64,000 nucleotides of DNA from Henriciella sp. (GTDB lineage: Bacteria; Pseudomonadota; Alphaproteobacteria; Caulobacterales; Hyphomonadaceae), in NCBI GenBank assembly GCA_013213785.1, contig JABSPZ010000005.1, positions 124,001 through 188,000 of the forward strand, read 5' to 3'. Numbering within the stretch: the stretch's first letter is position 1; each line of letters starts with the position of its first letter. Positions 1 to 64,000 of this stretch are shown here, piece by piece. The notes below the pieces were generated by a model, which was given only the letters and a program-made list of their open reading frames with translations, had not been told where the DNA came from and did no database searches. Made by a program: the position numbers and the translations under genes.

Positions 1-1
1 G

Positions 2-754
2 CGAAGCTGGGACCGTGTCGCGGCACGCTTGGCGAAAACCTATCGGGTGATTGCTTTTGACCTTCGCGGACATGGTGAGAGCGATTGGGTGAGCGATGGC
101 GACTATGGCGTGATGGATCATGTCTTTGATCTGACCAGTCTCGTCGATATGCTTGAGCTGGGGCGGTTCACGCTGCTCGGACACTCTTTGGGCGGGAACA
201 TCACACTTCGTTTCACGGGCCTGTTCCCGGATCGAATCGAGAAACTGATCGCGATTGAAGGACTCGGCCCGTCACCGAAAATGCTGGTGGAGCGTCAATC
301 GCAACCGCTGACCGATCGGCTCGGTAATTGGATTGAACAGCGTCGATCACTTTCTGCCCGCGCACCGCGCGTGATGAAAGACTTGGCTGAAGCGGAAGGG
401 CGAATGAAGGCCGCCTTCTCGCACCTGCCGGATGACTTGATCCATCATTTGACCGAAACCGGCATCAAAACGAACTCAGACGGAACCGTCAGCTGGGCCT
501 ATGACCCTGCTGGGATGGGCCGATCTCCGGCGGATATCACGCACGATGATTTTGTTGAGCTGTGGACCAAGATTACGTGTCCGACTTGGCTGGTTTACGG
601 CGCCAGTAGCTGGGCTTCTAACCCGGCAGAAGACGGCCGCGCGCGCCATTTCCAGAATGCAACCGTGACCCTGATCGAAGAGGCTGGGCACTGGCTCCAC
701 CATGACCAATTTGACGATTTCATGGACCAGCTCGATAGCTTCCTTGGCAGCTAA
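2..754 (+). CDS. Alpha/beta hydrolase, 5'-truncated by window edge
   Basis: Alpha/beta-hydrolase-fold enzyme. The reading frame is already open at base 2 and continues upstream of the window, so the N-terminus (with the oxyanion HGG-type loop) is missing. Seen: the strand-turn motif FDLRGHGESDW, the nucleophile elbow GHSLGG (Ser about 62 residues into the visible part) and a C-terminal GHWLHH carrying the likely catalytic His. Where many relatives have an acid residue in a G-A-D-S type loop, this protein reads GASSW, so the catalytic acid may lie elsewhere (for example the nearby Glu/Asp of AEDG). Substrate cannot be told; such proteins are annotated as esterases, haloalkane dehalogenases or lactonases. 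It is followed 48 bp later by the CoaA-like kinase on the same strand. Confidence 0.85.
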   Translation, partial: RSWDRVAARLAKTYRVIAFDLRGHGESDWVSDGDYGVMDHVFDLTSLVDMLELGRFTLLGHSLGGNITLRFTGLFPDRIEKLIAIEGLGPSPKMLVERQSQPLTDRLGNWIEQRRSLSARAPRVMKDLAEAEGRMKAAFSHLPDDLIHHLTETGIKTNSDGTVSWAYDPAGMGRSPADITHDDFVELWTKITCPTWLVYGASSWASNPAEDGRARHFQNATVTLIEEAGHWLHHDQFDDFMDQLDSFLGS

Positions 755-802
755 GCTTTCGCATCTTAGAGACAGTGTTGAGCGATTAGCGCGGAGTGAG
801 CC

Positions 803-1549
803 ATGAGCACGGACCCTATCATTCCAATGACGGTCGGCATCGATGCGCTGGCGCAACGTGTTCACGAAATTCATGAAGCAGACCCGGGCTTGGTGATCGC
901 GCTGACTGGCTCTGTCGCGTCTGGGAAGAGCACGCTCGCACGGCATCTTGAGCAGAGCTTGGAGCCACGCCTGAGCGTCGAAACGGTTTCGACGGACGGC
1001 TTCTTATTCATGACGCAATACTTGCGCGACAATGGCTTGTTCGAACGCAAAGGGTTTCCGGAGACGTATGACTATCCTGCGATGCAAGCGGCCATCGCCT
1101 CCGTGCGCGCCGAGCCAACGAACTTTCCCGGGTATAGCCACATCACCTTTGATCCAGATCCAGCGCTGACGCGAACGGTGCAGCCGTCTGATGTGGTGAT
1201 TTTGGAAGGCCTTGGTTTTCGCCCGCGAAGCGATGACGGCGCGCCGAATGAGCCAGACGTGCTGATCTATCTCGATGCAGAGCTTGAGCATATTGAAGGC
1301 TGGTATTTAGAGCGGTTCCTACGCTTCTGGCACGCTGCGGAGCACGATCCGACGAGCTTCTATGCGCAGTTTCGACATATGAGTGAACCAGAGCTGATTG
1401 AGTTTGCAAAATCGGTCTGGGCGGGGATCAATCTGCCAAACCTCGAAAATCACATCATGCCAATGCGCGCGCATGCGGACCTGGTCGTCAAGAAAGACGC
1501 CGACCATGCGATCACAATCACGCACGATCGCTGGGCGCACAGCGCTTAG
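803..1549 (+). CDS. Type I pantothenate kinase-like (CoaA family) P-loop kinase
   Basis: P-loop kinase resembling bacterial type I pantothenate kinase, the first step of coenzyme A synthesis in the cytosol. Seen: Walker A GSVASGKST at about residues 36-44, then STDGFLF, a KGFPETYD segment, YSHITFDP and ILEGLGF, which follow the CoaA order (E. coli has TTDGFL, KKGFPESYD, YSHLIYD and ILEGLN). The C-terminal part has the W-x-x-I-N-x-x-N-L-x-x-x-I pattern of the family. At 248 residues it is shorter than the usual 310-320, lacking about 60 N-terminal residues, so it may be a divergent paralogue with another small-molecule substrate. ATG at 803 follows GGAG-like bases (cgGAGtgagcc). Confidence 0.75.
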   Translation: MSTDPIIPMTVGIDALAQRVHEIHEADPGLVIALTGSVASGKSTLARHLEQSLEPRLSVETVSTDGFLFMTQYLRDNGLFERKGFPETYDYPAMQAAIASVRAEPTNFPGYSHITFDPDPALTRTVQPSDVVILEGLGFRPRSDDGAPNEPDVLIYLDAELEHIEGWYLERFLRFWHAAEHDPTSFYAQFRHMSEPELIEFAKSVWAGINLPNLENHIMPMRAHADLVVKKDADHAITITHDRWAHSA

Positions 1550-1608
1550 GGGCTTGTGATCCTTCTTTCGAGAACTGATATGGGCGCTTCAATTCCGAGA
1601 GGCGATCC

Positions 1609-2076
1609 ATGACCCGCGCAGAAACCTATGCAGAGCTGAAAGCCGAAATCGACAGCGTCGTGGCGTGGGAGACGTATGTCCCAGCGCGTTATGCCAGTGC
1701 TGCATGTTTGCTGTCGCAGGCTTTCTCACCGCGCTTCTTTTGGACCGGCTTCTATGTGGTCGATCCACTGAAACCCGAAGAACTGGTGGTGGGCCCTTAC
1801 CAAGGCACACTGGGCTGTTTGCGGATCCCGTTTGGAAAAGGTGTCTGCGGCGCCTGCGCTGATCGTCAGGAAAGCATCATCGTCCCCGATGTTCACGCTT
1901 TCCCAGGCCACATTGCCTGTGACATCCGGACCAATTCCGAGATCGTCGTCCCTGTCTTTGATGCAGACGGCGCCCTCGCTGCCGTCTTAGATGTCGACAG
2001 CGAGCAAGCCGATGCGTTCGATGAGGTCGACCGGTTAGGGCTGGAGGCTATCTGTCGAAGCCTCCTCACCGCCTAG
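1609..2076 (+). CDS. msrC: Free methionine-(R)-sulfoxide reductase (GAF domain)
   Basis: Single GAF-domain enzyme that reduces free methionine-R-sulfoxide in the cytosol, using thioredoxin for recycling. Seen: WTGFYVVD near residue 45, GPYQGTLGCLRIPFGKGVCG, then HIACDIRTNSEIVVP. Cysteines at 70, 80 and 104 have exactly the 10- and 24-residue spacing of Cys84, Cys94 and Cys118 in the E. coli enzyme, which are the redox and catalytic cysteines. Length 155 fits the family (about 150-165). Its last 42 bp overlap the 3' end of the convergent carboxylesterase gene. Confidence 0.93.
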   Translation: MTRAETYAELKAEIDSVVAWETYVPARYASAACLLSQAFSPRFFWTGFYVVDPLKPEELVVGPYQGTLGCLRIPFGKGVCGACADRQESIIVPDVHAFPGHIACDIRTNSEIVVPVFDADGALAAVLDVDSEQADAFDEVDRLGLEAICRSLLTA

Positions 2077-3831
2077 CGCCAATACCGGCTCGTCCACCTG
2101 CGGCGTGATCTGTGGCACGGCCGCTTGGATCCGGCTGAGCAACTGGCGTTCCATAATATCGAGCTTTTCGGCGCGGACGCCCGTTTTCACCTCGATGGAC
2201 GGATTAAACGTCATCCACTCATCGCGCGCGGCATCATAGACTGGCCAAGCCGGAAGATCGCTTCCGTTTGGATTGCCGGTCTTGGCGAAATTCGTCCAAT
2301 ACTCGCCCATCGCAGCCGTCAGTGTTTCATCTTCCTCCGTGAGCCCAGCAAGAGGACTATGCGATCCGAAGACAAAGAAGATTTCGGAGGCGTGGAAGGC
2401 TCCAATCGTCTGGGTCTTAGACGGTGGGACGCGCGTGAAATGGTACAGGTAAGACGGTATACCGCTTTGCGTGTTCGCTTGGGCCAAGAAGCGCATATGA
2501 ACGCCGAAGAGATCATCTCCCAGCATGTCCATTTCAGCTTTCTGATAGGTCTCAGGATCGTCTAATCCATAAAGGTCGATCAAAGCCTTCGCATCGGTGT
2601 CACCGTAAAGCTCACGAAGCAAAGCGAGACGGTCCTCCAAGGCTTCCGGAAATTCTGGCGCAAGCACGGTCGGGATTTTCATGCTCGGATAGAACAGCGT
2701 GGCTTCATCCGCATTGTATCCTGCCAAGATCGGAACATTGTGGATGTCGCCATCTCGGATCGCAGCGCCCATCAGTTTCGGAATGACGACGCCATCAACC
2801 GTCGGCAAAGCATATCCACCAAGATGCTGCTTGTTGGCGATGTGAGCGACGATGTCGTCCGCTGGGATCGCGCGAAGGTCAGCCGCGTTGGCGTCCGCGG
2901 CAGCAATGCCATCAAAGAATTCCAGCCCCGCATCATGCATGCTCATCCGGCCTTCAATCGCCGTTGTCAGCCCGTTGGCATTATAGCTAGAGGCCCCGCT
3001 CTGTAGGATGGCTTTGTGGAACAGGCCTTCGCTGAGCGGCGTTGACATGATCTCAGTAACGGATTGCGCGCCCGCGCTTTCGCCGAAGATTGTGACATTG
3101 TCTGGGTCCCCGCCAAAGGCGGCAATATTGTCTTTGATCCAAGCCAAAGCTGCGACTTGGTCGAGCAAACCGTAATTGCCTGACACACCGCGAGGGTCAT
3201 CCGCGCTCAACGCAGGATGCGCGACATAGCCGAACGGTCCCAGTCGATAATTGACTGTCACCAAGACAACGCCATTCTCGACTAGCTGATTGGCTTGATA
3301 GATACCTTGCGAGCCGGCGCCTGTTTGGTGACTGCCGCCATGGATCCAGACCATCACGGGCTGAAGATCTGTTCCGTCTGCGTTTGCCGTGCGGACGTTC
3401 AAAAACAAGCAGTCTTCGCTTTCTACCGGTGGCGGGCCGCTTTGGAGGGCGATCGTGGCCAGGTGGCGCTGAACTGCGTTCAGGCCCATTCCGTTCAACA
3501 GGTCATTCAGGAACTCGCCGCTGCCAGAGCGTGCCTGCATACATTCTGCGCCGAACGTTTTGCCATCTCGAACGCCGTCCCAATTGAGAGCAGGCTGAGG
3601 TGCGCGCCAACGCAGCTCCCCAACTGGCGGGGTTGCAAATGGAATTCCGTTGACCTGAATGATGTCAGCATTGCTGGCATCGAGACCCGCTTGAATATCG
3701 CCTTGGCTCAGTGAGAGGACAGGGCCGTCTTCAAGCGGTGGCGGCGCCTTGGTGATCATCCAAATCAATCCGCCATAAGCCGCGGCAGCAAGCGCTGCGA
3801 GGGCGGCAAGAGCAATTAGGAGCCATTTCAT
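2035..3831 (-). CDS. Carboxylesterase type B (COesterase family), membrane-anchored or secreted
   Basis: Type B carboxylesterase of about 598 residues, expected to hydrolyse carboxylic esters in the periplasm. Seen: an N-terminal hydrophobic segment (residues about 3-26) acting as signal anchor, the oxyanion loop WIHGGSH near 163-169, nucleophile elbow FGESAG with Ser about 252, acid Glu about 376 in ADEATLF, and His about 480 in FHASE, a complete triad. I start at 3831 because that ATG overlaps the stop of the upstream DUF1330 gene (ATGA), giving coupling and a clean signal sequence; a start 21 bp upstream would add charged residues before it. The gene ends inside antisense msrC. It is last in a minus-strand run beginning at the S9 peptidase. 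Confidence 0.9.
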   Translation of the reverse strand: MKWLLIALAALAALAAAAYGGLIWMITKAPPPLEDGPVLSLSQGDIQAGLDASNADIIQVNGIPFATPPVGELRWRAPQPALNWDGVRDGKTFGAECMQARSGSGEFLNDLLNGMGLNAVQRHLATIALQSGPPPVESEDCLFLNVRTANADGTDLQPVMVWIHGGSHQTGAGSQGIYQANQLVENGVVLVTVNYRLGPFGYVAHPALSADDPRGVSGNYGLLDQVAALAWIKDNIAAFGGDPDNVTIFGESAGAQSVTEIMSTPLSEGLFHKAILQSGASSYNANGLTTAIEGRMSMHDAGLEFFDGIAAADANAADLRAIPADDIVAHIANKQHLGGYALPTVDGVVIPKLMGAAIRDGDIHNVPILAGYNADEATLFYPSMKIPTVLAPEFPEALEDRLALLRELYGDTDAKALIDLYGLDDPETYQKAEMDMLGDDLFGVHMRFLAQANTQSGIPSYLYHFTRVPPSKTQTIGAFHASEIFFVFGSHSPLAGLTEEDETLTAAMGEYWTNFAKTGNPNGSDLPAWPVYDAARDEWMTFNPSIEVKTGVRAEKLDIMERQLLSRIQAAVPQITPQVDEPVLALGGEEASTDSLQP

Positions 3832-4250
3832 TGTTCTTCTCCATGCAACCAAAGTGGCCGCGTTACGATGAGTTCTTGGCAGAGCAGCCCAGCATCGCGG
3901 TGCCGGGACATGGATTTATAGTCTGGATGATTCAGCGTCGTGATGAAAGCCTGCCGGGTCGGAAACGAGTTCACAAGAACGCCATCCCAATTCCCGCCGC
4001 CAATGAAATATCGCTCCACGGTCGCGAGCAAGCTGGTCGTGCCACCAACTTCAGCCGCCGCTTTTGTGAAGGCTTCGGAATAGCGGATATAGGCCGTCTC
4101 GCCTGAGCAATCTTCGCCAAATTCTGGATCGGACTCTTTGTACTCTGCTTTGACGCGAAACTTTAGCAGGTTCACTTGGCTGACGGGCCCCTCATGCGGG
4201 TCATCTCGAAAGGCCCGAAACTGATCCGCGGTCGGTTGAAAAGCTGGCAT
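3828..4250 (-). CDS. DUF1330-type ferredoxin-like fold protein
   Basis: Protein of 140 residues resembling the DUF1330/Dabb-like alpha-beta barrel family, of unknown biochemical role. Seen: PVSQVNLLKFR near residue 22, the TAYIRYSEAFTKAA helix, then ERYFIGGGNWDGVLVNSFPTRQAFITTLNHPDY, the typical sequence of these small proteins (hydrophobic strand, W-D, F-x-x-x-x-A-F). The start is at 4250 because a strong GGAGG lies 8 bases upstream; the open frame extends to 4313 but without such a site. Its stop overlaps the carboxylesterase start by 4 bp. Confidence 0.75.
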   Translation of the reverse strand: MPAFQPTADQFRAFRDDPHEGPVSQVNLLKFRVKAEYKESDPEFGEDCSGETAYIRYSEAFTKAAAEVGGTTSLLATVERYFIGGGNWDGVLVNSFPTRQAFITTLNHPDYKSMSRHRDAGLLCQELIVTRPLWLHGEEQ

Positions 4251-4312
4251 GAGACGTCCTCCACATCGGTTGGATATATTAGCCTCTGCGGGCAGGACAA
4301 TTGCAAGCCTCA

Positions 4313-4879
4313 CTACGCGTTAGGGCGCAGCTCTGGATGCTTGAGGAAGTATCGCTCGGCGTAAAAGAGCGCGGCAGAATGTAGAGCATGCTGCACCTCA
4401 AAGTCCTCATATGCGAGGAACTTGGAGTACGGCATCTCTAGGACTTCAATCTCTTCATTGGGATCAAGAGATTGTTTGGAGGAGGGCGTGCAGCCGAGCG
4501 CGAGATAATAGAACAGCTCATTGTCCTGTGTCGCAGGGTTTGGATAACACTGACCAATCAGCCGCATCTCGCGCGCTTCATACCCCGTCTCTTCGACGAG
4601 TTCGCGGCGCCCAGCGAGTTCCCAATCTGTCTCGCCTGGATCTGAAACACCGCCGGGAAAGGCCGTCAGGATCTTCTGCGCGGCATGCCTGTATTCTCGA
4701 ACCAGGACGACGTTTCCTGCGTCGGTGACCGGAACAATCGTCACCCAAGGGGTCTGCTCGATGACATGGTAGGTCTCAACCACATGTCCATCAGCGCGCT
4801 CGCACTTATCCGTGCGAATGCCGAGATACTGGTCTCGAAACGTCTGTTTGCTCTCAAGGATTTTCCAAGGTTTAGTCAA
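4313..4879 (-). CDS. Nudix hydrolase, ADP-ribose pyrophosphatase-like
   Basis: Nudix pyrophosphohydrolase of 188 residues, closest in layout to ADP-sugar/ADP-ribose pyrophosphatases: TPWVTIVPVTDAGNVVLV, then REYRHAA, then the Nudix box from Gly77 to Tyr100 with RELVEETGY at the end. The box is slightly unusual: eight residues, not seven, separate the first Glu (GE at 82-83) from the Arg-Glu pair, so the loop is one residue longer than the consensus GX5EX7REUXEEXGU. The metal-binding REXXEE core is intact, so activity is expected. It starts 4 bp after the preceding gene's stop, in a tight minus-strand run. Confidence 0.88.
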   Translation of the reverse strand: MTKPWKILESKQTFRDQYLGIRTDKCERADGHVVETYHVIEQTPWVTIVPVTDAGNVVLVREYRHAAQKILTAFPGGVSDPGETDWELAGRRELVEETGYEAREMRLIGQCYPNPATQDNELFYYLALGCTPSSKQSLDPNEEIEVLEMPYSKFLAYEDFEVQHALHSAALFYAERYFLKHPELRPNA

Positions 4880-4883
4880 TAGC

Positions 4884-5297
4884 CTACTCCAAACGCATTA
4901 TGCTCGCGGGGCAACTCTTCAGAGCATTTCCAAGTCGAAGCATGAGCTTAGGCTGCTCCTTGAGCATCCGATTATGGAAAAACCGGAGGCCGGATTCGTT
5001 TCCAGTCTCCAGGTACCAGGTCTCCTCATAGAAATCTTTTTCCTTGAGAATGCTTGCGGATGTCTCGGCGCGGCACTGGCAGTTTTTGGATGATGTGCCG
5101 CTTTGTACGCACGCCTTAACGCGTATTTTGATCGCGGAATCTTTTGTGTACTTCGGCATGACGCGAGCCCCGTCAGGTTCAATAACCACCGGAACATCCT
5201 GAAGTGTTTTCTCGGGCGTCACATAGAACAAGTTTTGCGCCGCCGCTGAGCCGACCAAAAACAGTAATCCTATCGCCCCCACAATCGATCGCATCAT
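4884..5297 (-). CDS. Small secreted protein, function unknown
   Basis: I do not recognise this 137-residue protein. It begins with a clear signal peptide (Met-Met-Arg then GAIGLLFLVGSAAA, cleavage probably after AAA-Q near residue 21). The mature part has four cysteines, including a C-x-C pair (CQCRAE near 73-78), suggesting disulfides in the periplasm. Two in-frame ATGs lie side by side at 5297 and 5294. It starts 4 bp downstream of the S9 peptidase stop and 4 bp upstream of the Nudix gene, so it is almost certainly co-transcribed with them. Confidence 0.75.
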   Translation of the reverse strand: MMRSIVGAIGLLFLVGSAAAQNLFYVTPEKTLQDVPVVIEPDGARVMPKYTKDSAIKIRVKACVQSGTSSKNCQCRAETSASILKEKDFYEETWYLETGNESGLRFFHNRMLKEQPKLMLRLGNALKSCPASIMRLE

Positions 5298-5301
5298 TGT
5301 C

Positions 5302-7620
5302 CTACTCCTCTTTCAAATGCCGATCCAAAAAGTTCATTCGGGTTTTCATCAAATGCGTGCCGAGCTTTTCACCGCGGATACCATGGCGTTGGCCGGGATA
5401 GGTCATCAATTCGAAGATCGTTCCGCGTTGCTGAAGCTCTGCCATCAGACGGGTCGTGTTGTCGAAAGTGACATTGTCGTCCGCCATGCCGTGGATCAGC
5501 ATCAGGTTCGGCAGCTCGTTTTCGAGCTTCTCCAGGTGATAGAAGACCGATGATTTGTCATATCCGTCGGCATTGTCTTGCGGCGTGTCCATATAGCGCT
5601 CGGTGTAGAACGTGTCATACAGCGCCCAATCGGTAACCGGCGCGCCAGCCACAGCTGCTGCAAAGGTCCCTTCCGGTGCCTGCAGGATGGTCATCAGGGT
5701 CATGTAGCCACCATACGACCAGCCTTGGATACCAACCTTGTCGCCATCGACATAAGGTTGCGACTTCAACCAATCGACGCCGACCAGGAGATCCCGGACC
5801 TCCGGAATGCCCATCTGGCGGTAAATCACGTCTTCAAATTTTCGGCCGCGATTTGCCATGCCGCGATTGTCCAACCGGAAGACGACATAGCCCTGGCGAG
5901 AATAGAATTGATCTGACAAACGTTCCCAATTGCGATTGACGGTCTGCGCATGCGGTCCGCCATAGGTTTCAACGAGAGCCGGATACTTCTGGCTTGGATC
6001 GAAGTCTGGCGGGAGCTGGACCGAGTAATAAAGCGTCTGGCCATCATCGGCGGTCAGGGTGCCGTATTCCGGCACAGTATGGTTCTCGAGATACGGCGCG
6101 TAGGGATGCGTCTCATCCAGCTTGTTTTCTTCGATCCAGGTGATCAAAGACCCATCCGCGCGGTACAGTCCAGTTTGTGAGGGCTGGGTCGGGCTGGAGC
6201 TGACTCCGACAAAACTTTCGCCGTACGGTGCCATCGTGACCGCCCAGAATTTCCCGAGTTCGGTAATCCGCGTTGGCTCGCCGCCATTGATTGGAATGCT
6301 ATAAAGATGGCGCTCCAGCGGGGTATCACCAAAGCCGGTGAAGAAGATCTTGCCCGCGTCTTCCAGAACACCCGCCAGGCGATCCACGGTGAACGTATCT
6401 GGCGTCAACGGCACGAACTCTTCGCGTGCATCGGCGCGGCTGGCGAGGATCTGGCGGTGCCCACCCGGCGTTTCGGCGGTCAGCGTGTACATGAAGGCTG
6501 CGGTGCTGAAATCGCTCTGTAGATTGATCCAAGTCTCATGGACCTCGCTGAACACATAGGCAGGATCTGTCGCGATTCGTCCGCCATCGGACGGCATCTT
6601 GACCGTGGTGATATCATAGTCTGTCTGGTCGCGGTTGATCCGGCCAATGAACAGGTTTTCGCCGCCGGTGCGCCCCTTTCGGAAATAGACGCGGGCGAGA
6701 TACTGATCGGTGGCCGGGCCCCAATCGTCGCGGCGCCAATTGATCTTTGTGACCTCGCCGGTCGCCATATCTCGGACGAACAGATCGACAATCGCGTTCG
6801 GACGCCCTGCGCGTGGATAGCGTTGATCAATGACGGTGACGTCTTCGGCAGCAATGTCGAAGCGCGGGATGATGTCGACCGTGCTCTCATCGACTTTTGT
6901 ATAGGCGAGGAAGCGATCATCCGGACTCCACCAATAGCCGGTATAGCGATCCATCTCTTCCTGCGCGACAAACTCTGCGACGCCGTAAGCGATGGCGTTT
7001 GCTGGATCACCTGCTGGGGTGAGGCGGCTCTCAGTTCCGGTCTCCAAATTGATCGCAAAGACTGCGCCGTCCCGAACGAAGCTGACAAAGCCGCCATCTG
7101 GTGAAACTTTCGCATCATATTCGAATGCGTCCGTGTCGGTCAGCTGCCGCGCTTCTGCGCCAGCGCTCGTGAGTGAGACCAAATGCAAGTCACCACCAAT
7201 CGGGACCAGGATTGTATCCGCAGTTCCCCAATCATAAGCGACGATCCCTTTGCGACCGGCGATGCGCTTGCGTTCGCGCAGCGCTTTTTCTTCTTCGGAG
7301 AGCTCAACTTCTTCTGGCTCTAAGATCTTGGAGTCGACCAGTAGGCTTTGCTCGCCCGTTGCGACATCAAACTGCCAAAGGTCGAACCGGTCGCCTTCAT
7401 CGTCGCGCGCCTTGAGAAAGGTGACGCGTTTGCCATCTGGGCTGTATTTGACGCCGCTTGGTGTTGGGCCAGACAGGCTGGGGCTAGCAAAGAGGCGTTC
7501 AATTGTAAGGGGTTCTTGGTCGACCATGGCGCTTGTTTCAGTTGGTGAAGTTTGGGCGAGCGGCGCAGCACATGCGCTCGCAAGCAACATGGCAGCCGGA
7601 ATAAGAAGTGATTTCAACAT
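5302..7620 (-). CDS. S9B prolyl oligopeptidase / dipeptidyl peptidase IV family
   Basis: Secreted serine peptidase of 772 residues, the usual length for bacterial DPP-IV-like enzymes that remove Xaa-Pro dipeptides from peptides in the periplasm. Seen: signal peptide (residues 1-18, with Cys17 in LASAC, a borderline lipobox), an N-terminal beta-propeller (about 40-500) containing the DPP-IV EE-type signature VAEFVAQEEMDRYTGYW, and a C-terminal alpha/beta-hydrolase domain. Catalytic residues: Ser635 in GWSYGGY, Asp about 714-715 in HGMADDNV, and His746 in GQRHG. First gene of the minus-strand run 7620-2035, and likely the cluster's main function (peptide scavenging). Confidence 0.93.
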   Translation of the reverse strand: MLKSLLIPAAMLLASACAAPLAQTSPTETSAMVDQEPLTIERLFASPSLSGPTPSGVKYSPDGKRVTFLKARDDEGDRFDLWQFDVATGEQSLLVDSKILEPEEVELSEEEKALRERKRIAGRKGIVAYDWGTADTILVPIGGDLHLVSLTSAGAEARQLTDTDAFEYDAKVSPDGGFVSFVRDGAVFAINLETGTESRLTPAGDPANAIAYGVAEFVAQEEMDRYTGYWWSPDDRFLAYTKVDESTVDIIPRFDIAAEDVTVIDQRYPRAGRPNAIVDLFVRDMATGEVTKINWRRDDWGPATDQYLARVYFRKGRTGGENLFIGRINRDQTDYDITTVKMPSDGGRIATDPAYVFSEVHETWINLQSDFSTAAFMYTLTAETPGGHRQILASRADAREEFVPLTPDTFTVDRLAGVLEDAGKIFFTGFGDTPLERHLYSIPINGGEPTRITELGKFWAVTMAPYGESFVGVSSSPTQPSQTGLYRADGSLITWIEENKLDETHPYAPYLENHTVPEYGTLTADDGQTLYYSVQLPPDFDPSQKYPALVETYGGPHAQTVNRNWERLSDQFYSRQGYVVFRLDNRGMANRGRKFEDVIYRQMGIPEVRDLLVGVDWLKSQPYVDGDKVGIQGWSYGGYMTLMTILQAPEGTFAAAVAGAPVTDWALYDTFYTERYMDTPQDNADGYDKSSVFYHLEKLENELPNLMLIHGMADDNVTFDNTTRLMAELQQRGTIFELMTYPGQRHGIRGEKLGTHLMKTRMNFLDRHLKEE

Positions 7621-7674
7621 GGGAAGCAGGGCTAACCTGCCCCGTTCCGCTTGTCAGCCCTTTAGCGCAAAGCG

Positions 7675-8283
7675 CTAGATCTCTTCACCATCATCCTCGA
7701 GAATACGGTCGAGCAGTTTCTGGATTTCTGCATTTGAATCGCCGCCGCCAAAACTCATCGCGCCGGATGAGAAGGTCGTGCCAAAAGTCTTCACCAGAGT
7801 CACGGTTTGGGCGAGGGCAGAGACGAAGTCTTCTTGGGTCAGAGTCGTCAGGCGGTGCATGAAGGTCGACCAGAGTTGGCCTTGCGCAACGGCGTAGCGG
7901 ACATCGAGCGCCGTATCGAAATTGGTTTGCATCAGGCGCCGCAATTGCGGCCCGGAAAGACCGTCGCTGGGTCGAATCTGAGAGAAAAGGCGCATCCGAT
8001 CTGCGTTCACGTCAAAGACGAGCGTTACCATTGTATCATCGATCGTGAATGTGGCGCCGTTTGCGGTGAGCCGTGCCTCCTCATCAATGGCGGTGACTAT
8101 GGCGAGCAACTCTGCCGCTGCTTCCACCGTTGGTGCGACCTCGACGTCCGGCTCAGCCTCTGGCGCGGTTTCGTCCTGTGTCGCTGGTGGTGCCTCCTCT
8201 TGAGCGAAGGCCAGAAGCGGTGAGGTCATCCAGATTGAGCTCATAAAGAGCCCGGTGATGATGGCATTGCGTGCGCGAAACAT
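7675..8283 (-). CDS. Periplasmic protein of unknown function
   Basis: Unrecognised 202-residue protein. Signal peptide 1-28 ending LLAFAQ, then an acidic Pro/Glu/Ala-rich linker (about 29-55), then a folded alpha/beta region of about 145 residues with DDTMVTLVFDVNADRMRLFS and LRRLMQTNFDTALDVRYAV, which reads like a small domain sensing or binding module, not an enzyme with a visible active site. The start follows GGAG 7 bases upstream. It lies 54 bp upstream of the S9 peptidase on the same strand and could be co-transcribed with it. Confidence 0.7.
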   Translation of the reverse strand: MFRARNAIITGLFMSSIWMTSPLLAFAQEEAPPATQDETAPEAEPDVEVAPTVEAAAELLAIVTAIDEEARLTANGATFTIDDTMVTLVFDVNADRMRLFSQIRPSDGLSGPQLRRLMQTNFDTALDVRYAVAQGQLWSTFMHRLTTLTQEDFVSALAQTVTLVKTFGTTFSSGAMSFGGGDSNAEIQKLLDRILEDDGEEI

Positions 8284-8385
8284 GACGTCTCCTTTCGGGT
8301 CTGTCTAAGCTTATGGTGCTGGCATGTGGCGGCAACACGCATTCCGCCCACAAGAGATCATGTCTTCGTGATCGCAGTCTTTCGG

Positions 8386-9126
8386 CTACAAGCCGAGTTG
8401 GAAACTAGCCCATTGCCCTGCGCCATACCCCGCCAGAAAAGCCACGGCGAAATCGATTGCCATTATGAAGACAGCAACAACAACCGCGCGGGTATATAGA
8501 CCCGCTGGTGAGAACTCGCCCGACATTCCGCGCGCATACGTCACCCCGAACGCGAGCAGGCTCAGAAGAAACCCGATGACCGTAGACATCACAAGCTGAT
8601 CAACAGACAAAAACGGCATGTCGAACACTGACAGCGTGGCAAGCGCAATCCCGACAGACGCGACTCCGAAATAAAGGCGAATGCGTGCGACCCACGGCGT
8701 TCCCTTACCCCAAACGAAAAGGATTGAGGCCGCGAGCGTATGAACCAGCATGTAGGAAAACGGATAGAGAAAGTTGTACGCGGCAAACGTTGCGCCTAGC
8801 ATTTCATCTACAGGTGGCGCATTCGGTTCGTCCGCGAGCTTTTCTGAGAGCTCTAACAGCAAAGTTTGATAGAGCACTCCATCTTCGGAGGTCCAAAAGA
8901 AGCTAAGTAGGCTGAACACGGTAAGAATCGAAAAGGCCAACCGCATGGTGGGCGTATAACGACTTCGCCAATCGAACACGCGGGCACTTTCAAATACGCG
9001 CTTGGGCCGGGCAATCAGGTCCCAAAGTGTCCTTGCACCGCGTATATTCAGGCCGAACAAATCGGCCAGAAGCGAGTCGAAATCCGGTTTCTCGTTTGCC
9101 CGATCTGGGGTCACTTCGTCACGCAT
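8386..9126 (-). CDS. Multi-pass inner-membrane protein of unknown function
   Basis: Protein of 246 residues with a cytoplasmic N-terminal arm (1-63) and about five transmembrane helices (near 64-82, 113-141, 150-170, 180-202, 212-238). The N-terminal arm has RTLWDLIARPKRVFES followed by RYTPTMRL, a conserved-looking amphipathic pattern seen in alphaproteobacterial membrane proteins of the Yip1/DUF3667-like kind; I cannot name the family with certainty. No catalytic or transport motif is visible. It is transcribed divergently from ettA. Confidence 0.65.
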   Translation of the reverse strand: MRDEVTPDRANEKPDFDSLLADLFGLNIRGARTLWDLIARPKRVFESARVFDWRSRYTPTMRLAFSILTVFSLLSFFWTSEDGVLYQTLLLELSEKLADEPNAPPVDEMLGATFAAYNFLYPFSYMLVHTLAASILFVWGKGTPWVARIRLYFGVASVGIALATLSVFDMPFLSVDQLVMSTVIGFLLSLLAFGVTYARGMSGEFSPAGLYTRAVVVAVFIMAIDFAVAFLAGYGAGQWASFQLGL

Positions 9127-9213
9127 GATAGGTCCTGTCCCCCATTGCCTCTTGCACTATTTAGGTGCGTGAGTAACACACGGCAGAATCTATCGAATTT
9201 GGAGCAGTGCGCC

Positions 9214-10878
9214 ATGGCCGGACCGCAATATGTTTATCACATGCAGGGCGTCTCAAAGACTTATCCTGGTGGCAAACAAGTTTTTGAAAATATCCACCTG
9301 TCTTTTTTGCCAGACGCTAAGATTGGCGTCGTCGGTGTAAACGGCGCCGGTAAGTCGACCTTGCTGAAAATCATGGCGGGCGTGGAGACTGAGTTTAACG
9401 GCGAAGCATGGGCAGCTGACGGCATTAAGGTTGGTTATCTTCCGCAGGAGCCGCAGCTCAATCCGGACCTGTCCGTGTTTGAGAATGTCGCATCTGAATG
9501 CCCTGAAAAGCAATTGCTAGATCAGTTCAATGCGATCTCGATGAAGCTCGCCGAAGACTATACCGATGAACTGATGGAAGAGATGACGGCGCTGCAAGAG
9601 CAGGTCGACGCTGCCGACGCTTGGGACATCGACAATAAAATTGAAATGGCGATGGAAGCGCTTCGCTGCCCGCCAGATACAGCTGATGTAAGCGCGCTGT
9701 CAGGCGGTGAGATTCGCCGTGTCGCGATTTGCCGCCTTCTCTTGTCGCGCCCAGACATGATCCTGATGGACGAACCGACCAACCATTTGGACGCTGAAAC
9801 CGTCGCTTGGCTGCAAAACTATCTGATCAATTTCAAAGGCTGCGTGATCCTGGTGACGCACGATCGTTACTTCTTGGATGACATCACAGGATGGATCCTC
9901 GAACTCGATCGCGGTCGCGGCATTCCATATGAGGGGAACTATTCGGCTTGGCTCGAGCAGAAAGCCAAACGGATGGAGCAAGAAGCCCGCGAAGACAAAG
10001 GCCGCCAACGTGCGCTTGCTAAGGAATTGGAATGGGTCCGCTCCAGCCCGAAAGCGCGCCAAGCTAAATCGAAAGCGCGTATCGCATCTTATGAAGAGAT
10101 GGCGAACAAGGCTGAGCGGGAAACCGTCTCAAACGCGACGATCCGAATTCCCCCGGGCCCACGCCTCGGCAACAAAGTGCTCGAAGCCGAAAAGTTACGC
10201 AAAGGCTTCGGCAACAATCTTCTGATCGAAGACCTGGACTTCAAACTGCCGCCAGGTGGTATTGTTGGCGTTATCGGTCCGAACGGCGCCGGTAAGTCGA
10301 CTCTGTTCAAGATGATTTTGGAACAAGAACAGCCAGATGCCGGAACGCTGGAGCTCGGCGAGACCGTAAAGCTCGGCTATGTCGATCAGAGCCGAGACAA
10401 ACTCGATGATAAAAAGAATGTCTGGGAAGAGATCTCGGACGGTTTGGACGTTATCAAGCTGGGCAGTGTTGAGATGAACTCACGCGCCTATGTCAGCGCG
10501 TTCAATTTCAAAAAGACGGACCAGCAAAAGCCGGTTGGGAAATTGTCAGGCGGGGAGCGGAACCGCGTCCACCTTGCAAAGATGCTGCGTGAAGGCGGCA
10601 ACCTGCTCCTCCTCGACGAACCGACCAACGATCTTGATGTTGAAACCCTACAAGCGCTGGAAGAAGGGCTTGAAAGCTTCCCTGGTTGCGCCGTGGTGAT
10701 TTCGCACGACCGCTGGTTCTTGGACCGAATGGCAACACACATTCTAGCTTTTGAAGGCGACAGCCATGTCGAATGGTTTGAGGGCGATTTCAGTTCCTAT
10801 CTTGAAGATAAGAAACGCCGTCTTGGTCCAGACGCCGTTGAGCCGAAGCGGGTGAAGTTCAAAAAGTTTGAGCGCTAA
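9214..10878 (+). CDS. ettA: Energy-dependent translational throttle protein EttA (ABC-F)
   Basis: ABC-F ATPase of 554 residues that binds the ribosomal E site and gates the first elongation steps according to the ATP/ADP ratio. Seen: two ABC modules without membrane segments, Walker A GVNGAGKST at about 41-49 and GPNGAGKST at about 355-363, signatures SGGEIRR and SGGERNR, Walker B LMDEPTNHLD and LLDEPTNDLD, and the Lys/Arg-rich linker with SSPKARQAKSKAR. The start at 9214 matches the E. coli EttA N-terminus (M-A-x-x-x-x-Y-x-M) and has GGAG 10 bases upstream; an upstream TTG frame extension is not needed. Confidence 0.96.
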   Translation: MAGPQYVYHMQGVSKTYPGGKQVFENIHLSFLPDAKIGVVGVNGAGKSTLLKIMAGVETEFNGEAWAADGIKVGYLPQEPQLNPDLSVFENVASECPEKQLLDQFNAISMKLAEDYTDELMEEMTALQEQVDAADAWDIDNKIEMAMEALRCPPDTADVSALSGGEIRRVAICRLLLSRPDMILMDEPTNHLDAETVAWLQNYLINFKGCVILVTHDRYFLDDITGWILELDRGRGIPYEGNYSAWLEQKAKRMEQEAREDKGRQRALAKELEWVRSSPKARQAKSKARIASYEEMANKAERETVSNATIRIPPGPRLGNKVLEAEKLRKGFGNNLLIEDLDFKLPPGGIVGVIGPNGAGKSTLFKMILEQEQPDAGTLELGETVKLGYVDQSRDKLDDKKNVWEEISDGLDVIKLGSVEMNSRAYVSAFNFKKTDQQKPVGKLSGGERNRVHLAKMLREGGNLLLLDEPTNDLDVETLQALEEGLESFPGCAVVISHDRWFLDRMATHILAFEGDSHVEWFEGDFSSYLEDKKRRLGPDAVEPKRVKFKKFER

Positions 10879-10898
10879 AGCGCGAGGAGACGATTGAT

Positions 10899-12524
10899 AT
10901 GAAGAAGCTTTTTTGCGGTGCTGCCGCGATCGCCCTTTGTGCGGCGTGCGGCGTTCAGGTTACGACGACAGAGACCACAACTGTCCTGGAGGGGTCAGAG
11001 ACTGTCTCATACGAACCATCAGAGCTTCTTTCAAAAACGCTCCCAGAATTGACCGAGGCGCTTGCGACCGGTGAAACAACAGCCGTTGAGTTGGTTACCG
11101 ACTATCAAGATCGAATTGAAGCGATTGATCGCAATGGTCCGACCCTCCAATCCGTGTTGGCGCTTAATCCTGATGCAATGGAAGCGGCGGAAGCCAGCGA
11201 TGCGCGCCGAGCGAGCGGCGAAACACTCGGCCCGATGGATGGCATTCCGATCCTCCTGAAGGACAATATTGAAAGCCTCGACCCGGTCGCCACGACGGCC
11301 GGCGCCTTCGCGCTTCAAGACAATGTAACCGGCCGCGATAGTCCTCTGGTTGCGGGGCTGCGCGCGGAAGGGGCCATCATCCTTGGGAAAACCAATCTCA
11401 GCCAATGGGCGAACTTTCGGTCGAACGATTCTTTGAGCGGTTGGTCTGCACTCGGTGGCCAGGTGCGCAATCCACATATCCTAGACCGCAACCCGTGCGG
11501 CTCCAGCTCTGGGTCCGGCGCGGCGGCGGCTGCCTCTTTCGCAGCAGGCACGGTCGGCACGGAAACGAATGGCTCAGTGATCTGTCCGTCCAACGTAAAC
11601 GGCATCGTCGGCTTTAAGCCTACGGTTGGGCTGGTGGCGCAGGATTTCATCGTTCCGATTTCTTCGTCGCAGGACACAGCAGGTCCCATGACGAAGTCGG
11701 TCATGGGCTCAGCCATGATGCTGAACGCCATGGCAACTGGCCCGGCCAAAACAGATTATGTTGCCGCCTTGGACGCAGGTAGCCTGAGCGGCCAGCGGAT
11801 TGGCGTGCTGCGGTTTGCCCAAGGTGAGAGCGCGGACATTCAGGGTCGTTTTAATGCCGCGCTAGATATCCTCGAGGCGCAGGGCGCGACACTCGTCGAA
11901 ATTGAGTCCTTCTCGCCAGACGCAGAGAACTTTTTCGGCAACGCTTTTGATGTCCTTCAGTATGAGTTCAAACACACGCTGAATGAGTATCTCGCAAGCA
12001 CGCCTGACACGGTGATGACGCGGTCCTTGGCGGACGTCATAGCCTTCAACAATGATAATGCCGAGCTCGAACAGGCCCTGTTTGATCAGAGCATCTTCGA
12101 TCTCTCAGAAGCGAAGGGACCGATCACGGATGAGGCCTATCTAACAGCGCTCGAAACCGTCCAAACCGCCTCCAGGGAAAACGGCATTGATAAGCTGCTC
12201 GCCGAGAATGATGTCGCGATGTTGGTGGCGCCATCAGGTCCACTCAGCCCGCGTGTCGATCCCGTGAATGGCGATAATTGGCCAGCCTGGGCCGGTGCGG
12301 GTTACTTAGCCGCCATTGCGGGCTACCCGCACATCACGGTTCCGATGGGCGATGTGCACGGCGTTCCAATCGGGTTCTCGATTATGGGCACGAAAGATGC
12401 CGATGCGGACGTCTTGTCATGGGGCTATGCGTTTGAGCAAGCGTCCAATTTGCGGGTTGAGCCGCAATATCTTCCAAACGCAGAAGCGCGCCCGGAGATC
12501 GCCGCAGCGATGCAAGCGAAGTGA
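10899..12524 (+). CDS. Amidase-signature hydrolase, lipoprotein
   Basis: Amidase of 541 residues hydrolysing an amide bond, anchored outside the cytoplasm. Seen: lipoprotein signal peptide with lipobox LCAAC (Cys17), then the amidase-signature core with Lys about 120 (LLKDN), cis-Ser about 201 (CGSSSGSG) and nucleophile Ser about 225 (ETNGSVICPS), the complete Lys-Ser-Ser triad. Length fits the longer AS enzymes such as peptide amidases. Substrate is unknown; the lipoprotein location suggests scavenging of external amides or peptide amides. It starts 20 bp after ettA and ends 1 bp before the convergent rfbA stop. Confidence 0.92.
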   Translation: MKKLFCGAAAIALCAACGVQVTTTETTTVLEGSETVSYEPSELLSKTLPELTEALATGETTAVELVTDYQDRIEAIDRNGPTLQSVLALNPDAMEAAEASDARRASGETLGPMDGIPILLKDNIESLDPVATTAGAFALQDNVTGRDSPLVAGLRAEGAIILGKTNLSQWANFRSNDSLSGWSALGGQVRNPHILDRNPCGSSSGSGAAAAASFAAGTVGTETNGSVICPSNVNGIVGFKPTVGLVAQDFIVPISSSQDTAGPMTKSVMGSAMMLNAMATGPAKTDYVAALDAGSLSGQRIGVLRFAQGESADIQGRFNAALDILEAQGATLVEIESFSPDAENFFGNAFDVLQYEFKHTLNEYLASTPDTVMTRSLADVIAFNNDNAELEQALFDQSIFDLSEAKGPITDEAYLTALETVQTASRENGIDKLLAENDVAMLVAPSGPLSPRVDPVNGDNWPAWAGAGYLAAIAGYPHITVPMGDVHGVPIGFSIMGTKDADADVLSWGYAFEQASNLRVEPQYLPNAEARPEIAAAMQAK

Positions 12525-12534
12525 GTTAGCTCAC
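12521..12534. terminator. Small hairpin holding the stop codons of amidase and rfbA
   Basis: Perfect inverted repeat GTGAG-TTAG-CTCAC (5-bp stem, 4-base loop). It contains the amidase TGA and the antisense rfbA stop. No T-run follows on either strand, so a bidirectional intrinsic terminator is only possible. Similar stop-containing hairpins occur at 34936 and 59498. Confidence 0.3.
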
Positions 12535-13386
12535 CAAGCGTTTCAGATAATCGCCATATTCATTTCGGTGGTCGGCCGCGAGCTTTAGAACGCGTTCGGC
12601 ATCGATCAGGCCTAGGTGCCATGCCACTTCTTCTGGGCAAGCGATCTTCGATCCTGTCCGCTTTTCCACGGCGTGGACATATTCCGCGGCTTGGAGCAGC
12701 CCATCAAACGTTCCAGCGTCGAGCCAGGCTGTTCCGCGCGGTAGGACTTTCAAGGAGAGGTCTCCGCGCTCAAGATAGGCATTGTTGACGCTGGTAATTT
12801 CGATTTCGCCGCGCTTCGAGGGTTTAACCGTTTTCGCGATATCCACGACTTCATTATTGTAGAAATAGAGGCCCGTAACCGCGAGATTGCTCTTTGGGTT
12901 TTTCGGCTTTTCTTCGATCGAAATGACTTTGCCATTCTCGTCTTGCTCGACCACACCAAAAGACGATGGGTCAGCCACCGTATAGCCAAAAATCGTCGCG
13001 CCGGAATTAGACGTGTTGATGGTCTGCAACTGCTCACCGAGGCCAGCGCCATGGAAGATATTGTCGCCTAGCGCGAGCGCGCAGGGGTCACCTGCGATGA
13101 AGTCTTCGCCGATCAAGAACGCATCGGCGAGACCTCGCGGCTCATTCTGTTCAGCGTACTGAAACTGCACACCCCAATTCTCGCCCGTCCCCAGGAGTTC
13201 CCTGAACATCGGCAAAGCTTGCGGAGTGGAGATGATCAAAAAGTCCGTCACGCCCGCGAGCATTAGCGTGGTGATCGGATGGTAGATCATCGGCTTATCA
13301 TAGACCGGAAACAGCTGTTTAGAGATGCCGCGTGTGATCGGGTGAAGTCGTGTCCCCCGGCCACCGGCCAGAATTATGCCTTTCAT
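12526..13386 (-). CDS. rfbA: Glucose-1-phosphate thymidylyltransferase
   Basis: Makes dTDP-glucose from glucose-1-phosphate and dTTP, the first step to dTDP-L-rhamnose. Seen: nucleotide-binding start [16 protein letters not shown], then [28 protein letters not shown] and ALGDNIFHG, all diagnostic of RmlA. Length 286 is standard. Last of three genes rfbC-rfbD-rfbA on the minus strand; its ATG lies 3 bp after the rfbD stop. The product feeds the rhamnose branch of the polysaccharide locus that follows. Confidence 0.96.
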
Positions 13387-13389
13387 GGC

Positions 13390-14280
13390 CTAGCTTCCCT
13401 CATCCATCAGCCTGTTGACGGTTTCCCGAACGCTTTCACGCCAAGGGCGCGGCACGATCCCCAACGTATCGGTGATCTTGCGCGTGTCTAGGCGAGAGTT
13501 TAGCGGGCGGGCCGCTGGCGTCGGATAGTCCGAACTCGGGATTCGGTTCAAGACAATCTTGCAGCCGGTACGCGCCTCATAGACATCGAAAATCTCCGCT
13601 GCGACATCGGCCCAAGAGGCTTCGCCCCGCGCCGTAAAGTGGAAGGTTCCAAGCTCTCGCCCGTCGGTTCGCATCAAAAGAAAGTTCGAAACTTCGATAA
13701 TCGCGTCAGCGATATCAAGCGCGCTGGTCGGGCAACCCATTTGATCATCCACAACCGAAACCTCGCCGCGCGCTTTCGCCAAACGTAGCATGGTTTTCAC
13801 AAAGTTCGCGCCAAATGGGCTATAGACCCAGCTGGTCCGCAGGATGACATGCTCCGGGAGCGTATTCCGGACATGCTCTTCGCCTGCGAGTTTCGATGCT
13901 CCGTAGGCATTGAGCGGCGCAGGCGTGTCCGTCTCTTGGAAGGGCGCCGTGCCAGATCCGTCAAAAACATAGTCGGTGGAGATATGGATCAGGGGCAAGT
14001 CCAGCGCGGCGCATATTTCGGCCAGCTGTTTTGGTCCTTCGGCATTCACCGCATAGGCCGCATCTTGGTCGGACTCAGCCTGGTCGACTTGTGTATAAGC
14101 CGCGGCGTTTATGACAATCTGGGGCGTCGCTGCCTCGATCTTAGCCTTCAGCGCTATTGGCTCGCATAAGTCGGCTTCCGGGCGGCCGATAGATTTGAAT
14201 GCGATGGCGCGCGCCGCGCATCTCTCCTGAAGCGCCCGTGCGACTTGGCCAGATTTTCCAATGCAAAGCAGCTGAGTCAT
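13390..14280 (-). CDS. rfbD: dTDP-4-dehydrorhamnose reductase
   Basis: NAD(P)H-dependent last step of dTDP-L-rhamnose synthesis. Seen: an N-terminal Rossmann start LLCIGKSGQVARAL (GxxGQVxxxL), ISTDYVFDG near residue 101, catalytic YGASK near 129-133 (Tyr and Lys of the SDR triad), and ILRTSWVYSPFG, all typical of RmlD. Length 296 is normal. Spaced 15 bp from rfbC and 3 bp from rfbA, so an operon. Confidence 0.96.
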   Translation of the reverse strand: MTQLLCIGKSGQVARALQERCAARAIAFKSIGRPEADLCEPIALKAKIEAATPQIVINAAAYTQVDQAESDQDAAYAVNAEGPKQLAEICAALDLPLIHISTDYVFDGSGTAPFQETDTPAPLNAYGASKLAGEEHVRNTLPEHVILRTSWVYSPFGANFVKTMLRLAKARGEVSVVDDQMGCPTSALDIADAIIEVSNFLLMRTDGRELGTFHFTARGEASWADVAAEIFDVYEARTGCKIVLNRIPSSDYPTPAARPLNSRLDTRKITDTLGIVPRPWRESVRETVNRLMDEGS

Positions 14281-14295
14281 GTCTTATCCGAGCGA

Positions 14296-14844
14296 TCAGA
14301 AGACCGGCGCGAGCGCGCTTAAGGGCGGAAGGATTTTGTCTTTATCGGACAGGATGATGTCGAGCCCTTCCATCGGCCATTCGATCCCAAGTTCTGGATC
14401 ATCCCAGGCGAGCCCGCCCTCTGTCTCCGGCGCATAATAGGCGGATGTCTTGTATTGAACATGACAGTCAGGCGTGAGCGTCAAATATCCATGCGCAAAC
14501 CCTTCTGGGACATAGAGCTGCGCGCCATTCTCGGCAGATAGCTCCGCCCCGACATAGCGACCATAAGTAGGCGAGCCCTGACGAATATCGACGGCGACAT
14601 CATAAATCGCCCCTTGCGTGCACCGCACCAGCTTGGCCTGCGCATGAGGCGGCTTTTGAAAATGCAGACCGCGCAGCACGCCGGGCTGCTGCGAATAAGC
14701 ATGATTGTCCTGAATAAAGGGACCGGGAATTCCAGCCTCTTCAAAAGCTTCCGCGCGATAGGTCTCCGAAAAGAAACCCCGCGCATCGCCATGCCGCTTC
14801 GGCGTCACGAGGATCACATCTGGAATGGCAAGCTTTTGGAACAC
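14296..14844 (-). CDS. rfbC: dTDP-4-dehydrorhamnose 3,5-epimerase
   Basis: Cupin-fold epimerase converting dTDP-4-keto-6-deoxyglucose to the L-rhamno form. Seen: GDARGFFSETYR, QDNHAYSQ, LRGLHFQ with the catalytic His near residue 60, and VQYKTSAYYAPE with the catalytic Tyr near 130. Length 182 is standard. First of the rfbC-D-A set; no rfbB (4,6-dehydratase) is present next to it or anywhere in the window, so that step must be encoded elsewhere. Confidence 0.96.
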   Translation of the reverse strand: MFQKLAIPDVILVTPKRHGDARGFFSETYRAEAFEEAGIPGPFIQDNHAYSQQPGVLRGLHFQKPPHAQAKLVRCTQGAIYDVAVDIRQGSPTYGRYVGAELSAENGAQLYVPEGFAHGYLTLTPDCHVQYKTSAYYAPETEGGLAWDDPELGIEWPMEGLDIILSDKDKILPPLSALAPVF

Positions 14845-14912
14845 TCTTCGGTCTCCGTTAGTATTGGTTTGCTAAACGACATATCGCCGTGCGTTTCAAT
14901 CCGAAGGCTGAC

Positions 14913-17075
14913 TTACAAAAACGAATATGGATCGATATCCACCGCCACCCGGGCTGCATTGGGCAGTTTCAGGGCTTTTAACCAGGTGGCCATATAAGCT
15001 GATAAATCCACCTCGCGCGGTGCAGTGATCAAGAAGCGCAAGCGGTGACGTCCGCGCAGGATACTGATCGGTGCTGGCGCCGGGCCATAGACCGTGACAC
15101 CCTCACCATTCGGGGCGGCTTTACCCGCCAGTAAGCCGATATCCTTCGCCATGGCCGCATCTGGCGCGGATAGGACCATCGCGGCCATGCGTCCGAAAGG
15201 CGGCAGGGTAAGTTCCTCGCGAACATCGCGTTCAATTTTCAAGAAGCCATCCCGGTCACCCGCGGCCAGAGCCTGCATGGCTGGGTTATATGGCTGATAG
15301 GTTTGGATGAGCGCGCGGCCTGGTCTCTCCGCGCGCCCGGCTCGCCCAGCAACTTGGCTAAGCAATTGATAGGTCCGCTCGCCGGCACGCAGGTCGCCGC
15401 CTTGCAAACCGCTATCGGCATCCACGACACCCACCAAGGTGAGGTTTGGAAAGTTATGGCCCTTGGCGACAATTTGGGTGCCGACTAGGACGTCAATCTC
15501 GCCCTCGGCCATGCGCTCCACGATGCCGCGCGTCGCCTCGCCGCCCATGGCGGTGTCGGACGAGAAAATCTCGACATGGGCATCGGGAAGCAGCACGCGG
15601 ACTTCCTCGGCCACACGCTCGACCCCCGGACCGACCCCCATCAGCGAGTCTTTCGCCCCGCACATTGGGCAATTGTCAGGCTTCGGCATCGACCATGCCG
15701 TAAGATGGCAAACGAGACGATTGGTATAGCGGTGCTCGGTCAGCCAGCTTTCAGTGCCTGGGCTTTTCAACCGCTCTCCACAGGCTTTGCAGATGACGAG
15801 CGGCGCATATCCGCGTCGGTTGAGGAAGAGCAGGCTTTGCTCTTTTTTCTCGAACGTCTCGACCAGTGCTTTTTCCAGGACAGGTGAGAGCCATTGGCCC
15901 TTCTCAGGTGTGTTCGATTGCAAGTCGACCAGGCTCATATCCGGCAGGCGCGCCGCGCCAGGACGCGCTGAGAGTTTGAGGCGTTCATACCGACCCGCCT
16001 CAGCGTTTACGACCGTTTCGAGTGCCGGAGTCGCAGATGCGAGAATAACGGTCGCGCCTTCCAGCTTGGCCCGCATAACGGCCATATCGCGGGCATGATA
16101 GCGGACGCCGTCTTCCTGTTTGAAACTGCTATCATGCTCTTCATCGACGATGATTAGTTTCAAGTTTGAGTAGGGCAGGAAGAGCGCGGACCTCGCACCG
16201 GTGACAATCCGGGCGCGACCATGCGCTGTTTCGCGCCAGGTTCGGCGGCGTTGTTGATCGCTTAAGGAAGAGTGCCAAGGCGCAGGCCCCGCACCAAAGC
16301 GCGTTTCGAAGCGCTCAAACACCGCTTGGGTAAGCGCAATCTCTGGCAGCAGCACAAGAACCTGCGCCGTCGGGTCTTTGCGCAGCGTCTCGGAGATTGC
16401 CTCGAAATAAACCTCGGTTTTCCCCGATCCTGTAATCCCGTCGAGCAAGAAGGGCTGGTAGCCACCTGCCTTAACGGCATCTCTCAGCCGCTGGCCTGCT
16501 TGCGCTTGCTCGCTTGTTAGCGTGGGACCCGCGCGCTCAGGATCCGGCGCTGCAAAGGGCAGATCAGTTTCGATAATCTCAGCTTGTAAGCTGCCCGTCT
16601 CAACAAGGCCTTTGATCACGGAGCTGGACACGCCTGCTTCTTTGGCGAGGCCTGATGCGCTCGCCTTTCCGACCTCAGCCGCCGCGTCCAAGACTTTCTC
16701 GCGTGCCGCGGTCATTCGGTTGGTACGATGTCCCGTCAGCGCATAAACGGTTTGGGTGGGCGAAGGCGAAAGCCCGCCGCGCGATCGCAACGCCATGGCC
16801 AGGACTTGGCCAGGACCCGCGACATTGTACTTTGCGCAGAACGCGATGAAGCGGCGCATCGATTCCGGCATTGGCGGGGTTGGAAATACGTCTGCGACGA
16901 GCTTCAATTCTCGCTCTGGATCGGCCTCGACAATGTCCCAAACAACGCCCGTTCGCTCGTACTTTCCAAGCGGCGCGCGCACATAGGAGCCGGGTTCAAC
17001 CGTCATGCCGTCCGGGATGAGATAGTCGAACGGCTCCGGAAGCGGCATTGGGAAGAGGATGCGGGCCACAGGCAT
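14913..17075 (-). CDS. priA: Primosomal protein N' (replication restart helicase PriA)
   Basis: DEAH-type helicase of about 720 residues that reloads the replisome at stalled forks. Seen: N-terminal DNA-binding domain (MPVARILFPMPLPEPFDY), Walker A GITGSGKTE near 217, Walker B IIVDEEHD near 308, the helicase C domain with VGTQIVAKGHNFPNLTLV and a C-terminal RHRLRFL. The Cys-rich insert (about 428-472) is odd: CKAC, one Cys before His, and CPMC remain, but the positions of the second CPxC pair read SPGT, and the CHxC pair reads CHLT. So only five of the usual eight zinc-ligand cysteines are present. I start at 17075, the Met giving the family N-terminus; 14 further codons upstream are open. 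Confidence 0.93.
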   Translation of the reverse strand: MPVARILFPMPLPEPFDYLIPDGMTVEPGSYVRAPLGKYERTGVVWDIVEADPERELKLVADVFPTPPMPESMRRFIAFCAKYNVAGPGQVLAMALRSRGGLSPSPTQTVYALTGHRTNRMTAAREKVLDAAAEVGKASASGLAKEAGVSSSVIKGLVETGSLQAEIIETDLPFAAPDPERAGPTLTSEQAQAGQRLRDAVKAGGYQPFLLDGITGSGKTEVYFEAISETLRKDPTAQVLVLLPEIALTQAVFERFETRFGAGPAPWHSSLSDQQRRRTWRETAHGRARIVTGARSALFLPYSNLKLIIVDEEHDSSFKQEDGVRYHARDMAVMRAKLEGATVILASATPALETVVNAEAGRYERLKLSARPGAARLPDMSLVDLQSNTPEKGQWLSPVLEKALVETFEKKEQSLLFLNRRGYAPLVICKACGERLKSPGTESWLTEHRYTNRLVCHLTAWSMPKPDNCPMCGAKDSLMGVGPGVERVAEEVRVLLPDAHVEIFSSDTAMGGEATRGIVERMAEGEIDVLVGTQIVAKGHNFPNLTLVGVVDADSGLQGGDLRAGERTYQLLSQVAGRAGRAERPGRALIQTYQPYNPAMQALAAGDRDGFLKIERDVREELTLPPFGRMAAMVLSAPDAAMAKDIGLLAGKAAPNGEGVTVYGPAPAPISILRGRHRLRFLITAPREVDLSAYMATWLKALKLPNAARVAVDIDPYSFL

Positions 17076-17122
17076 CTGCCCTCCATAGCAAAGCTCGCTC
17101 GCGCGGAAACCCGTCATTAAGC

Positions 17123-18040
17123 ATGATGCGAGACACTTCTGGCATGACCCTGATCGAAGGCTTTCTGGATTTTATCCAAAGCGAGCAGCGCCTCGCAGAC
17201 AATACGGTCGAGGCGTATCGCAGCGACCTTGGCGAGTTTATTGGCTTCTTGCGCGGTCATTTGCAGACTGAACCCGGCATGCGATCGTTCGCAGACCTGC
17301 AGGCGCGAGACATTCGATCCTTCTTAGCCGCGCGCCGCCGCGATGGCTTGGCAGATGCGTCAATTGCGCGCTTACTCTCCGCGATAAAGAGTTTTTACCG
17401 TTGGCTCGACCGCGCGCATGGCGTCGAGAACCCGGAAATCGCTTTCCTGAGCGGACCGAAGCGGGGCCAGCGCTTGCCGCGCCCGATCTCAGAGGTCGCT
17501 GCGAAAGACATGCTCGACCAAGCTGAGCTTATCCAGGAGGAGCCCTGGATCGCTGCGCGCGATGTGGCGGCCCTCAGCCTCATGTACGGAGCCGGATTGC
17601 GGATTTCTGAAGTCTTGGATCTTGCGGGTGATGTGAAATCTGCGCCGGAACGCCTCCGCATCAAAGGGAAGGGCGGAAAGGTCCGGATCGTGCCGATCAT
17701 TCCTGCCGTTCGCGACCCAATTCTGGCCTATGCCGGACTGTGTCCCTATGCGCTGAATGCACAGACTCCCTTGTTCTATGGTGCGCGCGGTAAGCGTTTG
17801 CAGGCGCCAATCCTACGCAAACAGGTTCAGGTCCTGCGCGGCGCGCTCGGGCTCACCGAAAGCGCGACGCCGCACGCTTTGCGCCACAGTTTTGCAACAC
17901 ATTTGCTGGCGCATGGCGCCGATTTACGCGCGATCCAAACGCTTTTGGGGCATGCCAGCCTCTCGACAACGCAGGTCTATACGGGCGTTGAGGCGGGGCA
18001 TCTTCGAAAAGTTCATGCGAACGCGCATCCGCGAGGATAA
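17123..18040 (+). CDS. xerC: Tyrosine recombinase XerC
   Basis: Site-specific recombinase of about 305 residues, acting with XerD at dif to resolve chromosome dimers. Seen: SAM-like N-terminal core-binding domain (LADNTVEAYRSDL), then the catalytic set: Arg about 160 in GAGLRISEVL, a Lys in KGGKVR, HALRHSF (His about 250 and Arg 253), GHASLS (His about 276) and the nucleophile Tyr about 285 in TTQVYTG. Length and position next to priA suit the housekeeping recombinase, not a phage integrase. Possible starts are ATGs at 17123, 17126 and 17144; no clear Shine-Dalgarno helps. It is transcribed divergently from priA, 47 bp apart. Confidence 0.9.
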   Translation: MMRDTSGMTLIEGFLDFIQSEQRLADNTVEAYRSDLGEFIGFLRGHLQTEPGMRSFADLQARDIRSFLAARRRDGLADASIARLLSAIKSFYRWLDRAHGVENPEIAFLSGPKRGQRLPRPISEVAAKDMLDQAELIQEEPWIAARDVAALSLMYGAGLRISEVLDLAGDVKSAPERLRIKGKGGKVRIVPIIPAVRDPILAYAGLCPYALNAQTPLFYGARGKRLQAPILRKQVQVLRGALGLTESATPHALRHSFATHLLAHGADLRAIQTLLGHASLSTTQVYTGVEAGHLRKVHANAHPRG

Positions 18041-18123
18041 GGGCGCATTCGCACGTGGAAATCCGACGGGGTGAGCGCTCGGCCAACACTCCTGCCTGAG
18101 TTCAATCAGACAGGACACGGCCC

Positions 18124-18948
18124 ATGGATTTCTCTGCCAAGCTCACTCTGCCCTACATTCTGCCAAACCAGGCACAGAAACATGTCACGCTGAATGAGAG
18201 CCTGCGCCGGCTTGATGCCTTGGTGCAGATCTCGGTGATTTCAATGACGGAGGCCGAGCCGCCTGCGGATCCAAATGAGGGTGATCGCCATGTTGTGGCC
18301 AGTGGCGGGACCGGTGCGTGGGATCGCGCGGACGGACAATTGGCGGCCTTTCAAGATGGCGCTTGGGAGCTTTACGCTCCTCAAACGGGGTGGCTTGCCT
18401 GGGATGAGGCACAAACCGTTTTAGCGATTTATGATGGGGAGGACTGGGCTCAATTAGGCCCGTCATCACAACTCGAAACGCTCGGCATCAACGCGGCCGC
18501 TGATGCCTATAATCGTCTCATCCTCAGCGCCAATGCTAGCTTGTTCGATCATGAGGGGGCCGGGCACCAATTGAAGGTGAACAAGGCGAGTGAGACCGAT
18601 ACGGGCAGCCTGGTTTTCCAAACGGGTTATCAAGATCATGCCGAGATGGGGCTGGCCGGGAATAACAATTTCAACGTGAAAGTCTCGCCCGATGGACAGA
18701 GTTTTTTGAACGCGATCCTCATTCGCAACGATACCGGAAATGTCGGTATCGACACGTATTGGCCGACAGTAAAACTGGATGTTGGCGGCGCCGTCCGGGT
18801 TGGACAAGTCAAACGCGCTGACTTGCCGAATCCAAGCGAGACGGGGGCGGGCGCAATTCTACACGTTTCAGACCATCCTGGCGGAACAGCCATGGCGTTC
18901 TGCGACGGGGCGAACTGGCGCTTGATGCACAATCGCACGGTGCTTTAG
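18124..18948 (+). CDS. DUF2793-containing phage/GTA-tail-like protein
   Basis: Protein of 274 residues whose first 110 or so match the DUF2793 pattern: LPYILPNQAQKHVTLNE, then ADPNEGDRHVV, a W-D and W-E-L-Y-x-P repeat, and DGEDW. DUF2793 occurs in tail or host-contact proteins of phages and gene transfer agents of alphaproteobacteria, and in free-standing copies. The C-terminal half (150-274) has FNVKVSPDG, GNVGIDT and LDVGGAVRVG, like the terminal part of tail-fibre proteins. No other phage gene is nearby, so this is a solitary gene. It ends sharing TTAG with the convergent GT4 gene. Confidence 0.75.
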   Translation: MDFSAKLTLPYILPNQAQKHVTLNESLRRLDALVQISVISMTEAEPPADPNEGDRHVVASGGTGAWDRADGQLAAFQDGAWELYAPQTGWLAWDEAQTVLAIYDGEDWAQLGPSSQLETLGINAAADAYNRLILSANASLFDHEGAGHQLKVNKASETDTGSLVFQTGYQDHAEMGLAGNNNFNVKVSPDGQSFLNAILIRNDTGNVGIDTYWPTVKLDVGGAVRVGQVKRADLPNPSETGAGAILHVSDHPGGTAMAFCDGANWRLMHNRTVL

Positions 18949-20261
18949 CGCGGATTGCTGTCGACATCCCCGCGCGGGATTTGCTCCAAGCGTGTGCGCA
19001 TTTGCTCGCCCATGCCCTTAGCGCTGGCAACTTCTTCGATATACGCCTTACCGCGCGCGGCCAATTTCTTGCGGCCGTCCACATCTTCAGCGAGGCGGCG
19101 CATTTGTTTCACCGCATCTACATGATCCGGATCGGCCCAATGCGCACTCGTATCGCCATAGATGCCATACTCGTCGACACATGGAATGAGGCTGGAGCGC
19201 ACCAAAGCGGCGCTGGTTTCATTGGTGAAGTCCATATTTCCGGACCAATCGGTGCAGATGACAGGCTTACCGAGGGCCATTGTCTCCGCCAGGCCCAGCC
19301 CGAACCCCTCAGAGCGATGAAGGGAGACCAGCACATCACAGGATTTCAAAAGCGCCCATTGGTCCTTTTCGCTCAAAGAACTGTCGAGGACTTCAATATT
19401 CTCAGCGCCGTTAATCGCTGCGTTGAAATTGTTCATGGCGGCTTCGCTGCGCGCGAGATTGCGCGTTTTAACGATGAGGCGTTTGCTCGGATCCTCGCCA
19501 AAAGCGGCACGAAACGCCCGAATGGTTGCAATTGGGTTCTTGCGCTCAAACGAGGACATGCTGTCGGCCATAGTGAGGAAAATCAGCTGATCCTTCTTCC
19601 AACCAAATTTCATCCGGGCCGGACGAACGCCTTTTCGCGGTGTAATCGCGTGCCCGAAGACATGGATGTCGGGCGCCTCTTCATGCTTGCGCAGCGCATC
19701 GGCGGTAAAATGGCTAATCGTCCAGAGCTCTGATAAATAGCGGAACGCTTTCTCCCACCCTTTCGGGAAGGTCGGAAGCTCCCAAGCCCAATATCCGATT
19801 GTGTACCAGTTGCGCCCCCGCTCAAGTCCGAGATGCTGCATCGCCGACATGGTCTCCGGGCCGTTGAGCTGGAGGATGAGGGTGCCTTCCTGATCGTCTG
19901 GCATCGGCTGACATGTAATTTCGCTGGTCAGATCGACGGGGGCGAAAGGTTCAGACAGATCAACCGCGATTGGATCGAGTCCTGCGGCTTGAAGCGCGCG
20001 ATAGGTTGTCCGCGCAGCCTCGCCAATGCCGTTTGCGGTGCTGAACAGGCCGGCGACCACCAGCGGTGCATTGGGATCGCGCGAGCGATGCTGGGCAGGC
20101 CTTGCAATCATGGATCGTGCATAAGCACTTTGCCAGCGCGGCCCGGCGATGGTCCACATCCGATACCGCCACGATTCAGGAATCCGCGCCCACACTGAGC
20201 GCAAGGTTCGCATCACGCTCATGCGCAACCGGGCGAGAGGGCTGAGAGACGCGTCTTGCAT
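18945..20261 (-). CDS. GT4-type glycosyltransferase
   Basis: Retaining GT-B glycosyltransferase of 438 residues, cytoplasmic, adding a sugar to a growing lipid-linked glycan. Seen: a basic N-terminal arm, FSTANGIGEAARTTYRAL near 95 (donor-loop glycines), and the C-terminal GT4 core with LVSLHRSEGFGLGLAETMALGKPVICTDWSGN, which includes the EX7E motif (E-G-F-G-L-G-L-A-E). Nearest relatives are usually annotated as mannosyl- or other group 1 transferases; the sugar is not predictable. It starts 2 bp after the GT2 gene, so the two are coupled. Confidence 0.9.
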   Translation of the reverse strand: MQDASLSPLARLRMSVMRTLRSVWARIPESWRYRMWTIAGPRWQSAYARSMIARPAQHRSRDPNAPLVVAGLFSTANGIGEAARTTYRALQAAGLDPIAVDLSEPFAPVDLTSEITCQPMPDDQEGTLILQLNGPETMSAMQHLGLERGRNWYTIGYWAWELPTFPKGWEKAFRYLSELWTISHFTADALRKHEEAPDIHVFGHAITPRKGVRPARMKFGWKKDQLIFLTMADSMSSFERKNPIATIRAFRAAFGEDPSKRLIVKTRNLARSEAAMNNFNAAINGAENIEVLDSSLSEKDQWALLKSCDVLVSLHRSEGFGLGLAETMALGKPVICTDWSGNMDFTNETSAALVRSSLIPCVDEYGIYGDTSAHWADPDHVDAVKQMRRLAEDVDGRKKLAARGKAYIEEVASAKGMGEQMRTRLEQIPRGDVDSNPR

Positions 20262-20263
20262 GT

Positions 20264-21133
20264 TTAAGATCCAGACGCTTGCTGGGTCGCCCAGCGGATT
20301 TGCTGCAGATCAGACGGTGTTAAGTAGGCGGCAGCTTGTTCCAGAAAGGCTCCGGTCTCGCGGGCTAGGGCGGCTTGGTCGTCCCCTATCTCTTCCTCTA
20401 GCTCTTCCAAATATGTCGCGGCCCAATGCGGTTGAGCTCTGCCGAGGTGGCGTTGACTGAGGGCCAAGCCTTCCAACGCCACCGTCGCTCGCATCGTCTG
20501 GGTGATACAGTCGGAGTGTAGCCGAGATTTCGCAACGACCTGTTCGAGGAACCCGATACGATTGGGGAAGGCCCGAAAGGCGCGGATCCAATAGTCATAA
20601 TCGAACGCGGTTTTCAGCCTCCGGTCGAGATTGCCGAGCAAGGTAAGGGCGGAGACCTTTAGAAACACTGTTGGCTGACAAATAAAACTGCCGCCCTCAA
20701 AGCCTTTCAGGCCGACATCCGGTGTTTGGGTTGGATAAAGCGCGATCGATTGGCCGGTCTCATCGACATGCTCGCCGCGGCCATAACACATCAACCAGTC
20801 TGGATGGTCTTGGAAACCGCTCACCATGCTGGCCACGGCTTCGCTTGCATAAAGATCATCGGAATTCAGCCAGCCGATGATTTCCCCGCGGGCTTTCGAA
20901 AACGATTTCGAGATAGCATCTGCCGGGCCGTCGTCCGGTTCGGAGACCCATCTCAATCTCGGTTCTTTAGACCCTATGCGGGCGAGGATATCCGGGGTGT
21001 CATCCGTCGACCCACCGTCGGAAACAATCAGCTCAATATTGGCGTAAGATTGGCCGAAAACGCTCTCAATCGCCGCTTCAATATACTGAGCTTGATTGAA
21101 ACTCGGCATGGCGATGGAAACGAGCGGCGTCAT
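20264..21133 (-). CDS. GT2 family glycosyltransferase
   Basis: Inverting GT-A transferase of 289 residues. Seen: PLVSIAMPSFNQAQYIEAAIESV, the standard start of the fold, LIVSDGGSTDDTPDIL, and the metal-binding DXD region WLNSDDLY near residue 90, followed by a C-terminal helical part. WcaA/colanic-acid-type relatives act on lipid-linked oligosaccharides. It belongs to a minus-strand group with the two sulfotransferase-like genes, the methyltransferase and the GT4. Confidence 0.9.
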   Translation of the reverse strand: MTPLVSIAMPSFNQAQYIEAAIESVFGQSYANIELIVSDGGSTDDTPDILARIGSKEPRLRWVSEPDDGPADAISKSFSKARGEIIGWLNSDDLYASEAVASMVSGFQDHPDWLMCYGRGEHVDETGQSIALYPTQTPDVGLKGFEGGSFICQPTVFLKVSALTLLGNLDRRLKTAFDYDYWIRAFRAFPNRIGFLEQVVAKSRLHSDCITQTMRATVALEGLALSQRHLGRAQPHWAATYLEELEEEIGDDQAALARETGAFLEQAAAYLTPSDLQQIRWATQQASGS

Positions 21134-21150
21134 GGTTCTGGATCGTCAAT

Positions 21151-22251
21151 TCATCGTTTGAGCCAAGGCAGCCATTTCCGCAATGACGGTTTGTCGGCCG
21201 GCTCTTTCTGGATCGGGCCTGAATTCCACAAAGTGACCGCGACTTCAACCGCATCATTGAAGTCCGGGACGACAGACTCGGCTTCTTCGGGATATTGTGA
21301 GAAGTCTTCTGAGAAGAGTGGCGCGGCTCTGTCAGGGAATGCCATTTCGTGCAAGCGCGCATTGGCTTGGTCGAATTGCCGATAGAATGAAATCGCTTGG
21401 TGCTTGGATAGCGGGTAGTATTTTCCAGCAAAAAGTTGCCCGACCCGGCGGACGAGTTCAACACGCTTTTCATCCGTCCGATCACCCGGTGGGTTCGGAT
21501 AAAGATGGTTTAGAGCGTTTATGAACTGAAAGCCCTGGCGGTTCAGTGACTTATTGTAGCGCTGCGAGACGGTGCTCAAGGCCGGCAAGCCAGTCACCGC
21601 ACAAAAGTCAGAAACGAGGCTTTTATTCGGCCAGTGATCCGGATCATAGATGCGCGGGTTCATTGCATCCGGCCCGAAAACATCCGCCCAGCGCGCATAG
21701 ATCTCGTCATAAGCATAGAATTTCGGGGCGCTGTTGAGCGTCTCCAAAATGTTGTCCAGCCGGACTTGGACTGAGGATTTCAAGCGCGTCGATAAGATGG
21801 ATAAGGCAAGTTCGTCCTGGCGCCGGAAATAGACCACGACTTCAAACGTCTCGACCCATCGCTCCAAGAAAGTTCTGAGCGCCGAAATTTCGTGCTCTGG
21901 GTCTAGACGACTTTGAAAATGCTCGGAAGAAATGATCAGTGTGTCCGCATCTTCCACTTGATCGAATTCGTTATCCAGCCTTTGGGTCAGCGTTTCTCGA
22001 AAAGCCTCCTGACTGGCTTTGTCTACTATGCCGAGTTCCCGTCCAATATCTTGTGTCCAAGGCGCGTGATGTACGATGGCCACGAATTCCCATTGTGAGG
22101 AGGGCTCTGAATCTGCCGCGACCGGGTGATAAATGCCGTGCTTGACCAAGGCGTCGCGATTGCTTTTCAAATACTCTTGGATCGCCGTCGTGCCGGTCTT
22201 TTCTGTGCCGATATGGAGGATGCACTTTTTGAACGGTTTTCTGGAAGGCAT
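21151..22251 (-). CDS. Sulfotransferase-like protein (paralogue A)
   Basis: Protein of 366 residues with a PAPS-dependent sulfotransferase-type P-loop at its N-terminus: LHIGTEKTGTTAIQ (residues 12-25), matching the 5'-phosphosulfate loop pattern (K-x-G-T-T). A VVYFRRQDELALS segment near 135 fits the 3'-phosphate-binding R-x7-S motif. The family adds sulfate to a carbohydrate or lipid. The C-terminus is basic (LRKWLPWLKR). It is clearly paralogous to the gene at 23217-24320 over its full length. Transferring phosphate instead, or another nucleotide donor, cannot be excluded. Confidence 0.75.
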   Translation of the reverse strand: MPSRKPFKKCILHIGTEKTGTTAIQEYLKSNRDALVKHGIYHPVAADSEPSSQWEFVAIVHHAPWTQDIGRELGIVDKASQEAFRETLTQRLDNEFDQVEDADTLIISSEHFQSRLDPEHEISALRTFLERWVETFEVVVYFRRQDELALSILSTRLKSSVQVRLDNILETLNSAPKFYAYDEIYARWADVFGPDAMNPRIYDPDHWPNKSLVSDFCAVTGLPALSTVSQRYNKSLNRQGFQFINALNHLYPNPPGDRTDEKRVELVRRVGQLFAGKYYPLSKHQAISFYRQFDQANARLHEMAFPDRAAPLFSEDFSQYPEEAESVVPDFNDAVEVAVTLWNSGPIQKEPADKPSLRKWLPWLKR

Positions 22252-22421
22252 ATGATTAAATCTACTCGTCCATCGTTCAAATCATGGGCAGGATTCTATT
22301 AGCCCAGCTTTAGCAGGGCATAAAATCAGAAAAATCAGTTGTGCGGGGTGTTTACCGGGTCTGGTGGATGGGCAGTCTTCTCGAGAAATTACTCTCAGGC
22401 GGCCTCCGGACCGCGCCTCTA

Positions 22422-22442
22422 GGAGCGCTCTTTAAGCGCTCC
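22422..22442 (-). terminator. Strong hairpin at the end of the methyltransferase gene
   Basis: GGAGCGCT-N5-AGCGCTCC, a perfect 8-bp GC-rich stem with a 5-base loop containing the methyltransferase stop codon. No T-run follows on the minus strand, so it may be a transcript-stabilising 3' hairpin or processing site, not a classical terminator. The gap up to the next gene (22252-22431) is otherwise empty apart from this element. Confidence 0.4.
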
Positions 22443-23031
22443 GTTGGAACGTGAATCCGTAAGATTTTATATGTTCGCGCTCCGTGATCATCACCTTATC
22501 GCCAAACGCAAATCCCAATTCTTCACACAGCTTTTCGTAATCGTGCGCAAAGCAATGCCAGCGTGGATCAAAGTCTGTTCCTTTTCTCGGCCAGCTGCGC
22601 TCTTCAGCCGTAATCACGGCAACTTTCCGACAACAGCGCGCCAATTCAGACATTGAATGTTCGATATTCTCGAACGGAATATGCATTAGGACGTGACACG
22701 CAATGCCAAGATCAAAGGTGTTATCCTCGAATGGAAAGGGCGCGAGTGGATCATCAATGTAATTCGCTTCGATAGACACTCCGGCCGCGTCAGCGGATAC
22801 CTTCGCGCGCGACTGGTAGTTGGTGGATAGATCTAGCGTTCCCACCCGCGGAACGTCTATGTACAAAGGAAAGAGCCGCCCGACCCCGGGACCAAGTTCC
22901 AACAAAGCCTGCGCCTGCGCGAGTTTCGGACCAAAGAAATCATACTCAGCTGGGTTCAGCCCTGGATCCTCAGCTGTGTTTGGGTGCTCCCGGGTGTTCC
23001 AGTGCTCAAACGGATCGTATTTTTCTGACAT
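22432..23031 (-). CDS. Class I SAM-dependent methyltransferase
   Basis: Methyltransferase of about 199 residues. Seen: motif I LLELGPGVGRLFPL near 43-56, an acidic turn VGTLDLS, DDPLAPFPFEDNTFDLGIACHVLMHI (motifs II/III, typical of Methyltransf_11) and a conserved aromatic FAHDYEKL near the end. It sits between the two paralogous sulfotransferase-like genes, suggesting methylation of the same glycan or its lipid end. The start at 23031 gives the usual short N-terminus (MSEKYDPFEHW); the open frame extends 33 codons further but that part looks non-coding. Confidence 0.88.
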   Translation of the reverse strand: MSEKYDPFEHWNTREHPNTAEDPGLNPAEYDFFGPKLAQAQALLELGPGVGRLFPLYIDVPRVGTLDLSTNYQSRAKVSADAAGVSIEANYIDDPLAPFPFEDNTFDLGIACHVLMHIPFENIEHSMSELARCCRKVAVITAEERSWPRKGTDFDPRWHCFAHDYEKLCEELGFAFGDKVMITEREHIKSYGFTFQRSA

Positions 23032-23216
23032 TTCGGGCCCTTCGTATTGCCAATGACTAAACACCGATCCCGTTGAAATTACCAATGCTTTTGTTGGGAA
23101 TTTCCGTGAAAGAGAATTGCTGCCCTGCAATGAGCTCTAATCCGCAAAATGTAATAGGTTAGACCGATCCGCCTTTTACCGTCGCTTCGACATGGATTAT
23201 TTCCTCGATCGTCTAC

Positions 23217-24320
23217 TTAACGTTTGAGCCAGGGTAGCCACTTTCGCAAGGCAGATGTTGGGGGCGGCTCTTTTGCAATCGGTCTCGAATTCCACAAGGC
23301 AACGGCGACTTCAACCGCATCATTGAAATCCGGTTCAGTGGGTTCGGCCTCTTCGGGATATTGAGAGAAGTCTTCGAAAAAAAGTGGCGTGGAGTGTTCC
23401 GGAAATGCCATCGTACGCAGACGCTCATTCACGGTATCAAACTGGCGATAGAAGGATATCGCTTGGTCTCGGGATAATGGATAATATTTGCCTGCGAAGA
23501 GCTGGCCGACACGGCGAACAAGTTCTGCTCGCTCCTCATCAGAACGATCACCCGAAGTATTCGGATGAAGATGATTGAGGGCGTTTATGAACTGAAAGCC
23601 CTTTTTGTTGAGCGAGGGATTAAGCTTCGAGTCTTCGGTTTCGAAATGTGGAATTCGGGCGGCGGAACAAAAGTCGTCGATCAGATTTCCGTTTAGCCAC
23701 TTTTGAGGCTCATAAAGGCGCGCCTGCATGGCCTCCTGGCCGAATGCTGTCGCCCAACGCTGAAAGATCTCATCATAGGCATAGTAGCGGGGCGACTGGT
23801 TCAACGTGTGTACAACATCGCCCAGTGGAACTTGGGCGGAGGATTTTAACCGCGTTGACAGAAGCGAGAGTGCGAGTTCGTCTTGTCTGCGAAAATATAC
23901 GATCACTTCAATCTGTTCGACAAAGGGATCCAAGAACGCTTTCAAGTCCAACAGTTCTTTTTGGAGATAAAGTCGACTTTGAAGATGTTCAGAGGAGATC
24001 ACAAGCGTATCCGCGTGATCAATTTCTGCGAATTCCAATTCGAGTTTCTTTTGCAACTCGGCCCGGAACTGGTCTTGGCTCGCTCTGTCAGTGATACCAA
24101 GTTCACGGCCCATATCTTGTTTCCACGGACCGCCATGATGGACGATCGCAGCAAACTCCCATTGTGATAAGTGTTCTGTGTTCGCCGCCAGTGGGAAACA
24201 AACGCCTTGCTCGAGCAGGCGTTCTCGGTGGTGTCGCAGATAATGCTGGATCGCAGTGGTTCCGGTCTTTTCTGTGCCGATATGCAGTACACACCGTTTG
24301 AAAGGTTTTTTGGTCTGCAT
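23217..24320 (-). CDS. Sulfotransferase-like protein (paralogue B)
   Basis: Protein of 367 residues, full-length paralogue of the gene at 21151-22251: the N-terminal P-loop LHIGTEKTGTTAIQ, the VVYFRRQDELALSLLSTRLKSS-type middle (here VIVYFRRQ), a near-identical KGFQFINALNHL block and the LRKWLPWLKR tail are shared, while the region around 190-230 differs most. The intact P-loop and R-R-Q-D-E-L-A-L-S segment argue for an active transferase. Difference in the central part may mean another acceptor position. First gene of the minus-strand group, with an A+T-rich upstream region. Confidence 0.75.
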   Translation of the reverse strand: MQTKKPFKRCVLHIGTEKTGTTAIQHYLRHHRERLLEQGVCFPLAANTEHLSQWEFAAIVHHGGPWKQDMGRELGITDRASQDQFRAELQKKLELEFAEIDHADTLVISSEHLQSRLYLQKELLDLKAFLDPFVEQIEVIVYFRRQDELALSLLSTRLKSSAQVPLGDVVHTLNQSPRYYAYDEIFQRWATAFGQEAMQARLYEPQKWLNGNLIDDFCSAARIPHFETEDSKLNPSLNKKGFQFINALNHLHPNTSGDRSDEERAELVRRVGQLFAGKYYPLSRDQAISFYRQFDTVNERLRTMAFPEHSTPLFFEDFSQYPEEAEPTEPDFNDAVEVAVALWNSRPIAKEPPPTSALRKWLPWLKR

Positions 24321-24551
24321 AGGCTTGCTTCTACTTAACCAGAAATCAGTCCGAAGTTTCGTGCCTTAGAGCATTTTTTGTACGGTACCCAAAGCAGAAA
24401 TTCCACTCAGACAGCTTTCGATACATTGCGAGAAGAGGTGCCTGTTCCATCGCATCAATTATGAGCATAGTATGTAACGAGACTAGTTGGAACAAACCTG
24501 TCATTAGCCATCACATTAATTGGTATATCACATCTATACTGGAGCGACCGC
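24321..24551. promoter_or_regulatory. A+T-rich divergent intergenic region
   Basis: 231 bp between the divergent sulfotransferase-like (minus) and methyltransferase (plus) genes. It is visibly richer in A+T than the coding DNA on either side, contains several TATA-like stretches (for example 24524-24530 and TATACT at 24535-24540) and no open frame of note. It must carry promoters for both directions, but I cannot fix a -35/-10 pair. Confidence 0.45.
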
Positions 24552-25307
24552 GTGATCATTGACGTACCCAAACTGGAAGATCTGAATTTTGTGCGCGAAA
24601 TATCGCCGGACGATTGGATGGCCTCAGGAAAAGAACCGGATTGGTATTTCCGGCGCGGCTATGGTGGGCTCTTTTTGATCGATTATGAGTGTCAAAGAGC
24701 GCGGTTAAAGCCAGAATCCATTCTCGATTTCGGGTGTGGGCATGGCTGCGTCGCTCGGATGCTGACGGCAAGATACCCAAACGCTAAAATCACCGGGCAG
24801 GACGTCAATCCGGACTGGATGAACTGGTGCAGAGAAACATTGAAAATTGAAACAAGAGTATCCGAAGGCACTATTGATGAGGTGCATCTCCCGGCCAACT
24901 CTTTCGATGTTATCTGGGCGGGATCGGTGTTCTCCCACCTCCCGGAACGTTCTGCGGTTCATCTTCTCGAACAATTCAGGTCAGCGCTGACGCCTAGAGG
25001 TCTGTGCATCTTCTCGACAGCGGGCCAAGTCATGCGAAACGGCTACAAGCCAGGGCAGGTCAAATTTCTTGAAGATTCCCAGATACAACAAATGGTTGAA
25101 GCCTACGACAACGACGATTACGCGTACTCCGATTACAATAATGGCCTGTATGCAAACTGGGGTCACTCACTCATTCCGCACCAGTGGATGTTCAATCAAT
25201 CAAAGCGGATGGGATTTCCGTTGATTGGTTTCCACGAAGCAGGATGGGGGCTGGTCCAGGATGTCTACGCGCTCCGCAAGAGCATCACTCAAGCGAGTTG
25301 GCCATAA
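24552..25307 (+). CDS. Class I SAM-dependent methyltransferase
   Basis: Methyltransferase of 251 residues. Seen: motif I ILDFGCGHGCVARML near 58-72, ITGQDVNPDWM (motif II), FDVIWAGSVFSHL (motif IV region) and LTPRGLCIFST (post-motif). A GTG start at 24552 has GGAG seven bases upstream, which supports it. It probably methylates a sugar residue or glycan end. It is followed 20 bp later by the GT32-like gene on the same strand, so the two form a small operon embedded between minus-strand glycan genes. Base composition is somewhat more A+T-rich than the flanks. Confidence 0.88.
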   Translation: MIIDVPKLEDLNFVREISPDDWMASGKEPDWYFRRGYGGLFLIDYECQRARLKPESILDFGCGHGCVARMLTARYPNAKITGQDVNPDWMNWCRETLKIETRVSEGTIDEVHLPANSFDVIWAGSVFSHLPERSAVHLLEQFRSALTPRGLCIFSTAGQVMRNGYKPGQVKFLEDSQIQQMVEAYDNDDYAYSDYNNGLYANWGHSLIPHQWMFNQSKRMGFPLIGFHEAGWGLVQDVYALRKSITQASWP

Positions 25308-25327
25308 ACCGCTAACGGAACACTTAT

Positions 25328-26155
25328 ATGTCTGACTTTCGCGTCATCAGTTTTTGGGCAACTCTCAGCAACAAAACGCACATTCCTCCTTACATTCTAT
25401 GTGGTTTGGTCAGCATTAAACGAGCGTTCCAAGATCGTTTTCTATTGCTCACCCCAAATACCCTTGAAGACCACATTGACTTCGACTTTCAGAAGAGAGT
25501 CTTCTTCTTTGCGGCGAGCGCGGACAAAGAGAAAGACGAGCTGTCTCGGATCGTAGGAACGTCTGATTTTGTGCGATTTGCCTATATCGCACAGCACGGA
25601 GGGATGTGGCTCGACGCTGACTCCATCGTTTTGCGGAACTTCGAGAAAGAGCTGCAAAGCATGTTTTCGGCCAAGCCAATCGCATGGCAGTGCGAGGCGC
25701 TATTTGCGGCACAGGGCCCGCATCCCGACATTGATCAGATCAAGAGAAATATGATCGAAGCGCCGCGTCAACTCTTCGGGAATCCGGGCGAGTGCAAGAC
25801 CTATTTGAACGGTCGGAATGACGATGTCAGCCTTATGCCGAGCTCATTGTGGGACCCCACAGGCAATCAATCTTACAGCGCGAAAACCTGGGAAAGATCG
25901 ATCGCGAGCGGAAACGACCTTGATACATTTCTCGAAAACCCGGAGTGCGCTGTGATTAAGCTCTACAATTCGAGTATCTCACAAAACGACTTGTCAGATC
26001 TGAGTGTCAGAGAATTTCTGGAACGAGACACCATTCTTGGGAAACTCTTCCTTCACATCGAGCCGTCGATTGAGTTTTGGGTCGAAAAGGGTGAGGAATT
26101 GCACCAGGGTCTCGTCGGTGAGCATATGTGGCCCGCCACGCACCCTTACGTATAA
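25328..26155 (+). CDS. GT32-like (capsular polysaccharide/TcdA-type) glycosyltransferase
   Basis: GT-A-fold transferase of 275 residues. Seen: IPPYILCGLVSIKRAF near 17, then FVRFAYIAQHGGMWLDADSIVL around 80-101, the hallmark of Gly_transf_sug/Caps_synth enzymes (R-x-x-x-L/A-x-x-x-G-G-x-x-x-D-x-D), with DAD as the metal site. Such proteins add a hexose or HexNAc to capsular or lipid-linked glycans. It has no signal peptide or membrane segment. The 70 bp after it hold nothing recognisable. Confidence 0.85.
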   Translation: MSDFRVISFWATLSNKTHIPPYILCGLVSIKRAFQDRFLLLTPNTLEDHIDFDFQKRVFFFAASADKEKDELSRIVGTSDFVRFAYIAQHGGMWLDADSIVLRNFEKELQSMFSAKPIAWQCEALFAAQGPHPDIDQIKRNMIEAPRQLFGNPGECKTYLNGRNDDVSLMPSSLWDPTGNQSYSAKTWERSIASGNDLDTFLENPECAVIKLYNSSISQNDLSDLSVREFLERDTILGKLFLHIEPSIEFWVEKGEELHQGLVGEHMWPATHPYV

Positions 26156-26225
26156 AACAAATGCGATTTGACGGGATCTAGCACCTTCCCCGCGATCAGA
26201 ATGCACCTCTCAGAATTTGGGTCGA

Positions 26226-27227
26226 TCATGCCATGCCCTGTTGAATGATGTTGCCAAATGCGTGGGGTCCGACCTGGTCGAACAAGACTTTTCCAGCTGA
26301 CAACATCTCTACACGTTCTGCGTCTGGCATGCGTCGAGCGCGTTCAATTGCGCGCCGATATCCGTCTTCAGAGTCCTCTTCAATAATCGCTGCTCGATCC
26401 CACAGATCTTGGTCGCCGACAAGCGATAGTTCGCGGGACAAAACAATCGGGATCGATCCCAATGCTAAACACTCAAAGATGCGGATGCTGTTCGGGCCGG
26501 AACCAGTTGGGCACAGCGTGAACCAGGACTGGCGTATGGCGTCGATATAGTCCTGCTTATTCTGCGCTTCGGTTTCGAGTTGGGCATCCGACGCTGCGCG
26601 ACCGCCGATCTGCTCGTCATAAACGACTCGATCAAAGTGCCAGCGATCGCGTTTGATGATGTGAAGGTCGGCATACTTGCCTTCATCCCCAAAAATCACG
26701 TCCCGCACATTGGTGAGATAGATGTTCGGGTTGTAAGCACCCACGAAATTAGCGAGATATCGTTTCTCTGACGTTTCGCTGCCATCGTACTCAGGCGCCT
26801 GAGCTGGATAGAGCGGGAAGGGGTGTATCCGGATCCCCCGTGACGTCTGATAACTGTTAACAGCGTGCGACCAGAATACGTCCGTGATGCCAATGGCTTT
26901 GAAGAGATCGAAATAGTTGATCGCTCTTATGTGCTGCGCGACGGTTGCGCGCTTTCTGGTGCCGGTATTGCCTAAAGATTGATGCGTTTGCAGCAGCGCC
27001 TGCAAGATATCTTTTGACTCGCTCGTGCGTTCTTTCAGGCCATCCATCAGGGTTGCCCAAGCAAATCCTAGATACTCGAAACCAAGCGGATCTCTGTCAG
27101 CCTGAAGTCTTAGCAGTGCTGTTTCTTCTGTCGCGGCAGGGCGTTGCCAGTGTTTTGAATAAGCGTGGATCGCTCCAGCGCGGTGGCCGCTCAAGCTCTT
27201 CGGATCTGTATGTTCGCCCGAACCCAT
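26226..27227 (-). CDS. Exostosin-like (GT47) glycosyltransferase
   Basis: Protein of 333 residues whose C-terminal half resembles the exostosin domain: RYLANFVGAY near 164, QSWFTLCPTGSGPNSIRIFECLALGSIPIVLSRE around 235-268, with the characteristic C-P-x-G-x-x-x-x-S-x-R-x-x-E-x-x-x-x-G-x-x-P pattern. In animals this family polymerises heparan sulfate; bacterial members occur in polysaccharide loci, where their donor sugar is mostly untested. It is last in the minus-strand operon that starts at 31611, 6 bp after the preceding gene. Confidence 0.8.
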   Translation of the reverse strand: MGSGEHTDPKSLSGHRAGAIHAYSKHWQRPAATEETALLRLQADRDPLGFEYLGFAWATLMDGLKERTSESKDILQALLQTHQSLGNTGTRKRATVAQHIRAINYFDLFKAIGITDVFWSHAVNSYQTSRGIRIHPFPLYPAQAPEYDGSETSEKRYLANFVGAYNPNIYLTNVRDVIFGDEGKYADLHIIKRDRWHFDRVVYDEQIGGRAASDAQLETEAQNKQDYIDAIRQSWFTLCPTGSGPNSIRIFECLALGSIPIVLSRELSLVGDQDLWDRAAIIEEDSEDGYRRAIERARRMPDAERVEMLSAGKVLFDQVGPHAFGNIIQQGMA

Positions 27228-27233
27228 TTTTTC

Positions 27234-27926
27234 TTACTCCACCAGCAACGCGAGCAGATTGCTGCGGGTATTGTTGAACCGCTTTGAGGCTGCCACGTCC
27301 TCGGCAGACATCCTTTGATCATCCAAGGTCGCAGCGTTGATGCGTCTCAAGGCTTTCATGCCCCCTTTGAATACCTCGTTCTCATAGGCAATCACGGGGA
27401 AATGAAAGTCGATCATAAGTTGTTCGAGTAAGTCTGCGCGCTTCAAATTGCTATCCGGAAGCGCGTCTCTAAGCACCCAAAGATAGCGCTTGGTGAACTC
27501 TTCGACAGTTGTGGGACCATCACCGGCCCGACCATCGAACTTTTGAACATATTCAACATTGTGGGTCGAACTGAGCGCGTGAAAGAGGTTGCGCGCCCAG
27601 AAATCCGCCATTGATCTGTTATGCGATCGCAGCGCGAATATGCTTCCGGCAGGGAGGTCTATCGAGGTTACCCGGCCCAGCAATGGATAGAGCACTTGGG
27701 CGGCGTTTGGGGTTCGTTGATCGAGAACGATCTGTGATAACTCAGCCAGCCCGATGCGCGCGGCCGACACGTTTGCCGCTTCCGAGAGAGAGATCTCCGC
27801 ATCGCTCGCGCCAAGGGTCAGCGACAGAACGGATTTGCGTGAGGTCGCTTGAAACAAGAGCGTATCGAATGCATCGCAATGCGGCCCTGCTTCAAAGAAC
27901 TGAGAATGAGAAAACTTGAGCGACAT
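27234..27926 (-). CDS. Unrecognised protein of the polysaccharide locus
   Basis: I do not recognise this 230-residue protein. There is no signal peptide, membrane segment, P-loop or DXD motif. It opens with MSLKFSHSQFFEAG and contains an SVLSLTLGASDAEISL strand-rich part, then a helical second half with FWARNLFHAL and KRYLWVLRDALPDS. Its ATG overlaps the stop of the upstream glycosyltransferase as TAATG, so translation is coupled and the two products are probably made in fixed ratio. An upstream open extension of 25 codons lies inside the previous gene and is rejected as the start. A partner or accessory protein of that transferase is the simplest guess. Confidence 0.7.
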   Translation of the reverse strand: MSLKFSHSQFFEAGPHCDAFDTLLFQATSRKSVLSLTLGASDAEISLSEAANVSAARIGLAELSQIVLDQRTPNAAQVLYPLLGRVTSIDLPAGSIFALRSHNRSMADFWARNLFHALSSTHNVEYVQKFDGRAGDGPTTVEEFTKRYLWVLRDALPDSNLKRADLLEQLMIDFHFPVIAYENEVFKGGMKALRRINAATLDDQRMSAEDVAASKRFNNTRSNLLALLVE

Positions 27927-29767
27927 TAGACGCGCTCCATTTCTTGGTCTTTGATCAGGTCGCGCCAATTCGGCTGTCGCTCTGTGAGCCACGCAGCACA
28001 TTGACCGATTTGAATATCATTGAGGCCGAGCTCCACATTCTCAGCCATCAGGGTTCCAGCGCGCATGGTCGGCGTGTAGCGATGGTACCATTCAGACCCA
28101 GAGCTGAGCTCCGTTGCGAAGGTTGGAATACCTTTGTCGAGCGCATTAAACTTGAGCCACATATCATCAGCATACGGAGCGTGCCGCAAAATCTCAGCGG
28201 TATCGATCACCGGGCCGTCCGCGAAGAAGCCCGGTGGATAAAGCACGCCGCCAGCCCCGGTCGGCACCAGATTAAACGATGGTTCCGGGGTTCGCGCTTC
28301 GCGGGTCCAATCTCCATAAGGCGCGATAGACCCGTCTGCGCCAAACTGCATCATATGACAGCGATTGCCGATCACCGTATTGGGGTATTTGCCGTGAGCA
28401 CTGAGCAATCGTTCCATTGAATAAGGCTGATAGATCACATCGTCGTCGACGATCACGTAAGGCATCTGCGCGTCGAAATGCTCAGTATGGGTGAACTTGT
28501 CATACTGATGCCGGGTCGCGTCCAGGAAGTGCAGTTTGAGCCCTGAGGCTTCAAAGGCCCGCAATTGAGAAGGCAACCAGTTCGCATTCGGGATCTCGTC
28601 CCGGCCTAAGAAGAGGTGAATGCTGTCTGGCTTTGCGCTTTGCTTGATCAGCGATCGGATCACGAAATGAAGGGTCGAGATGCGTGCCGGGAACGAGGTC
28701 AGCCCAATTTGATAAGCGGGATACACTTCGCGGGACGCTGGAACTTCGATCCGTGCCATCCGTGTGTCTTCTTGCTCCGCGAAAGTTTTAATCTCGGCTT
28801 TCAGATCTGCTTTAGAGCGACGTTGCTCCGCAATCAGACCCGTGCGTTTGATTTGTGCGTCTAGAAGGCGGTTCTCGGCGTCTTCCCAATCGGTGCCCAA
28901 GACGGACTTACAGGCGGCGCGAAGTGTACGGACTTGTTCAGCAGATAGGGTCGCAGACTGTTTCTGGAACAGTGTGTCGAGCACAGTATAGGCAAGGTGC
29001 GTGCGCACTGTTTCATCGCCGCCGCGTAATAGATCGAGGATCTCGCTCACATGCGTACATTTGCGACGAAACTCGATGATCGCACTCCCAGCCTCTGAAT
29101 TTAGGCCTGAATACTCGCTTGTAAGCGTGTCGAGGATGGAGGTCCGGGTTTTCTCGAGATTGGCTGAAATGCCTGGCTCGGCGCCGCGAATGGCCCAAAC
29201 TTCAGGAACGATTGGGATGTCAGCCCCATTCTCATAAAACCGGCCAAGCTGCAGCGTATCGCTATCCGTTTTGTGCTTGCGGGTATCAAACCGGTTTGCG
29301 CGTAAGAGATCTGTACGGACGAAGAGCGCTTGGTGGCAGAAGCCAAGGCTCGCCATTTTAAACCCTTCGCCGGTTTGCCAAGACGCCCAGACATTATCTC
29401 CAAGTTGTCCCCAGCCCATACAGCCATCATGCTGGCCGTTCTCCAAGAAAGCCTTGGCTCTTGCGAGAACGTCATCGGCAGCGAAAACATCGCCGGAATT
29501 CATGAAGCAAACATATTGGCCCTGGGCGAGGTCTAGCGCGTTATTCATTGCGTCATAGACGCCCGTGTCAGGGTCATGCGTGGACCGATCGACCAAGCCA
29601 GCCTGTTTCCAGAATTCAGTCAGTTCATATGTGCCGTCTGCCGAGTCGCCGTCGACGATGACATATTCAAAGTCGGCGTCTCGCTGGCGAAACACAGACC
29701 GTGCTGTCTTGGTCAATGACCAAGCATGCTTGTATGACACAGTCACGATGGTGAAAAAGGCACTCAC
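27926..29767 (-). CDS. Two-domain glycosyltransferase (GT2 plus second GT-A-like domain)
   Basis: 613 residues. Residues 1-220 are a WcaE-type GT2 domain: FFTIVTVSYKHAWSLTKT, YVIVDGDSADGT, DPDTGVYDAMNNAL and CFMNSGDVF (the usual N-S-G-D in place of DXD in this subgroup). A helical linker (about 230-340) leads to a second GT-A-like domain with IGLTSFPARISTLHFVIRSL near 355 and YVIVDDDVIYQP near 435, a good metal-binding DDD. The protein is therefore likely bifunctional, adding two sugars or alternating. Its start overlaps the sulfotransferase stop by 4 bp (ATGA) and its stop overlaps the next ATG (TAATG). Confidence 0.85.
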   Translation of the reverse strand: MSAFFTIVTVSYKHAWSLTKTARSVFRQRDADFEYVIVDGDSADGTYELTEFWKQAGLVDRSTHDPDTGVYDAMNNALDLAQGQYVCFMNSGDVFAADDVLARAKAFLENGQHDGCMGWGQLGDNVWASWQTGEGFKMASLGFCHQALFVRTDLLRANRFDTRKHKTDSDTLQLGRFYENGADIPIVPEVWAIRGAEPGISANLEKTRTSILDTLTSEYSGLNSEAGSAIIEFRRKCTHVSEILDLLRGGDETVRTHLAYTVLDTLFQKQSATLSAEQVRTLRAACKSVLGTDWEDAENRLLDAQIKRTGLIAEQRRSKADLKAEIKTFAEQEDTRMARIEVPASREVYPAYQIGLTSFPARISTLHFVIRSLIKQSAKPDSIHLFLGRDEIPNANWLPSQLRAFEASGLKLHFLDATRHQYDKFTHTEHFDAQMPYVIVDDDVIYQPYSMERLLSAHGKYPNTVIGNRCHMMQFGADGSIAPYGDWTREARTPEPSFNLVPTGAGGVLYPPGFFADGPVIDTAEILRHAPYADDMWLKFNALDKGIPTFATELSSGSEWYHRYTPTMRAGTLMAENVELGLNDIQIGQCAAWLTERQPNWRDLIKDQEMERV

Positions 29768-30726
29768 GGTCCATTCGCTCCGTACACCGTGCTGTCATAG
29801 TTCAATTTTTTCACAAGTTCGCGGTAGGAACTGCAATTCAATTGAGCTTGGATCCCCTCATCAACCGGTGTGTTTGGACGCGGTTCGATTGTTCCGCTTC
29901 CTCGGCCGCTATCACCTGAAAATTTGAAACTGTGAAAAACCTCCTGGAAATCTTCGAAATAATCGAGCTTCAAATGATCACAAATCGTTTGCATCACCTC
30001 ATTGGGCGCACTGACAAAATCCTCATATCGCACGATCGGAACCCCCGCATAAGCGTCGAGGAAGGATAAGTAGCGCTGACAGTATTCATCAAATGTATTC
30101 GGCGTAAGGTGACCGTCCCACCCCATCTTCACCATCGATTGATAGCTGCGCACTGGGTGCCGGACGGTGATCAGAGATAGAAGCGGCAGATCGGCAGTCT
30201 CTAAGATTCGCTTTAGCGTGAAGCGATTATCTCGCCCCGCACCATACAGGAAATGGCCGTGCGTATGATCCCGCAATACGAGCGTTTTTCCGTTTTGGTC
30301 GAGCGAACTTGCGACCTGCTTAATCGAATTCCCAAACAACTCTGCGACGAGGTCTGGCTCTGGCGGGGAGCCGGACTGGTGCATCAAAGCGACCAAATCG
30401 GTGGGATTGAAACGGTCTAAGTCACCCCGAAATGGGATAGCGCTGAGAGGATCGACCTCATTCAGAACAACTGTATTTCCCATCGAGGCAATGCATTTGG
30501 CGAGCATCGTGCCGCCCGTGCATGAAAAATGATGGATCGTGCGCACTTGGAGAGGGGGCTCTGGCGCTACTTCGCGAAGCTTCTTGATCGTTTCACTGAG
30601 CGTTTGCGCCGCATCATCGTCGGCTTTCAAGCGGCGCGCCTTTCGATTGGGAGCAATACCATCTGCTTCGGCGAGCGCGAGGATTTCGGAGATGACTTGA
30701 GAGAAGTTTGACGTCGAGGCGCGCAT
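29764..30726 (-). CDS. Sulfotransferase family protein
   Basis: 320 residues. Seen: a 5'-phosphosulfate-loop-like segment IHHFSCTGGTMLAKCIASMG near 64-83 and LITVRHPVRSYQSMVKMGW near 180, the 3'-phosphate-binding motif (R-H-P-x-R-S-x-x-S). This is the type often seen in capsule and exopolysaccharide loci, and differs in sequence from the pair at 21-24 kb. Transfers sulfate from PAPS to a hydroxyl of the glycan. It lies 18 bp after the coiled-coil protein gene and overlaps the next gene's start by 4 bp. Confidence 0.82.
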   Translation of the reverse strand: MRASTSNFSQVISEILALAEADGIAPNRKARRLKADDDAAQTLSETIKKLREVAPEPPLQVRTIHHFSCTGGTMLAKCIASMGNTVVLNEVDPLSAIPFRGDLDRFNPTDLVALMHQSGSPPEPDLVAELFGNSIKQVASSLDQNGKTLVLRDHTHGHFLYGAGRDNRFTLKRILETADLPLLSLITVRHPVRSYQSMVKMGWDGHLTPNTFDEYCQRYLSFLDAYAGVPIVRYEDFVSAPNEVMQTICDHLKLDYFEDFQEVFHSFKFSGDSGRGSGTIEPRPNTPVDEGIQAQLNCSSYRELVKKLNYDSTVYGANGP

Positions 30727-30744
30727 GATCAGGCTCCCTCCACG

Positions 30745-31611
30745 CTACTCATCGGACCCGAGGGCGGTCTCAGCGCGCGACAAACGCTCTAAAATATCTG
30801 CAACCAGCTTCTCGGTTTTTTTGTTTTTTGCCAGCAAGGCAGAATAGCGCTCTTCCAGTTTCGAGAGGTTGTTTTGAGCGATCTTCCGCCGTTTTTCGGC
30901 GTCGCTATCCTTGCCCTCTCGATAGGCTTCGAGCTCTGCCTCCAGGTCTGTAAGTCTGGCCAGCGCCGCGCCGCAGTTCCGCGCAAATAGAAGGGTTTCC
31001 AAATCTGGGTGGCGTTCTGAGCCGCGCGCGATCAATTCAAACCCGTTGGATCCCAAGACTGAAATTGCCTCCTCGGATGAGGATAATTCGCTCGCCGCAT
31101 CGCCGCTATTGGCGCGCATATAAATCACATCCACATCGCCCAGAAGACCTGTCGAATTCTTGATGATGGGCAGGCCATCCAATCGGTCCAGGATCAGCCA
31201 ATTAGGCTTTGTCTCGAGCTCTTTGGTGAACTCAGGCAAGGTTACTGAAGGGACGCGGGTTTCAGAAATTTGCTCCAGGTTCTTCCAAAGCGGTCTTAAG
31301 TCGTCGGCGCGGATCAATCCTGACTCCCGATCGATACTGTTCTTAAAAACTGAAACCTCGTCTCCGGTCGCGCTGATCACAGCGCTGCGCACCTCTAAAT
31401 CGAGGCTGTCCGTTTGCTCAGAGTCCGAGATTTGCTGAAGAAAGACATCGTCAGAGTGAACCAAAGTGATCGATGGTGCCCCAAGGTTTGAGATATGCTT
31501 CAATCGCTGCGGCATCAATGCGCCAAGTGCCAAGACGGACTTGGGTGGCAAAATCTTGCCCAACAGCGTTTCTGTGTCTGTGATGCTTGGCTGATTCAAC
31601 TCAAACCTCAA
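30745..31611 (-). CDS. Protein with Rossmann-like N-terminal part and C-terminal coiled coil
   Basis: 288 residues, not firmly recognised. The first 205 residues read like a worn-down FkbM-type methyltransferase: a hydrophobic strand SVLALGALMPQRL where motif I would be but without its glycines, VTLPEFTKEL followed by WLILDRLDGLPIIKNS (compare L-K-I-D-V-E-G in FkbM), then VIYMRANSG and VLGSNGFELI. Residues about 215-282 form a charged heptad-like coiled coil (LEAELEAYREGKDSDAEKRR then KLEERYSALLAK). If the SAM site is really lost, a scaffold role is more likely than catalysis. First gene of the minus-strand operon 31611-26226. Confidence 0.7.
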   Translation of the reverse strand: MRFELNQPSITDTETLLGKILPPKSVLALGALMPQRLKHISNLGAPSITLVHSDDVFLQQISDSEQTDSLDLEVRSAVISATGDEVSVFKNSIDRESGLIRADDLRPLWKNLEQISETRVPSVTLPEFTKELETKPNWLILDRLDGLPIIKNSTGLLGDVDVIYMRANSGDAASELSSSEEAISVLGSNGFELIARGSERHPDLETLLFARNCGAALARLTDLEAELEAYREGKDSDAEKRRKIAQNNLSKLEERYSALLAKNKKTEKLVADILERLSRAETALGSDE

Positions 31612-31831
31612 AATTATCGAAACATATGATTAGAAGCTTGGAGAAGATAAATCGACCCTTTTGGCGAGATTTAAACCTTGCTGCGGACGCTTTAAAACTA
31701 TGAAGTTTCACGATCTTTCACTATTCCCTAATGCAGAGCATCGGAAGTACATATAAACAGTGGCGTCGTCTCAAATTATCTGATTTGGAGAGCGCTTAAA
31801 CGACGCGAATGAAGTCGCGGGAGAATTTTTC
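31612..31831. promoter_or_regulatory. Divergent intergenic region upstream of the exporter operon
   Basis: 220 bp between two divergent operons: the coiled-coil/sulfotransferase group on the minus strand and the coiled-coil/ABC exporter group on the plus strand. It is A+T-rich and has no credible open frame. Promoters for both must be here; I could not place them with confidence. The plus-strand start at 31832 has GGGAG at 31818-31822. Confidence 0.4.
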
Positions 31832-33337
31832 ATGACCATTTTGGTGACCTGCGGCATTCATGACGAGTGGTGCACTTTTGCCCAAGGTCGATTTGAGAGT
31901 ATGGGGTTTGGCGCTCCGATCGCGTCTTCGCGATCCCATATGTCCGCCGCTGAGCTGACGGAAAAGATGGCAGCCGTGAGCCGCCCGCGCGGGAAGACCT
32001 CGTACAAAGGCGCTGCGCCCGAGCTCGGTCAGGCCTGGCAGCTTGCGGCCGCTGATCTCATGATTGCGAATGCTGACCAAGAATCTTGGGGATGGGCGCA
32101 TCCGGATAATTTGCGGTTTCTCGAGTTTTGGAAGGCTTTTGAACCAAACTGCCGCTTCGCTTTGATTTACACGTCGCCTGCAGAATACATCGCGCGCGAG
32201 ATTTCGGTAGACGATGTTGAAAACGACGGGCTCGACGAGATCATTACGCGTTGGCGTGATTATCACGAGGAAATGCTTCGCTTTTATCATGCGAATAGCG
32301 ACGTGAGCATGTTGATCAATCTTCACAATTTTGAGGATACAGCGCAATCTGTCGCGACGCTTTTATCAGACCGATTGAACCTGAACGCGACGCGATTGAA
32401 CCAGGCGGAGTACTTGTTTCAATCGGCGCTCATGGACGTCATTGCCGAACGACTGATTGATCAAGAGCTTGAACTCGCGAATCTCTTCTCGGAGCTGGAA
32501 AACTCGGCGGACCTACCAATGTCCCTATCGGCCTATTCGCGGCGCGGATTGGCGAGCAAAGCGCATAAAGAATTGGATGAGAATCTCACCGGATTGGATC
32601 AAGCGCAAAGCAATCTGTTGGATGCACATCGGGAGATTGACCAACTAAATCAGTCACTTGAGGTGGAGCGGCGCGAAAGAGAGGCGCTCGAAGCCGCCGC
32701 TGCTGAAGCGCACGTGCCGCAATTGTTGGAGAAACAGCTCGAGCAGGTGCGTGAAGAACTGCACCTCTATTTCAACAAGTATAACGAGCTGAAGGCGCAA
32801 ATCGCTGCCGGTGAGGTCTCCGGGAGTATTGGGGCATTCGCCAGAACAGCACTGCCAATTGCGTCGACCCTTCAAATTGATCTTAAGTCCTACATTGATG
32901 GCGACGGATGGCATCACGCCGAAGATCAGGGGCGATGGGCCGGTGCGTCCTTGTCGAGCACGCTTCGTTTGCCAGACTTAGAAGCCGGAAAATATACTGT
33001 CAGCGTTCGAATCGTGGACACGATGGCGCTCGATATTTTGCGCGGCATGTCGCTCACTTTGAATGGTGCGCCGCTCAATGCGAACCTCAAGATATTGAGC
33101 GATATGGGCGGACGACTGGCGCCGCTGCGCCGCGCAAAAGCGCATGCGAGCAATATTGAAAAACCGCTTCCGGCAACCCTCTCCGCGACGATTGAGCCAA
33201 TCCAAATCCGCATCCGGGATGACAATATCTTAGGGATTGTGAGTCCCCGCGCGGTGTATCCTCCCTCTGTCCATGGGCACGATGACCGGCTATTGTCCTG
33301 CTGCATCGAGAGTGTGAGCTTTCACCGGGTAGTGTAA
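31832..33337 (+). CDS. Degenerate sulfotransferase-like domain, coiled coil and C-terminal beta domain
   Basis: 501 residues in three parts. Residues 1-195 follow the sulfotransferase layout (TCGIHDEWCTFAQGRFESMGFG, WGWAHPDNLRFLEFW, RFALIYTSPAEYIA, WRDYHEEMLRFY), but the P-loop H-R-S-G-T-S reads H-D-E-W-C-T and the 3'-phosphate Arg of the Y-R-x-P motif is Thr, so PAPS binding is probably lost. Residues about 200-325 form long heptad-rich helices. Residues about 345-501 form a strand-rich domain (YIDGDGWHHAEDQGRWAG, GKYTVSVRIVD, IQIRIRDDN) like a carbohydrate-binding sandwich. Its stop abuts the exporter permease ATG at 33338. I infer a role in chain capping, length control or recognition for export. 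Confidence 0.75.
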   Translation: MTILVTCGIHDEWCTFAQGRFESMGFGAPIASSRSHMSAAELTEKMAAVSRPRGKTSYKGAAPELGQAWQLAAADLMIANADQESWGWAHPDNLRFLEFWKAFEPNCRFALIYTSPAEYIAREISVDDVENDGLDEIITRWRDYHEEMLRFYHANSDVSMLINLHNFEDTAQSVATLLSDRLNLNATRLNQAEYLFQSALMDVIAERLIDQELELANLFSELENSADLPMSLSAYSRRGLASKAHKELDENLTGLDQAQSNLLDAHREIDQLNQSLEVERREREALEAAAAEAHVPQLLEKQLEQVREELHLYFNKYNELKAQIAAGEVSGSIGAFARTALPIASTLQIDLKSYIDGDGWHHAEDQGRWAGASLSSTLRLPDLEAGKYTVSVRIVDTMALDILRGMSLTLNGAPLNANLKILSDMGGRLAPLRRAKAHASNIEKPLPATLSATIEPIQIRIRDDNILGIVSPRAVYPPSVHGHDDRLLSCCIESVSFHRVV

Positions 33338-34189
33338 ATGTTAGATTCCCAGAATTATCGGCAAGTCCAAGTGAAGCAGCAATCGCTAAGCGGCTTTAGC
33401 ATGCAGCCCAAAGCTGCATTCAATGACATTGTCCAAGGTGCTCTGCTTTGGCGCGTGTGGCTGTCTTTGTCCTGGCAAGAGTTTGTCTCAACCTATCGGC
33501 GGTCGCTGATCGGTGTTTTTTGGGTAATGCTGTCCTTCGCGGCCTTTGTGTTCATCAAGTTGACGATCTTTTCGTCACTGCTCGGCGCTGACGATGTGCG
33601 ATACTATGATGCCTATCTGGTCATAGGCTTTTTCATGTGGGTCTACTCACAGCAGGTGATCATGACGGCGCCGGATACGTTTGTTAGCGCCAGCGGTTGG
33701 ATACGAAGCGAGGCGCTGCCGCTTTCCACCTATATTTATAAGATGGTGATGCGGGAGATCTACAATCTCCTTTTCACCTTCGTTGTGGTCATTGTCGCGC
33801 TGATGTACCTTCAATACCCTGTTGATATAAAAGCGCTTTATGCGGTGCCGGCGATTTTATTTTTGCTGCTGAATGCATTCGCGATCAAGTTGCTTCTCGG
33901 AATTATCGGCGCGCGTGTTCGCGATATTTCGCATTTGGTGAAAGCCATCATGCTGCCAATGATGTTCCTGACGCCGATCTTTTGGATGCCGTCACAAATG
34001 CCGAACTTGATGAAAGTTCTTTGGTGGAATCCTTTGTTCCACGCCATCGAGATTTTCCGTGCGCCAATCCTAGATGGCACGTTCCCGACTGAGAGTTGGA
34101 TCTTTATGGGTGTGGTCTTTGCGATCGTATCGGTTTCAGGCTTCCTGCTTTTCTCCCGGCTACGTCAACGAATAGTATTCTGGTTTTAG
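33338..34189 (+). CDS. wzm: ABC-2 type polysaccharide exporter permease
   Basis: 283 residues, six predicted transmembrane helices, of the Wzm/KpsM type that moves finished polysaccharide across the inner membrane. Seen: cytoplasmic N-terminal arm ending SWQEFVSTYRRSLIGVFW, the amphipathic segment typical of this family, then helices near 65-85, 95-115, 140-165, 170-190, 200-225 and 255-275. The C-terminus ends LRQRIVFWF. It directly follows the coiled-coil gene (TAA then ATG) and is 3 bp before the ATPase gene. Confidence 0.92.
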   Translation: MLDSQNYRQVQVKQQSLSGFSMQPKAAFNDIVQGALLWRVWLSLSWQEFVSTYRRSLIGVFWVMLSFAAFVFIKLTIFSSLLGADDVRYYDAYLVIGFFMWVYSQQVIMTAPDTFVSASGWIRSEALPLSTYIYKMVMREIYNLLFTFVVVIVALMYLQYPVDIKALYAVPAILFLLLNAFAIKLLLGIIGARVRDISHLVKAIMLPMMFLTPIFWMPSQMPNLMKVLWWNPLFHAIEIFRAPILDGTFPTESWIFMGVVFAIVSVSGFLLFSRLRQRIVFWF

Positions 34190-34192
34190 GTC

Positions 34193-34939
34193 ATGGCTCA
34201 GATCGACGCGTTTAACCTATCGCTGCATTACCCGCTTACCGGCGGCGCTGACCGCGATATTAATGCTGGCCGTGAACCGGACTCAATCGTGACCGTGGGC
34301 CGCAAGAAATACATTCTGGCGCTGAGAGATGTGACCTTTTCGATCCAAAAAGGTCAGAACATTGGCCTAGTTGGGCGTAACGGATCTGGCAAGTCGACGC
34401 TGCTGCGCGTGTTGGGTGGCATTTACACACCGACCAGCGGGCAGGTGGTCTCCACCGGAAAGATATCGTCGCTCTACGGAATGAATCTCGGCATCCAGCC
34501 CGATGCAACGGGACGAGAAAACATTGTCTTTCGCGGCATTATCAAAGGCTGGTCGCGCGAGGAGTTAAAAGAGAGAATTCCCGAGATCATTGCTTTTAGT
34601 GAGCTCGGTGACTTCATCGACCTTCCGCTACGTACCTACTCCGACGGGATGCGAATGAGGCTTCTATTCGCCATAGCGACATGTTTCGCACCGGAGATCC
34701 TATTGCTCGATGAATGGATCGGGGCGGGCGACGCAAACTTCCAAAAGAAGGCCGGGCAACGGATGAACGATTTGGTGGATGAGGCCGGTATTACGGTCGT
34801 CGCTAGCCACAATCGAAGTCTGATCCAAAATGTCTGTGAGCTGGGAATCTGGCTCGATAAAGGGATCATGCGGGCTTATGGCCCGATTGCGGATGTCTAT
34901 AAGGAAATGGATGCCCATTTCGCGAAGGCGGACGCCTAG
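34193..34939 (+). CDS. wzt: Polysaccharide exporter ATP-binding protein
   Basis: 248 residues, ATPase partner of the permease at 33338. Seen: Walker A GRNGSGKST near 63-71, the family-specific SSLYGMNLGIQPDATGRENI, signature TYSDGMRMRL (in place of LSGGQ, as in Wzt/TagH), Walker B EILLLDEWIGAGD and the switch His in VASHNRS. It stops after the ATPase domain: there is no C-terminal carbohydrate-binding domain as in Wzt of E. coli O9a. The missing domain may be replaced by the beta domain of the protein encoded at 31832, as an inference from context. Confidence 0.92.
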   Translation: MAQIDAFNLSLHYPLTGGADRDINAGREPDSIVTVGRKKYILALRDVTFSIQKGQNIGLVGRNGSGKSTLLRVLGGIYTPTSGQVVSTGKISSLYGMNLGIQPDATGRENIVFRGIIKGWSREELKERIPEIIAFSELGDFIDLPLRTYSDGMRMRLLFAIATCFAPEILLLDEWIGAGDANFQKKAGQRMNDLVDEAGITVVASHNRSLIQNVCELGIWLDKGIMRAYGPIADVYKEMDAHFAKADA

Positions 34940-34949
34940 ATTCGTCTAG
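34936..34949. terminator. UUCG-type hairpin between convergent wzt and the guanylyltransferase gene
   Basis: CTAGA-TTCG-TCTAG, a perfect 5-bp stem closed by a TTCG tetraloop (stable as RNA when read on the plus strand). The wzt stop (34937-34939) and the antisense stop of the convergent gene (34946-34948) are both in its arms. No long T-run follows. A bidirectional end signal is plausible. Confidence 0.35.
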
Positions 34950-37108
34950 ATCAGCGGGGCAAACGCCGTCACCGTGTGGTACATCATACTCGCAGGCACG
35001 GCCTTAGAGACGGGTGCACCGGTTGCATCTACCTCGTCGATAAATCCACCGTCTGGACCTCGATCGAGATAACTTTCAAAGATCCGTTCGAGCAGCACTT
35101 CCGCTTTCGCACGCGTGGCGACGCCCTGGTGAACCATATACGCCCGGAACATCTCCAATTGATGCCATAGTCGGCTGTTTGTATTCATGATCTCGCCATC
35201 CTGGCGAAGCGCATTGAACGCAAAGCTGGTGTCAGGATTCAAACCTGTAGCATCAGCGCGGCGGATGAGGCGACGGCGCCAGCTCAGCGAGTCGTGACCA
35301 GACGCGGTGTCATACAAAGACAAAAGCGTTGCCCATTCATAGTGATGTCCCGGTTCAAACACGGTCTTCGCGCGCGTCTCAACCGTGCTCCAATCCTGAT
35401 TGAAAAACTCAGACATGACGTCTGTCTCAGGATCGAAAAAGTGCTTTTCAAATAGCGTTACGCATTCGCCAGCGCGTTTTAGCGCGAGGCTGTCGCCGGT
35501 CGCATTATGATAGGCCAGCATTGCCTCAAGCATATGCATGTGAGGATTGGAGCGACGCGGCAGCGTTCCTGGGATTTGCTCTTCCCACCCGCCATTCGTC
35601 TGGTCTTTCAAATGGGTTTCCACAAATGCCATTGCATCCTGAGCAATCTTGAGCCCAAGGGCGCTTCCGGTGGCATTGAAAGCGGCCGACCCGGCAAGGA
35701 TAATGAACGCATGATCGTAGAGGTTTCTTCGCAGATCCTTGGCAGCCCCGTCTGCAGCGAAGACATGTATCCAGCCGCCATCTGGAGCCCGCAGCTTGGA
35801 ATCGAGGAATTCGAGACCGCGCTCCGACAAAGACTCAGCAAGGGCCGCATTCGGCCAACCAAGGCTGATCGCTTGCGCAAAACTATAGATCTGCCGCGCT
35901 TGAACGCGCACGCGCCGGTCTGCTTCGAGATCGGGGCGCCCGTCGAGGCCAAGTTGTTCAACAAACCCGCCTCTCTCATCGTCCCAAGCGCTCTCTGACC
36001 AGCGGTCGAACGCGTTCCATAACCAGGCCTGCGCACGCTCTTTCAAACCGGTTGAAAAGCCTAGTTGCGCGCGTTTGCTTTGGACTTCGGTTCCGAGGAT
36101 TTTGACGGCAGCATCGTCGCTGGTTGGCGTAATCATGACATCGGTCTCGGTCGCGATGATCACAAGATTAGAGACGCCGTTCACCGCAACAGTTGGGCCT
36201 TTAGAGCGCACATAGAGGCCTTCAGAGTTCCTCGCGAACACAGGGCCGGACGTGTAGTTCGCGCTGTCATCTTCCGTCAGTAGGCTATGCAGTGCATGAT
36301 AGCCGCCAATATCACTCCATCCCATTTGGACGGGGACGGTCTTCACGTTTTGAGCCTTTTCCATCACGGCATAGTCGATTGAAATACTCGGTGTGGCGGC
36401 GAACGCATCAGGGACGAGGTGGATCGGGTCTTCCTGTTGTGCAGACATTGCTTTGCGAGTGCCGGCCAATACATCGGGCGCGTGTTCGTTCAGCGCCTCT
36501 ATCATGGCGCTGACTTTGAAAAGGAATATGCCTGCATTCCAATAGTATGTGCCAGCTTCCAAGTAGCGCTCGGCTGTCGCCAGATCGGGTTTCTCCACAA
36601 ACTCTTCGACGTTTTTTATGGCGGCTTCGACCCGCTCAGCTTTGATATAGCCATAGCCGGTTGCGGGATGCGATGGCTCAATCCCGAATGTGACAATCGC
36701 GCCCGTCTCCGCTGCCGCTGCTGCAATGGCAATTGCGTCCTGAAAGGCGGGCACGTCGCGGATATCATGATCGGCAGACAGAATCAGAACGAGATCATCT
36801 GGGTCATTCGTCAAACACGCTGCGGCAACGGCGGGCGCGGAGTTTCTGCCAAACGGCTCAAGAATCTTACGCGCGTCGGGCAAGGTCGCCGAGAGCAAAG
36901 CTTCGTGGTGTTTCGAACCGATGATAAGCGGCGCAGAAAACTCCAGATCCGGCCTCGGGACAGAGGAGAGCCGGTGCGCTGTCTCCTCAATCATGCTGCG
37001 GTTCGTCGTCAGTGCTAGGAACTGTTTTGGCATTTCCGGGGTGGAGAGGGGCCACAATCGCGTGCCTGCGCCGCCGCAAAGAATGACGGGATGAATTTTG
37101 TGCTTCAT
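34946..37108 (-). CDS. Mannose-1-phosphate guanylyltransferase fused to AGE-family isomerase
   Basis: About 720 residues. Residues 1-345 are a GDP-mannose pyrophosphorylase: PVILCGGAGTRLWPLS, MPKQF, ILSADHDI and FVEKPDLATAERYL with YYWNAGIFLF. Residues about 350-720 match the N-acylglucosamine 2-epimerase/mannose isomerase (AGE) alpha-barrel: WSESAWDDERGGF, QARQIYSFAQA, DHAFIILAGSA, RRSNPHMHMLEAM and FEPGHHYEWATLL. So the mannose-6-phosphate isomerase half, which in AlgA-type enzymes is a cupin, is here an AGE barrel. Together they would turn fructose-6-phosphate (or mannose) toward GDP-mannose if a phosphomannomutase is present. Last gene of the operon with the epimerase and kdsD. The start at 37108 gives the family N-terminus (M-K-H-K-I-H-P). 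Confidence 0.88.
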   Translation of the reverse strand: MKHKIHPVILCGGAGTRLWPLSTPEMPKQFLALTTNRSMIEETAHRLSSVPRPDLEFSAPLIIGSKHHEALLSATLPDARKILEPFGRNSAPAVAAACLTNDPDDLVLILSADHDIRDVPAFQDAIAIAAAAAETGAIVTFGIEPSHPATGYGYIKAERVEAAIKNVEEFVEKPDLATAERYLEAGTYYWNAGIFLFKVSAMIEALNEHAPDVLAGTRKAMSAQQEDPIHLVPDAFAATPSISIDYAVMEKAQNVKTVPVQMGWSDIGGYHALHSLLTEDDSANYTSGPVFARNSEGLYVRSKGPTVAVNGVSNLVIIATETDVMITPTSDDAAVKILGTEVQSKRAQLGFSTGLKERAQAWLWNAFDRWSESAWDDERGGFVEQLGLDGRPDLEADRRVRVQARQIYSFAQAISLGWPNAALAESLSERGLEFLDSKLRAPDGGWIHVFAADGAAKDLRRNLYDHAFIILAGSAAFNATGSALGLKIAQDAMAFVETHLKDQTNGGWEEQIPGTLPRRSNPHMHMLEAMLAYHNATGDSLALKRAGECVTLFEKHFFDPETDVMSEFFNQDWSTVETRAKTVFEPGHHYEWATLLSLYDTASGHDSLSWRRRLIRRADATGLNPDTSFAFNALRQDGEIMNTNSRLWHQLEMFRAYMVHQGVATRAKAEVLLERIFESYLDRGPDGGFIDEVDATGAPVSKAVPASMMYHTVTAFAPLI

Positions 37109-37195
37109 TTTGATCCCAGCAAGTCTTTTGGTTGCACCAACGCCGATCTCATAGACCAAACCTCTGTAGAATTCATAACTGTTTTTGAAGTGCAG

Positions 37196-38167
37196 CTAAA
37201 CAACGCCGATCGCAAGGCAATCATGCACGTGTAGGAGGCCAATCGGCTCGTTTTCTGCCGACACGATAAACAATGCGGTGATGCGATATTCGCTCAGCAT
37301 GGAAAGCGCTTCCGCGGCCAAGCCGTCATCTCTGATTGTGCGAGGATTGCGGGTCATGATGTCTGTGGCGGTCAGGTTGGCCTTTGAGCCGCTTAAGGCC
37401 CGCCGGATATCCCCATCGGTGATAATGCCGACAAGCTTTGACTGTTCGACCACACCGCAGCAGCCAAAGCCGCCGGCCGTTATCGCCTCAACGACTTCAG
37501 AGAAAGGCGCGTTCGGCGCGCAGAGCGGCATCTCTTTGTGGTGCATTAAGTCAGTCACGCGTTTCAACGCGGCGCCGAGTTTGCCGCCCGGGTGGAAGGT
37601 GTGAAAATCCCTCTGGCTGAAACCTTTCAGCCGCAAAAGCGCCACTGATAATGCGTCGCCCAGGGCGAGCATTTGCGTCGTCGATGTGGTTGGGGCTTTG
37701 GTGATGCCACAGGCTTCTGCGGATTTCGGAACCAAGAGTGCCACATTCGAGGCCTCTGCCAGGGTTGATCCGGCGCCAGAGGTCATGCCGATCAGTGGGA
37801 TATCAAAGCGCCCGCAATAGCCGATAATATCGCCGAGTTCTGGTGTTTCACCCGAATTAGAGAGGGCGAGAACAACGTCCTCGTCGGCAATCATGCCAAG
37901 ATCGCCGTGGCTCGCTTCGCCAGGGTGCACATAGAGGGCGGGCGTTCCTGTTGAGGCCAAGGTTGCCGCGATCTTCCGCGCAACATGGCCGGACTTTCCC
38001 ATGCCCGTTACGATCATACGGCCGGTCGATGCGTTGATTGTATCCACGGCTGCTTGAAAGGCGATTGCGAGGGGCGCCTCATCGCTTTGGAGCGCGTCCG
38101 AGAGCGCGGTGAGGCCCAGCTGTTCTGTTTCGAGAACTTCAAGCGCGGTCAGCCGTGGCGAAGACAT
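37196..38167 (-). CDS. kdsD: Arabinose-5-phosphate isomerase, KpsF/GutQ family
   Basis: About 323 residues. Interconverts ribulose-5-phosphate and arabinose-5-phosphate, the first step of KDO synthesis. Seen: SIS domain (about 40-180) with VTGMGKSGHVARKIAATLASTGTPA and ALSNSGETPEL, then two CBS repeats (about 200-320). The start at 38167 has the ATG following an upstream gap; the open frame reaches 38314 but overlaps the epimerase end. Inside a capsule region KpsF-type enzymes supply KDO dedicated to the capsule. Confidence 0.93.
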   Translation of the reverse strand: MSSPRLTALEVLETEQLGLTALSDALQSDEAPLAIAFQAAVDTINASTGRMIVTGMGKSGHVARKIAATLASTGTPALYVHPGEASHGDLGMIADEDVVLALSNSGETPELGDIIGYCGRFDIPLIGMTSGAGSTLAEASNVALLVPKSAEACGITKAPTTSTTQMLALGDALSVALLRLKGFSQRDFHTFHPGGKLGAALKRVTDLMHHKEMPLCAPNAPFSEVVEAITAGGFGCCGVVEQSKLVGIITDGDIRRALSGSKANLTATDIMTRNPRTIRDDGLAAEALSMLSEYRITALFIVSAENEPIGLLHVHDCLAIGVV

Positions 38168-38207
38168 ATCCAGTGTCCTTAGATGAGGTATTAGCGGTCT
38201 AGAGGGG

Positions 38208-39188
38208 TTAGCAATATTTCGTCCAGTGGTGATTGAACCACTCGGTGAATTGTCCGAGGCCATCTTCGAGACTGACCTTTGGCGAAAAGTCCAACTCTTC
38301 TCTGGCGCGATCAATCACGGCCCAGGTCTTTTTCAGATCGCCTTTTTGCATAGGCTCAAGTTGCTTTTCAGCCTCTCGGCCCACACCTTTTTCCGTCAGA
38401 CGGATGAAATCCATCAGCTGTTCAGGCCGGTCATTTCCGAGATTATAGACGCGGTGCGGAACATCGAGACCGAGGCTGCGTGCAGGACGATCCAAGGCCG
38501 CAATTGTGCCCGCAACAATATCATCGATGAAGGTAAAATCGCGGCTCATCTTGCCATGATTAAACACGCGGATCGGTTCGCCCTTCAATATTTTCTCGGC
38601 GAAAATCCAATAGGCCATGTCTGGCCGGCCCCAGGGGCCGTAAACCGTGAAGAACCGTAATCCGGTCAGCGAGAACCCATAAAGCCGCGCATAGGATTGC
38701 GACATGATCTCATTCGACTTCTTCGTCGCCCCATAGAACGAGACCGGATCGTCGGTTTGGTCGGTCTCGGCGAACGGGATTTTCGTGTTGCCGCCATAAA
38801 CTGAGGATGAGGAGGCGTAGACCATATTCTCGATCTCAAGCTTGCGCGCGAGTTCGAGCATTGCGAAATGCCCTTCGAGATTGGCCTCGGTATAGGCGGC
38901 CGGATTTTGTAGAGAGTAGCGAACACCCGCCTGCGCTGCGAGATGCAGGATTTTCGTCGGACGGCGCCCGTCTAGCGCAAGACGCAACGCGACCGGGGAG
39001 GCGACGTCCACTTCATGAAACGAAAAGTCGCCATGCGCACACAGAGTTGCCAATCGATCCTGCTTGAGCTGAGCTGTGTAATAATGATTGAGATTATCAA
39101 ACCCGATCACGGTTCGGCCTTGCGCGAGTAGGGCTTTCGCTACGTGCGCGCCGATAAAGCCAGCAACTCCTGTGATCAGGATCGTCAT
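38208..39188 (-). CDS. UDP-glucuronate 4-epimerase (GAE/CapI-type SDR)
   Basis: 326-residue extended SDR. Seen: Rossmann ITGVAGFIGAHVAKAL, GFDNLNHYY, HLAAQAGVRYS, YASSSSVYG, catalytic SFYGATKKSNE (Tyr and Lys), and FTVYGPWGRPDMA, the G-P-W-G-R-P-D-M-A string that marks UDP-glucuronate 4-epimerases such as CapI. Product is UDP-galacturonate, so the polymer likely contains uronic acid. Upstream of kdsD by 40 bp in the same operon, and divergent from kdsB with a 233-bp intergenic region. Confidence 0.9.
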   Translation of the reverse strand: MTILITGVAGFIGAHVAKALLAQGRTVIGFDNLNHYYTAQLKQDRLATLCAHGDFSFHEVDVASPVALRLALDGRRPTKILHLAAQAGVRYSLQNPAAYTEANLEGHFAMLELARKLEIENMVYASSSSVYGGNTKIPFAETDQTDDPVSFYGATKKSNEIMSQSYARLYGFSLTGLRFFTVYGPWGRPDMAYWIFAEKILKGEPIRVFNHGKMSRDFTFIDDIVAGTIAALDRPARSLGLDVPHRVYNLGNDRPEQLMDFIRLTEKGVGREAEKQLEPMQKGDLKKTWAVIDRAREELDFSPKVSLEDGLGQFTEWFNHHWTKYC

Positions 39189-39248
39189 CTTAGTCCTTCT
39201 CGGCCCGTCGAAATTGGCCTTTGCGATGTGTCACATAGGCGTTTTGTC

Positions 39249-39262
39249 TGTGTTCGAACACA
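39249..39262. promoter_or_regulatory. 14-bp perfect palindrome between divergent epimerase and kdsB genes
   Basis: TGTGTTCGAACACA, a perfect palindrome in the 233-bp divergent region 39189-39421. Its position suggests an operator that could act on both operons. No regulator gene is adjacent, so the factor is unknown. A 14-bp palindrome can also occur by chance. Confidence 0.35.
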
Positions 39263-39421
39263 TACGGGCTGACATTTGCCTAGCCCTTATGGGATGGGCA
39301 GCCGGATCAAGCAATGACTGGCCTTTCTTTTTGGGGGCTCATGACCGTGACGCTTGGAAATCTGCTGCGTCTTGAGTAGGAGCTACCGAGCAGACTTTTC
39401 TGCGCCAGCCGAGGGTTCTTT

Positions 39422-40240
39422 ATGAAGACGCTGATCGTCATTCCATCCCGCTATGCGTCGACCCGGTTTCCGCAAAAGCCGCTGCATCTGATCGCCGGTC
39501 AGTCCTTGCTGTCCAGAGTGGTGGAGATTGCCGATATTTGCGCAGCTTCGAGCGCGGATATCCAGTATGTTGTGGCAACCGATCACGAGACGATTGAGCA
39601 GCATGCGCAAGAGATCGGCGCGCCCGTCGTAATGACGGACCCAGACTTGCCTTCTGGTACCGACCGCGCCCTTGCCGCGGCCAATGCGGTTGCGCCAGAC
39701 GCTGAATTTGTCGTCAATCTGCAAGGGGACGCCCCGTTCACACCGCCCGATTACATCACCGCGATTATTGAGGCCGGGCGCGAGACCGCGCTGGATGCGG
39801 TGACGCCAACAGTTCAAATGTCCTGGGATGATCTGGATGAGGTGCGCGAACGCAAGAAGCAAACACCATTCTCCGGAACCTCGTGCATTGTGAACGCACA
39901 AGATGAAGCGCTTTGGTTCTCTAAGAACATTCTTCCTGCCATTCGCAAGGAAGACCGGCTCAGAGCTGCGGGACCGCTTTCCCCGGTTTGGCGGCATATC
40001 GGATTATACGGATATAAACGCGCCGCGTTGGAGCGGTTTGTGAGCCTCCCGGAAGGACACTATGAGCGGTTGGAAGGCTTGGAGCAGCTGCGGTTCCTCG
40101 AGAATGGTATGCGGATCCGTGCGGTGAAAGTGCCTGCAAAAAAGAGCGCGATGTGGGGCATCGATACGCCGCAGGATGCTGAACATGCTGAGCAATTGAT
40201 CGCCAAACATGGTGAGCCACTGAAAGCCTATCGGCCATGA
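39422..40240 (+). CDS. kdsB: 3-deoxy-manno-octulosonate (KDO) cytidylyltransferase
   Basis: 272 residues; activates KDO as CMP-KDO. Seen: VIPSRYASTRFPQKPLHLI, YVVATDHETI, SGTDRALAAAN, NLQGDAPF and a C-terminal GIDTPQDAEHAEQL. In most KdsB proteins the metal-site loop reads Q-G-D-E-P; here it is Q-G-D-A-P, which puts it in a variant subgroup, and the protein is about 20 residues longer than E. coli KdsB. A related sugar acid as substrate is possible. The ATG of the following phosphatase gene overlaps its TGA by 4 bp. Confidence 0.9.
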   Translation: MKTLIVIPSRYASTRFPQKPLHLIAGQSLLSRVVEIADICAASSADIQYVVATDHETIEQHAQEIGAPVVMTDPDLPSGTDRALAAANAVAPDAEFVVNLQGDAPFTPPDYITAIIEAGRETALDAVTPTVQMSWDDLDEVRERKKQTPFSGTSCIVNAQDEALWFSKNILPAIRKEDRLRAAGPLSPVWRHIGLYGYKRAALERFVSLPEGHYERLEGLEQLRFLENGMRIRAVKVPAKKSAMWGIDTPQDAEHAEQLIAKHGEPLKAYRP

Positions 40241-40851
40241 CGGAGATCTATATCGTCCGGCATGGGAATACGTTCGACAAAGGCGATACGATCACGCGGG
40301 TTGGCGCGCGAACAGATTTGCCGCTCTCTGCGTCCGGACAAACGCAAGCCGAAGCGCTCGCGCTACACTTCATGGCCTTAGTTCCAGCTGGCTTTGGCAC
40401 TGCCTATTGCAGCGCGCTGCAGCGAACGCGTCAAACGGCGGAGGCCATCCTGGCGGTTCGTGAAACGCGCCCAACTTTGGAGACACTCGAATTCTTGCGT
40501 GAGGTTGATTATGGCGTCGATGAAAACCAGCCAGAAGACGCCGTTATCGCGCGCATCGGCGAGGAGGCTTTGGCCGCTTGGGACCGTGACGCTGTTCCTC
40601 CGCCTGGCTGGGACGTGGACCCCGAAGCGATAAAGGGCGCTTGGCGAAACCTGCTTCATTCGCTTGCGTCGATGGATGCAGACGGACCTGTTCTCATCGT
40701 CACTTCAAACGGTATTGCGAGGTTTGTTCTCGACGCCATCACGGAGTTTGAGATCGAGCCTGAATCAATCAAGCTTAAAACAGGCGCCTATGGGCACCTC
40801 CGCGCGCGTGGCAATGCAGTCACTTTGGTGAGCTGGAATGTGCGTCCCTAG
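40237..40851 (+). CDS. Histidine phosphatase-like protein coupled to kdsB
   Basis: 204 residues, phosphoglycerate-mutase-like fold. Seen: the RHG motif with the nucleophile His (YIVRHGNT, residues 5-12), RTRQTAEA near 63 and LEFLREVDYG. At the place of the second catalytic His (usual S-H-G), the sequence reads TSNGIARF, so that His is Asn. Its ATG overlaps the kdsB stop (ATGA). With no HAD-type kdsC in the window, it could be the missing KDO-8-phosphate phosphatase or could have lost phosphatase activity. It ends sharing CTAG with the convergent kdsA. Confidence 0.85.
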   Translation: MTEIYIVRHGNTFDKGDTITRVGARTDLPLSASGQTQAEALALHFMALVPAGFGTAYCSALQRTRQTAEAILAVRETRPTLETLEFLREVDYGVDENQPEDAVIARIGEEALAAWDRDAVPPPGWDVDPEAIKGAWRNLLHSLASMDADGPVLIVTSNGIARFVLDAITEFEIEPESIKLKTGAYGHLRARGNAVTLVSWNVRP

Positions 40852-41696
40852 TTCACGATCTCGTGGATGGCTTTCAGCTCTTTAAGCAGTGGTTCTGCCG
40901 CGGTGAGCGGCAAACAACTCGGGCCGTCGCAAAGCGCTTTGTCTGGATCCGTGTGGAATTCCAGGAAAATGCCATCTGCGCCAGCCGCGATCGCTGATTT
41001 TGCAATAATGCTGACGCCCTCGCGGCGGCCGCCGGTAGACGCGCCTGCCGTGCGCGGGTCGGCACCTGGGAGCTGAACCGCATGTGTCGCGTCAATCGTA
41101 ACCGGGCATCCGAGCGCCTGCATCTGCTGAATGCCAAGCATGTCGACCACGAGATTATTGTACCCAAAACTGGACCCGCGCTCACATAATATGACGCGAT
41201 CCCCAGGCAGCACTTCGCCGATCTTAGAGACAATGTTCTTCGTGTCCCATGGGGCGAGGAATTGCGCTTTCTTGACCTGGATCACACTGCCCGCATCGGC
41301 TGCCGCTTTCGCGGTCGCGACGACCAAATCCGTTTGGCGGCAAAGGAAGGCCGGGATTTGAACAATGTCTGCAACTTTGGCGACGGCTTCGGCCTGGAAG
41401 GGCTCATGAAGGTCGGTACAAACACCGACACCAAGCTCTTGCTTAATCTCGGCCATCATCGGCACGCCCTTTTCAAAACCGGGACCGCGATAAGACGTGA
41501 TCGAGCTCCGGTTGGCTTTGTCAAAGCTCGCTTTGAATATGTAAGGCAGGCCAAGGCGCTCACAGATCGCTTTCAACTCGCGGCCAACGGTGAGCGCGAG
41601 GTCCAGATCCTCAAGCACATTCAGGCCTGCAATAACCGCGAGCGGCGCGCCGGTGCCGATTTTCCAGTTTTGAGAAGGAACAGTGACCAGGCTCAT
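40848..41696 (-). CDS. kdsA: KDO-8-phosphate synthase
   Basis: 282 residues; condenses arabinose-5-phosphate with phosphoenolpyruvate. Seen: PLAVIAGLNVLED, YIFKASFDKANRSS, GVCTDLHEP, CERGSSFGYNNLVVDM, DATHAVQLPG and a C-terminal FLEFHTDPDKALCDGP. The Asn at N-K-x-x-R-S (K-A-N-R-S-S) and Asn in S-F-G-Y-N-N fit the metal-independent class more than the Cys-containing class. Convergent to the kdsB operon and divergent from ahcY. Confidence 0.95.
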   Translation of the reverse strand: MSLVTVPSQNWKIGTGAPLAVIAGLNVLEDLDLALTVGRELKAICERLGLPYIFKASFDKANRSSITSYRGPGFEKGVPMMAEIKQELGVGVCTDLHEPFQAEAVAKVADIVQIPAFLCRQTDLVVATAKAAADAGSVIQVKKAQFLAPWDTKNIVSKIGEVLPGDRVILCERGSSFGYNNLVVDMLGIQQMQALGCPVTIDATHAVQLPGADPRTAGASTGGRREGVSIIAKSAIAAGADGIFLEFHTDPDKALCDGPSCLPLTAAEPLLKELKAIHEIVN

Positions 41697-41852
41697 ATGA
41701 GGTCTCCATAAGTCGGACAGTTTCGCCCGCTCTTAGTCAACCTAAGGCCCGTTGGCCAGAGCTTGGGACAGGGTTTGCGCTATGGTTAGCAGCCGCGACG
41801 TCAAATCCCGGCTGTACAAAGATTTCCGCCGTGATATAGCGCTCTCAAACTT

Positions 41853-41874
41853 CATATAAAGGATCGTTGATATG
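41853..41874 (+). promoter_or_regulatory. 22-bp inverted repeat over the ahcY start codon, SahR-like operator candidate
   Basis: CATATnAAnGATCnTTnATATG: both arms match except for four symmetrical positions. It runs from 19 bases upstream of ahcY through the ATG itself, covering the Shine-Dalgarno AAGGA at 41859-41863. The pattern resembles operators reported for SahR, the ArsR-type sensor of S-adenosylhomocysteine in proteobacteria (ATAAAGATATCTTTAT-like). Binding here would block both transcription start and ribosome access. No such regulator gene is in the window. Confidence 0.55.
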
Positions 41875-43266
41875 TCTCAGGACTACGCCGTTGCAGACAT
41901 CAGCCAAGCTGATTTTGGCCGGATGGAAATCGAGATTGCTGAAACTGAAATGCCGGGCCTGATGGCTGCGCGCGAAGAATATGGTTCCAGCCAACCTCTT
42001 AAAGGCGCGCGGATTGCGGGCTCTTTGCACATGACGATTCAGACCGCTGTTCTGATCCAAACGCTTGAAGCACTCGGCGCGGACGTCCGTTGGGCGAGCT
42101 GCAACATCTACTCAACGCAAGACCACGCTGCTGCGGCGATTGCTGATGCTGGAACGCCGGTCTTCGCACACAAAGGTGAGACACTGGACGAGTACTGGCA
42201 GTTCGCGGACCGCATTTTCGAATGGCCAAACGGCGAAACCGTCAACTTGATCCTCGATGATGGCGGCGACGCCACCATGTATCTTATCCTCGGTGAGAAA
42301 GCCGAAGCCGATCCATCTATTCTCGACAATCCGGGCTCTGAGGAAGAAGAAGCGCTATTCCGTCAGATCCGCAAGCGCATGACCGAAACTCCTGGTTGGT
42401 TCACACGCATCAAGTCGAACATTCGCGGTGTGTCTGAGGAAACTACGACCGGCGTAAACCGTCTGTATCAACTAGCGAAGAAGAACGAGCTTCCTTTCCC
42501 AGCGATCAACGTCAACGACTCTGTTACCAAGTCCAAGTTCGACAACAAATATGGTTGTAAAGAGTCACTCGTAGATGCGATCCGCCGCGGCACAGATGTG
42601 ATGATGGCCGGCAAGACCGCTTTTGTTGCAGGCTATGGCGATGTCGGCAAAGGCTCTGCGGCCTCTCTCTCGGGCTCAGGCGCGCGCGTCACGGTTTCTG
42701 AAGTCGACCCAATTTGTGCGTTGCAAGCGGCCATGGACGGCTATGACGTTCAAACCATCGATACGATGGCGTCTAAAGCCGACATCTTTGTCACCGCGAC
42801 TGGCAACAAAGACATTCTGACCGTCGACCACATGCGGGCGATGAAAGACATGGCCATCGTTTGTAACATTGGTCACTTCGACAATGAGATTCAGGTCGAA
42901 GGCCTGCGCAATTTCAAGTGGACGAACATCAAGCCACAAGTCGACATGATCACGTTCCCGGATGGCAAGCGCATTATCCTTCTCTCCGAAGGGCGCCTCG
43001 TGAATCTTGGGAATGCCACGGGTCATCCAAGCTTTGTGATGTCTGCCTCCTTCACCAACCAGGTGCTGGCGCAGATCGCCCTCTATGAGAACAAAGGTGA
43101 GTACGAAAACGACGTCTATACGCTGCCAAAGCACTTGGACGAGAAAGTTGCCATGCTCCACCTTGCAAAACTCGGCGTTGAGCTCACTGATCTTTCTAAA
43201 GATCAAGCCGACTATATCGGCGTTGAACAGCAAGGCCCGTTCAAGCCAGAGCACTACCGTTACTAG
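41872..43266 (+). CDS. ahcY: S-adenosylhomocysteinase
   Basis: 464 residues; splits S-adenosylhomocysteine to homocysteine and adenosine, relieving product inhibition of methyltransferases. Seen: [51 protein letters not shown], the NAD-binding [14 protein letters not shown] and [15 protein letters not shown], and the C-terminal K-P-x-H-Y-R-Y (FKPEHYRY). Length matches the proteobacterial form with its 40-residue insert. First gene of an ahcY-metK operon. Confidence 0.97.
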
Positions 43267-43289
43267 TCAAACGCCTTAGGAGAAAAGCC

Positions 43290-44471
43290 ATGCCTTTACA
43301 GCACCACGAATTTACCTCCGAAAGCGTATCAGAGGGTCATCCGGATAAGGTCTCAGATCAGATTTCCGACGCGATCGTTGATCTGTTCTTGAGCAAAGAC
43401 CCAACCGCAAAAGTGGCCGTCGAAACACTGACGACCACCAATCGCGTGGTGCTGGCTGGTGAAGTGCGCACCAATAATGGCGCGGTCATCACCAAGGATG
43501 AGATGAACCAAGCGGCCCGCGACGTCGTCAAAAAAATTGGCTACGAGCAAGACGGTTTTCACTGGGAAAACATGACCGTCGAAAATCATGTGCATGGCCA
43601 ATCGGCCGAAATTGCGCAGGGTGTTGAAGCCGGCCAAGGCCTGCACCAGGAAGAAGGCGCGGGCGATCAGGGCATCATGTTTGGCTATGCCACGGACGAG
43701 ACGCCTGAGCTGATGCCAGCCACTTTGGTTTATTCTCACCAGATCCTGCGTGAGCTCGCAGAGCTACGCCATAGCGGGAAACATCGTGAGCTTGAGCCAG
43801 ACGCGAAAAGCCAGGTGACCCTGCAATATGACGGCTCACGGCCCGTCGGCGTGAATGCCATCGTTGTGTCTCATCAGCATAAAGAGTCTGCCACGCTAGA
43901 ACAGTTACGAGAAATCATTCGCCCGGTCTTGACCAATGTGTTGCCGGAGGGGTGGTTCCCGGATGAGGACAAGTTTTACGTCAACCCAACTGGTCGCTTC
44001 GTCATCGGTGGGCCAGATGGTGATGCGGGCCTTACGGGCCGTAAAATTATCGTCGATACTTATGGCGGCGCAGCGCCTCATGGCGGCGGCGCTTTCTCAG
44101 GTAAGGACCCGTCAAAGGTCGACCGGTCAGCCGCCTACGCGACCCGCTATTTGGCCAAGAACGTCGTGGCGTCAGGCCTCGCAAAGCGTTGTAATATCCA
44201 GGTAAGTTACGCGATTGGTGTGGCTCAGCCTCTGTCCCTTTACGTTGATACATTTGGAACGGGTGTGGTCGGCGAAGACACGATTGCGAAGAAACTGCGC
44301 GAATTGGTCGACTTAAGCCCACGCGGCATTCGCAACCATCTGAGCCTAGAAGCCCCGATTTACAGCCCCTCTGCGGCCTATGGCCATTTCGGCCGTGAAG
44401 CGACGGCTGACGGCGCTTTCAGTTGGGAGAAGACTGATCTTGTCGACGAGCTGAAAGCCCTCGCTCGATAG
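43290..44471 (+). CDS. metK: S-adenosylmethionine synthetase
   Basis: 393 residues; makes SAM from methionine and ATP. Seen: [33 protein letters not shown] and the phosphate loop [19 protein letters not shown]. Preceded by AGGAG in the 23-bp gap after ahcY. Its product supplies the two methyltransferases in the glycan locus. The gap to ahcY leaves no room for a SAM riboswitch. Confidence 0.97.
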
Positions 44472-44484
44472 ATTTCGGCCATTG

Positions 44485-44510
44485 CTCAAAGCCTAATCAC
44501 CAGGCTTGAG
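44485..44510 (+). terminator. Candidate hairpin downstream of metK
   Basis: CTCAA(A)GCCT-N6/7-AGGCTTGAG: a nine-pair stem with one bulged A, 13 bp after the metK stop. The T-run (TTTTT at 44540-44544) is about 30 bases further on, so it is not an ideal intrinsic terminator, but it fits the end of the ahcY-metK transcript. Confidence 0.4.
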
Positions 44511-44544
44511 GTGCTATTCCTAGTGTCTCAAGTTTGGTGTTTTT

Positions 44545-44617
44545 CCACAATTGTGGTTGTCGTCTGACAGACGATGTGCATACCTCTGCAGGAGAATGAC
44601 CGAGACCTAGGTCTCGG
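44545..44617. promoter_or_regulatory. Cluster of three palindromes upstream of a glycosyltransferase gene
   Basis: Three inverted repeats in 73 bp: CCACAATTGTGG (44545-44556, perfect), CGTCTG-A-CAGACG (44561-44573, perfect arms) and CCGAGACCTAGGTCTCGG (44600-44617, perfect 18 bp). The last ends 16 bases before the GTG start at 44634. The group probably includes operator or RNA-structure elements controlling the gene that follows. The three sequences are unlike each other, so they are not repeats of one site. Confidence 0.45.
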
Positions 44618-44633
44618 CGTGAGGGAGTCATTC

Positions 44634-45632
44634 GTGAGTAGTGTACAGCCATTTTTCTCCGTTGTTATTGTGAATTACAATGCCGGGGACCTTCTTCAAA
44701 GCGCGATTAATTCTCTGAAAAATCAAACATTTCGTGATTTTGAAGTGCTGGTCGTGGACAATCACAGCGAAAAGAATCCGATCCATGACTTGGACGTTCA
44801 GGATCTTCCAGAAGTTCGCGTGATACGCGAAAACACAAATCACGGATTTGCAAAGGGCAACAATATTGCCGCGAAACTTGCGCGCGGAAAATGGCTCGCT
44901 TTGCTCAATCCAGACGCCACAGCGGACGAAAACTGGCTGGCAGAAATCTATAAAGCGACAACGCGGCACGAGAACTGCCGCGTTTTTGCTTGCAGCCAGA
45001 TCAATATGGATGCGCCAGACTTATTGGACGGGGCCGGTGACGCCTATTTTGCCTTCGGAATTCCGTGGCGCGGTGGGTTTGAGCACCCTGTTTCAGCTCT
45101 GCCAAACCAAGATAGCTTTTGCTTCAGCCCTTGCGGGGCCAGCGCGGTATACGAGCGCGACCTGTTTCTAGAGCTCGGCGGATATGATGAGCGGTTCTTC
45201 TGTTATTGCGAAGATGTTGATCTCGGAATCCGCCTACAGCTGAGCGATGAAAAGTGCGTCTTCATCCCGGATGCCATCATTCATCATAAGGGTAGCGCGA
45301 CTTCAGGCCGATACTCCCATTTCACGATGTATCATGGCTTCCGCAATCGCACTTGGACCTATCTCAAGAATATGCCGCTTTCAGTGCTGCTATTGACCTT
45401 GCCAGGCCACCTGGCGCTGATGATCTACATCTATCTCCGGAATGCAGGTCATGCGGATGTCAGCGGCATGCGGAAGGGCATGTGGCACGGCTTGAAAGAC
45501 GGATGGGCACTGCGTTGGCAAGCCGACTACAAAGTCAAACCCACCCGTAAAGCGATTTGGAACTTGGTTCGGTCAATGGCTTGGAACCCCGTCCAGCTCT
45601 CTCGTCGCGGCGTGCATGTCTGGGCGGTCTAA
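44634..45632 (+). CDS. GT2 family glycosyltransferase (rhamnosyltransferase-like)
   Basis: About 332 residues. Seen: FFSVVIVNYNAGDLLQSAINSL, VLVVDNHSEKN, GFAKGNNIAAKLARGKWLALLNPDA (N-P-D-x metal site) and a C-terminal FFCYCEDVDLGIRL, the WbbL-type layout of rhamnosyltransferases, with ELGGYDERFF. One C-terminal hydrophobic stretch (LSVLLLTLPGHLALMIYIYL near 240-260) may contact the membrane. I prefer the GTG at 44634 (GGGAG seven bases upstream) to an ATG at 44574, which would run through the 18-bp palindrome. Matches the rfbC-D-A genes as possible dTDP-rhamnose source. Confidence 0.88.
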   Translation: MSSVQPFFSVVIVNYNAGDLLQSAINSLKNQTFRDFEVLVVDNHSEKNPIHDLDVQDLPEVRVIRENTNHGFAKGNNIAAKLARGKWLALLNPDATADENWLAEIYKATTRHENCRVFACSQINMDAPDLLDGAGDAYFAFGIPWRGGFEHPVSALPNQDSFCFSPCGASAVYERDLFLELGGYDERFFCYCEDVDLGIRLQLSDEKCVFIPDAIIHHKGSATSGRYSHFTMYHGFRNRTWTYLKNMPLSVLLLTLPGHLALMIYIYLRNAGHADVSGMRKGMWHGLKDGWALRWQADYKVKPTRKAIWNLVRSMAWNPVQLSRRGVHVWAV

Positions 45633-45635
45633 GGT

Positions 45636-46622
45636 TTAAGAGACGTTCCAGACCCGTTTGTGAAAATTCCAGGCAGACGAGACGATCGTGTCCATGTCGG
45701 AATGCTCTGGTACCCAACCCAAGATCTCTTTAGATTTCGAAGTATCTGCATAGAGCGCGATGGCGTCACCAGGGCGGCGCGGGCCGATCTCAACGGGTAC
45801 AGGTTTGCCGACCGCCCGCTCAACCGCATCCAACACCTGTTTGACAGTGAACCCATTTCCGGTGCCGAGGTTCAGCTGCAGGCTTTCCCCTGAAGTGTTG
45901 ATATGCTCCGCAGCGAGGATATGAGCCGACACCAAATCTGCAATGTGGATATAGTCGCGGACGCAGGTGCCATCCGGGGTTGGATAGTCATCGCCAAACA
46001 GCTTCATGCCTTGTCCGAGGCCAGCAGCAGCTTTGATCGCATTTGGAATGAGGTGGGTTTCAGGATCGTGCTCTTCGCCGACGTCTCCGTCCAAGTCTGC
46101 GCCTGCTGCGTTAAAGTAGCGAAGCGCCGCATAGCGTAGGCCTTCCGCGCGCGACATGTCTTCTAGGATCGTCTCAACCATCAGCTTTGACCGGCCATAC
46201 ACGCTGACCGGGCGTTTCGGCATATCTTCAACGAGCGGGAGCGATTCCGGATCGCCATAAATCGCGCAAGTTGAGGAGAAGATGAAGTTTTGCAGCCCGA
46301 GATCCAACATGGCGCGCACGACGTTGAGTGTGCCCGCGACATTATTTTCGTAAAATGCGCCGGGGGCCTTTTCGCCTTCGCCGACCTCGATATTGGCGGC
46401 AAAATGCATGACAGCGTCGGGACGTGTTTTCTCTAGAGCGGCGCGAATTTCACTTTCATTGCGGATGTCGCCTTCGATCAACTCACCCCATTTTACAGCG
46501 TGCCGGTGACCGCTTGAGAAATTGTCGAAAACGACCGGCTCGCGGCCGCTCATCTTGATCGCTTTGCACGCATTGGCGCCGATATAGCCAGCGCCGCCGA
46601 TTACGAGAATTTTCTGGATCAC
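45636..46622 (-). CDS. galE: UDP-glucose 4-epimerase
   Basis: 328-residue extended SDR interconverting UDP-glucose and UDP-galactose. Seen: VIGGAGYIGANACKAI, VVFDNFSSGHRHAV, HFAANIEVGE, FSSTCAIYGDP, catalytic SVYGRSKLMVE (Tyr, Lys) and YFNAAGADLDGD. Length fits bacterial GalE. It converges with the GT2 gene, 3 bp between stops. Confidence 0.95.
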   Translation of the reverse strand: MIQKILVIGGAGYIGANACKAIKMSGREPVVFDNFSSGHRHAVKWGELIEGDIRNESEIRAALEKTRPDAVMHFAANIEVGEGEKAPGAFYENNVAGTLNVVRAMLDLGLQNFIFSSTCAIYGDPESLPLVEDMPKRPVSVYGRSKLMVETILEDMSRAEGLRYAALRYFNAAGADLDGDVGEEHDPETHLIPNAIKAAAGLGQGMKLFGDDYPTPDGTCVRDYIHIADLVSAHILAAEHINTSGESLQLNLGTGNGFTVKQVLDAVERAVGKPVPVEIGPRRPGDAIALYADTSKSKEILGWVPEHSDMDTIVSSAWNFHKRVWNVS

Positions 46623-46707
46623 CTTGAACAGTCCCTTAGAATTATCTCAGCCTGGAAAGGCTTTGCCTCACACGAAGCGAACACTCAAGGATCGCGCCAA
46701 GATTTCT

Positions 46708-46914
46708 TCAATCCTCGCGCTTGGATTGATCGACCGTGTCTTCGTGTCTTTTCGCTTCCTGCTTATCCCGCGCTTTCTCAGCTTTGGTCCGTCCGTGTTT
46801 TACACGGTTTTCCTGGGCCCGCTGTTCTTTGTCAGCGCGGGCTTTCGCTTTGCGGAATTTGTTGAGATTGATCGGTTCGACCAAGCCTATTCTCCGCGTT
46901 GTGAATTCCGCCAT
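46708..46914 (-). CDS. DUF4169 family protein
   Basis: 68 residues, highly charged. Ends of the family pattern are visible: PINLNKFRKAKARADKEQRAQENRVKHGRTK with E-N-R-x-K-H-G-R-T-K-A-E-K as the hallmark. Such small proteins of unknown role are common in alphaproteobacteria, often beside fumC and a ribbon-helix-helix protein, as roughly here. It overlaps the preceding gene by 28 bp. Confidence 0.85.
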   Translation of the reverse strand: MAEFTTRRIGLVEPINLNKFRKAKARADKEQRAQENRVKHGRTKAEKARDKQEAKRHEDTVDQSKRED

Positions 46915-47186
46915 TGTTCCATAGCCAGAGAAATCGCGAAGGTTTCACGATATTTCGGGCTGGAGGCAGGGCGAGGGGCTTTCGCTGATGTCAGCGCCAT
47001 AATCTCCGCCAGCATATTGTGCGCGGCGCCTGCTTGGCCTGCACCGATATAGGCGTGCAGCTCAACGAGGGCGCTCGACAAGGGGTCATTGGCCCGAATG
47101 ACAAAATAAGGTTCGTCTTCAGCCAGACGCGGCATGACATCAAACTCAGATGGATTGGCTTTCGAGCCGACAGGGGCTGTGTTCAT
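46887..47186 (-). CDS. Small conserved hypothetical protein upstream of DUF4169
   Basis: 99 residues, no signal peptide. Seen: EDEPYFVIRANDPLSSALVELHAYIGAG, a pattern of F-x-x-x-A-x-D-P-L-x-x-x-x-x-x-x-W/H found in small alphaproteobacterial proteins. C-terminal part (KYRETFAISLAMEQWRN) is helical. Its 3' end overlaps DUF4169 by 28 bp in another frame, so the two are coupled. Function unknown. Confidence 0.7.
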   Translation of the reverse strand: MNTAPVGSKANPSEFDVMPRLAEDEPYFVIRANDPLSSALVELHAYIGAGQAGAAHNMLAEIMALTSAKAPRPASSPKYRETFAISLAMEQWRNSQRGE

Positions 47187-47365
47187 GATTGTATCCTCGA
47201 TACGTTCTAGTGATTCTGGACCGTGCTAGCCGGATTTCCGGCAAAGGTCAGGCCCAAATTTCTTGCGTAAAGCCTAGCCTAGATGACCAGATTTAGGTCG
47301 ATGGCTTTCAATCTATCCGAAAATTTTTCGCTTATGGTGAAATTGAGAAGGGTTGGAGGGATGCG

Positions 47366-47995
47366 ATGAACCCCGTTTTTAGATCTGCCGCGGTTTGCGT
47401 GCTCGCAGCTGGCGGTTTTGCGTGGCTTAATATGAAATCGGAACAGGATTTTGAGCGGATGGCAGCTCATTACGATCTTAATCCCGCCGAGATCGAGTTT
47501 GCTCGTACATGTATGAGTAGCCTCAGCCGATACGATAAAGAGTTCAAAGATGGCACAGCCAGCTATGTCGGATGTGGTTGCATCGCCTCAAATCTTGCCA
47601 GCGATGGGCAGGATGTAAATTATCAGGTCATGGCGAGTGGCTTCACCTCGATCATTAAGTTCTCTGGTGATGACGGCGCGAAACCGACGGCTGTCACAGA
47701 CATGCTGCAGGACATGACGACGGCCCAAGGGATGTCTTATCCTGAGGCGCTTGACGCGGTCACCGAACTTGGGCGTGCCACCGAAGCTTGTAAGGGCGCA
47801 AAGGTCCCAAGATCGTCGCCGAAGATGAATGCCGTTGGCTCGTCCAACAGCATCTATCAACCCACTGTTACGGATGCGCCTGCAAACGGCAACCGCTGCG
47901 CAGGCTTAAGCGCTGACGCGGTCGCGACCCTTCAAAAGATCGCAGACCGTGATGGCAAAACGCTCGAGCAGGTTTGCGCGAACGTCATTAGCTGA
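47366..47995 (+). CDS. Exported protein of unknown function
   Basis: 209 residues with an N-terminal hydrophobic segment (VCVLAAGGFAWLN, about 10-22), so anchored or secreted. The mature part has six cysteines, including a C-G-C pair (GCGCIAS near 70), consistent with disulfide bonds in the periplasm, and a C-terminal helical part (LSADAVATLQKIADRDGKTLEQVCANV). I do not recognise the family. Divergent from the DUF4169 pair, with 179 bp of mostly A+T-rich intergenic DNA containing the short IR CCGGATTTCCGG. Confidence 0.65.
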   Translation: MNPVFRSAAVCVLAAGGFAWLNMKSEQDFERMAAHYDLNPAEIEFARTCMSSLSRYDKEFKDGTASYVGCGCIASNLASDGQDVNYQVMASGFTSIIKFSGDDGAKPTAVTDMLQDMTTAQGMSYPEALDAVTELGRATEACKGAKVPRSSPKMNAVGSSNSIYQPTVTDAPANGNRCAGLSADAVATLQKIADRDGKTLEQVCANVIS

Positions 47996-48005
47996 TCGGC
48001 GAAGC

Positions 48006-49403
48006 TTAGCTCGGCCCGATCATCTTCTCTGGGCGTACAATTGCGTCAAAGTCTTCGGCTGGGATGCCGTCTGCGATGGCTTCCTCGCGCAAAGTGGTGC
48101 CGTTCTTGTGCGCTGTTTTGGCGATCTTAGCGGCGCGGTCATAGCCGTACTTCTCTTTGAGCGGCGTCACCAGCATGAGTGAGTTCTCAAGACCGCGCTG
48201 AATATTGTCGAGCCGCGGCTCGATGCCGACCACGCAATTTTCAGTGAATGAAACGGCCGCATCCGCGAGCAGGCGGATCGATTGCATCAGATTATAACTC
48301 ATCATCGGGTTGAAGACGTTCAGTTCAAAATGTCCTTGGCTTCCTGCGAAGCTGATCGCGGCATTGTTCCCGTGAATATGAGCGCAAACTTGCGTCATCG
48401 CCTCGCACTGGGTTGGGTTCACTTTGCCCGGCATGATGGATGAGCCTGGCTCATTCTCTGGCAGCGCGAGTTCACCCAGGCCTGAGCGCGGGCCAGAGCC
48501 CAGGAAGCGGATATCATTGGCGATCTTGAAGCAAGACATGGCGGCTGTCGTGATGGCCCCGTGCGCGAAGACCATCGCGTCGTGCGCTGAGAGGGCTTCG
48601 AACTTGTTCGGCGCCGTGACGAAGTTCAGGCCGGTAATTTGTGCGATCTTTTCGGCAACCCCTTCGGCAAATCCGATCGGCGTTGAAAGACCCGTGCCAA
48701 CAGCGGTGCCGCCTTGGGCGAGTTCAAGCAAAGCCGGAAGCGTTTGCTCAATCCGTTTGATCCCCATCTCGACCATTTTTGTATAGCCGGAGAACTCTTG
48801 GCCAAGGGTCACAGGCGTCGCGTCTTGTGTGTGCGTCCGGCCAATCTTGATAATGTCCGCCCAGGCTTGCGCCTTGTCGTTCAGCGCATTGTGCAGCTGT
48901 TGCAGGGCAGGGAGCAGGCGATGGGTGATTTCTTCGGCGCTCGCAATGTGCATGGCCGTTGGGAACGTATCGTTTGAGCTTTGGCTCATATTGCAGTGAT
49001 CGTTCGGGTGGACTGGGCTTTTGGAACCAATCTCGCCGCCGAGAATTTCAATCGCGCGGTTCGCGATCACTTCGTTCGCGTTCATGTTTGACTGGGTGCC
49101 AGAACCCGTCTGCCAGACGACCAGCGGGAAGTGTTCATCGAGCTTGCCTTCGATGACTTCATTTGCCGCTTTCACAATTGCGTCGCCAAGGCTCGTGTCG
49201 AGTTTGCCGAGCGCCATATTGGTTTCAGCAGCTGCCCGCTTCACGATGCCAAGTGCGCGGACCAATGGGAGTGGCTGTTTCTCCCAACCAATCTTGAAAT
49301 TGCCGAGTGAGCGCTGAGCTTGCGCACCCCAATACTTGTCGCCGGGCACCTCAACAGGTCCCATCGTATCTGTTTCAATCCGAGGTGTCGCGTCTGTACC
49401 CAT
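48006..49403 (-). CDS. fumC: Fumarate hydratase class II
   Basis: 465 residues; interconverts fumarate and malate in the TCA cycle, Fe-free and stable. Seen: [31 protein letters not shown] and the lyase signature [16 protein letters not shown]. The start at 49403 (ATG, GGAG upstream) gives the usual N-terminus ([20 protein letters not shown]); 15 extra codons upstream are unlikely. Confidence 0.96.
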
Positions 49404-49480
49404 TGTGGCGTCTCCTTGCTGGCAAAGCCGCGAGGTAGCACGCCGCACCGAATCCGCAAGCGCTAAGGGGTCACAGGCCC

Positions 49481-49939
49481 TTAATTCGTAGCAGAAGTAG
49501 ACGCTTGGATCGCCTCCGGCGCGACTTCCCAGACCTCAGTCTGACAAATTGGGCCAATGCAGCCTTTGACTTGCAAGCGGCCATCATCGAGGCGTTTCAG
49601 CCGGGAGGCATAACTCTTGTCATTCTCCGGGTCATAGATCGTGCCGCCGCGCCAATCTTTACGCTTCTTGTCGAACCCTTGCAGCATCAAAAGCCCCAGC
49701 ACGGGCTCGCCTGATTTGGTCAGCGCGGTCTCTGGCGTCATGCCAGGTTCCATCGCTTCTGGATCGATCCAGGACACGCGTCCACACGGGGTGCCGTTGC
49801 CGCAATCTTCAATCGTGACGGTCGAGGTCTTGGCTTCCGTCAAAAATGTTCCGTAGACATCATGTCCGTCCTGTGCCTGCGCCGATAGTCCTAGCATCAC
49901 AGCACCTACACCCAGTCCCGCCAGTTTCCACATGTCCAT
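49481..49939 (-). CDS. DUF2147 family secreted protein
   Basis: 152 residues with a signal peptide ([21 protein letters not shown]). The mature part carries the DUF2147 pattern: [35 protein letters not shown]-like [35 protein letters not shown] and [16 protein letters not shown]. This small beta-rich family is periplasmic; its function is not established. A 94-bp gap to the DUF1489 gene separates divergent transcripts. Confidence 0.9.
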
Positions 49940-50033
49940 TTCCTCGTTTTATGCACAACTAGGTTAGAGTTATGACGCGGCGTGACAGAATTTCCACCTT
50001 CACAGACATTAATCCTGGTTTACCTTTCAATGT

Positions 50034-50447
50034 ATGATTCACATGGTGAAACTCTGCGTTGGGGCCGGTGATGCGAGCGATATTGAACGTTGGCAGCAAC
50101 GTTTGATGCAGTCTTCCCCGCTGCCCTATCACCATACGCGTATGGTCCCGAAACGGGCGGGGGAGCTGTCAGATGGCGGCTCCATCTATTGGGTGACGAA
50201 GGGTATCATTCTGGTGCGCCAACGCATTCTGGATGTCCAAGAGATTGCAGATCGTGGTGGACGCAAGGCGTGCGAACTGGTGTTTGATCCGGAACTCGTC
50301 GCTGTAGAACCCACCCCCAAGCGCGCCTTTCAAGGCTGGCGATACTTAAAGCCTGAGGATGCGCCTAAGGACCTAAAGGCCGGATCAGGGACGATAGAAA
50401 TGCCAGCCAATCTGCGCGCAGAACTTCGCGACGCAATGGTCTGGTAG
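50034..50447 (+). CDS. DUF1489 family protein
   Basis: 137 residues. N-terminus IHMVKLCVGAG and the block VTKGIILVRQRILDVQEI, then RAFQGWRYLKPEDAPKDL, are the family's hallmarks (M-x-L-H-L-x-K-L-C-V-G; R-Q-x-I; G-W-R-Y-L). Conserved in alphaproteobacteria, cytosolic, function unknown. The start at 50034 gives the full conserved N-terminus. It converges with the next gene, 2 bp between stops. Confidence 0.9.
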   Translation: MIHMVKLCVGAGDASDIERWQQRLMQSSPLPYHHTRMVPKRAGELSDGGSIYWVTKGIILVRQRILDVQEIADRGGRKACELVFDPELVAVEPTPKRAFQGWRYLKPEDAPKDLKAGSGTIEMPANLRAELRDAMVW

Positions 50448-50449
50448 AT

Positions 50450-50941
50450 TTAGCGCAGGACGTTCAATACGGCGTTCGTATCGGCCGCGCAGGTCGCATG
50501 CGATGATTGAGAGATGAGACCTGGTGTTGGCGCGCGGTGCTTCGCCGCGATCGCGATCATCTCGGCATCTGCAAAAACCGATGCCAGACGGCGCAAGCTT
50601 TCACGTTTCGGTTCGGTGTCCGTGCTCGTTTCGAGGGTCAGCAACTGAGTTTCTGACTCCGCCGCCATACCGCGGAAAATGCAGCCGAGGTCGTTCGGGC
50701 CTTTGGTGTCGTCGATCCAAACAGCGAGATCCGCAGATGTGCGCCCGAAGCGATACACATCCAATGCAAACGTGTCGGTGAGGACCACGTCCTGACCTAA
50801 ATCGATGGCCAGCATCATATCCGCTGTTGCGCCAGATAGCCGGCGAGCTTCCTTGCCCCATTGCTGCGCGAGATCGGCGCTCGCGTGCGCTGAGAGCGGC
50901 AAAAGCATCAGGATAAAGCTGGAAAAGAGGCGTTTCATCAC
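50450..50941 (-). CDS. Secreted protein of unknown function
   Basis: 163 residues. Signal peptide MMKRLFSSFILMLLPLSAHAS with cleavage near residue 20; the mature protein is mainly helical, with two cysteines (GCIF near 87 and ATCAAD near 153) that could form a disulfide. I cannot assign a family. It lies 55 bp after the end of the enoyl-CoA hydratase gene on the same strand. Confidence 0.65.
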   Translation of the reverse strand: MMKRLFSSFILMLLPLSAHASADLAQQWGKEARRLSGATADMMLAIDLGQDVVLTDTFALDVYRFGRTSADLAVWIDDTKGPNDLGCIFRGMAAESETQLLTLETSTDTEPKRESLRRLASVFADAEMIAIAAKHRAPTPGLISQSSHATCAADTNAVLNVLR

Positions 50942-50996
50942 GGCACGGTCCTAGAGCTACTCGCCTAATAGGCGAGCAAAGGGCGTGCCACGGCGC

Positions 50997-51734
50997 CTAT
51001 TTCTTCATAAACGCTCCGATACGCGCCTGCATGTCGGGGCCAACGCCCTCATTCTCCATGATTTCCCACTGCAAGCCGGCATCAAGCGCATCATTGTCTG
51101 TGGCTTCGAGAAGGCGCTTGTTCGCGGCGTGTGAGAAGGGCGAGTTTGCCAGCACCTGTTTGGCAAAGCTGCGGAGGTCCTCTTCGAACGTCTCATCGGA
51201 ATAAACCGCTTCACACAGACCCATGCTGCGGGCTGCGTCGGCGCGAACGGTTTCGGCGGTGAACATCAAGCGTTTTGCGGTCGCGATCCCCACTCGGCGA
51301 GGAAGGCGCTGGCTCATGCCCCAGATCGGGGTCAGCGCCCATTTGGCGTGCGTATCGGCGAACTTGGCGGATTCTGCCGCGAGAATGAAGTCCGCCGCGA
51401 GCGCCACTTCCAAGGCGCCCGTATAGCAATGGCCATGGACGGCCGCGATAACCGGCTTGGGCAATTTCTCCATCATGCGCAGCGTTTCAGAATGCCAGCC
51501 CGGGGAGGGGACTTTCTCACCCTCCGCGATATCACCGAGATCATGGCCCGCAGAGAAACACTTTCCAGCACCGCGAAGGATAACGCAGCCGACCGTATCG
51601 TCTTTCTTGAGATCAATCACATGCTGGCGAAGCTCGCGAAACATACCGACTGTCAGCGAGTTGAGTTTGTCCGGACGGTTGAGCGTTAGCCAACAAATCC
51701 CATCCTCATCAAGCCGCGTTACCAAGTCACTCAT
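50997..51734 (-). CDS. Enoyl-CoA hydratase/isomerase family protein
   Basis: 245 residues, crotonase fold, cytosolic; acts on CoA thioesters in fatty-acid or amino-acid degradation. Seen: CVILRGAGKCFSAGHDLGDIAEG (oxyanion-hole strand) and HGHCYTGALEVALAADFILAAESAKFADTHAKWALTP. The two Glu residues typical of hydratases are not both obvious: the first reads Y-T-G-A-L-E, the second position W-A-L-T-P-I-W. So isomerase, hydratase and thioesterase activities are all open. ATG is preceded by GGAG. Confidence 0.88.
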   Translation of the reverse strand: MSDLVTRLDEDGICWLTLNRPDKLNSLTVGMFRELRQHVIDLKKDDTVGCVILRGAGKCFSAGHDLGDIAEGEKVPSPGWHSETLRMMEKLPKPVIAAVHGHCYTGALEVALAADFILAAESAKFADTHAKWALTPIWGMSQRLPRRVGIATAKRLMFTAETVRADAARSMGLCEAVYSDETFEEDLRSFAKQVLANSPFSHAANKRLLEATDNDALDAGLQWEIMENEGVGPDMQARIGAFMKK

Positions 51735-51884
51735 ACCGGTCTCCTCATCCCTTTTGTTCTATTGAACAGGGCTCACCTAGGGTTCGCATAGACCCTATTC
51801 CGAATCTAAGCCTAGGCTTTCGCGGGAAGATGCGCCTATGTAAGCGTAGAGATTATTGCGCAGGACCAAGAAGGAGAGCGCCGC

Positions 51885-52760
51885 GTGGCTCATACAGAAT
51901 ATACACCCCCAAAGGTTTGGACCTGGGACCAGGAAAGCGGTGGACGCTTTGCCAATATCAACCGGCCGATTGCTGGACCAACACATGATAAAGAGTTGCA
52001 AGTTGGGAAACACCCAATTCAGCTCTATTCGCTGGCGACGCCAAACGGTGTGAAAGTCACGATCATGTTGGAAGAGCTGCTCGCGGCGGGTCATTCTGGG
52101 GCGGAGTATGATGCTTGGCTGATCAATATCCAGGACGGCAATCAGTTCGGGTCTGGCTATGTTGACCTCAATCCGAACTCCAAGATTCCGGTGATGGCGG
52201 ATCATTCAACCGATCCCGTAACGCGTGTGTTCGAGAGCGGATCGATCCTGGTCTATCTCGCGAATAAGTTTGGCGCTTTTCTGCCTGAGGATCACAAAGG
52301 CCGGACCGAAGCGATGAACTGGCTTTTCTGGCAGATGGGCTCAGCGCCATATCTCGGCGGCGGCTTTGGGCATTTCTATGCCTATGCCCCGTTCAAGATG
52401 GAATATCCGATCAATCGTTTCGCCATGGAAGTGAAGCGTCAGATGGACGTGCTCGACCGTCACCTCGCCGATAGCGAGTATATGGCTGGGAGCGAATATT
52501 CGATCGCGGATATGGCAATCATGCCTTGGTACGGATCCATGGCAAAAGGCATCCTTTATGAAGCGGCGGAATTCCTTTCCGTCCATGAATATAAGAACGT
52601 CATTCGCTGGACCGATACCCTCATGGAGCGCCCTGCTGTGCAGCGCGGTCAAATGGTCAACCGTGTCTGGGGCGAGCTGCATCGCCAACTCCCAGAGCGT
52701 CATGATGCCAGCGATTTTGAAACCAAAACGATGGATAAGCTGCAGTCAGACGCCAGCTAA
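51885..52760 (+). CDS. yghU: YghU-type glutathione S-transferase/disulfide-bond reductase
   Basis: 291 residues, close to E. coli YghU (288), which reduces disulfides using glutathione. Seen: TPPKVWTWDQESGGRFANINRPIAGPTH at the N-terminus, unique to this subgroup, then the thioredoxin-like domain (IQLYSLATPNGVKVTIMLEEL, FESGSILVYLA) and the helical domain (NWLFWQMGSAPYLGGGFGHF, YSIADMAIMPWYG). Start is a GTG at 51885 with AGGAG nine bases before it. Faces the enoyl-CoA hydratase divergently. Confidence 0.95.
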   Translation: MAHTEYTPPKVWTWDQESGGRFANINRPIAGPTHDKELQVGKHPIQLYSLATPNGVKVTIMLEELLAAGHSGAEYDAWLINIQDGNQFGSGYVDLNPNSKIPVMADHSTDPVTRVFESGSILVYLANKFGAFLPEDHKGRTEAMNWLFWQMGSAPYLGGGFGHFYAYAPFKMEYPINRFAMEVKRQMDVLDRHLADSEYMAGSEYSIADMAIMPWYGSMAKGILYEAAEFLSVHEYKNVIRWTDTLMERPAVQRGQMVNRVWGELHRQLPERHDASDFETKTMDKLQSDAS

Positions 52761-52775
52761 ATCTGGCAGGTTAAG

Positions 52776-53864
52776 TTAGCGGCGGGTGACAAAACACTCG
52801 CCGCCAACCTCTCTATAAGCAAGACACCAGTCGACAGCATGCCGGCGTTTTGAGAACGCACCTACGCGCAACCGGTAGAATACGCGCCCGGAATCGGCGC
52901 GATGCCGTCGGACAATTGTCTCAGCGTCGCCGAACAGTCTCGGATGGGCGTATCTCAAATCATCCCAAACCGAACAGGCCGCTTCCACATTTGCGAAGGA
53001 CGCGATCTGAACCACAAATGAGCCGTCATAATCAAACTCCGGGTGGAATGGGGGTGGTGCAATAATTTCTGGCGCTGGTTCGACATAAATGACCGGTTGG
53101 GCTGGCTCCGCAATCGGGGGTGGGGTTTCGCTGAGGGCGATGATTTCAGCTTCCTGCTCGACGGGCGGCAGGTCCTGTACAACCTCGATCTCATAGATTG
53201 GCGGTGGCGAAGCGATCGGGCCCTGCCCCGGAAGAGGGAAGGGTTCTGGGTAAATCTCCGGCTCCGGCAGCCACTCTTCGTCGGTCTGTTCCACAGAGAC
53301 CCCGCGTTTGGCTCGAGAGGCTGAAGGAATGTCTTTCTGATGGATTGTCGGGGGAGTGGGATACTCGACTTCAATCGATTTATCGGGTGCCACAGGATCT
53401 GTGAGTGGGCCCGACCCACCGCGATCCGTGTGCGGCGACGATTGAGCAGAGGCTGGACTCGCCCGGTCGGTTTCGTAGATCAGGCCGGTCTCTGCCTCCA
53501 TTTTGTCAAGCGGGCGCCCGCTTTTCTTCCACCTTTGGGCATTGATCGATGCCGGCTTTGAGCTGGGCGGTGCAGCAGGGGGAAGAGGCTCTGTCGTGGT
53601 CAGGTGGGTCGTTTCGGCAATCGCTTGAACCGGGTGATCATCGGCCACCAAGGTTTCGGTCTCGTCGATGATGATCGACCCCTGGTCATCGGCAAAATCC
53701 GCGTCTGGCCGCAGAAAGACCTGCCATCCCCAATAGGAGCATCCGCTCATATAGAGTAGGATCAGCATCAACCAGGCGATCCGGTGCCGCCGGGGTTTCT
53801 CCACATACGACACAGGTCGTTTGTTTGGCTGCTCAGAGCCATCATAATCTTCATACATACTCAT
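52776..53864 (-). CDS. Inner-membrane SPOR-domain protein
   Basis: 362 residues: cytoplasmic N-tail (1-30), one transmembrane helix (about 30-50), a long Pro/Glu-rich periplasmic linker (about 80-280) and a C-terminal SPOR domain (about 283-362) with FVVQIASFANVEAACSVW and VFYRLRVGAFSKRRHAVDWC. SPOR domains bind denuded septal peptidoglycan, so a place in cell division is likely. The linker resembles that of DedD/FtsN-type proteins. The 167-bp gap after it (53865-54031) shows nothing I can support. Confidence 0.85.
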   Translation of the reverse strand: MSMYEDYDGSEQPNKRPVSYVEKPRRHRIAWLMLILLYMSGCSYWGWQVFLRPDADFADDQGSIIIDETETLVADDHPVQAIAETTHLTTTEPLPPAAPPSSKPASINAQRWKKSGRPLDKMEAETGLIYETDRASPASAQSSPHTDRGGSGPLTDPVAPDKSIEVEYPTPPTIHQKDIPSASRAKRGVSVEQTDEEWLPEPEIYPEPFPLPGQGPIASPPPIYEIEVVQDLPPVEQEAEIIALSETPPPIAEPAQPVIYVEPAPEIIAPPPFHPEFDYDGSFVVQIASFANVEAACSVWDDLRYAHPRLFGDAETIVRRHRADSGRVFYRLRVGAFSKRRHAVDWCLAYREVGGECFVTRR

Positions 53865-54031
53865 TTTAGCCGCCCGCTAAAAACTATGCAGTCGACGTAG
53901 AGTTGAGTTGGTTAAGAGCAGTTAATCATAACCGGTTCTCGTGAAAATAGAGACACTGGGAGAGTATAGGAGCGACATAGAGGAAATTATACCGCACTAT
54001 TTACTGTCCCAGAGTTTCGGGGCCGGTCTGG

Positions 54032-55267
54032 TTACAGCAAATCTCCGCCAGCCGCGCCTGCGGTGGTGCCGTCTTTCTTGAACGCTCGGATGACATTCTT
54101 TCCGGTAATCCACTTGTGCACTTCGTCCGGTCCATCGACCAGGCGCTGTGAGCGGATATGCGTGTACCAAGCCGCCAGTGGCGTATCGGTAGAATAGCCG
54201 AGTGCGCCATGCAGCTGGATCGCCGTATCGACGACCTCGTGCACCATATTGGCGAGGAAGACTTTCGCGATGCCATTTTCCTGGCGGATGTCGAGACCAT
54301 TCTCAGCCTTATAGGCAATGTGCATGAGCATGAGCCGCGCGATGTAGAGCTGGCTCGCACACTCTGCCAACATGAACTGGACGCCTTGGCGTTCCTCCAG
54401 GCCTTTGCCGAAAGTTGATCGCTCCGTCACATGCGCCGTGGCGAGATCGAGTGCGCGCTGCGCCATTGCTACATTGTGCATGCCGTGGCGAAGACGGCCA
54501 TAGGCGAGGCGGTGCTGCCCCATGGCAAAGCCTTGGCCTTCGCCGCCAAGCAGATTCTCTTCTGGCACGACCAGATCTTCAATCGCAATTTCGCAATGCG
54601 CTGCGCCCATCGCCTCTTGGTAATCCTTATGGATTGCCATGGTCGGGATGTTGCGGATGATCCGATAGCCAGGGTTTGGCAGCTCGACGATGAAGGTCGA
54701 GAATTGTTGATGCCGCGGCGCCTCCGGATTGGTCTTCGCCATGACGACCGCGATGTCGGCGACGTTCGCGGAAGATGAGTACCATTTTTCCCCGTTTAGG
54801 ACGTAATTGCCTTTGCCGTCTTTTTCAGCGCGCGTTTGCATGCCCGTCGCATCCGCCCCGGCGGCTTTCTCTGTCATTGAGTAACAGATCCGCTTTTCAC
54901 CGTTCAGGAGCGGCTTCAGGAATTTCTCTTTCTGGAAATCCGTCCCGTGCGCGAGCAGGGTCAGCATGGTCGCGTCGTCCGGACCTTGGCTGTTCATTGA
55001 TAAAGCGCCGAGATGGCTTTGCCCGAGCTCCATCTGCACCAGCGCATTGGCGAGCGGGCCCAGCCCCATGCCTCCATGTTCCGTCGGGATGAAGGGCAGC
55101 CACAGACCTTGGCCGCGTGCTTTCTTGCGCAGATCGCTCAGCACGGAATCGAGCGCCTCACCATCCACGAGACGTTTTTCGGCCGGGATGCACTCGTCCT
55201 GAACCCATTGACGGACCCGCGCGCGAACTTCTTTGGCGTCATCCGGAATTGTGAAGTCGATGGCCAT
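54032..55267 (-). CDS. Acyl-CoA dehydrogenase
   Basis: 411 residues, FAD-dependent. Seen: LGQSHLGALSMNSQGPDDATMLTLLAHGTDFQKEKFLKPLLNGEKRICYSMTE (acyl-CoA-binding start), AGADATGMQTRAE, VLNGEKWYSSSANVADIAVVMAKT (FAD site), LAYGRLRHGMHNVAMAQRALD, ERQGVQFMLAECA, and the C-terminal AIQLHGALGYSTDTPLAAWYTHIRSQRLVDGPDEVHKW. The place of the catalytic base (Glu near the C-terminus, R-x-x-x-x-D-G-P-D-E) fits the long-chain type that lacks the Y-E-G-T motif. Followed downstream by the iron-ADH gene on the same strand after 33 bp. Confidence 0.92.
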   Translation of the reverse strand: MAIDFTIPDDAKEVRARVRQWVQDECIPAEKRLVDGEALDSVLSDLRKKARGQGLWLPFIPTEHGGMGLGPLANALVQMELGQSHLGALSMNSQGPDDATMLTLLAHGTDFQKEKFLKPLLNGEKRICYSMTEKAAGADATGMQTRAEKDGKGNYVLNGEKWYSSSANVADIAVVMAKTNPEAPRHQQFSTFIVELPNPGYRIIRNIPTMAIHKDYQEAMGAAHCEIAIEDLVVPEENLLGGEGQGFAMGQHRLAYGRLRHGMHNVAMAQRALDLATAHVTERSTFGKGLEERQGVQFMLAECASQLYIARLMLMHIAYKAENGLDIRQENGIAKVFLANMVHEVVDTAIQLHGALGYSTDTPLAAWYTHIRSQRLVDGPDEVHKWITGKNVIRAFKKDGTTAGAAGGDLL

Positions 55268-55300
55268 GCTGTTTCCTCCTAATTATTTGCTCGGCAAGTC

Positions 55301-56431
55301 TTACAGGGCTTGCTCAAAGATCCGCTCATAGTCGCCTTGCTCGGCAGGGCGGGCATTGCCGCGGTGGGCAAGGTCATTCAGCGCGAATTCGACGATGCCT
55401 GGGCCGTCTGAAGATTCGACACCAATCGCGCTGAGCGTATTCGGGATACCAATCGACTCGTTGAGCTTCGCGATTTCGTCGCCCAGATCGGCGTTTTGAG
55501 AGAGGCCCATCGCGAACTTCAAACGCTCATACTTCTCAGGCGCCGCCCCTTCATTGAACCGGAGTAGGTGCGGTAAGAAAATCGCGTTCAGTGTGCCGTG
55601 ATGCAGCTTCTTTTCTTTCAAGCGGCCAGCGGCATGGCTAAGCGCGTGAACAGAGCCAAGGCCCTTTGTAAAAGCAAGCGCGCCTTCATAGCTCGCCATC
55701 ATCATATTCCAGCGCGCATCCTTGTCTGAGCCATCTGCGACCGCGCGTTGCAGGGCATTGTTCTTGATTGCGCGATTAAGCCCATCATAGCCGACGCCTT
55801 CGGCGGGCGGGTTCACGGCTGGGGTGAGCACGGCTTCAATACAATGAGTTACCGCGTCCATCCCGGTGGCGGCGGTCAGAAAAGCTGGCAGACCGAGCGT
55901 TAGGTCTGGATCACAAATCGCGGTGGCAGGGATCAGATGCGGCGACGCAAAGGTTTCCTTGCGGCCATTATTCATCGTTGTGATCATACCAACTGAAACT
56001 TCAGAGCCAGTACCCGCTGTGGTCGGGACAGCGATCAGCGGTGGAAGCTTACCGATATGCTTGGCGCCGCCAGTGATCGCGGCATACTTCTCGAGCGGGC
56101 CGCCTTGGCTGGCGAGCAGGCCAACGGCTTTGGTCAGGTCCATGGCCGAACCACCACCGAGTGCGACGAGGCCATCGGCATTAGCGGCATTGTATTGCTC
56201 TGCGACAGCGATCGCTTGATCTTCTGTTGGGTTGGCGACCGTGTCTGCGAAAACGGCGGCGGGCTCCATGCCGAGATTTTCCAGGACAGTGTCCAGCAGA
56301 CCAACGGCTTTGATGCCCGGATCTGTGATCACCATTGGACGGGTAACGCCAAATCCTGTCAGGGTCGCTCCGAGCTTGGCAATCGCGCCATGGTCAAAAA
56401 TGCAAGTGGTCAGAAAATTCATGACGGGCAT
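55301..56431 (-). CDS. Iron-containing alcohol dehydrogenase
   Basis: 376 residues of the Fe-ADH family. Seen: IVDHG-type start MNFLTTCIFDHGAIAKLG, GLVALGGGSAMDLTKAVGLLA (NAD loop G-G-G-S), PLIAVPTTAGTGSEVS, and metal-binding His pattern GLGSVHALSHAAGRLKEKKLHHGTLNAIFLPH. Alcohol or aldehyde substrate unknown. It sits directly upstream of the acyl-CoA dehydrogenase on the same strand, so the pair may be co-transcribed. Confidence 0.93.
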   Translation of the reverse strand: MPVMNFLTTCIFDHGAIAKLGATLTGFGVTRPMVITDPGIKAVGLLDTVLENLGMEPAAVFADTVANPTEDQAIAVAEQYNAANADGLVALGGGSAMDLTKAVGLLASQGGPLEKYAAITGGAKHIGKLPPLIAVPTTAGTGSEVSVGMITTMNNGRKETFASPHLIPATAICDPDLTLGLPAFLTAATGMDAVTHCIEAVLTPAVNPPAEGVGYDGLNRAIKNNALQRAVADGSDKDARWNMMMASYEGALAFTKGLGSVHALSHAAGRLKEKKLHHGTLNAIFLPHLLRFNEGAAPEKYERLKFAMGLSQNADLGDEIAKLNESIGIPNTLSAIGVESSDGPGIVEFALNDLAHRGNARPAEQGDYERIFEQAL

Positions 56432-56537
56432 GGCGGTGTCTCCAAATTGGTAATTTATTTATCTGATGCCTAAAAAGCCTAGAGCGAGGGTGAGAGCAAT
56501 CTCTCCCCTAGCGGCAGCATGACACAGGAGGTGCGCC

Positions 56538-57530
56538 ATGGCGGGACTGGGAATTGGCTTATTGGGAGCAGCGCGGATTACCGACAAGGCCGTGATCGAT
56601 CCGGCCCGGGTCGTTCCGCAGTGCAGGGTCGCCGCGGTTGCAGCGCGCGATCGAACCCGCGCCGAAGCGTTTGCAAACGAGCACAAGATCGGGACCGTCT
56701 TAGACGGATATGATGACGTGATCGCCTCAGAAGAGGTCGATCTGATTTACAATCCGCTTCCGATCAATCTGCATGCGCACTGGACGATTAAAGCGCTGGA
56801 AGCCGGCAAACCGGTCCTGTGTGAAAAGCCCTTCGCGATGAACACGGATGAAGCCCGTGCGATGCTGGCGGCGGCGGAGGCGTCCGGCCAACGTCTGATC
56901 GAGGCGTTTCACTACCGCTATCATCCCGCGTTTGAGACCTGCTTGGCTTGGTTAGTCGCCGATGAAATTGGCGAGTTGAAAGAGATCCACAGCGCTTTTG
57001 ATGTCGAGATCAAAGACAATGGAACAGAGATCCGCCACCGCGTCGAGACTGGCGGCGGTGCGATGATGGATCTTGGCTGCTATCCCTTGCATTGGGCGCT
57101 ATCCGTGACGGGCGAAGCGCCTTCAGAGGTTGAGTCATCGGCGACCCTAACCGCAGCAGGTGTCGATGAGAGTATGCGCGCCGATCTAACCTTTCCGTCT
57201 GGCGTCGTCGCTCATCTGACCACGAATATGGGACCGGGCGCACAGTTCAAAGCAGAGTTGAAACTGATCGGGACCCATGGCGACATCACGTTCGTGAATC
57301 CATTGGCGCCTCATCACCCGTTCGTGCCCGGACGTCTCACGAGCTCTCGAGGCTGGGAGGCTGAGGTCAGTCCGATCAGCACATACACATATCAACTCGC
57401 AGCCGTGCTCGAAGGACTGAAATCCGGTGCGCCATTGCCAACAGAGGGCGATATGATCCTTCGGCAGCAGGTGGCCTTAGATACGATCTATGAGAAGGCC
57501 GGGCTACGTCATTTGCGCTATCTGAAATAG
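56538..57530 (+). CDS. Gfo/Idh/MocA family oxidoreductase
   Basis: 330 residues. Seen: GIGLLGAARITDKAVIDPA (Rossmann G-x-G-x-x-G-like start), VAARDRTRAEAFA, DLIYNPLPINLHAHWTIKALEAGKPVLCEKPF (E-K-P active-site Lys), and a conserved IEAFHYRYHPAF plus DLGCYPLHWA typical of Gfo/Idh/MocA_C. NADP-dependent dehydrogenase on a sugar or a similar polyol. The ATG has AGGAGG eight to ten bases upstream. Confidence 0.92.
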   Translation: MAGLGIGLLGAARITDKAVIDPARVVPQCRVAAVAARDRTRAEAFANEHKIGTVLDGYDDVIASEEVDLIYNPLPINLHAHWTIKALEAGKPVLCEKPFAMNTDEARAMLAAAEASGQRLIEAFHYRYHPAFETCLAWLVADEIGELKEIHSAFDVEIKDNGTEIRHRVETGGGAMMDLGCYPLHWALSVTGEAPSEVESSATLTAAGVDESMRADLTFPSGVVAHLTTNMGPGAQFKAELKLIGTHGDITFVNPLAPHHPFVPGRLTSSRGWEAEVSPISTYTYQLAAVLEGLKSGAPLPTEGDMILRQQVALDTIYEKAGLRHLRYLK

Positions 57531-57535
57531 TGCTA

Positions 57536-57565
57536 TTGATATAAGTGCATCAAATGGGACATAAT
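57536..57565 (+). promoter_or_regulatory. Candidate sigma-70 promoter of tetR/sterol-desaturase operon
   Basis: -35 TTGATA (57536-57541), 18-bp spacer, -10 CATAAT (57560-57565). Counting about seven bases after the -10 puts the transcription start at or within a base or two of the ATG at 57572, so the message may be leaderless. The TetR operator overlaps the -10 and the start codon. Confidence 0.45.
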
Positions 57566-57573
57566 TGTCTCAT
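57554..57573. promoter_or_regulatory. TetR-type operator overlapping promoter and start codon
   Basis: ATGGGACA-TAAT-TGTCTCAT, an inverted repeat with one mismatch, 20 bp, typical in size for a TetR dimer site. It covers the -10 element and the first two bases of the tetR ATG, the expected place for autorepression. Confidence 0.6.
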
Positions 57574-58129
57574 GACGAAATCACTACGCCTTTCTTCCAG
57601 GGATGCGATCATCGAAGCCGCATTCTCTGTGTTCAGTAAAAACCCAAGCGCAGCCTTGGCGGATGTCGCGGAGCGCGCTGGCGTTGGCCGGGCCACACTG
57701 CATCGCCATTTTGCGAGCCGCGATGATCTCATGCGGGCGCTCTCTAAGATTGCGATCAAGGAAATGGATGATGCGGTTGAAGAGGCTTGCGCCGACGCAA
57801 CCTCTTATTCCGAAGTTGCCCGCCTCGCGTTGCAAGCGCTTATCCCGCTCGGCGATCGGCATGGCTTTCTCGCCTTAGAGGGGGATTCGGATGATCCCGA
57901 ACTGCAGGCGGCTTATGCGAAGGAGCAACGTGAGACCGCTGAAATGGTCGATGCCGCGAAAGGCGAAGGCCTATTCGATACTTCGGTCGCAACCGCCTGG
58001 ATCGTCCAAGCTTTTGATCACCTCATGTATGCCGGCTGGGAAAGCGTGAAAGCTGGTGAAACCACACAAGACCAGGCCGCCTCTCTGGCCTGGCGAACCC
58101 TGATTCATGGGCTCGGGAGACAAAAATAA
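57572..58129 (+). CDS. TetR/AcrR family transcriptional regulator
   Basis: About 185 residues. N-terminal HTH: AIIEAAFSVF, then ALADVAERAGVGRATLHRHFASRDDLMRAL. The start at 57572 leaves a normal N-terminus (M-T-K-S-L-R-L); nine codons upstream would cross the operator. The C-terminal ligand domain has the TetR_C-type QERE pattern. It represses itself and the sterol-desaturase gene, whose ATG overlaps its stop (TAATG). Confidence 0.92.
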   Translation: MTKSLRLSSRDAIIEAAFSVFSKNPSAALADVAERAGVGRATLHRHFASRDDLMRALSKIAIKEMDDAVEEACADATSYSEVARLALQALIPLGDRHGFLALEGDSDDPELQAAYAKEQRETAEMVDAAKGEGLFDTSVATAWIVQAFDHLMYAGWESVKAGETTQDQAASLAWRTLIHGLGRQK

Positions 58130-59019
58130 TGACCCCAGAATTGATCGAACAGTTCGGAACCAATTTCGACGATACCTTCTTTTTGATTGGCGCCGCGATC
58201 TTAGTCATCGAGCTCATGAAAGGCTTCTTCTCAGGCTCCATGAAAGGGCGCGAGCTGCTTGATATGGTGGCCAGTGCATCAACTCAAATCCCCAGCCTGC
58301 TGGTTGAGATCTTCCTGATGTCATTCCTCTATCTCGGCATGGTTGTCGTGGCGGACACGTTCGTGACCTGGCAAATGCCAATTGCGCTCTGGTCCGTGGC
58401 GCTCGCGGTCTTAGCCTGCGATTTCGCCTACTATTGGGAGCACCGAATTGCGCATCAGGTGCGTCTGCTTTGGACGCAGCACGCTGTGCACCATTCGTCG
58501 CGCGAGATGAACATTGTGGTTGGGATCCGCTTTGGACCGCTTGAGGGGTTCGCCTCTGCCCTAATGCACTTCCCGCTCGTCTTTCTCGGCTTCCCTCCAG
58601 CGCTGATCTTCTTTGGGATCATCGTCGTGCTGGCTTATCAAACTTGGATTCATACGGAGCTGATCGGCAAGCTTGGGCCGTTGGACGGCATCCTGAATAC
58701 GCCGGCTAGTCACCGCGTTCATCATGGTTGCGATGACAAATATATCGACAAGAACTATGGCGGCATCCTCATCATCTGGGATCGCTTGTTCGGGACCTAT
58801 CAGGCTGAGGAAGAGACCCCGACCTACGGCCTGAAACGAGACTATAATAGCGTAAACCCATTCTCGGTTTGGATCTCAGAATGGCCGGGCCTTTTCTCGG
58901 ACCTGAAAAAGTCGAAGAGCTTCGGCGAGAGCTGGATGTACCTGTTCGGCCGCCCTGGCTGGCAACCAAAACCCAAGCCTGCGGGCAAAGCGCTTTCCGA
59001 GCAAGGGCAGACCAGCTAA
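58129..59019 (+). CDS. Sterol desaturase/fatty acid hydroxylase family protein
   Basis: 296 residues, integral membrane, di-iron. Four hydrophobic spans (near 15-35, 60-85, 88-108, 145-175) and the three His boxes: YWEHRIAHQVRLLW, HAVHHSSR (H-x-x-H-H) and ASHRVHHG. It would hydroxylate or desaturate a lipid or sterol-like substrate. One base overlap with tetR means coupled expression. Confidence 0.9.
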   Translation: MTPELIEQFGTNFDDTFFLIGAAILVIELMKGFFSGSMKGRELLDMVASASTQIPSLLVEIFLMSFLYLGMVVVADTFVTWQMPIALWSVALAVLACDFAYYWEHRIAHQVRLLWTQHAVHHSSREMNIVVGIRFGPLEGFASALMHFPLVFLGFPPALIFFGIIVVLAYQTWIHTELIGKLGPLDGILNTPASHRVHHGCDDKYIDKNYGGILIIWDRLFGTYQAEEETPTYGLKRDYNSVNPFSVWISEWPGLFSDLKKSKSFGESWMYLFGRPGWQPKPKPAGKALSEQGQTS

Positions 59020-59052
59020 GCACGGAAGACTGTTCAAAATGGAGTCTGCCCG

Positions 59053-59508
59053 ATGCGTCTAGTTTTACTCTCCGCCCTCTGCGTCTCCCTCGCTGCCTGT
59101 GAAACAGTGCCCGCGAACGATCCAGCGCCAGCTGAGATCCGGCACTATGTCAAAGACGCTTACAAAGAGGCCGGGTTTCCGTTCTCGAGCGCAGTTGAGG
59201 CGGATGGCTGGATCTATCTGGCCGGCGAACTCGGCACAACGCCAGAGGCGGGCTTGGTGCCCGGCGGCATTGAGCCCGAAACGCGCCAGACCATGGACAA
59301 TATTCAAGCGACCCTCGCCGCCAACGATTTGAACTGGGACAATGTCGTGAAGTGTACAGTTTTCCTCGCTGACATTGCTGAATGGCCAGCCTTTAACGAG
59401 GTCTACAAAACCTATTTCACTGGCAATTATCCCGCGCGCAGCGCGCTTGGTGCAAATGGCTTAGCGCTTGGCGCACGGGTTGAGATTGAGTGTATCGCGA
59501 AGCGTTAG
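59053..59508 (+). CDS. RidA/YjgF-family lipoprotein
   Basis: 151 residues. N-terminal lipoprotein signal MRLVLLSALCVSLAAC with Cys16, then a RidA domain: GWIYLAGELG, TMDNIQATLAANDLNWDNVVKCTVFLADI, NEVYKTYFTGNYPARSALGANGLALGARVEIECIA. The active-site Arg (in P-A-R-S, about residue 128) and E-I-E Glu match enamine/imine deaminases. RidA proteins are normally cytosolic, so export is unusual. It shares TTAG with the convergent cupin gene. Confidence 0.85.
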   Translation: MRLVLLSALCVSLAACETVPANDPAPAEIRHYVKDAYKEAGFPFSSAVEADGWIYLAGELGTTPEAGLVPGGIEPETRQTMDNIQATLAANDLNWDNVVKCTVFLADIAEWPAFNEVYKTYFTGNYPARSALGANGLALGARVEIECIAKR

Positions 59509-59517
59509 GCTGCTTCG
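59498..59517. terminator. Hairpin containing the shared stop of the RidA-like and cupin genes
   Basis: CGAAGC-N8-GCTTCG, perfect 6-bp arms with the shared TTAG stop in the 8-base loop. The stem is made by coding bases of both genes. No T-run. May act as a bidirectional end signal. Confidence 0.35.
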
Positions 59518-60176
59518 GTCAGAGCCGCCAAATGCCCCGTTTTCACATAGATCAGGCAGCCTTCATCTGACCAAGGCGTGTGCTTGGAGCCATGCGGGCT
59601 GCGCAACCAAGACCCTGCTGGGTAATCGCCATGCTCGTCTTGGAACGCGCCTTCGAGGACAAGGATTTCCTCTCCGCCCCAATGCTGGTGCGGTAAGAAT
59701 TTGGTGCCTGGTGCCCAGCGGACTAAAGCCGCGCTTTCAGTGCCGTGACTGTGCAGCGGAAGCACGGTTAGCCCAGGAACCTGTCCTGGTAGAAACTCAG
59801 CCTCCGCGGTCTCGATGACTTTTTGCTCCGTATCGGCCTCATCGAACTGGTGAAGCTTCACGAAGATCGTACAGCCATGCTCGGAGTGCGGCTTATGTTT
59901 CGAGCCAATCGGATTGCGCACATAGGTGCCAGCCGGATAGTCGCCATGTTCGTCAGAGAACACGCCTTCCAGCACGAAGAACTCCTCGCCGCCGCCATGA
60001 GTGTGTTCGCTGAAATAGGATTTGGGCGCGTAGCGGACAATGGAGGTCGCGCGTGCGACCTCCTCGCCAATCCGGTCAAGCATTTGCCGATCAACCCCTG
60101 CCATAGGAGAGGCGACCCAGTCGCGATCCTCGGGGCGCAAGACGACGCGCTCATTGAAGTCTGCATTCAGTCTCAT
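59505..60176 (-). CDS. Bicupin, ChrR-like
   Basis: 223 residues with two cupin domains of the same type. Domain 1: EHTHGGGEEFFVLEG (His58, His60, Glu64/65) with HGDYPAGTYVRNPIGSKHKPHS. Domain 2: PHQHWGGEEILVLEG (His163, His165, Glu169/170) with HGDYPAGSWLRSPHGSKHTPWS. Each has the metal-binding H-x-H-x(3-4)-E and the ChrR-type G-S-x-H. Likely metal-binding sensor or dioxygenase. Last gene of tetR-SDR-cupin. Confidence 0.88.
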   Translation of the reverse strand: MRLNADFNERVVLRPEDRDWVASPMAGVDRQMLDRIGEEVARATSIVRYAPKSYFSEHTHGGGEEFFVLEGVFSDEHGDYPAGTYVRNPIGSKHKPHSEHGCTIFVKLHQFDEADTEQKVIETAEAEFLPGQVPGLTVLPLHSHGTESAALVRWAPGTKFLPHQHWGGEEILVLEGAFQDEHGDYPAGSWLRSPHGSKHTPWSDEGCLIYVKTGHLAALTEAA

Positions 60177-60185
60177 GAGGCTCTC

Positions 60186-60956
60186 CTATATCCGCCCGGC
60201 CGTAACACCGCCATCAACCGGTAACACAGTTCCAGTGATCCAGCTGGCTTCAGGTGACGCCAAAAACAAGATGGCGTCCGCAACATCCTTTGGCCGTCCG
60301 TTGCGCCCCAGAGGGTGGAACGCGTTAAAGCCGGGTAGGGTTTCAGCGACCTGCTCATCTGTCATGAACGTATTATAGACTGGCGTTTCAACAACCGCCG
60401 GGGCGACCGCATTGATCCGAATATTGCTATCGGCGAGCTCAATCGCGAGGTTCTTGACCAATTGATGGACACCCGCATTGGCGGCGGAATAGGCCGCTGA
60501 TGGCGTGGCACCGATGGCTTGAAGCGCCCATAGCGATCCAGTCTGTACAATCGCGCCGCCGCCGCGGGCCTGCATCGTTTTCGCGGCTTCTTGAGCAAGG
60601 AAGAACTTTCCTTTGAGGATGATGTCGACGAACTGATCGTACTCTTCTTCGGTTTGTTCCAAGAAAGGTTTCGGCGCGAAGATTCCGGCATTGTTGATCA
60701 AGATATCAACGCCGCCGAAGATTTGCGTCGCTTTCGCCACCAGCGCTTTCGCGGTTGCGGGGCTGGATATGTCTCCGGCATGCGCGATGACTCTGGTCTC
60801 GCTTGCATCGATCGACCGCGCAGCCTCATTGAGTTTGTCTTTGTTTCGACCATTGATGACGACGTTTGCGCCATTGGCGAAAAACTGTTTCGCGACTTGC
60901 AATCCGATGCCAGAGCCGCCCCCGCTAATGATCACTGTTTTATTTTCGAAAGTCAT
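60186..60956 (-). CDS. SDR family oxidoreductase
   Basis: 256 residues, classical SDR. Seen: IISGGGSGIGLQVA (T-G-x3-G-x-G), INNAGIF (N-N-A-G), GSLWALQAIGATPSAAYSAANAGVHQ where the catalytic Tyr reads in A-Y-S-A-A-N, so the Y-x-x-x-K Lys is replaced by Asn. Cofactor binding should remain, but catalysis may be weak or altered. Preceded by a TetR half-site palindrome. Confidence 0.88.
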   Translation of the reverse strand: MTFENKTVIISGGGSGIGLQVAKQFFANGANVVINGRNKDKLNEAARSIDASETRVIAHAGDISSPATAKALVAKATQIFGGVDILINNAGIFAPKPFLEQTEEEYDQFVDIILKGKFFLAQEAAKTMQARGGGAIVQTGSLWALQAIGATPSAAYSAANAGVHQLVKNLAIELADSNIRINAVAPAVVETPVYNTFMTDEQVAETLPGFNAFHPLGRNGRPKDVADAILFLASPEASWITGTVLPVDGGVTAGRI

Positions 60957-60960
60957 ATTA

Positions 60961-60978
60961 CTACCTACTAGTTGGAAG
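60961..60978. promoter_or_regulatory. TetR operator 2 (degenerate) upstream of the SDR gene
   Basis: CTACCTA-CTAG-TTGGAAG: the left arm is the same as in operator 1 (61564-61581), the right arm has five of seven matches to TAGGTAG. It ends 4 bp from the SDR ATG and covers the ribosome-binding stretch. Confidence 0.5.
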
Positions 60979-60996
60979 GGTGGGGAGGGAAATTTT

Positions 60997-61557
60997 TTAG
61001 ACGAGCCGATCGAGAAAGGCCTGAGTCGCTTTATCGAATGGGCTGAGGCTGCTGGCGGCGCGCGCCATAAGCTGCGCGCCCTCCATCAAAGCGAGTGTCG
61101 CCTGCGCATCAGCATCGGCCGCTGTGACCCCTGATATAGTTCCATCTGCTATGCCTTGCTGAATGACCTGCGTGAGCCACGCCACGCTGTCCTCATGAAA
61201 CTGGTTGAGTTGATCCAGGACGGGCTCAGCAAAGCTATCGCGTCCTGCGCTCATCGACACGCAGAGACAAAGCTGTGACCCATCAGCCAAAGCGTTTCGG
61301 TAGGTTTGGTGATAGGCGCGCAGTTTCTCGGCGCCAGTGTCATACGTATTGCCTATGTCGGTAAGCGCCTCAGAGAACCGCGCAGCGTAGCGTTCGATAA
61401 GCCCAAAGGCGAGATCGGCTTTGACCGGAAAATGATGGTGGATGCTGGCTTTTCTGATGCCAACATCGCGGGCGAGATCCGCATAGGAAAAGGCATCGAA
61501 GCCGCGTTGACGGGCGGCGCGTTCGGCACTGTCGAGAAGGGCAGTTCGTGTATCCAT
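60997..61557 (-). CDS. TetR/AcrR family transcriptional regulator
   Basis: 186 residues. HTH region: LLDSAERAARQRGFDAFSYADLARDVGIRKASIHHHFPVKADLAF. C-terminal part resembles TetR_C of the LmrA/YxaF or NemR-type group (YRNALADGSQLCLCVSMSAGRD). The Cys residues (C-L-C) in the ligand domain suggest redox or electrophile sensing, as in NemR. ATG at 61557 follows GGGAG. Controls the SDR-bicupin genes and itself. Confidence 0.9.
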   Translation of the reverse strand: MDTRTALLDSAERAARQRGFDAFSYADLARDVGIRKASIHHHFPVKADLAFGLIERYAARFSEALTDIGNTYDTGAEKLRAYHQTYRNALADGSQLCLCVSMSAGRDSFAEPVLDQLNQFHEDSVAWLTQVIQQGIADGTISGVTAADADAQATLALMEGAQLMARAASSLSPFDKATQAFLDRLV

Positions 61558-61563
61558 GGCTCC

Positions 61564-61581
61564 CTACCTAATGATAGGTAG
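61564..61581. promoter_or_regulatory. TetR operator 1
   Basis: CTACCTA-ATGA-TAGGTAG, a perfect 7-bp inverted repeat with 4-bp spacer. It lies 6 bp upstream of the tetR ATG, with the GGGAG ribosome site between. Matching operator 2 upstream of the SDR gene supports a shared repressor. Confidence 0.65.
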
Positions 61582-61672
61582 TTTCAATTTCAAGCGTGCT
61601 GATGTGAATTCTTGACAATTCGCAGGCCATGCCGCCCTTTGCGAACAGATTTAGAGTAAAGGTAGGCCCTGC

Positions 61673-63511
61673 GTGACATCTCCTATTCTGACGGTTCGTG
61701 ACCTAAAAGTTGAGTTTGATACGCCGGATGGCGCGGTAAAGGCCGTCAAAGGCATCAACTTAGAAGTGTCTGCCGGAGAATGCCTCGGAATCGTTGGTGA
61801 GTCCGGCTCAGGAAAAAGCCAAACCGTGCTCGCGGCGATGGGGCTTCTTGCGGATAACGGAACTGCAACGGGCTCGGTCGTGTTCGAAGGCACGGATATG
61901 CTGACCGCTGACACGAAGACGCTGCGCGATATTCGCGGCGACCGAATGTCGATGATCTTCCAGAATCCGCTGACGAGCCTGACACCACATATGACCGTGG
62001 GTGCCCAGATGCGCGAGGTCCTGAAGCTTCATAAAGGCCTGAAGGGCGAAGAAGCAAACCAGGTTTGCGTTGATTGGCTGGAACATGTCCGTATCCCGGA
62101 AGCTCGCCGCCGTATGGATCAATTCCCGCACGAGCTTTCTGGCGGCATGCGGCAGCGCGTTATGGTTGCGATTGCCATGCTTTGCGGGCCGAAGCTTCTT
62201 TTGGCCGACGAGCCAACCACAGCTCTCGATGTGACCGTGCAAGCTCAAGTGCTCGATCTGATGGATGAGCTGAAGCGCGAAACTGGCACCGGGATTGCCC
62301 TGATCACGCACGATATGGGCGTGGTGGCGCGTATGTGTGACCGGGTCGTTGTGATGCGCCGAGGCGAGATTGTTGAAACAGGCTCGATCGACGAGATTTT
62401 CTACAATCCGCAGCACGAATACACAAAAATGCTGCTCGATGCGGTACCGCGGATCGATCAACCGAACCGCCCGGGTCGACCAACGTTGGGCCCAGCTCCA
62501 GCTGCCGATGTTGAGCCTATTCTCAAAGCGGAAGACCTGAAAGTTCACTTTCCGATCAATATTGGGGGTGGCCTGTTCGGAAAGACCAAGCCGCTCAAAG
62601 CCGTGGATGGTGTTAGCTTCAGTTTGAAACCGGGTGAGACGCTCGGCGTTGTTGGTGAAAGCGGATGCGGGAAGTCCACGCTCGCGCGGGCCGTTTTGAA
62701 ACTCGTTCCGCAAACGGCTGGTACGATTGCTTGGATGGGCCGTGATATTTCGGGCGCCGATCGCAAGACTATGAATGCCTTGCGCGATGATCTTCAGATT
62801 GTCTTCCAAGACCCAATGGCGAGCTTGGATCCGCGCATGACGATTGGCATGTCGATTGGTGAGCCGCTGACGGTGCATTCGCCTGAGCTCGACAAGGCCG
62901 CGCGCGAGGCGAAAGTCCAAGAGATCATGCCGCGCGTGGGCTTAGATCCCGCCTTGATCAACCGCTATCCGCATGAACTGTCCGGCGGCCAGAACCAGCG
63001 AGTCGGCATTGCACGCGCGATGATCTTGGATCCAAAGCTCGTGGTTTGCGATGAGGCCGTGTCGGCCCTGGATGTCTCGGTGCAGGCGCAAGTTGTGGAC
63101 CTGCTGATCGAGCTCCAAAAAGAATTTGGATTGGCGATGATTTTCATATCGCATGACCTGTCCGTTGTACGCGAAATATCGCACCGCGTGATGGTGCTCT
63201 ACTTGGGCAAAGTGGTCGAACTCGCAGGCCGCGAAGAGATTTATGAGGATGCACGCCATCCTTATACCAAAGCGCTGATTTCGGCGGTTCCAAACCCTGA
63301 CCCGAAAATGGAGCGCGCGCGCGAACGCGTGAAACTGCAGGGCGATCTGCCGAGCCCCCTCGATAGCCGGGCGCCGCTACGTTTCCTGAAGTCTGAGATC
63401 ATTGATGATCCTGACGCACAGCAATATGCCCCGAAGCTGATCGAAATCGCTCCGGGGCATCTGGTGGCTGAGCATGACCCATTTGAGGGGTTGGGAGGGT
63501 TACGGGCCTGA
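61673..63511 (+). CDS. Fused dipeptide/oligopeptide ABC transporter ATP-binding protein (DppDF/YejF type)
   Basis: 612 residues with two complete ABC domains in one chain. First: GESGSGKSQT near 44-53, LSGGMRQRV, LLADEPTTALD. Second: GESGCGKST near 335-343, LSGGQNQRVGIARAM, VVCDEAVSALD. Each ends with the oligopeptide-type C-terminal extension (LLDAVPRID; LISAVPNPDPK). It energises import of small peptides; the permease and binding-protein genes are not in the window. Start GTG at 61673; ATG alternatives would remove conserved residues. In the last Walker B, Glu follows Asp (C-D-E-A), in place of the usual D-E-P. Confidence 0.93.
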   Translation: MTSPILTVRDLKVEFDTPDGAVKAVKGINLEVSAGECLGIVGESGSGKSQTVLAAMGLLADNGTATGSVVFEGTDMLTADTKTLRDIRGDRMSMIFQNPLTSLTPHMTVGAQMREVLKLHKGLKGEEANQVCVDWLEHVRIPEARRRMDQFPHELSGGMRQRVMVAIAMLCGPKLLLADEPTTALDVTVQAQVLDLMDELKRETGTGIALITHDMGVVARMCDRVVVMRRGEIVETGSIDEIFYNPQHEYTKMLLDAVPRIDQPNRPGRPTLGPAPAADVEPILKAEDLKVHFPINIGGGLFGKTKPLKAVDGVSFSLKPGETLGVVGESGCGKSTLARAVLKLVPQTAGTIAWMGRDISGADRKTMNALRDDLQIVFQDPMASLDPRMTIGMSIGEPLTVHSPELDKAAREAKVQEIMPRVGLDPALINRYPHELSGGQNQRVGIARAMILDPKLVVCDEAVSALDVSVQAQVVDLLIELQKEFGLAMIFISHDLSVVREISHRVMVLYLGKVVELAGREEIYEDARHPYTKALISAVPNPDPKMERARERVKLQGDLPSPLDSRAPLRFLKSEIIDDPDAQQYAPKLIEIAPGHLVAEHDPFEGLGGLRA

Positions 63512-63524
63512 GCAGGCTCAGCCG

Positions 63525-63541
63525 AGGGGGAGAGGTCCCCT
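63525..63541. terminator. Hairpin between convergent transporter and crystallin-like genes
   Basis: AGGGG-N7-CCCCT, 5-bp GC-rich stem, in the 28-bp gap between the transporter ATPase stop and the stop of the crystallin-type gene. A neighbouring small IR (CTGAG-CAGG-CTCAG, 63508-63521) contains the ATPase stop codon. No long T-run. Confidence 0.35.
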
Positions 63542-64000
63542 ATTTCGAGCAGAGCACGTCGGTTAGGTTGCGACGTCCGCGATCCGCATAGACCACTTTT
63601 CCGAGTCCCATCTCGCGACAGAACTGATTGGCGTTGCCGCGGCCAACCGGAATTCGATCCCCATAGGCATCACGTGGACGTGGGAAGAAGACAGAACGTC
63701 GTCCTTCAATGCCTTGGTTGTGGCTTTGATAATTGCCCTGGCTGCGATGGCCTCGGCGTCCATAGCCATCATGGTGATTGTCTCGTCGGCTGCTAATTCG
63801 GCGCGGTGACCCATTAAGGGGGCGCAGAGACGTAATATTGTCATTCATCCGAATGGAGCTGAGATGGCCTTCTGGGCGATCAATGACGACACAGCGGCCG
63901 CGGAAGTCTGGATCAACACAGATTTCCCAAGGGCCCCTCACTTCGATTGAGGAGACCGTGTCATTGAAGCCCAAATTCTTCAGATTGTAGACCGGGCCGT
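63540..64000 (-). CDS. Beta/gamma-crystallin-type protein, 3' part only
   Basis: The frame is open to the window end and beyond, so only the C-terminal 153 or so residues are visible. Seen: a beta/gamma-crystallin Greek-key pattern GPVYNLKNLGFNDTVSSIEV followed by GPWEICVDPDFRGRCVVIDRPEGHLSSIRMNDNITSLRPL (the W-x-x-C-x-x-x-x-F-x-G and S-S-I-R-x-N-D-x-I-S/T-S-L-R signature), then an Arg/His/Gly-rich linker and a C-terminal part (NQFCREMGLGKVVYAD). Such proteins are secreted and often bind calcium. The N-terminal signal peptide would lie outside the window. Confidence 0.82.
   Translation of the reverse strand, partial: GPVYNLKNLGFNDTVSSIEVRGPWEICVDPDFRGRCVVIDRPEGHLSSIRMNDNITSLRPLNGSPRRISSRRDNHHDGYGRRGHRSQGNYQSHNQGIEGRRSVFFPRPRDAYGDRIPVGRGNANQFCREMGLGKVVYADRGRRNLTDVLCSK

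Follow-up and report, generated by a model that had tools for sequence, protein, structure and literature searches.

In the ABC-transporter polysaccharide pathways described for Klebsiella and E. coli, an active terminator is carried on a coiled-coil ruler and the CBM of Wzt reads the cap (PMC11231755, PMC5082667, PMC10629545). Two such proteins come close to the gene analysed in this work. WbdD of E. coli O9a, a kinase-methyltransferase, has an N-terminal enzyme-type head followed by a coil (PMC5082667, PMC11231755). ORF6 of Klebsiella pneumoniae O7 combines a methyltransferase-kinase, an Ig-like CBM, a coiled coil and two GT modules; according to PMC11231755, no terminator besides this ORF6 had an identified CBM.

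We have analysed a 64,000-nucleotide stretch of a Henriciella sp. genome (the window), in which gene X (31832–33337, forward strand), a single open frame of 501 aa, encodes a degenerate sulfotransferase head followed by a coil and a C-terminal domain. X shares with WbdD the enzyme-type head at the N terminus, the coil and the ABC-transporter pathway; in X, by contrast, the donor site of the head is lost, the sulfotransferase (ST) has a gene of its own, X is accompanied by another coil protein (B), and a C-terminal domain takes the place of the membrane helix and polymerase site of WbdD. What X has in common with O7 ORF6, a coil together with a possible glycan-binding domain on a single polysaccharide protein, is a likeness of layout only; ORF6 is an active terminator with polymerase modules, and its CBM precedes the coil (PMC11231755). 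The initial annotation had claimed that this layout has no described parallel, which is nearly right; the exception is again O7 ORF6, a coiled-coil terminator with an Ig-like CBM, albeit with active heads (PMC11231755). In our literature search no paper was found on an ST/coiled-coil/Wzt polysaccharide system, on a pseudo-sulfotransferase or on an FkbM–ST–coil set (a 2019 survey of such systems was not covered), and the combination of sulfotransferase, O-antigen ABC transporter and chain termination surfaced one Aeromonas paper.

In the known ABC-pathway terminators the active capping enzyme is thus part of a coil protein and the cap is read by Wzt, while here the tasks are apparently split between coil proteins with altered heads, a separate enzyme and an exporter-linked domain situated on the scaffold. 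Judged from its sequence, X is a conserved, probably non-catalytic member of an X–B–ST set, with a C-terminal domain that ties it to ABC export.

The exporter genes follow X on the same strand. X ends directly at the start of wzm (33338–34189), an ABC-2 permease gene (PF01061, E 2.7e-14; NF050109, E 3.5e-43, below its cut-off), with a gap of 0 bp, and 3 bp after wzm comes wzt (34193–34939), encoding an ATPase of 248 aa (PF00005; NF050108, E 1.7e-70, below its cut-off). The direct abutment of X on the exporter that had been described for this locus was thus borne out. The partners lie on the reverse strand: the gene for B, 288 aa with an FkbM-related head and a coil (30745–31611; its TTG start is uncertain), and the gene for the intact ST, 320 aa (29764–30726). 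The closest named relative comes from a Henriciella metagenome assembly, from the very contig of genome G024 of the same genus.

The X head comprises residues 1–232 (31832–32527, forward strand). It had been said to follow sulfotransferase layout, and profile comparison agrees: the head is homologous along its length to four small intact STs of the bacterial GMHRSGTS type (Sulfotransfer_3-like; L027, L028). A profile of six X heads aligned with these four proteins in global hhalign with 98.0% probability (E 1.1e-12, 213 columns) and in local mode with 96.8% (E 2.5e-10) or, when query and template were swapped, 97.4% (E 1.6e-11), while 16 other local alignments reached at most 1.9%. The intact GMHRSGTS group in turn matched the PF13469 set (93%, E 2.9e-7) about as the neighbouring ST did as a positive control (93%, E 3.9e-7). 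Direct hhalign matches of the X head to the other ST groups were low (PF13469 set 1.3%, neighbouring ST 0.4%, IGTEKTGT group 0.3%), so that its link to PF13469 is an indirect one, through the intact GMHRSGTS group. The PF13469 set used in hhalign consisted of 17 of 30 loci, those without a stop in frame, cut by fixed offsets; the head–ST and B–FkbM comparisons, run first globally, were repeated locally with the same verdicts (for B–FkbM, with the 14-member set described below) and with low controls. Pfam and NCBIfam gave no ST family match to X, and Pfam gave none to five heads or to the E. coli relative introduced below. Searches of solved structures with X, the head profile, the C-terminal domain profile and an intact relative produced no meaningful match, and AlphaFold models computed with one relative (L011) were unusable (mean pLDDT 37.7 for full-length X and 37.1 for the C-terminal domain).

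The initial annotation had also noted the loss of the PAPS loop and of an arginine, and both losses are plain in the alignment: X reads GIHDEWCT where the intact enzymes have GMHRSGTS, and Y-T-S-P where they have F-R-H-P. Seven full heads were compared, six aligned (window, L013, L014, L015, L016 and L025) and one, from E. coli (L114), by eye. None of the seven has an intact RSGT loop, and the loop Thr, the KDPR Lys and the RHP Arg-His are gone in all seven, whose triplets at the R-H-P position read TSP, TSP, GSP, GSP, SSP, SSP and DTP. We take the RSGT loop, the KDPR Lys and the RHP Arg-His to be the residues that bind the donor PAPS (the 5′-phosphosulfate loop and the Arg of the 3′-phosphate). 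Remnants of the loop are a Ser-Gly in L025 and L114 and an Arg in L015. Four invariant Trp of the intact ST set are also present throughout the X heads, which have acquired a new invariant residue, W88. Homology to sulfotransferases and loss of the donor-site residues are both evident in the head sequences; that the head is catalytically inactive is what these losses make probable.

Purifying selection on the head is strong. Against a relative at 87%, pN is 0.071 and pS 0.724 in the head, with 0.050 and 0.594 in the C-terminal domain, and the head pN lies below those of the intact ST (0.138) and of B (0.235); since synonymous sites are near saturation, the pN/pS ratios are indicative only. A decaying gene is ruled out by these values. 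The constraint, the new W88 and the loop remnants in L025, L114 and L015 would also suit a head that is still an enzyme with changed chemistry, using another donor or binding the usual one differently, and re-purposed folds are known in general. We consider this quite improbable, as the head loop is not conserved between relatives (GIHDEWCT, AVHEDWCA, GLQRTWCE, SMSQGDCL, GVQNSGYQ, GHPSSGYK), unlike a catalytic site. In a search of 398 genomes of the order at E 1e-4, the head profile matched 12, with five full heads (E < 1e-90) and seven weak matches. Five of the six readable weak matches have an intact GMHRSGTS loop, the sixth (L108) is a coil-type protein that carries part of the head, and the seventh locus (L109), which has no readable frame, was left out.

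The middle of X, residues 230–348 (32519–32875, forward strand), had been described as a coiled coil of about 125 residues. A helical middle is indeed there, within a region of 119 residues, but not as one unbroken coil, because a proline (residue 296) lies inside the helical part (approximately 236–326). Heptad periodicity was significant for the window protein (p 0.0045) but not for L015, one of six relatives (p 0.17), in a measure that is unspecific since head stretches scored too; residues 242–324 gave weak matches to coiled-coil families (E 0.011–0.051). A motif of the type QL.QV.EEL..YF.KY ends the coil (residues 302–317), with Q302, Q305, V306, E309, L310, Y313 and Y317 invariant in five sequences; searched by itself in 190 genomes of the class, the coil motif matched the window's own genome only. 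The middle of X is thus probably an interrupted coiled coil of ∼90 residues inside the 119-residue region.

The C-terminal domain (residues 346–501; 32867–33334, forward strand) carries the motif GW(H)..E..GRW.G ... D.R.L, of which G, W-H, E, G-R-W, G and D.R.L are invariant in six sequences. The initial annotation had called this end strand-rich, which its low-confidence model (mean pLDDT 37.1) did not confirm. Its profile found seven of the 398 genomes of the order, and a class-wide draw of 385 genomes yielded the window's own only. The domain is a separable module. In G023 the head joined to it resembles MptE weakly (E 5e-5, under the Pfam cut-off) and has hydrophobic stretches that by eye seem to span the membrane, and in G191 the domain stands alone; in both genomes wzm/wzt lie next to it, and the 20 kb read showed neither an X head nor a B or ST belonging to the set. 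Its presence at the exporter in two genomes without the ST-type head fits an export-linked module and, together with the full-length X loci, indicates that the ST-type head is accompanied by B and ST, and the C-terminal domain in most cases by the exporter.

Of two candidate identities of the C-terminal domain, one was not supported and the other was rejected. DUF7024 rested on one weak match in one relative (E 0.17), with none in 21 related genomes. A 191-aa protein encoded directly upstream of wzm in another genus (three genomes; L038:857–1432, forward strand; also L036 and L037), which has a lipoprotein-like signal by eye and no family match, was rejected as a distant form of the domain (hhalign 0.2% global, 1.0% local).

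The role proposed for the C-terminal domain of X, recognising finished chains for their export, would be that of Wzt_C (PF14524). The domain differs in that it is situated on a protein separate from Wzt, and neither X nor any of the 19 genomes searched, the window's own included, has a PF14524 match. Wzt of the window, at 248 aa and with no PF14524 match, does lack the C-terminal domain, as the initial annotation had it; the use of this lack as evidence for the role of X did not survive. Loci were read for 30 of the 46 wzm matches in the family; two of them gave no readable wzt, and of the remaining 28 wzt genes 26 are at most 312 aa long, while X or its C-terminal domain occurs in 6 of 105 family genomes. 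A Wzt without the C-terminal domain is therefore usual in the family and not diagnostic.

The intact ST, which has PF13469 at 27.5 bits (cut-off 27), retains a CTGGT loop and TVRHP. In nine aligned relatives the C.GGT loop, LR.H and TVR.P-type motifs are likewise retained, with variation in single rows (CSGGT, TIRDP). For B, Pfam shows no PF05050 or other standard enzyme family in the window protein, and the best PF05050 score among four Roseobacter B proteins stays under the cut-off (E 0.0065, 17 bits against 22.7). B heads as a set are nevertheless related to FkbM methyltransferases (Methyltransf_21, PF05050), from which B differs by the coil that follows the head. In hhalign, 14 B heads matched a group of three FkbM proteins, one of them the G624 fusion described below, with 84% (E 7.5e-6) locally and 85% (E 6.6e-7) globally, and matched two other FkbM proteins with 8% and 2%, respectively. 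The six B heads of the window's order alone reach 4% against the three, so that the FkbM origin of the window's B depends on the wider 14-member set. The usual FkbM motifs are altered in the B heads.

Full-length X is present in six genomes (G000, G024, G018, G020, G055 and G115). The same gene order had been suggested as something to look for elsewhere, and it recurs: B and an intact ST stand beside full-length X in all six genomes (the window's own included), and wzm/wzt lie directly downstream of X in five. In the sixth, G115, the X–B–ST set is 23–25 kb from wzt on the same contig. The zero-gap junction of X and wzm is found in the window and its closest relative, and X is absent from most wzm/wzt loci of the family.

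In the class-wide alignment search with the ST (E 1e-30), 3 of 337 genomes matched, one of them the window's own; a plasmid search with the ST protein gave eight records with nine places, of which the best place per record was read. With the six genomes that have full-length X and the other two genomes of the class search (G461, G624), these eight plasmids make up 16 ST loci, in 14 of which B is directly upstream of the ST. The exceptions are G461, with a family ST (L122:8998–9804) and no adjacent B, and G624, which encodes an 828-aa fusion (L123:8731–11217, reverse strand) of an intact FkbM domain (PF05050, E 1.5e-15) and an ST (PF13469, E 4e-9); a second family ST of G624 (L123:6853–7812) is also without B.

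Six Roseobacter plasmids encode a coil protein with a remnant of the ST head, here called A; on five of them its gene is upstream of B, and on one it is divergent. By the head profile, A was detected in L118 (3e-11), L126 (2e-5) and L116 (7e-4) and marginally in L117 (0.018); in L115 (0.17) and L125 (0.47) the profile was not significant and A was assigned by position, and in L127 and L128 no A was seen at the loci read. B was detected by profile weakly in L118 (E 0.011), in L127 (6e-4) and in the remaining plasmids at 2e-6 or better, while in L116 (0.39) the profile was not significant and B was assigned by position and eye; these values refer to small sets. The C-terminal domain of X is absent from all plasmid A proteins, and much of their ST head is missing.

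A distant relative of the pair was found on the E. coli plasmid pAL.H8 (L114), a mobilizable plasmid from pond water, where the X head matches a 587-aa coil-type protein with E 9e-43 and a B-type protein follows directly (E 7e-41; both in small sets). The genes before the pair carry the annotations polysaccharide export, ABC permease, ATPase and sugar transporter, and no ST is annotated in the 17 kb listed. A 10-kb stretch of the plasmid had matches in 33 of 5,426 E. coli genomes and was covered to at least 80% in this one only. RefSeq names the X-type protein ‘DUF8374 domain-containing’; a Pfam search of the protein gave no match, and our literature search found no paper naming DUF8374. The C-terminal tail of this protein resembles the N-terminal part of NF058596 (O-methyl phosphoramidate transferase; E 1.5e-8, far below the cut-off).

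The lengths of the coils vary widely across loci, from 101 to 358 residues in A and from 27 to 435 in B, with approximately 34 in the window's B. The coil lengths of X or A and of B covary over 13 pairs (Spearman 0.63, p 0.020) and over the 11 pairs left after removal of the near-duplicates L013 and L125 (Spearman 0.75, p 0.008), whereas X and B of the first six genomes alone give 0.64 with p 0.17. The coil boundaries were set by hand, position alone identified two of the A proteins and the statistics ignore shared ancestry, so the covariation is no more than suggestive.

Such covariation would fit a WbdD-like terminator and ruler split over several proteins, in which the length of an X–B rod sets the length of the chain, ST adds sulfate as the cap, the C-terminal domain of X replaces that of Wzt, and capped chains only are exported. 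The exporter linkage of the C-terminal domain speaks for this reading as well, as does the fact that the Klebsiella terminators studied sit in the coiled-coil ruler protein (PMC11231755, PMC5082667). Against it, no standard active terminator head is recognised on X or B, the window's B has a very short coil and the coil of X is broken by a proline, and the terminal place of the sulfate is an assumption of the reading itself. We regard it as possible but rather unlikely. The initial annotation had proposed that one protein combines a dead head, a ruler and an export domain; the head, the coil and the separable C-terminal domain beside the exporter hold, but the single protein does not, as B and ST accompany X. 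The putative ruler, if there is one, is probably a joint assembly of X and B.

Another reading is that X is a scaffold for internal sulfation only, of side chains or repeats, and that its adjacency to the exporter reflects operon history and not handover of the chain. The position of the X–B–ST set away from the exporter in G115 and the Roseobacter sets devoid of the C-terminal domain are in line with this, and so are two further ST-like genes in the window. These two genes (21151–22251 and 23217–24320, reverse strand) are similar to each other, have a IGTEKTGTTAIQ loop and were recognised as ST by eye, with no Pfam ST match; together with the ST at 29764 they hint at a heavily sulfated polymer. 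A purely historical adjacency, however, fits poorly with a C-terminal domain that stays by wzm/wzt even without the set and with the zero-gap coupling of X to wzm in the window and its closest relative, and we think this reading unlikely.

The reading that we prefer, and to which we give close to an even chance, is that X works in the cytoplasm as a scaffold without catalysis of its own and, by holding ST, links sulfation with export. Its head would have kept the sulfotransferase fold and lost the usual binding of the sulfate donor, and would probably bind the glycan acceptor or neighbouring proteins. The coil of X would pair with the coil of B, whose head would be an altered FkbM-type domain, and the resulting X–B rod would keep the intact ST at the inner membrane, close to the chain being extended. 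There ST would add sulfate, in the simplest case to the chain end or close to it. In the subset linked to the exporter, X would then use its C-terminal domain to take the finished chain to Wzm/Wzt, a job that elsewhere belongs to the C-terminal domain of Wzt. From sequence we infer the inactivity of the head, the formation of the complex, the pairing of the X and B coils, the site of sulfation, the handover to the exporter and any control of chain length. More specific, and in our estimate unlikely, is a three-protein machine, absent from the papers that our literature search found, in which two coil proteins with altered heads (sulfotransferase-type and FkbM-type) form a rod; the rod would fix the distance at which one active ST sulfates a growing surface polysaccharide, and the finished chain would reach the ABC exporter by way of a C-terminal domain borne by one of the two instead of by Wzt.

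If the scaffold reading is true, sulfation would be a further chain modification coupled to export, and the system would allow scaffold, catalysis and export recognition to be taken away separately. It would also suggest a role for the recurring ‘hypothetical’ genes of marine Roseobacter plasmids.

The surroundings of the set offer some further observations. In G115, the X–B–ST set is adjoined by a probable Cas9 gene (L025:11533–14955, forward strand), a product presumed from its first residues. In the window, the exporter genes are followed on the reverse strand by a gene (34946–37159) for a nucleotidyltransferase fused with a GlcNAc 2-epimerase-type domain; we take the nucleotidyltransferase part to be mannose-1-phosphate guanylyltransferase-like. 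Genes of KpsF/KdsD, KdsB and DAHP-synthase (PF00793) types come next (37196–41696), in an order shared with L013, L014 and L017, the DAHP-synthase-type gene presumably being KdsA. The Kds-type genes beside the exporter suggest a surface glycan that contains Kdo.
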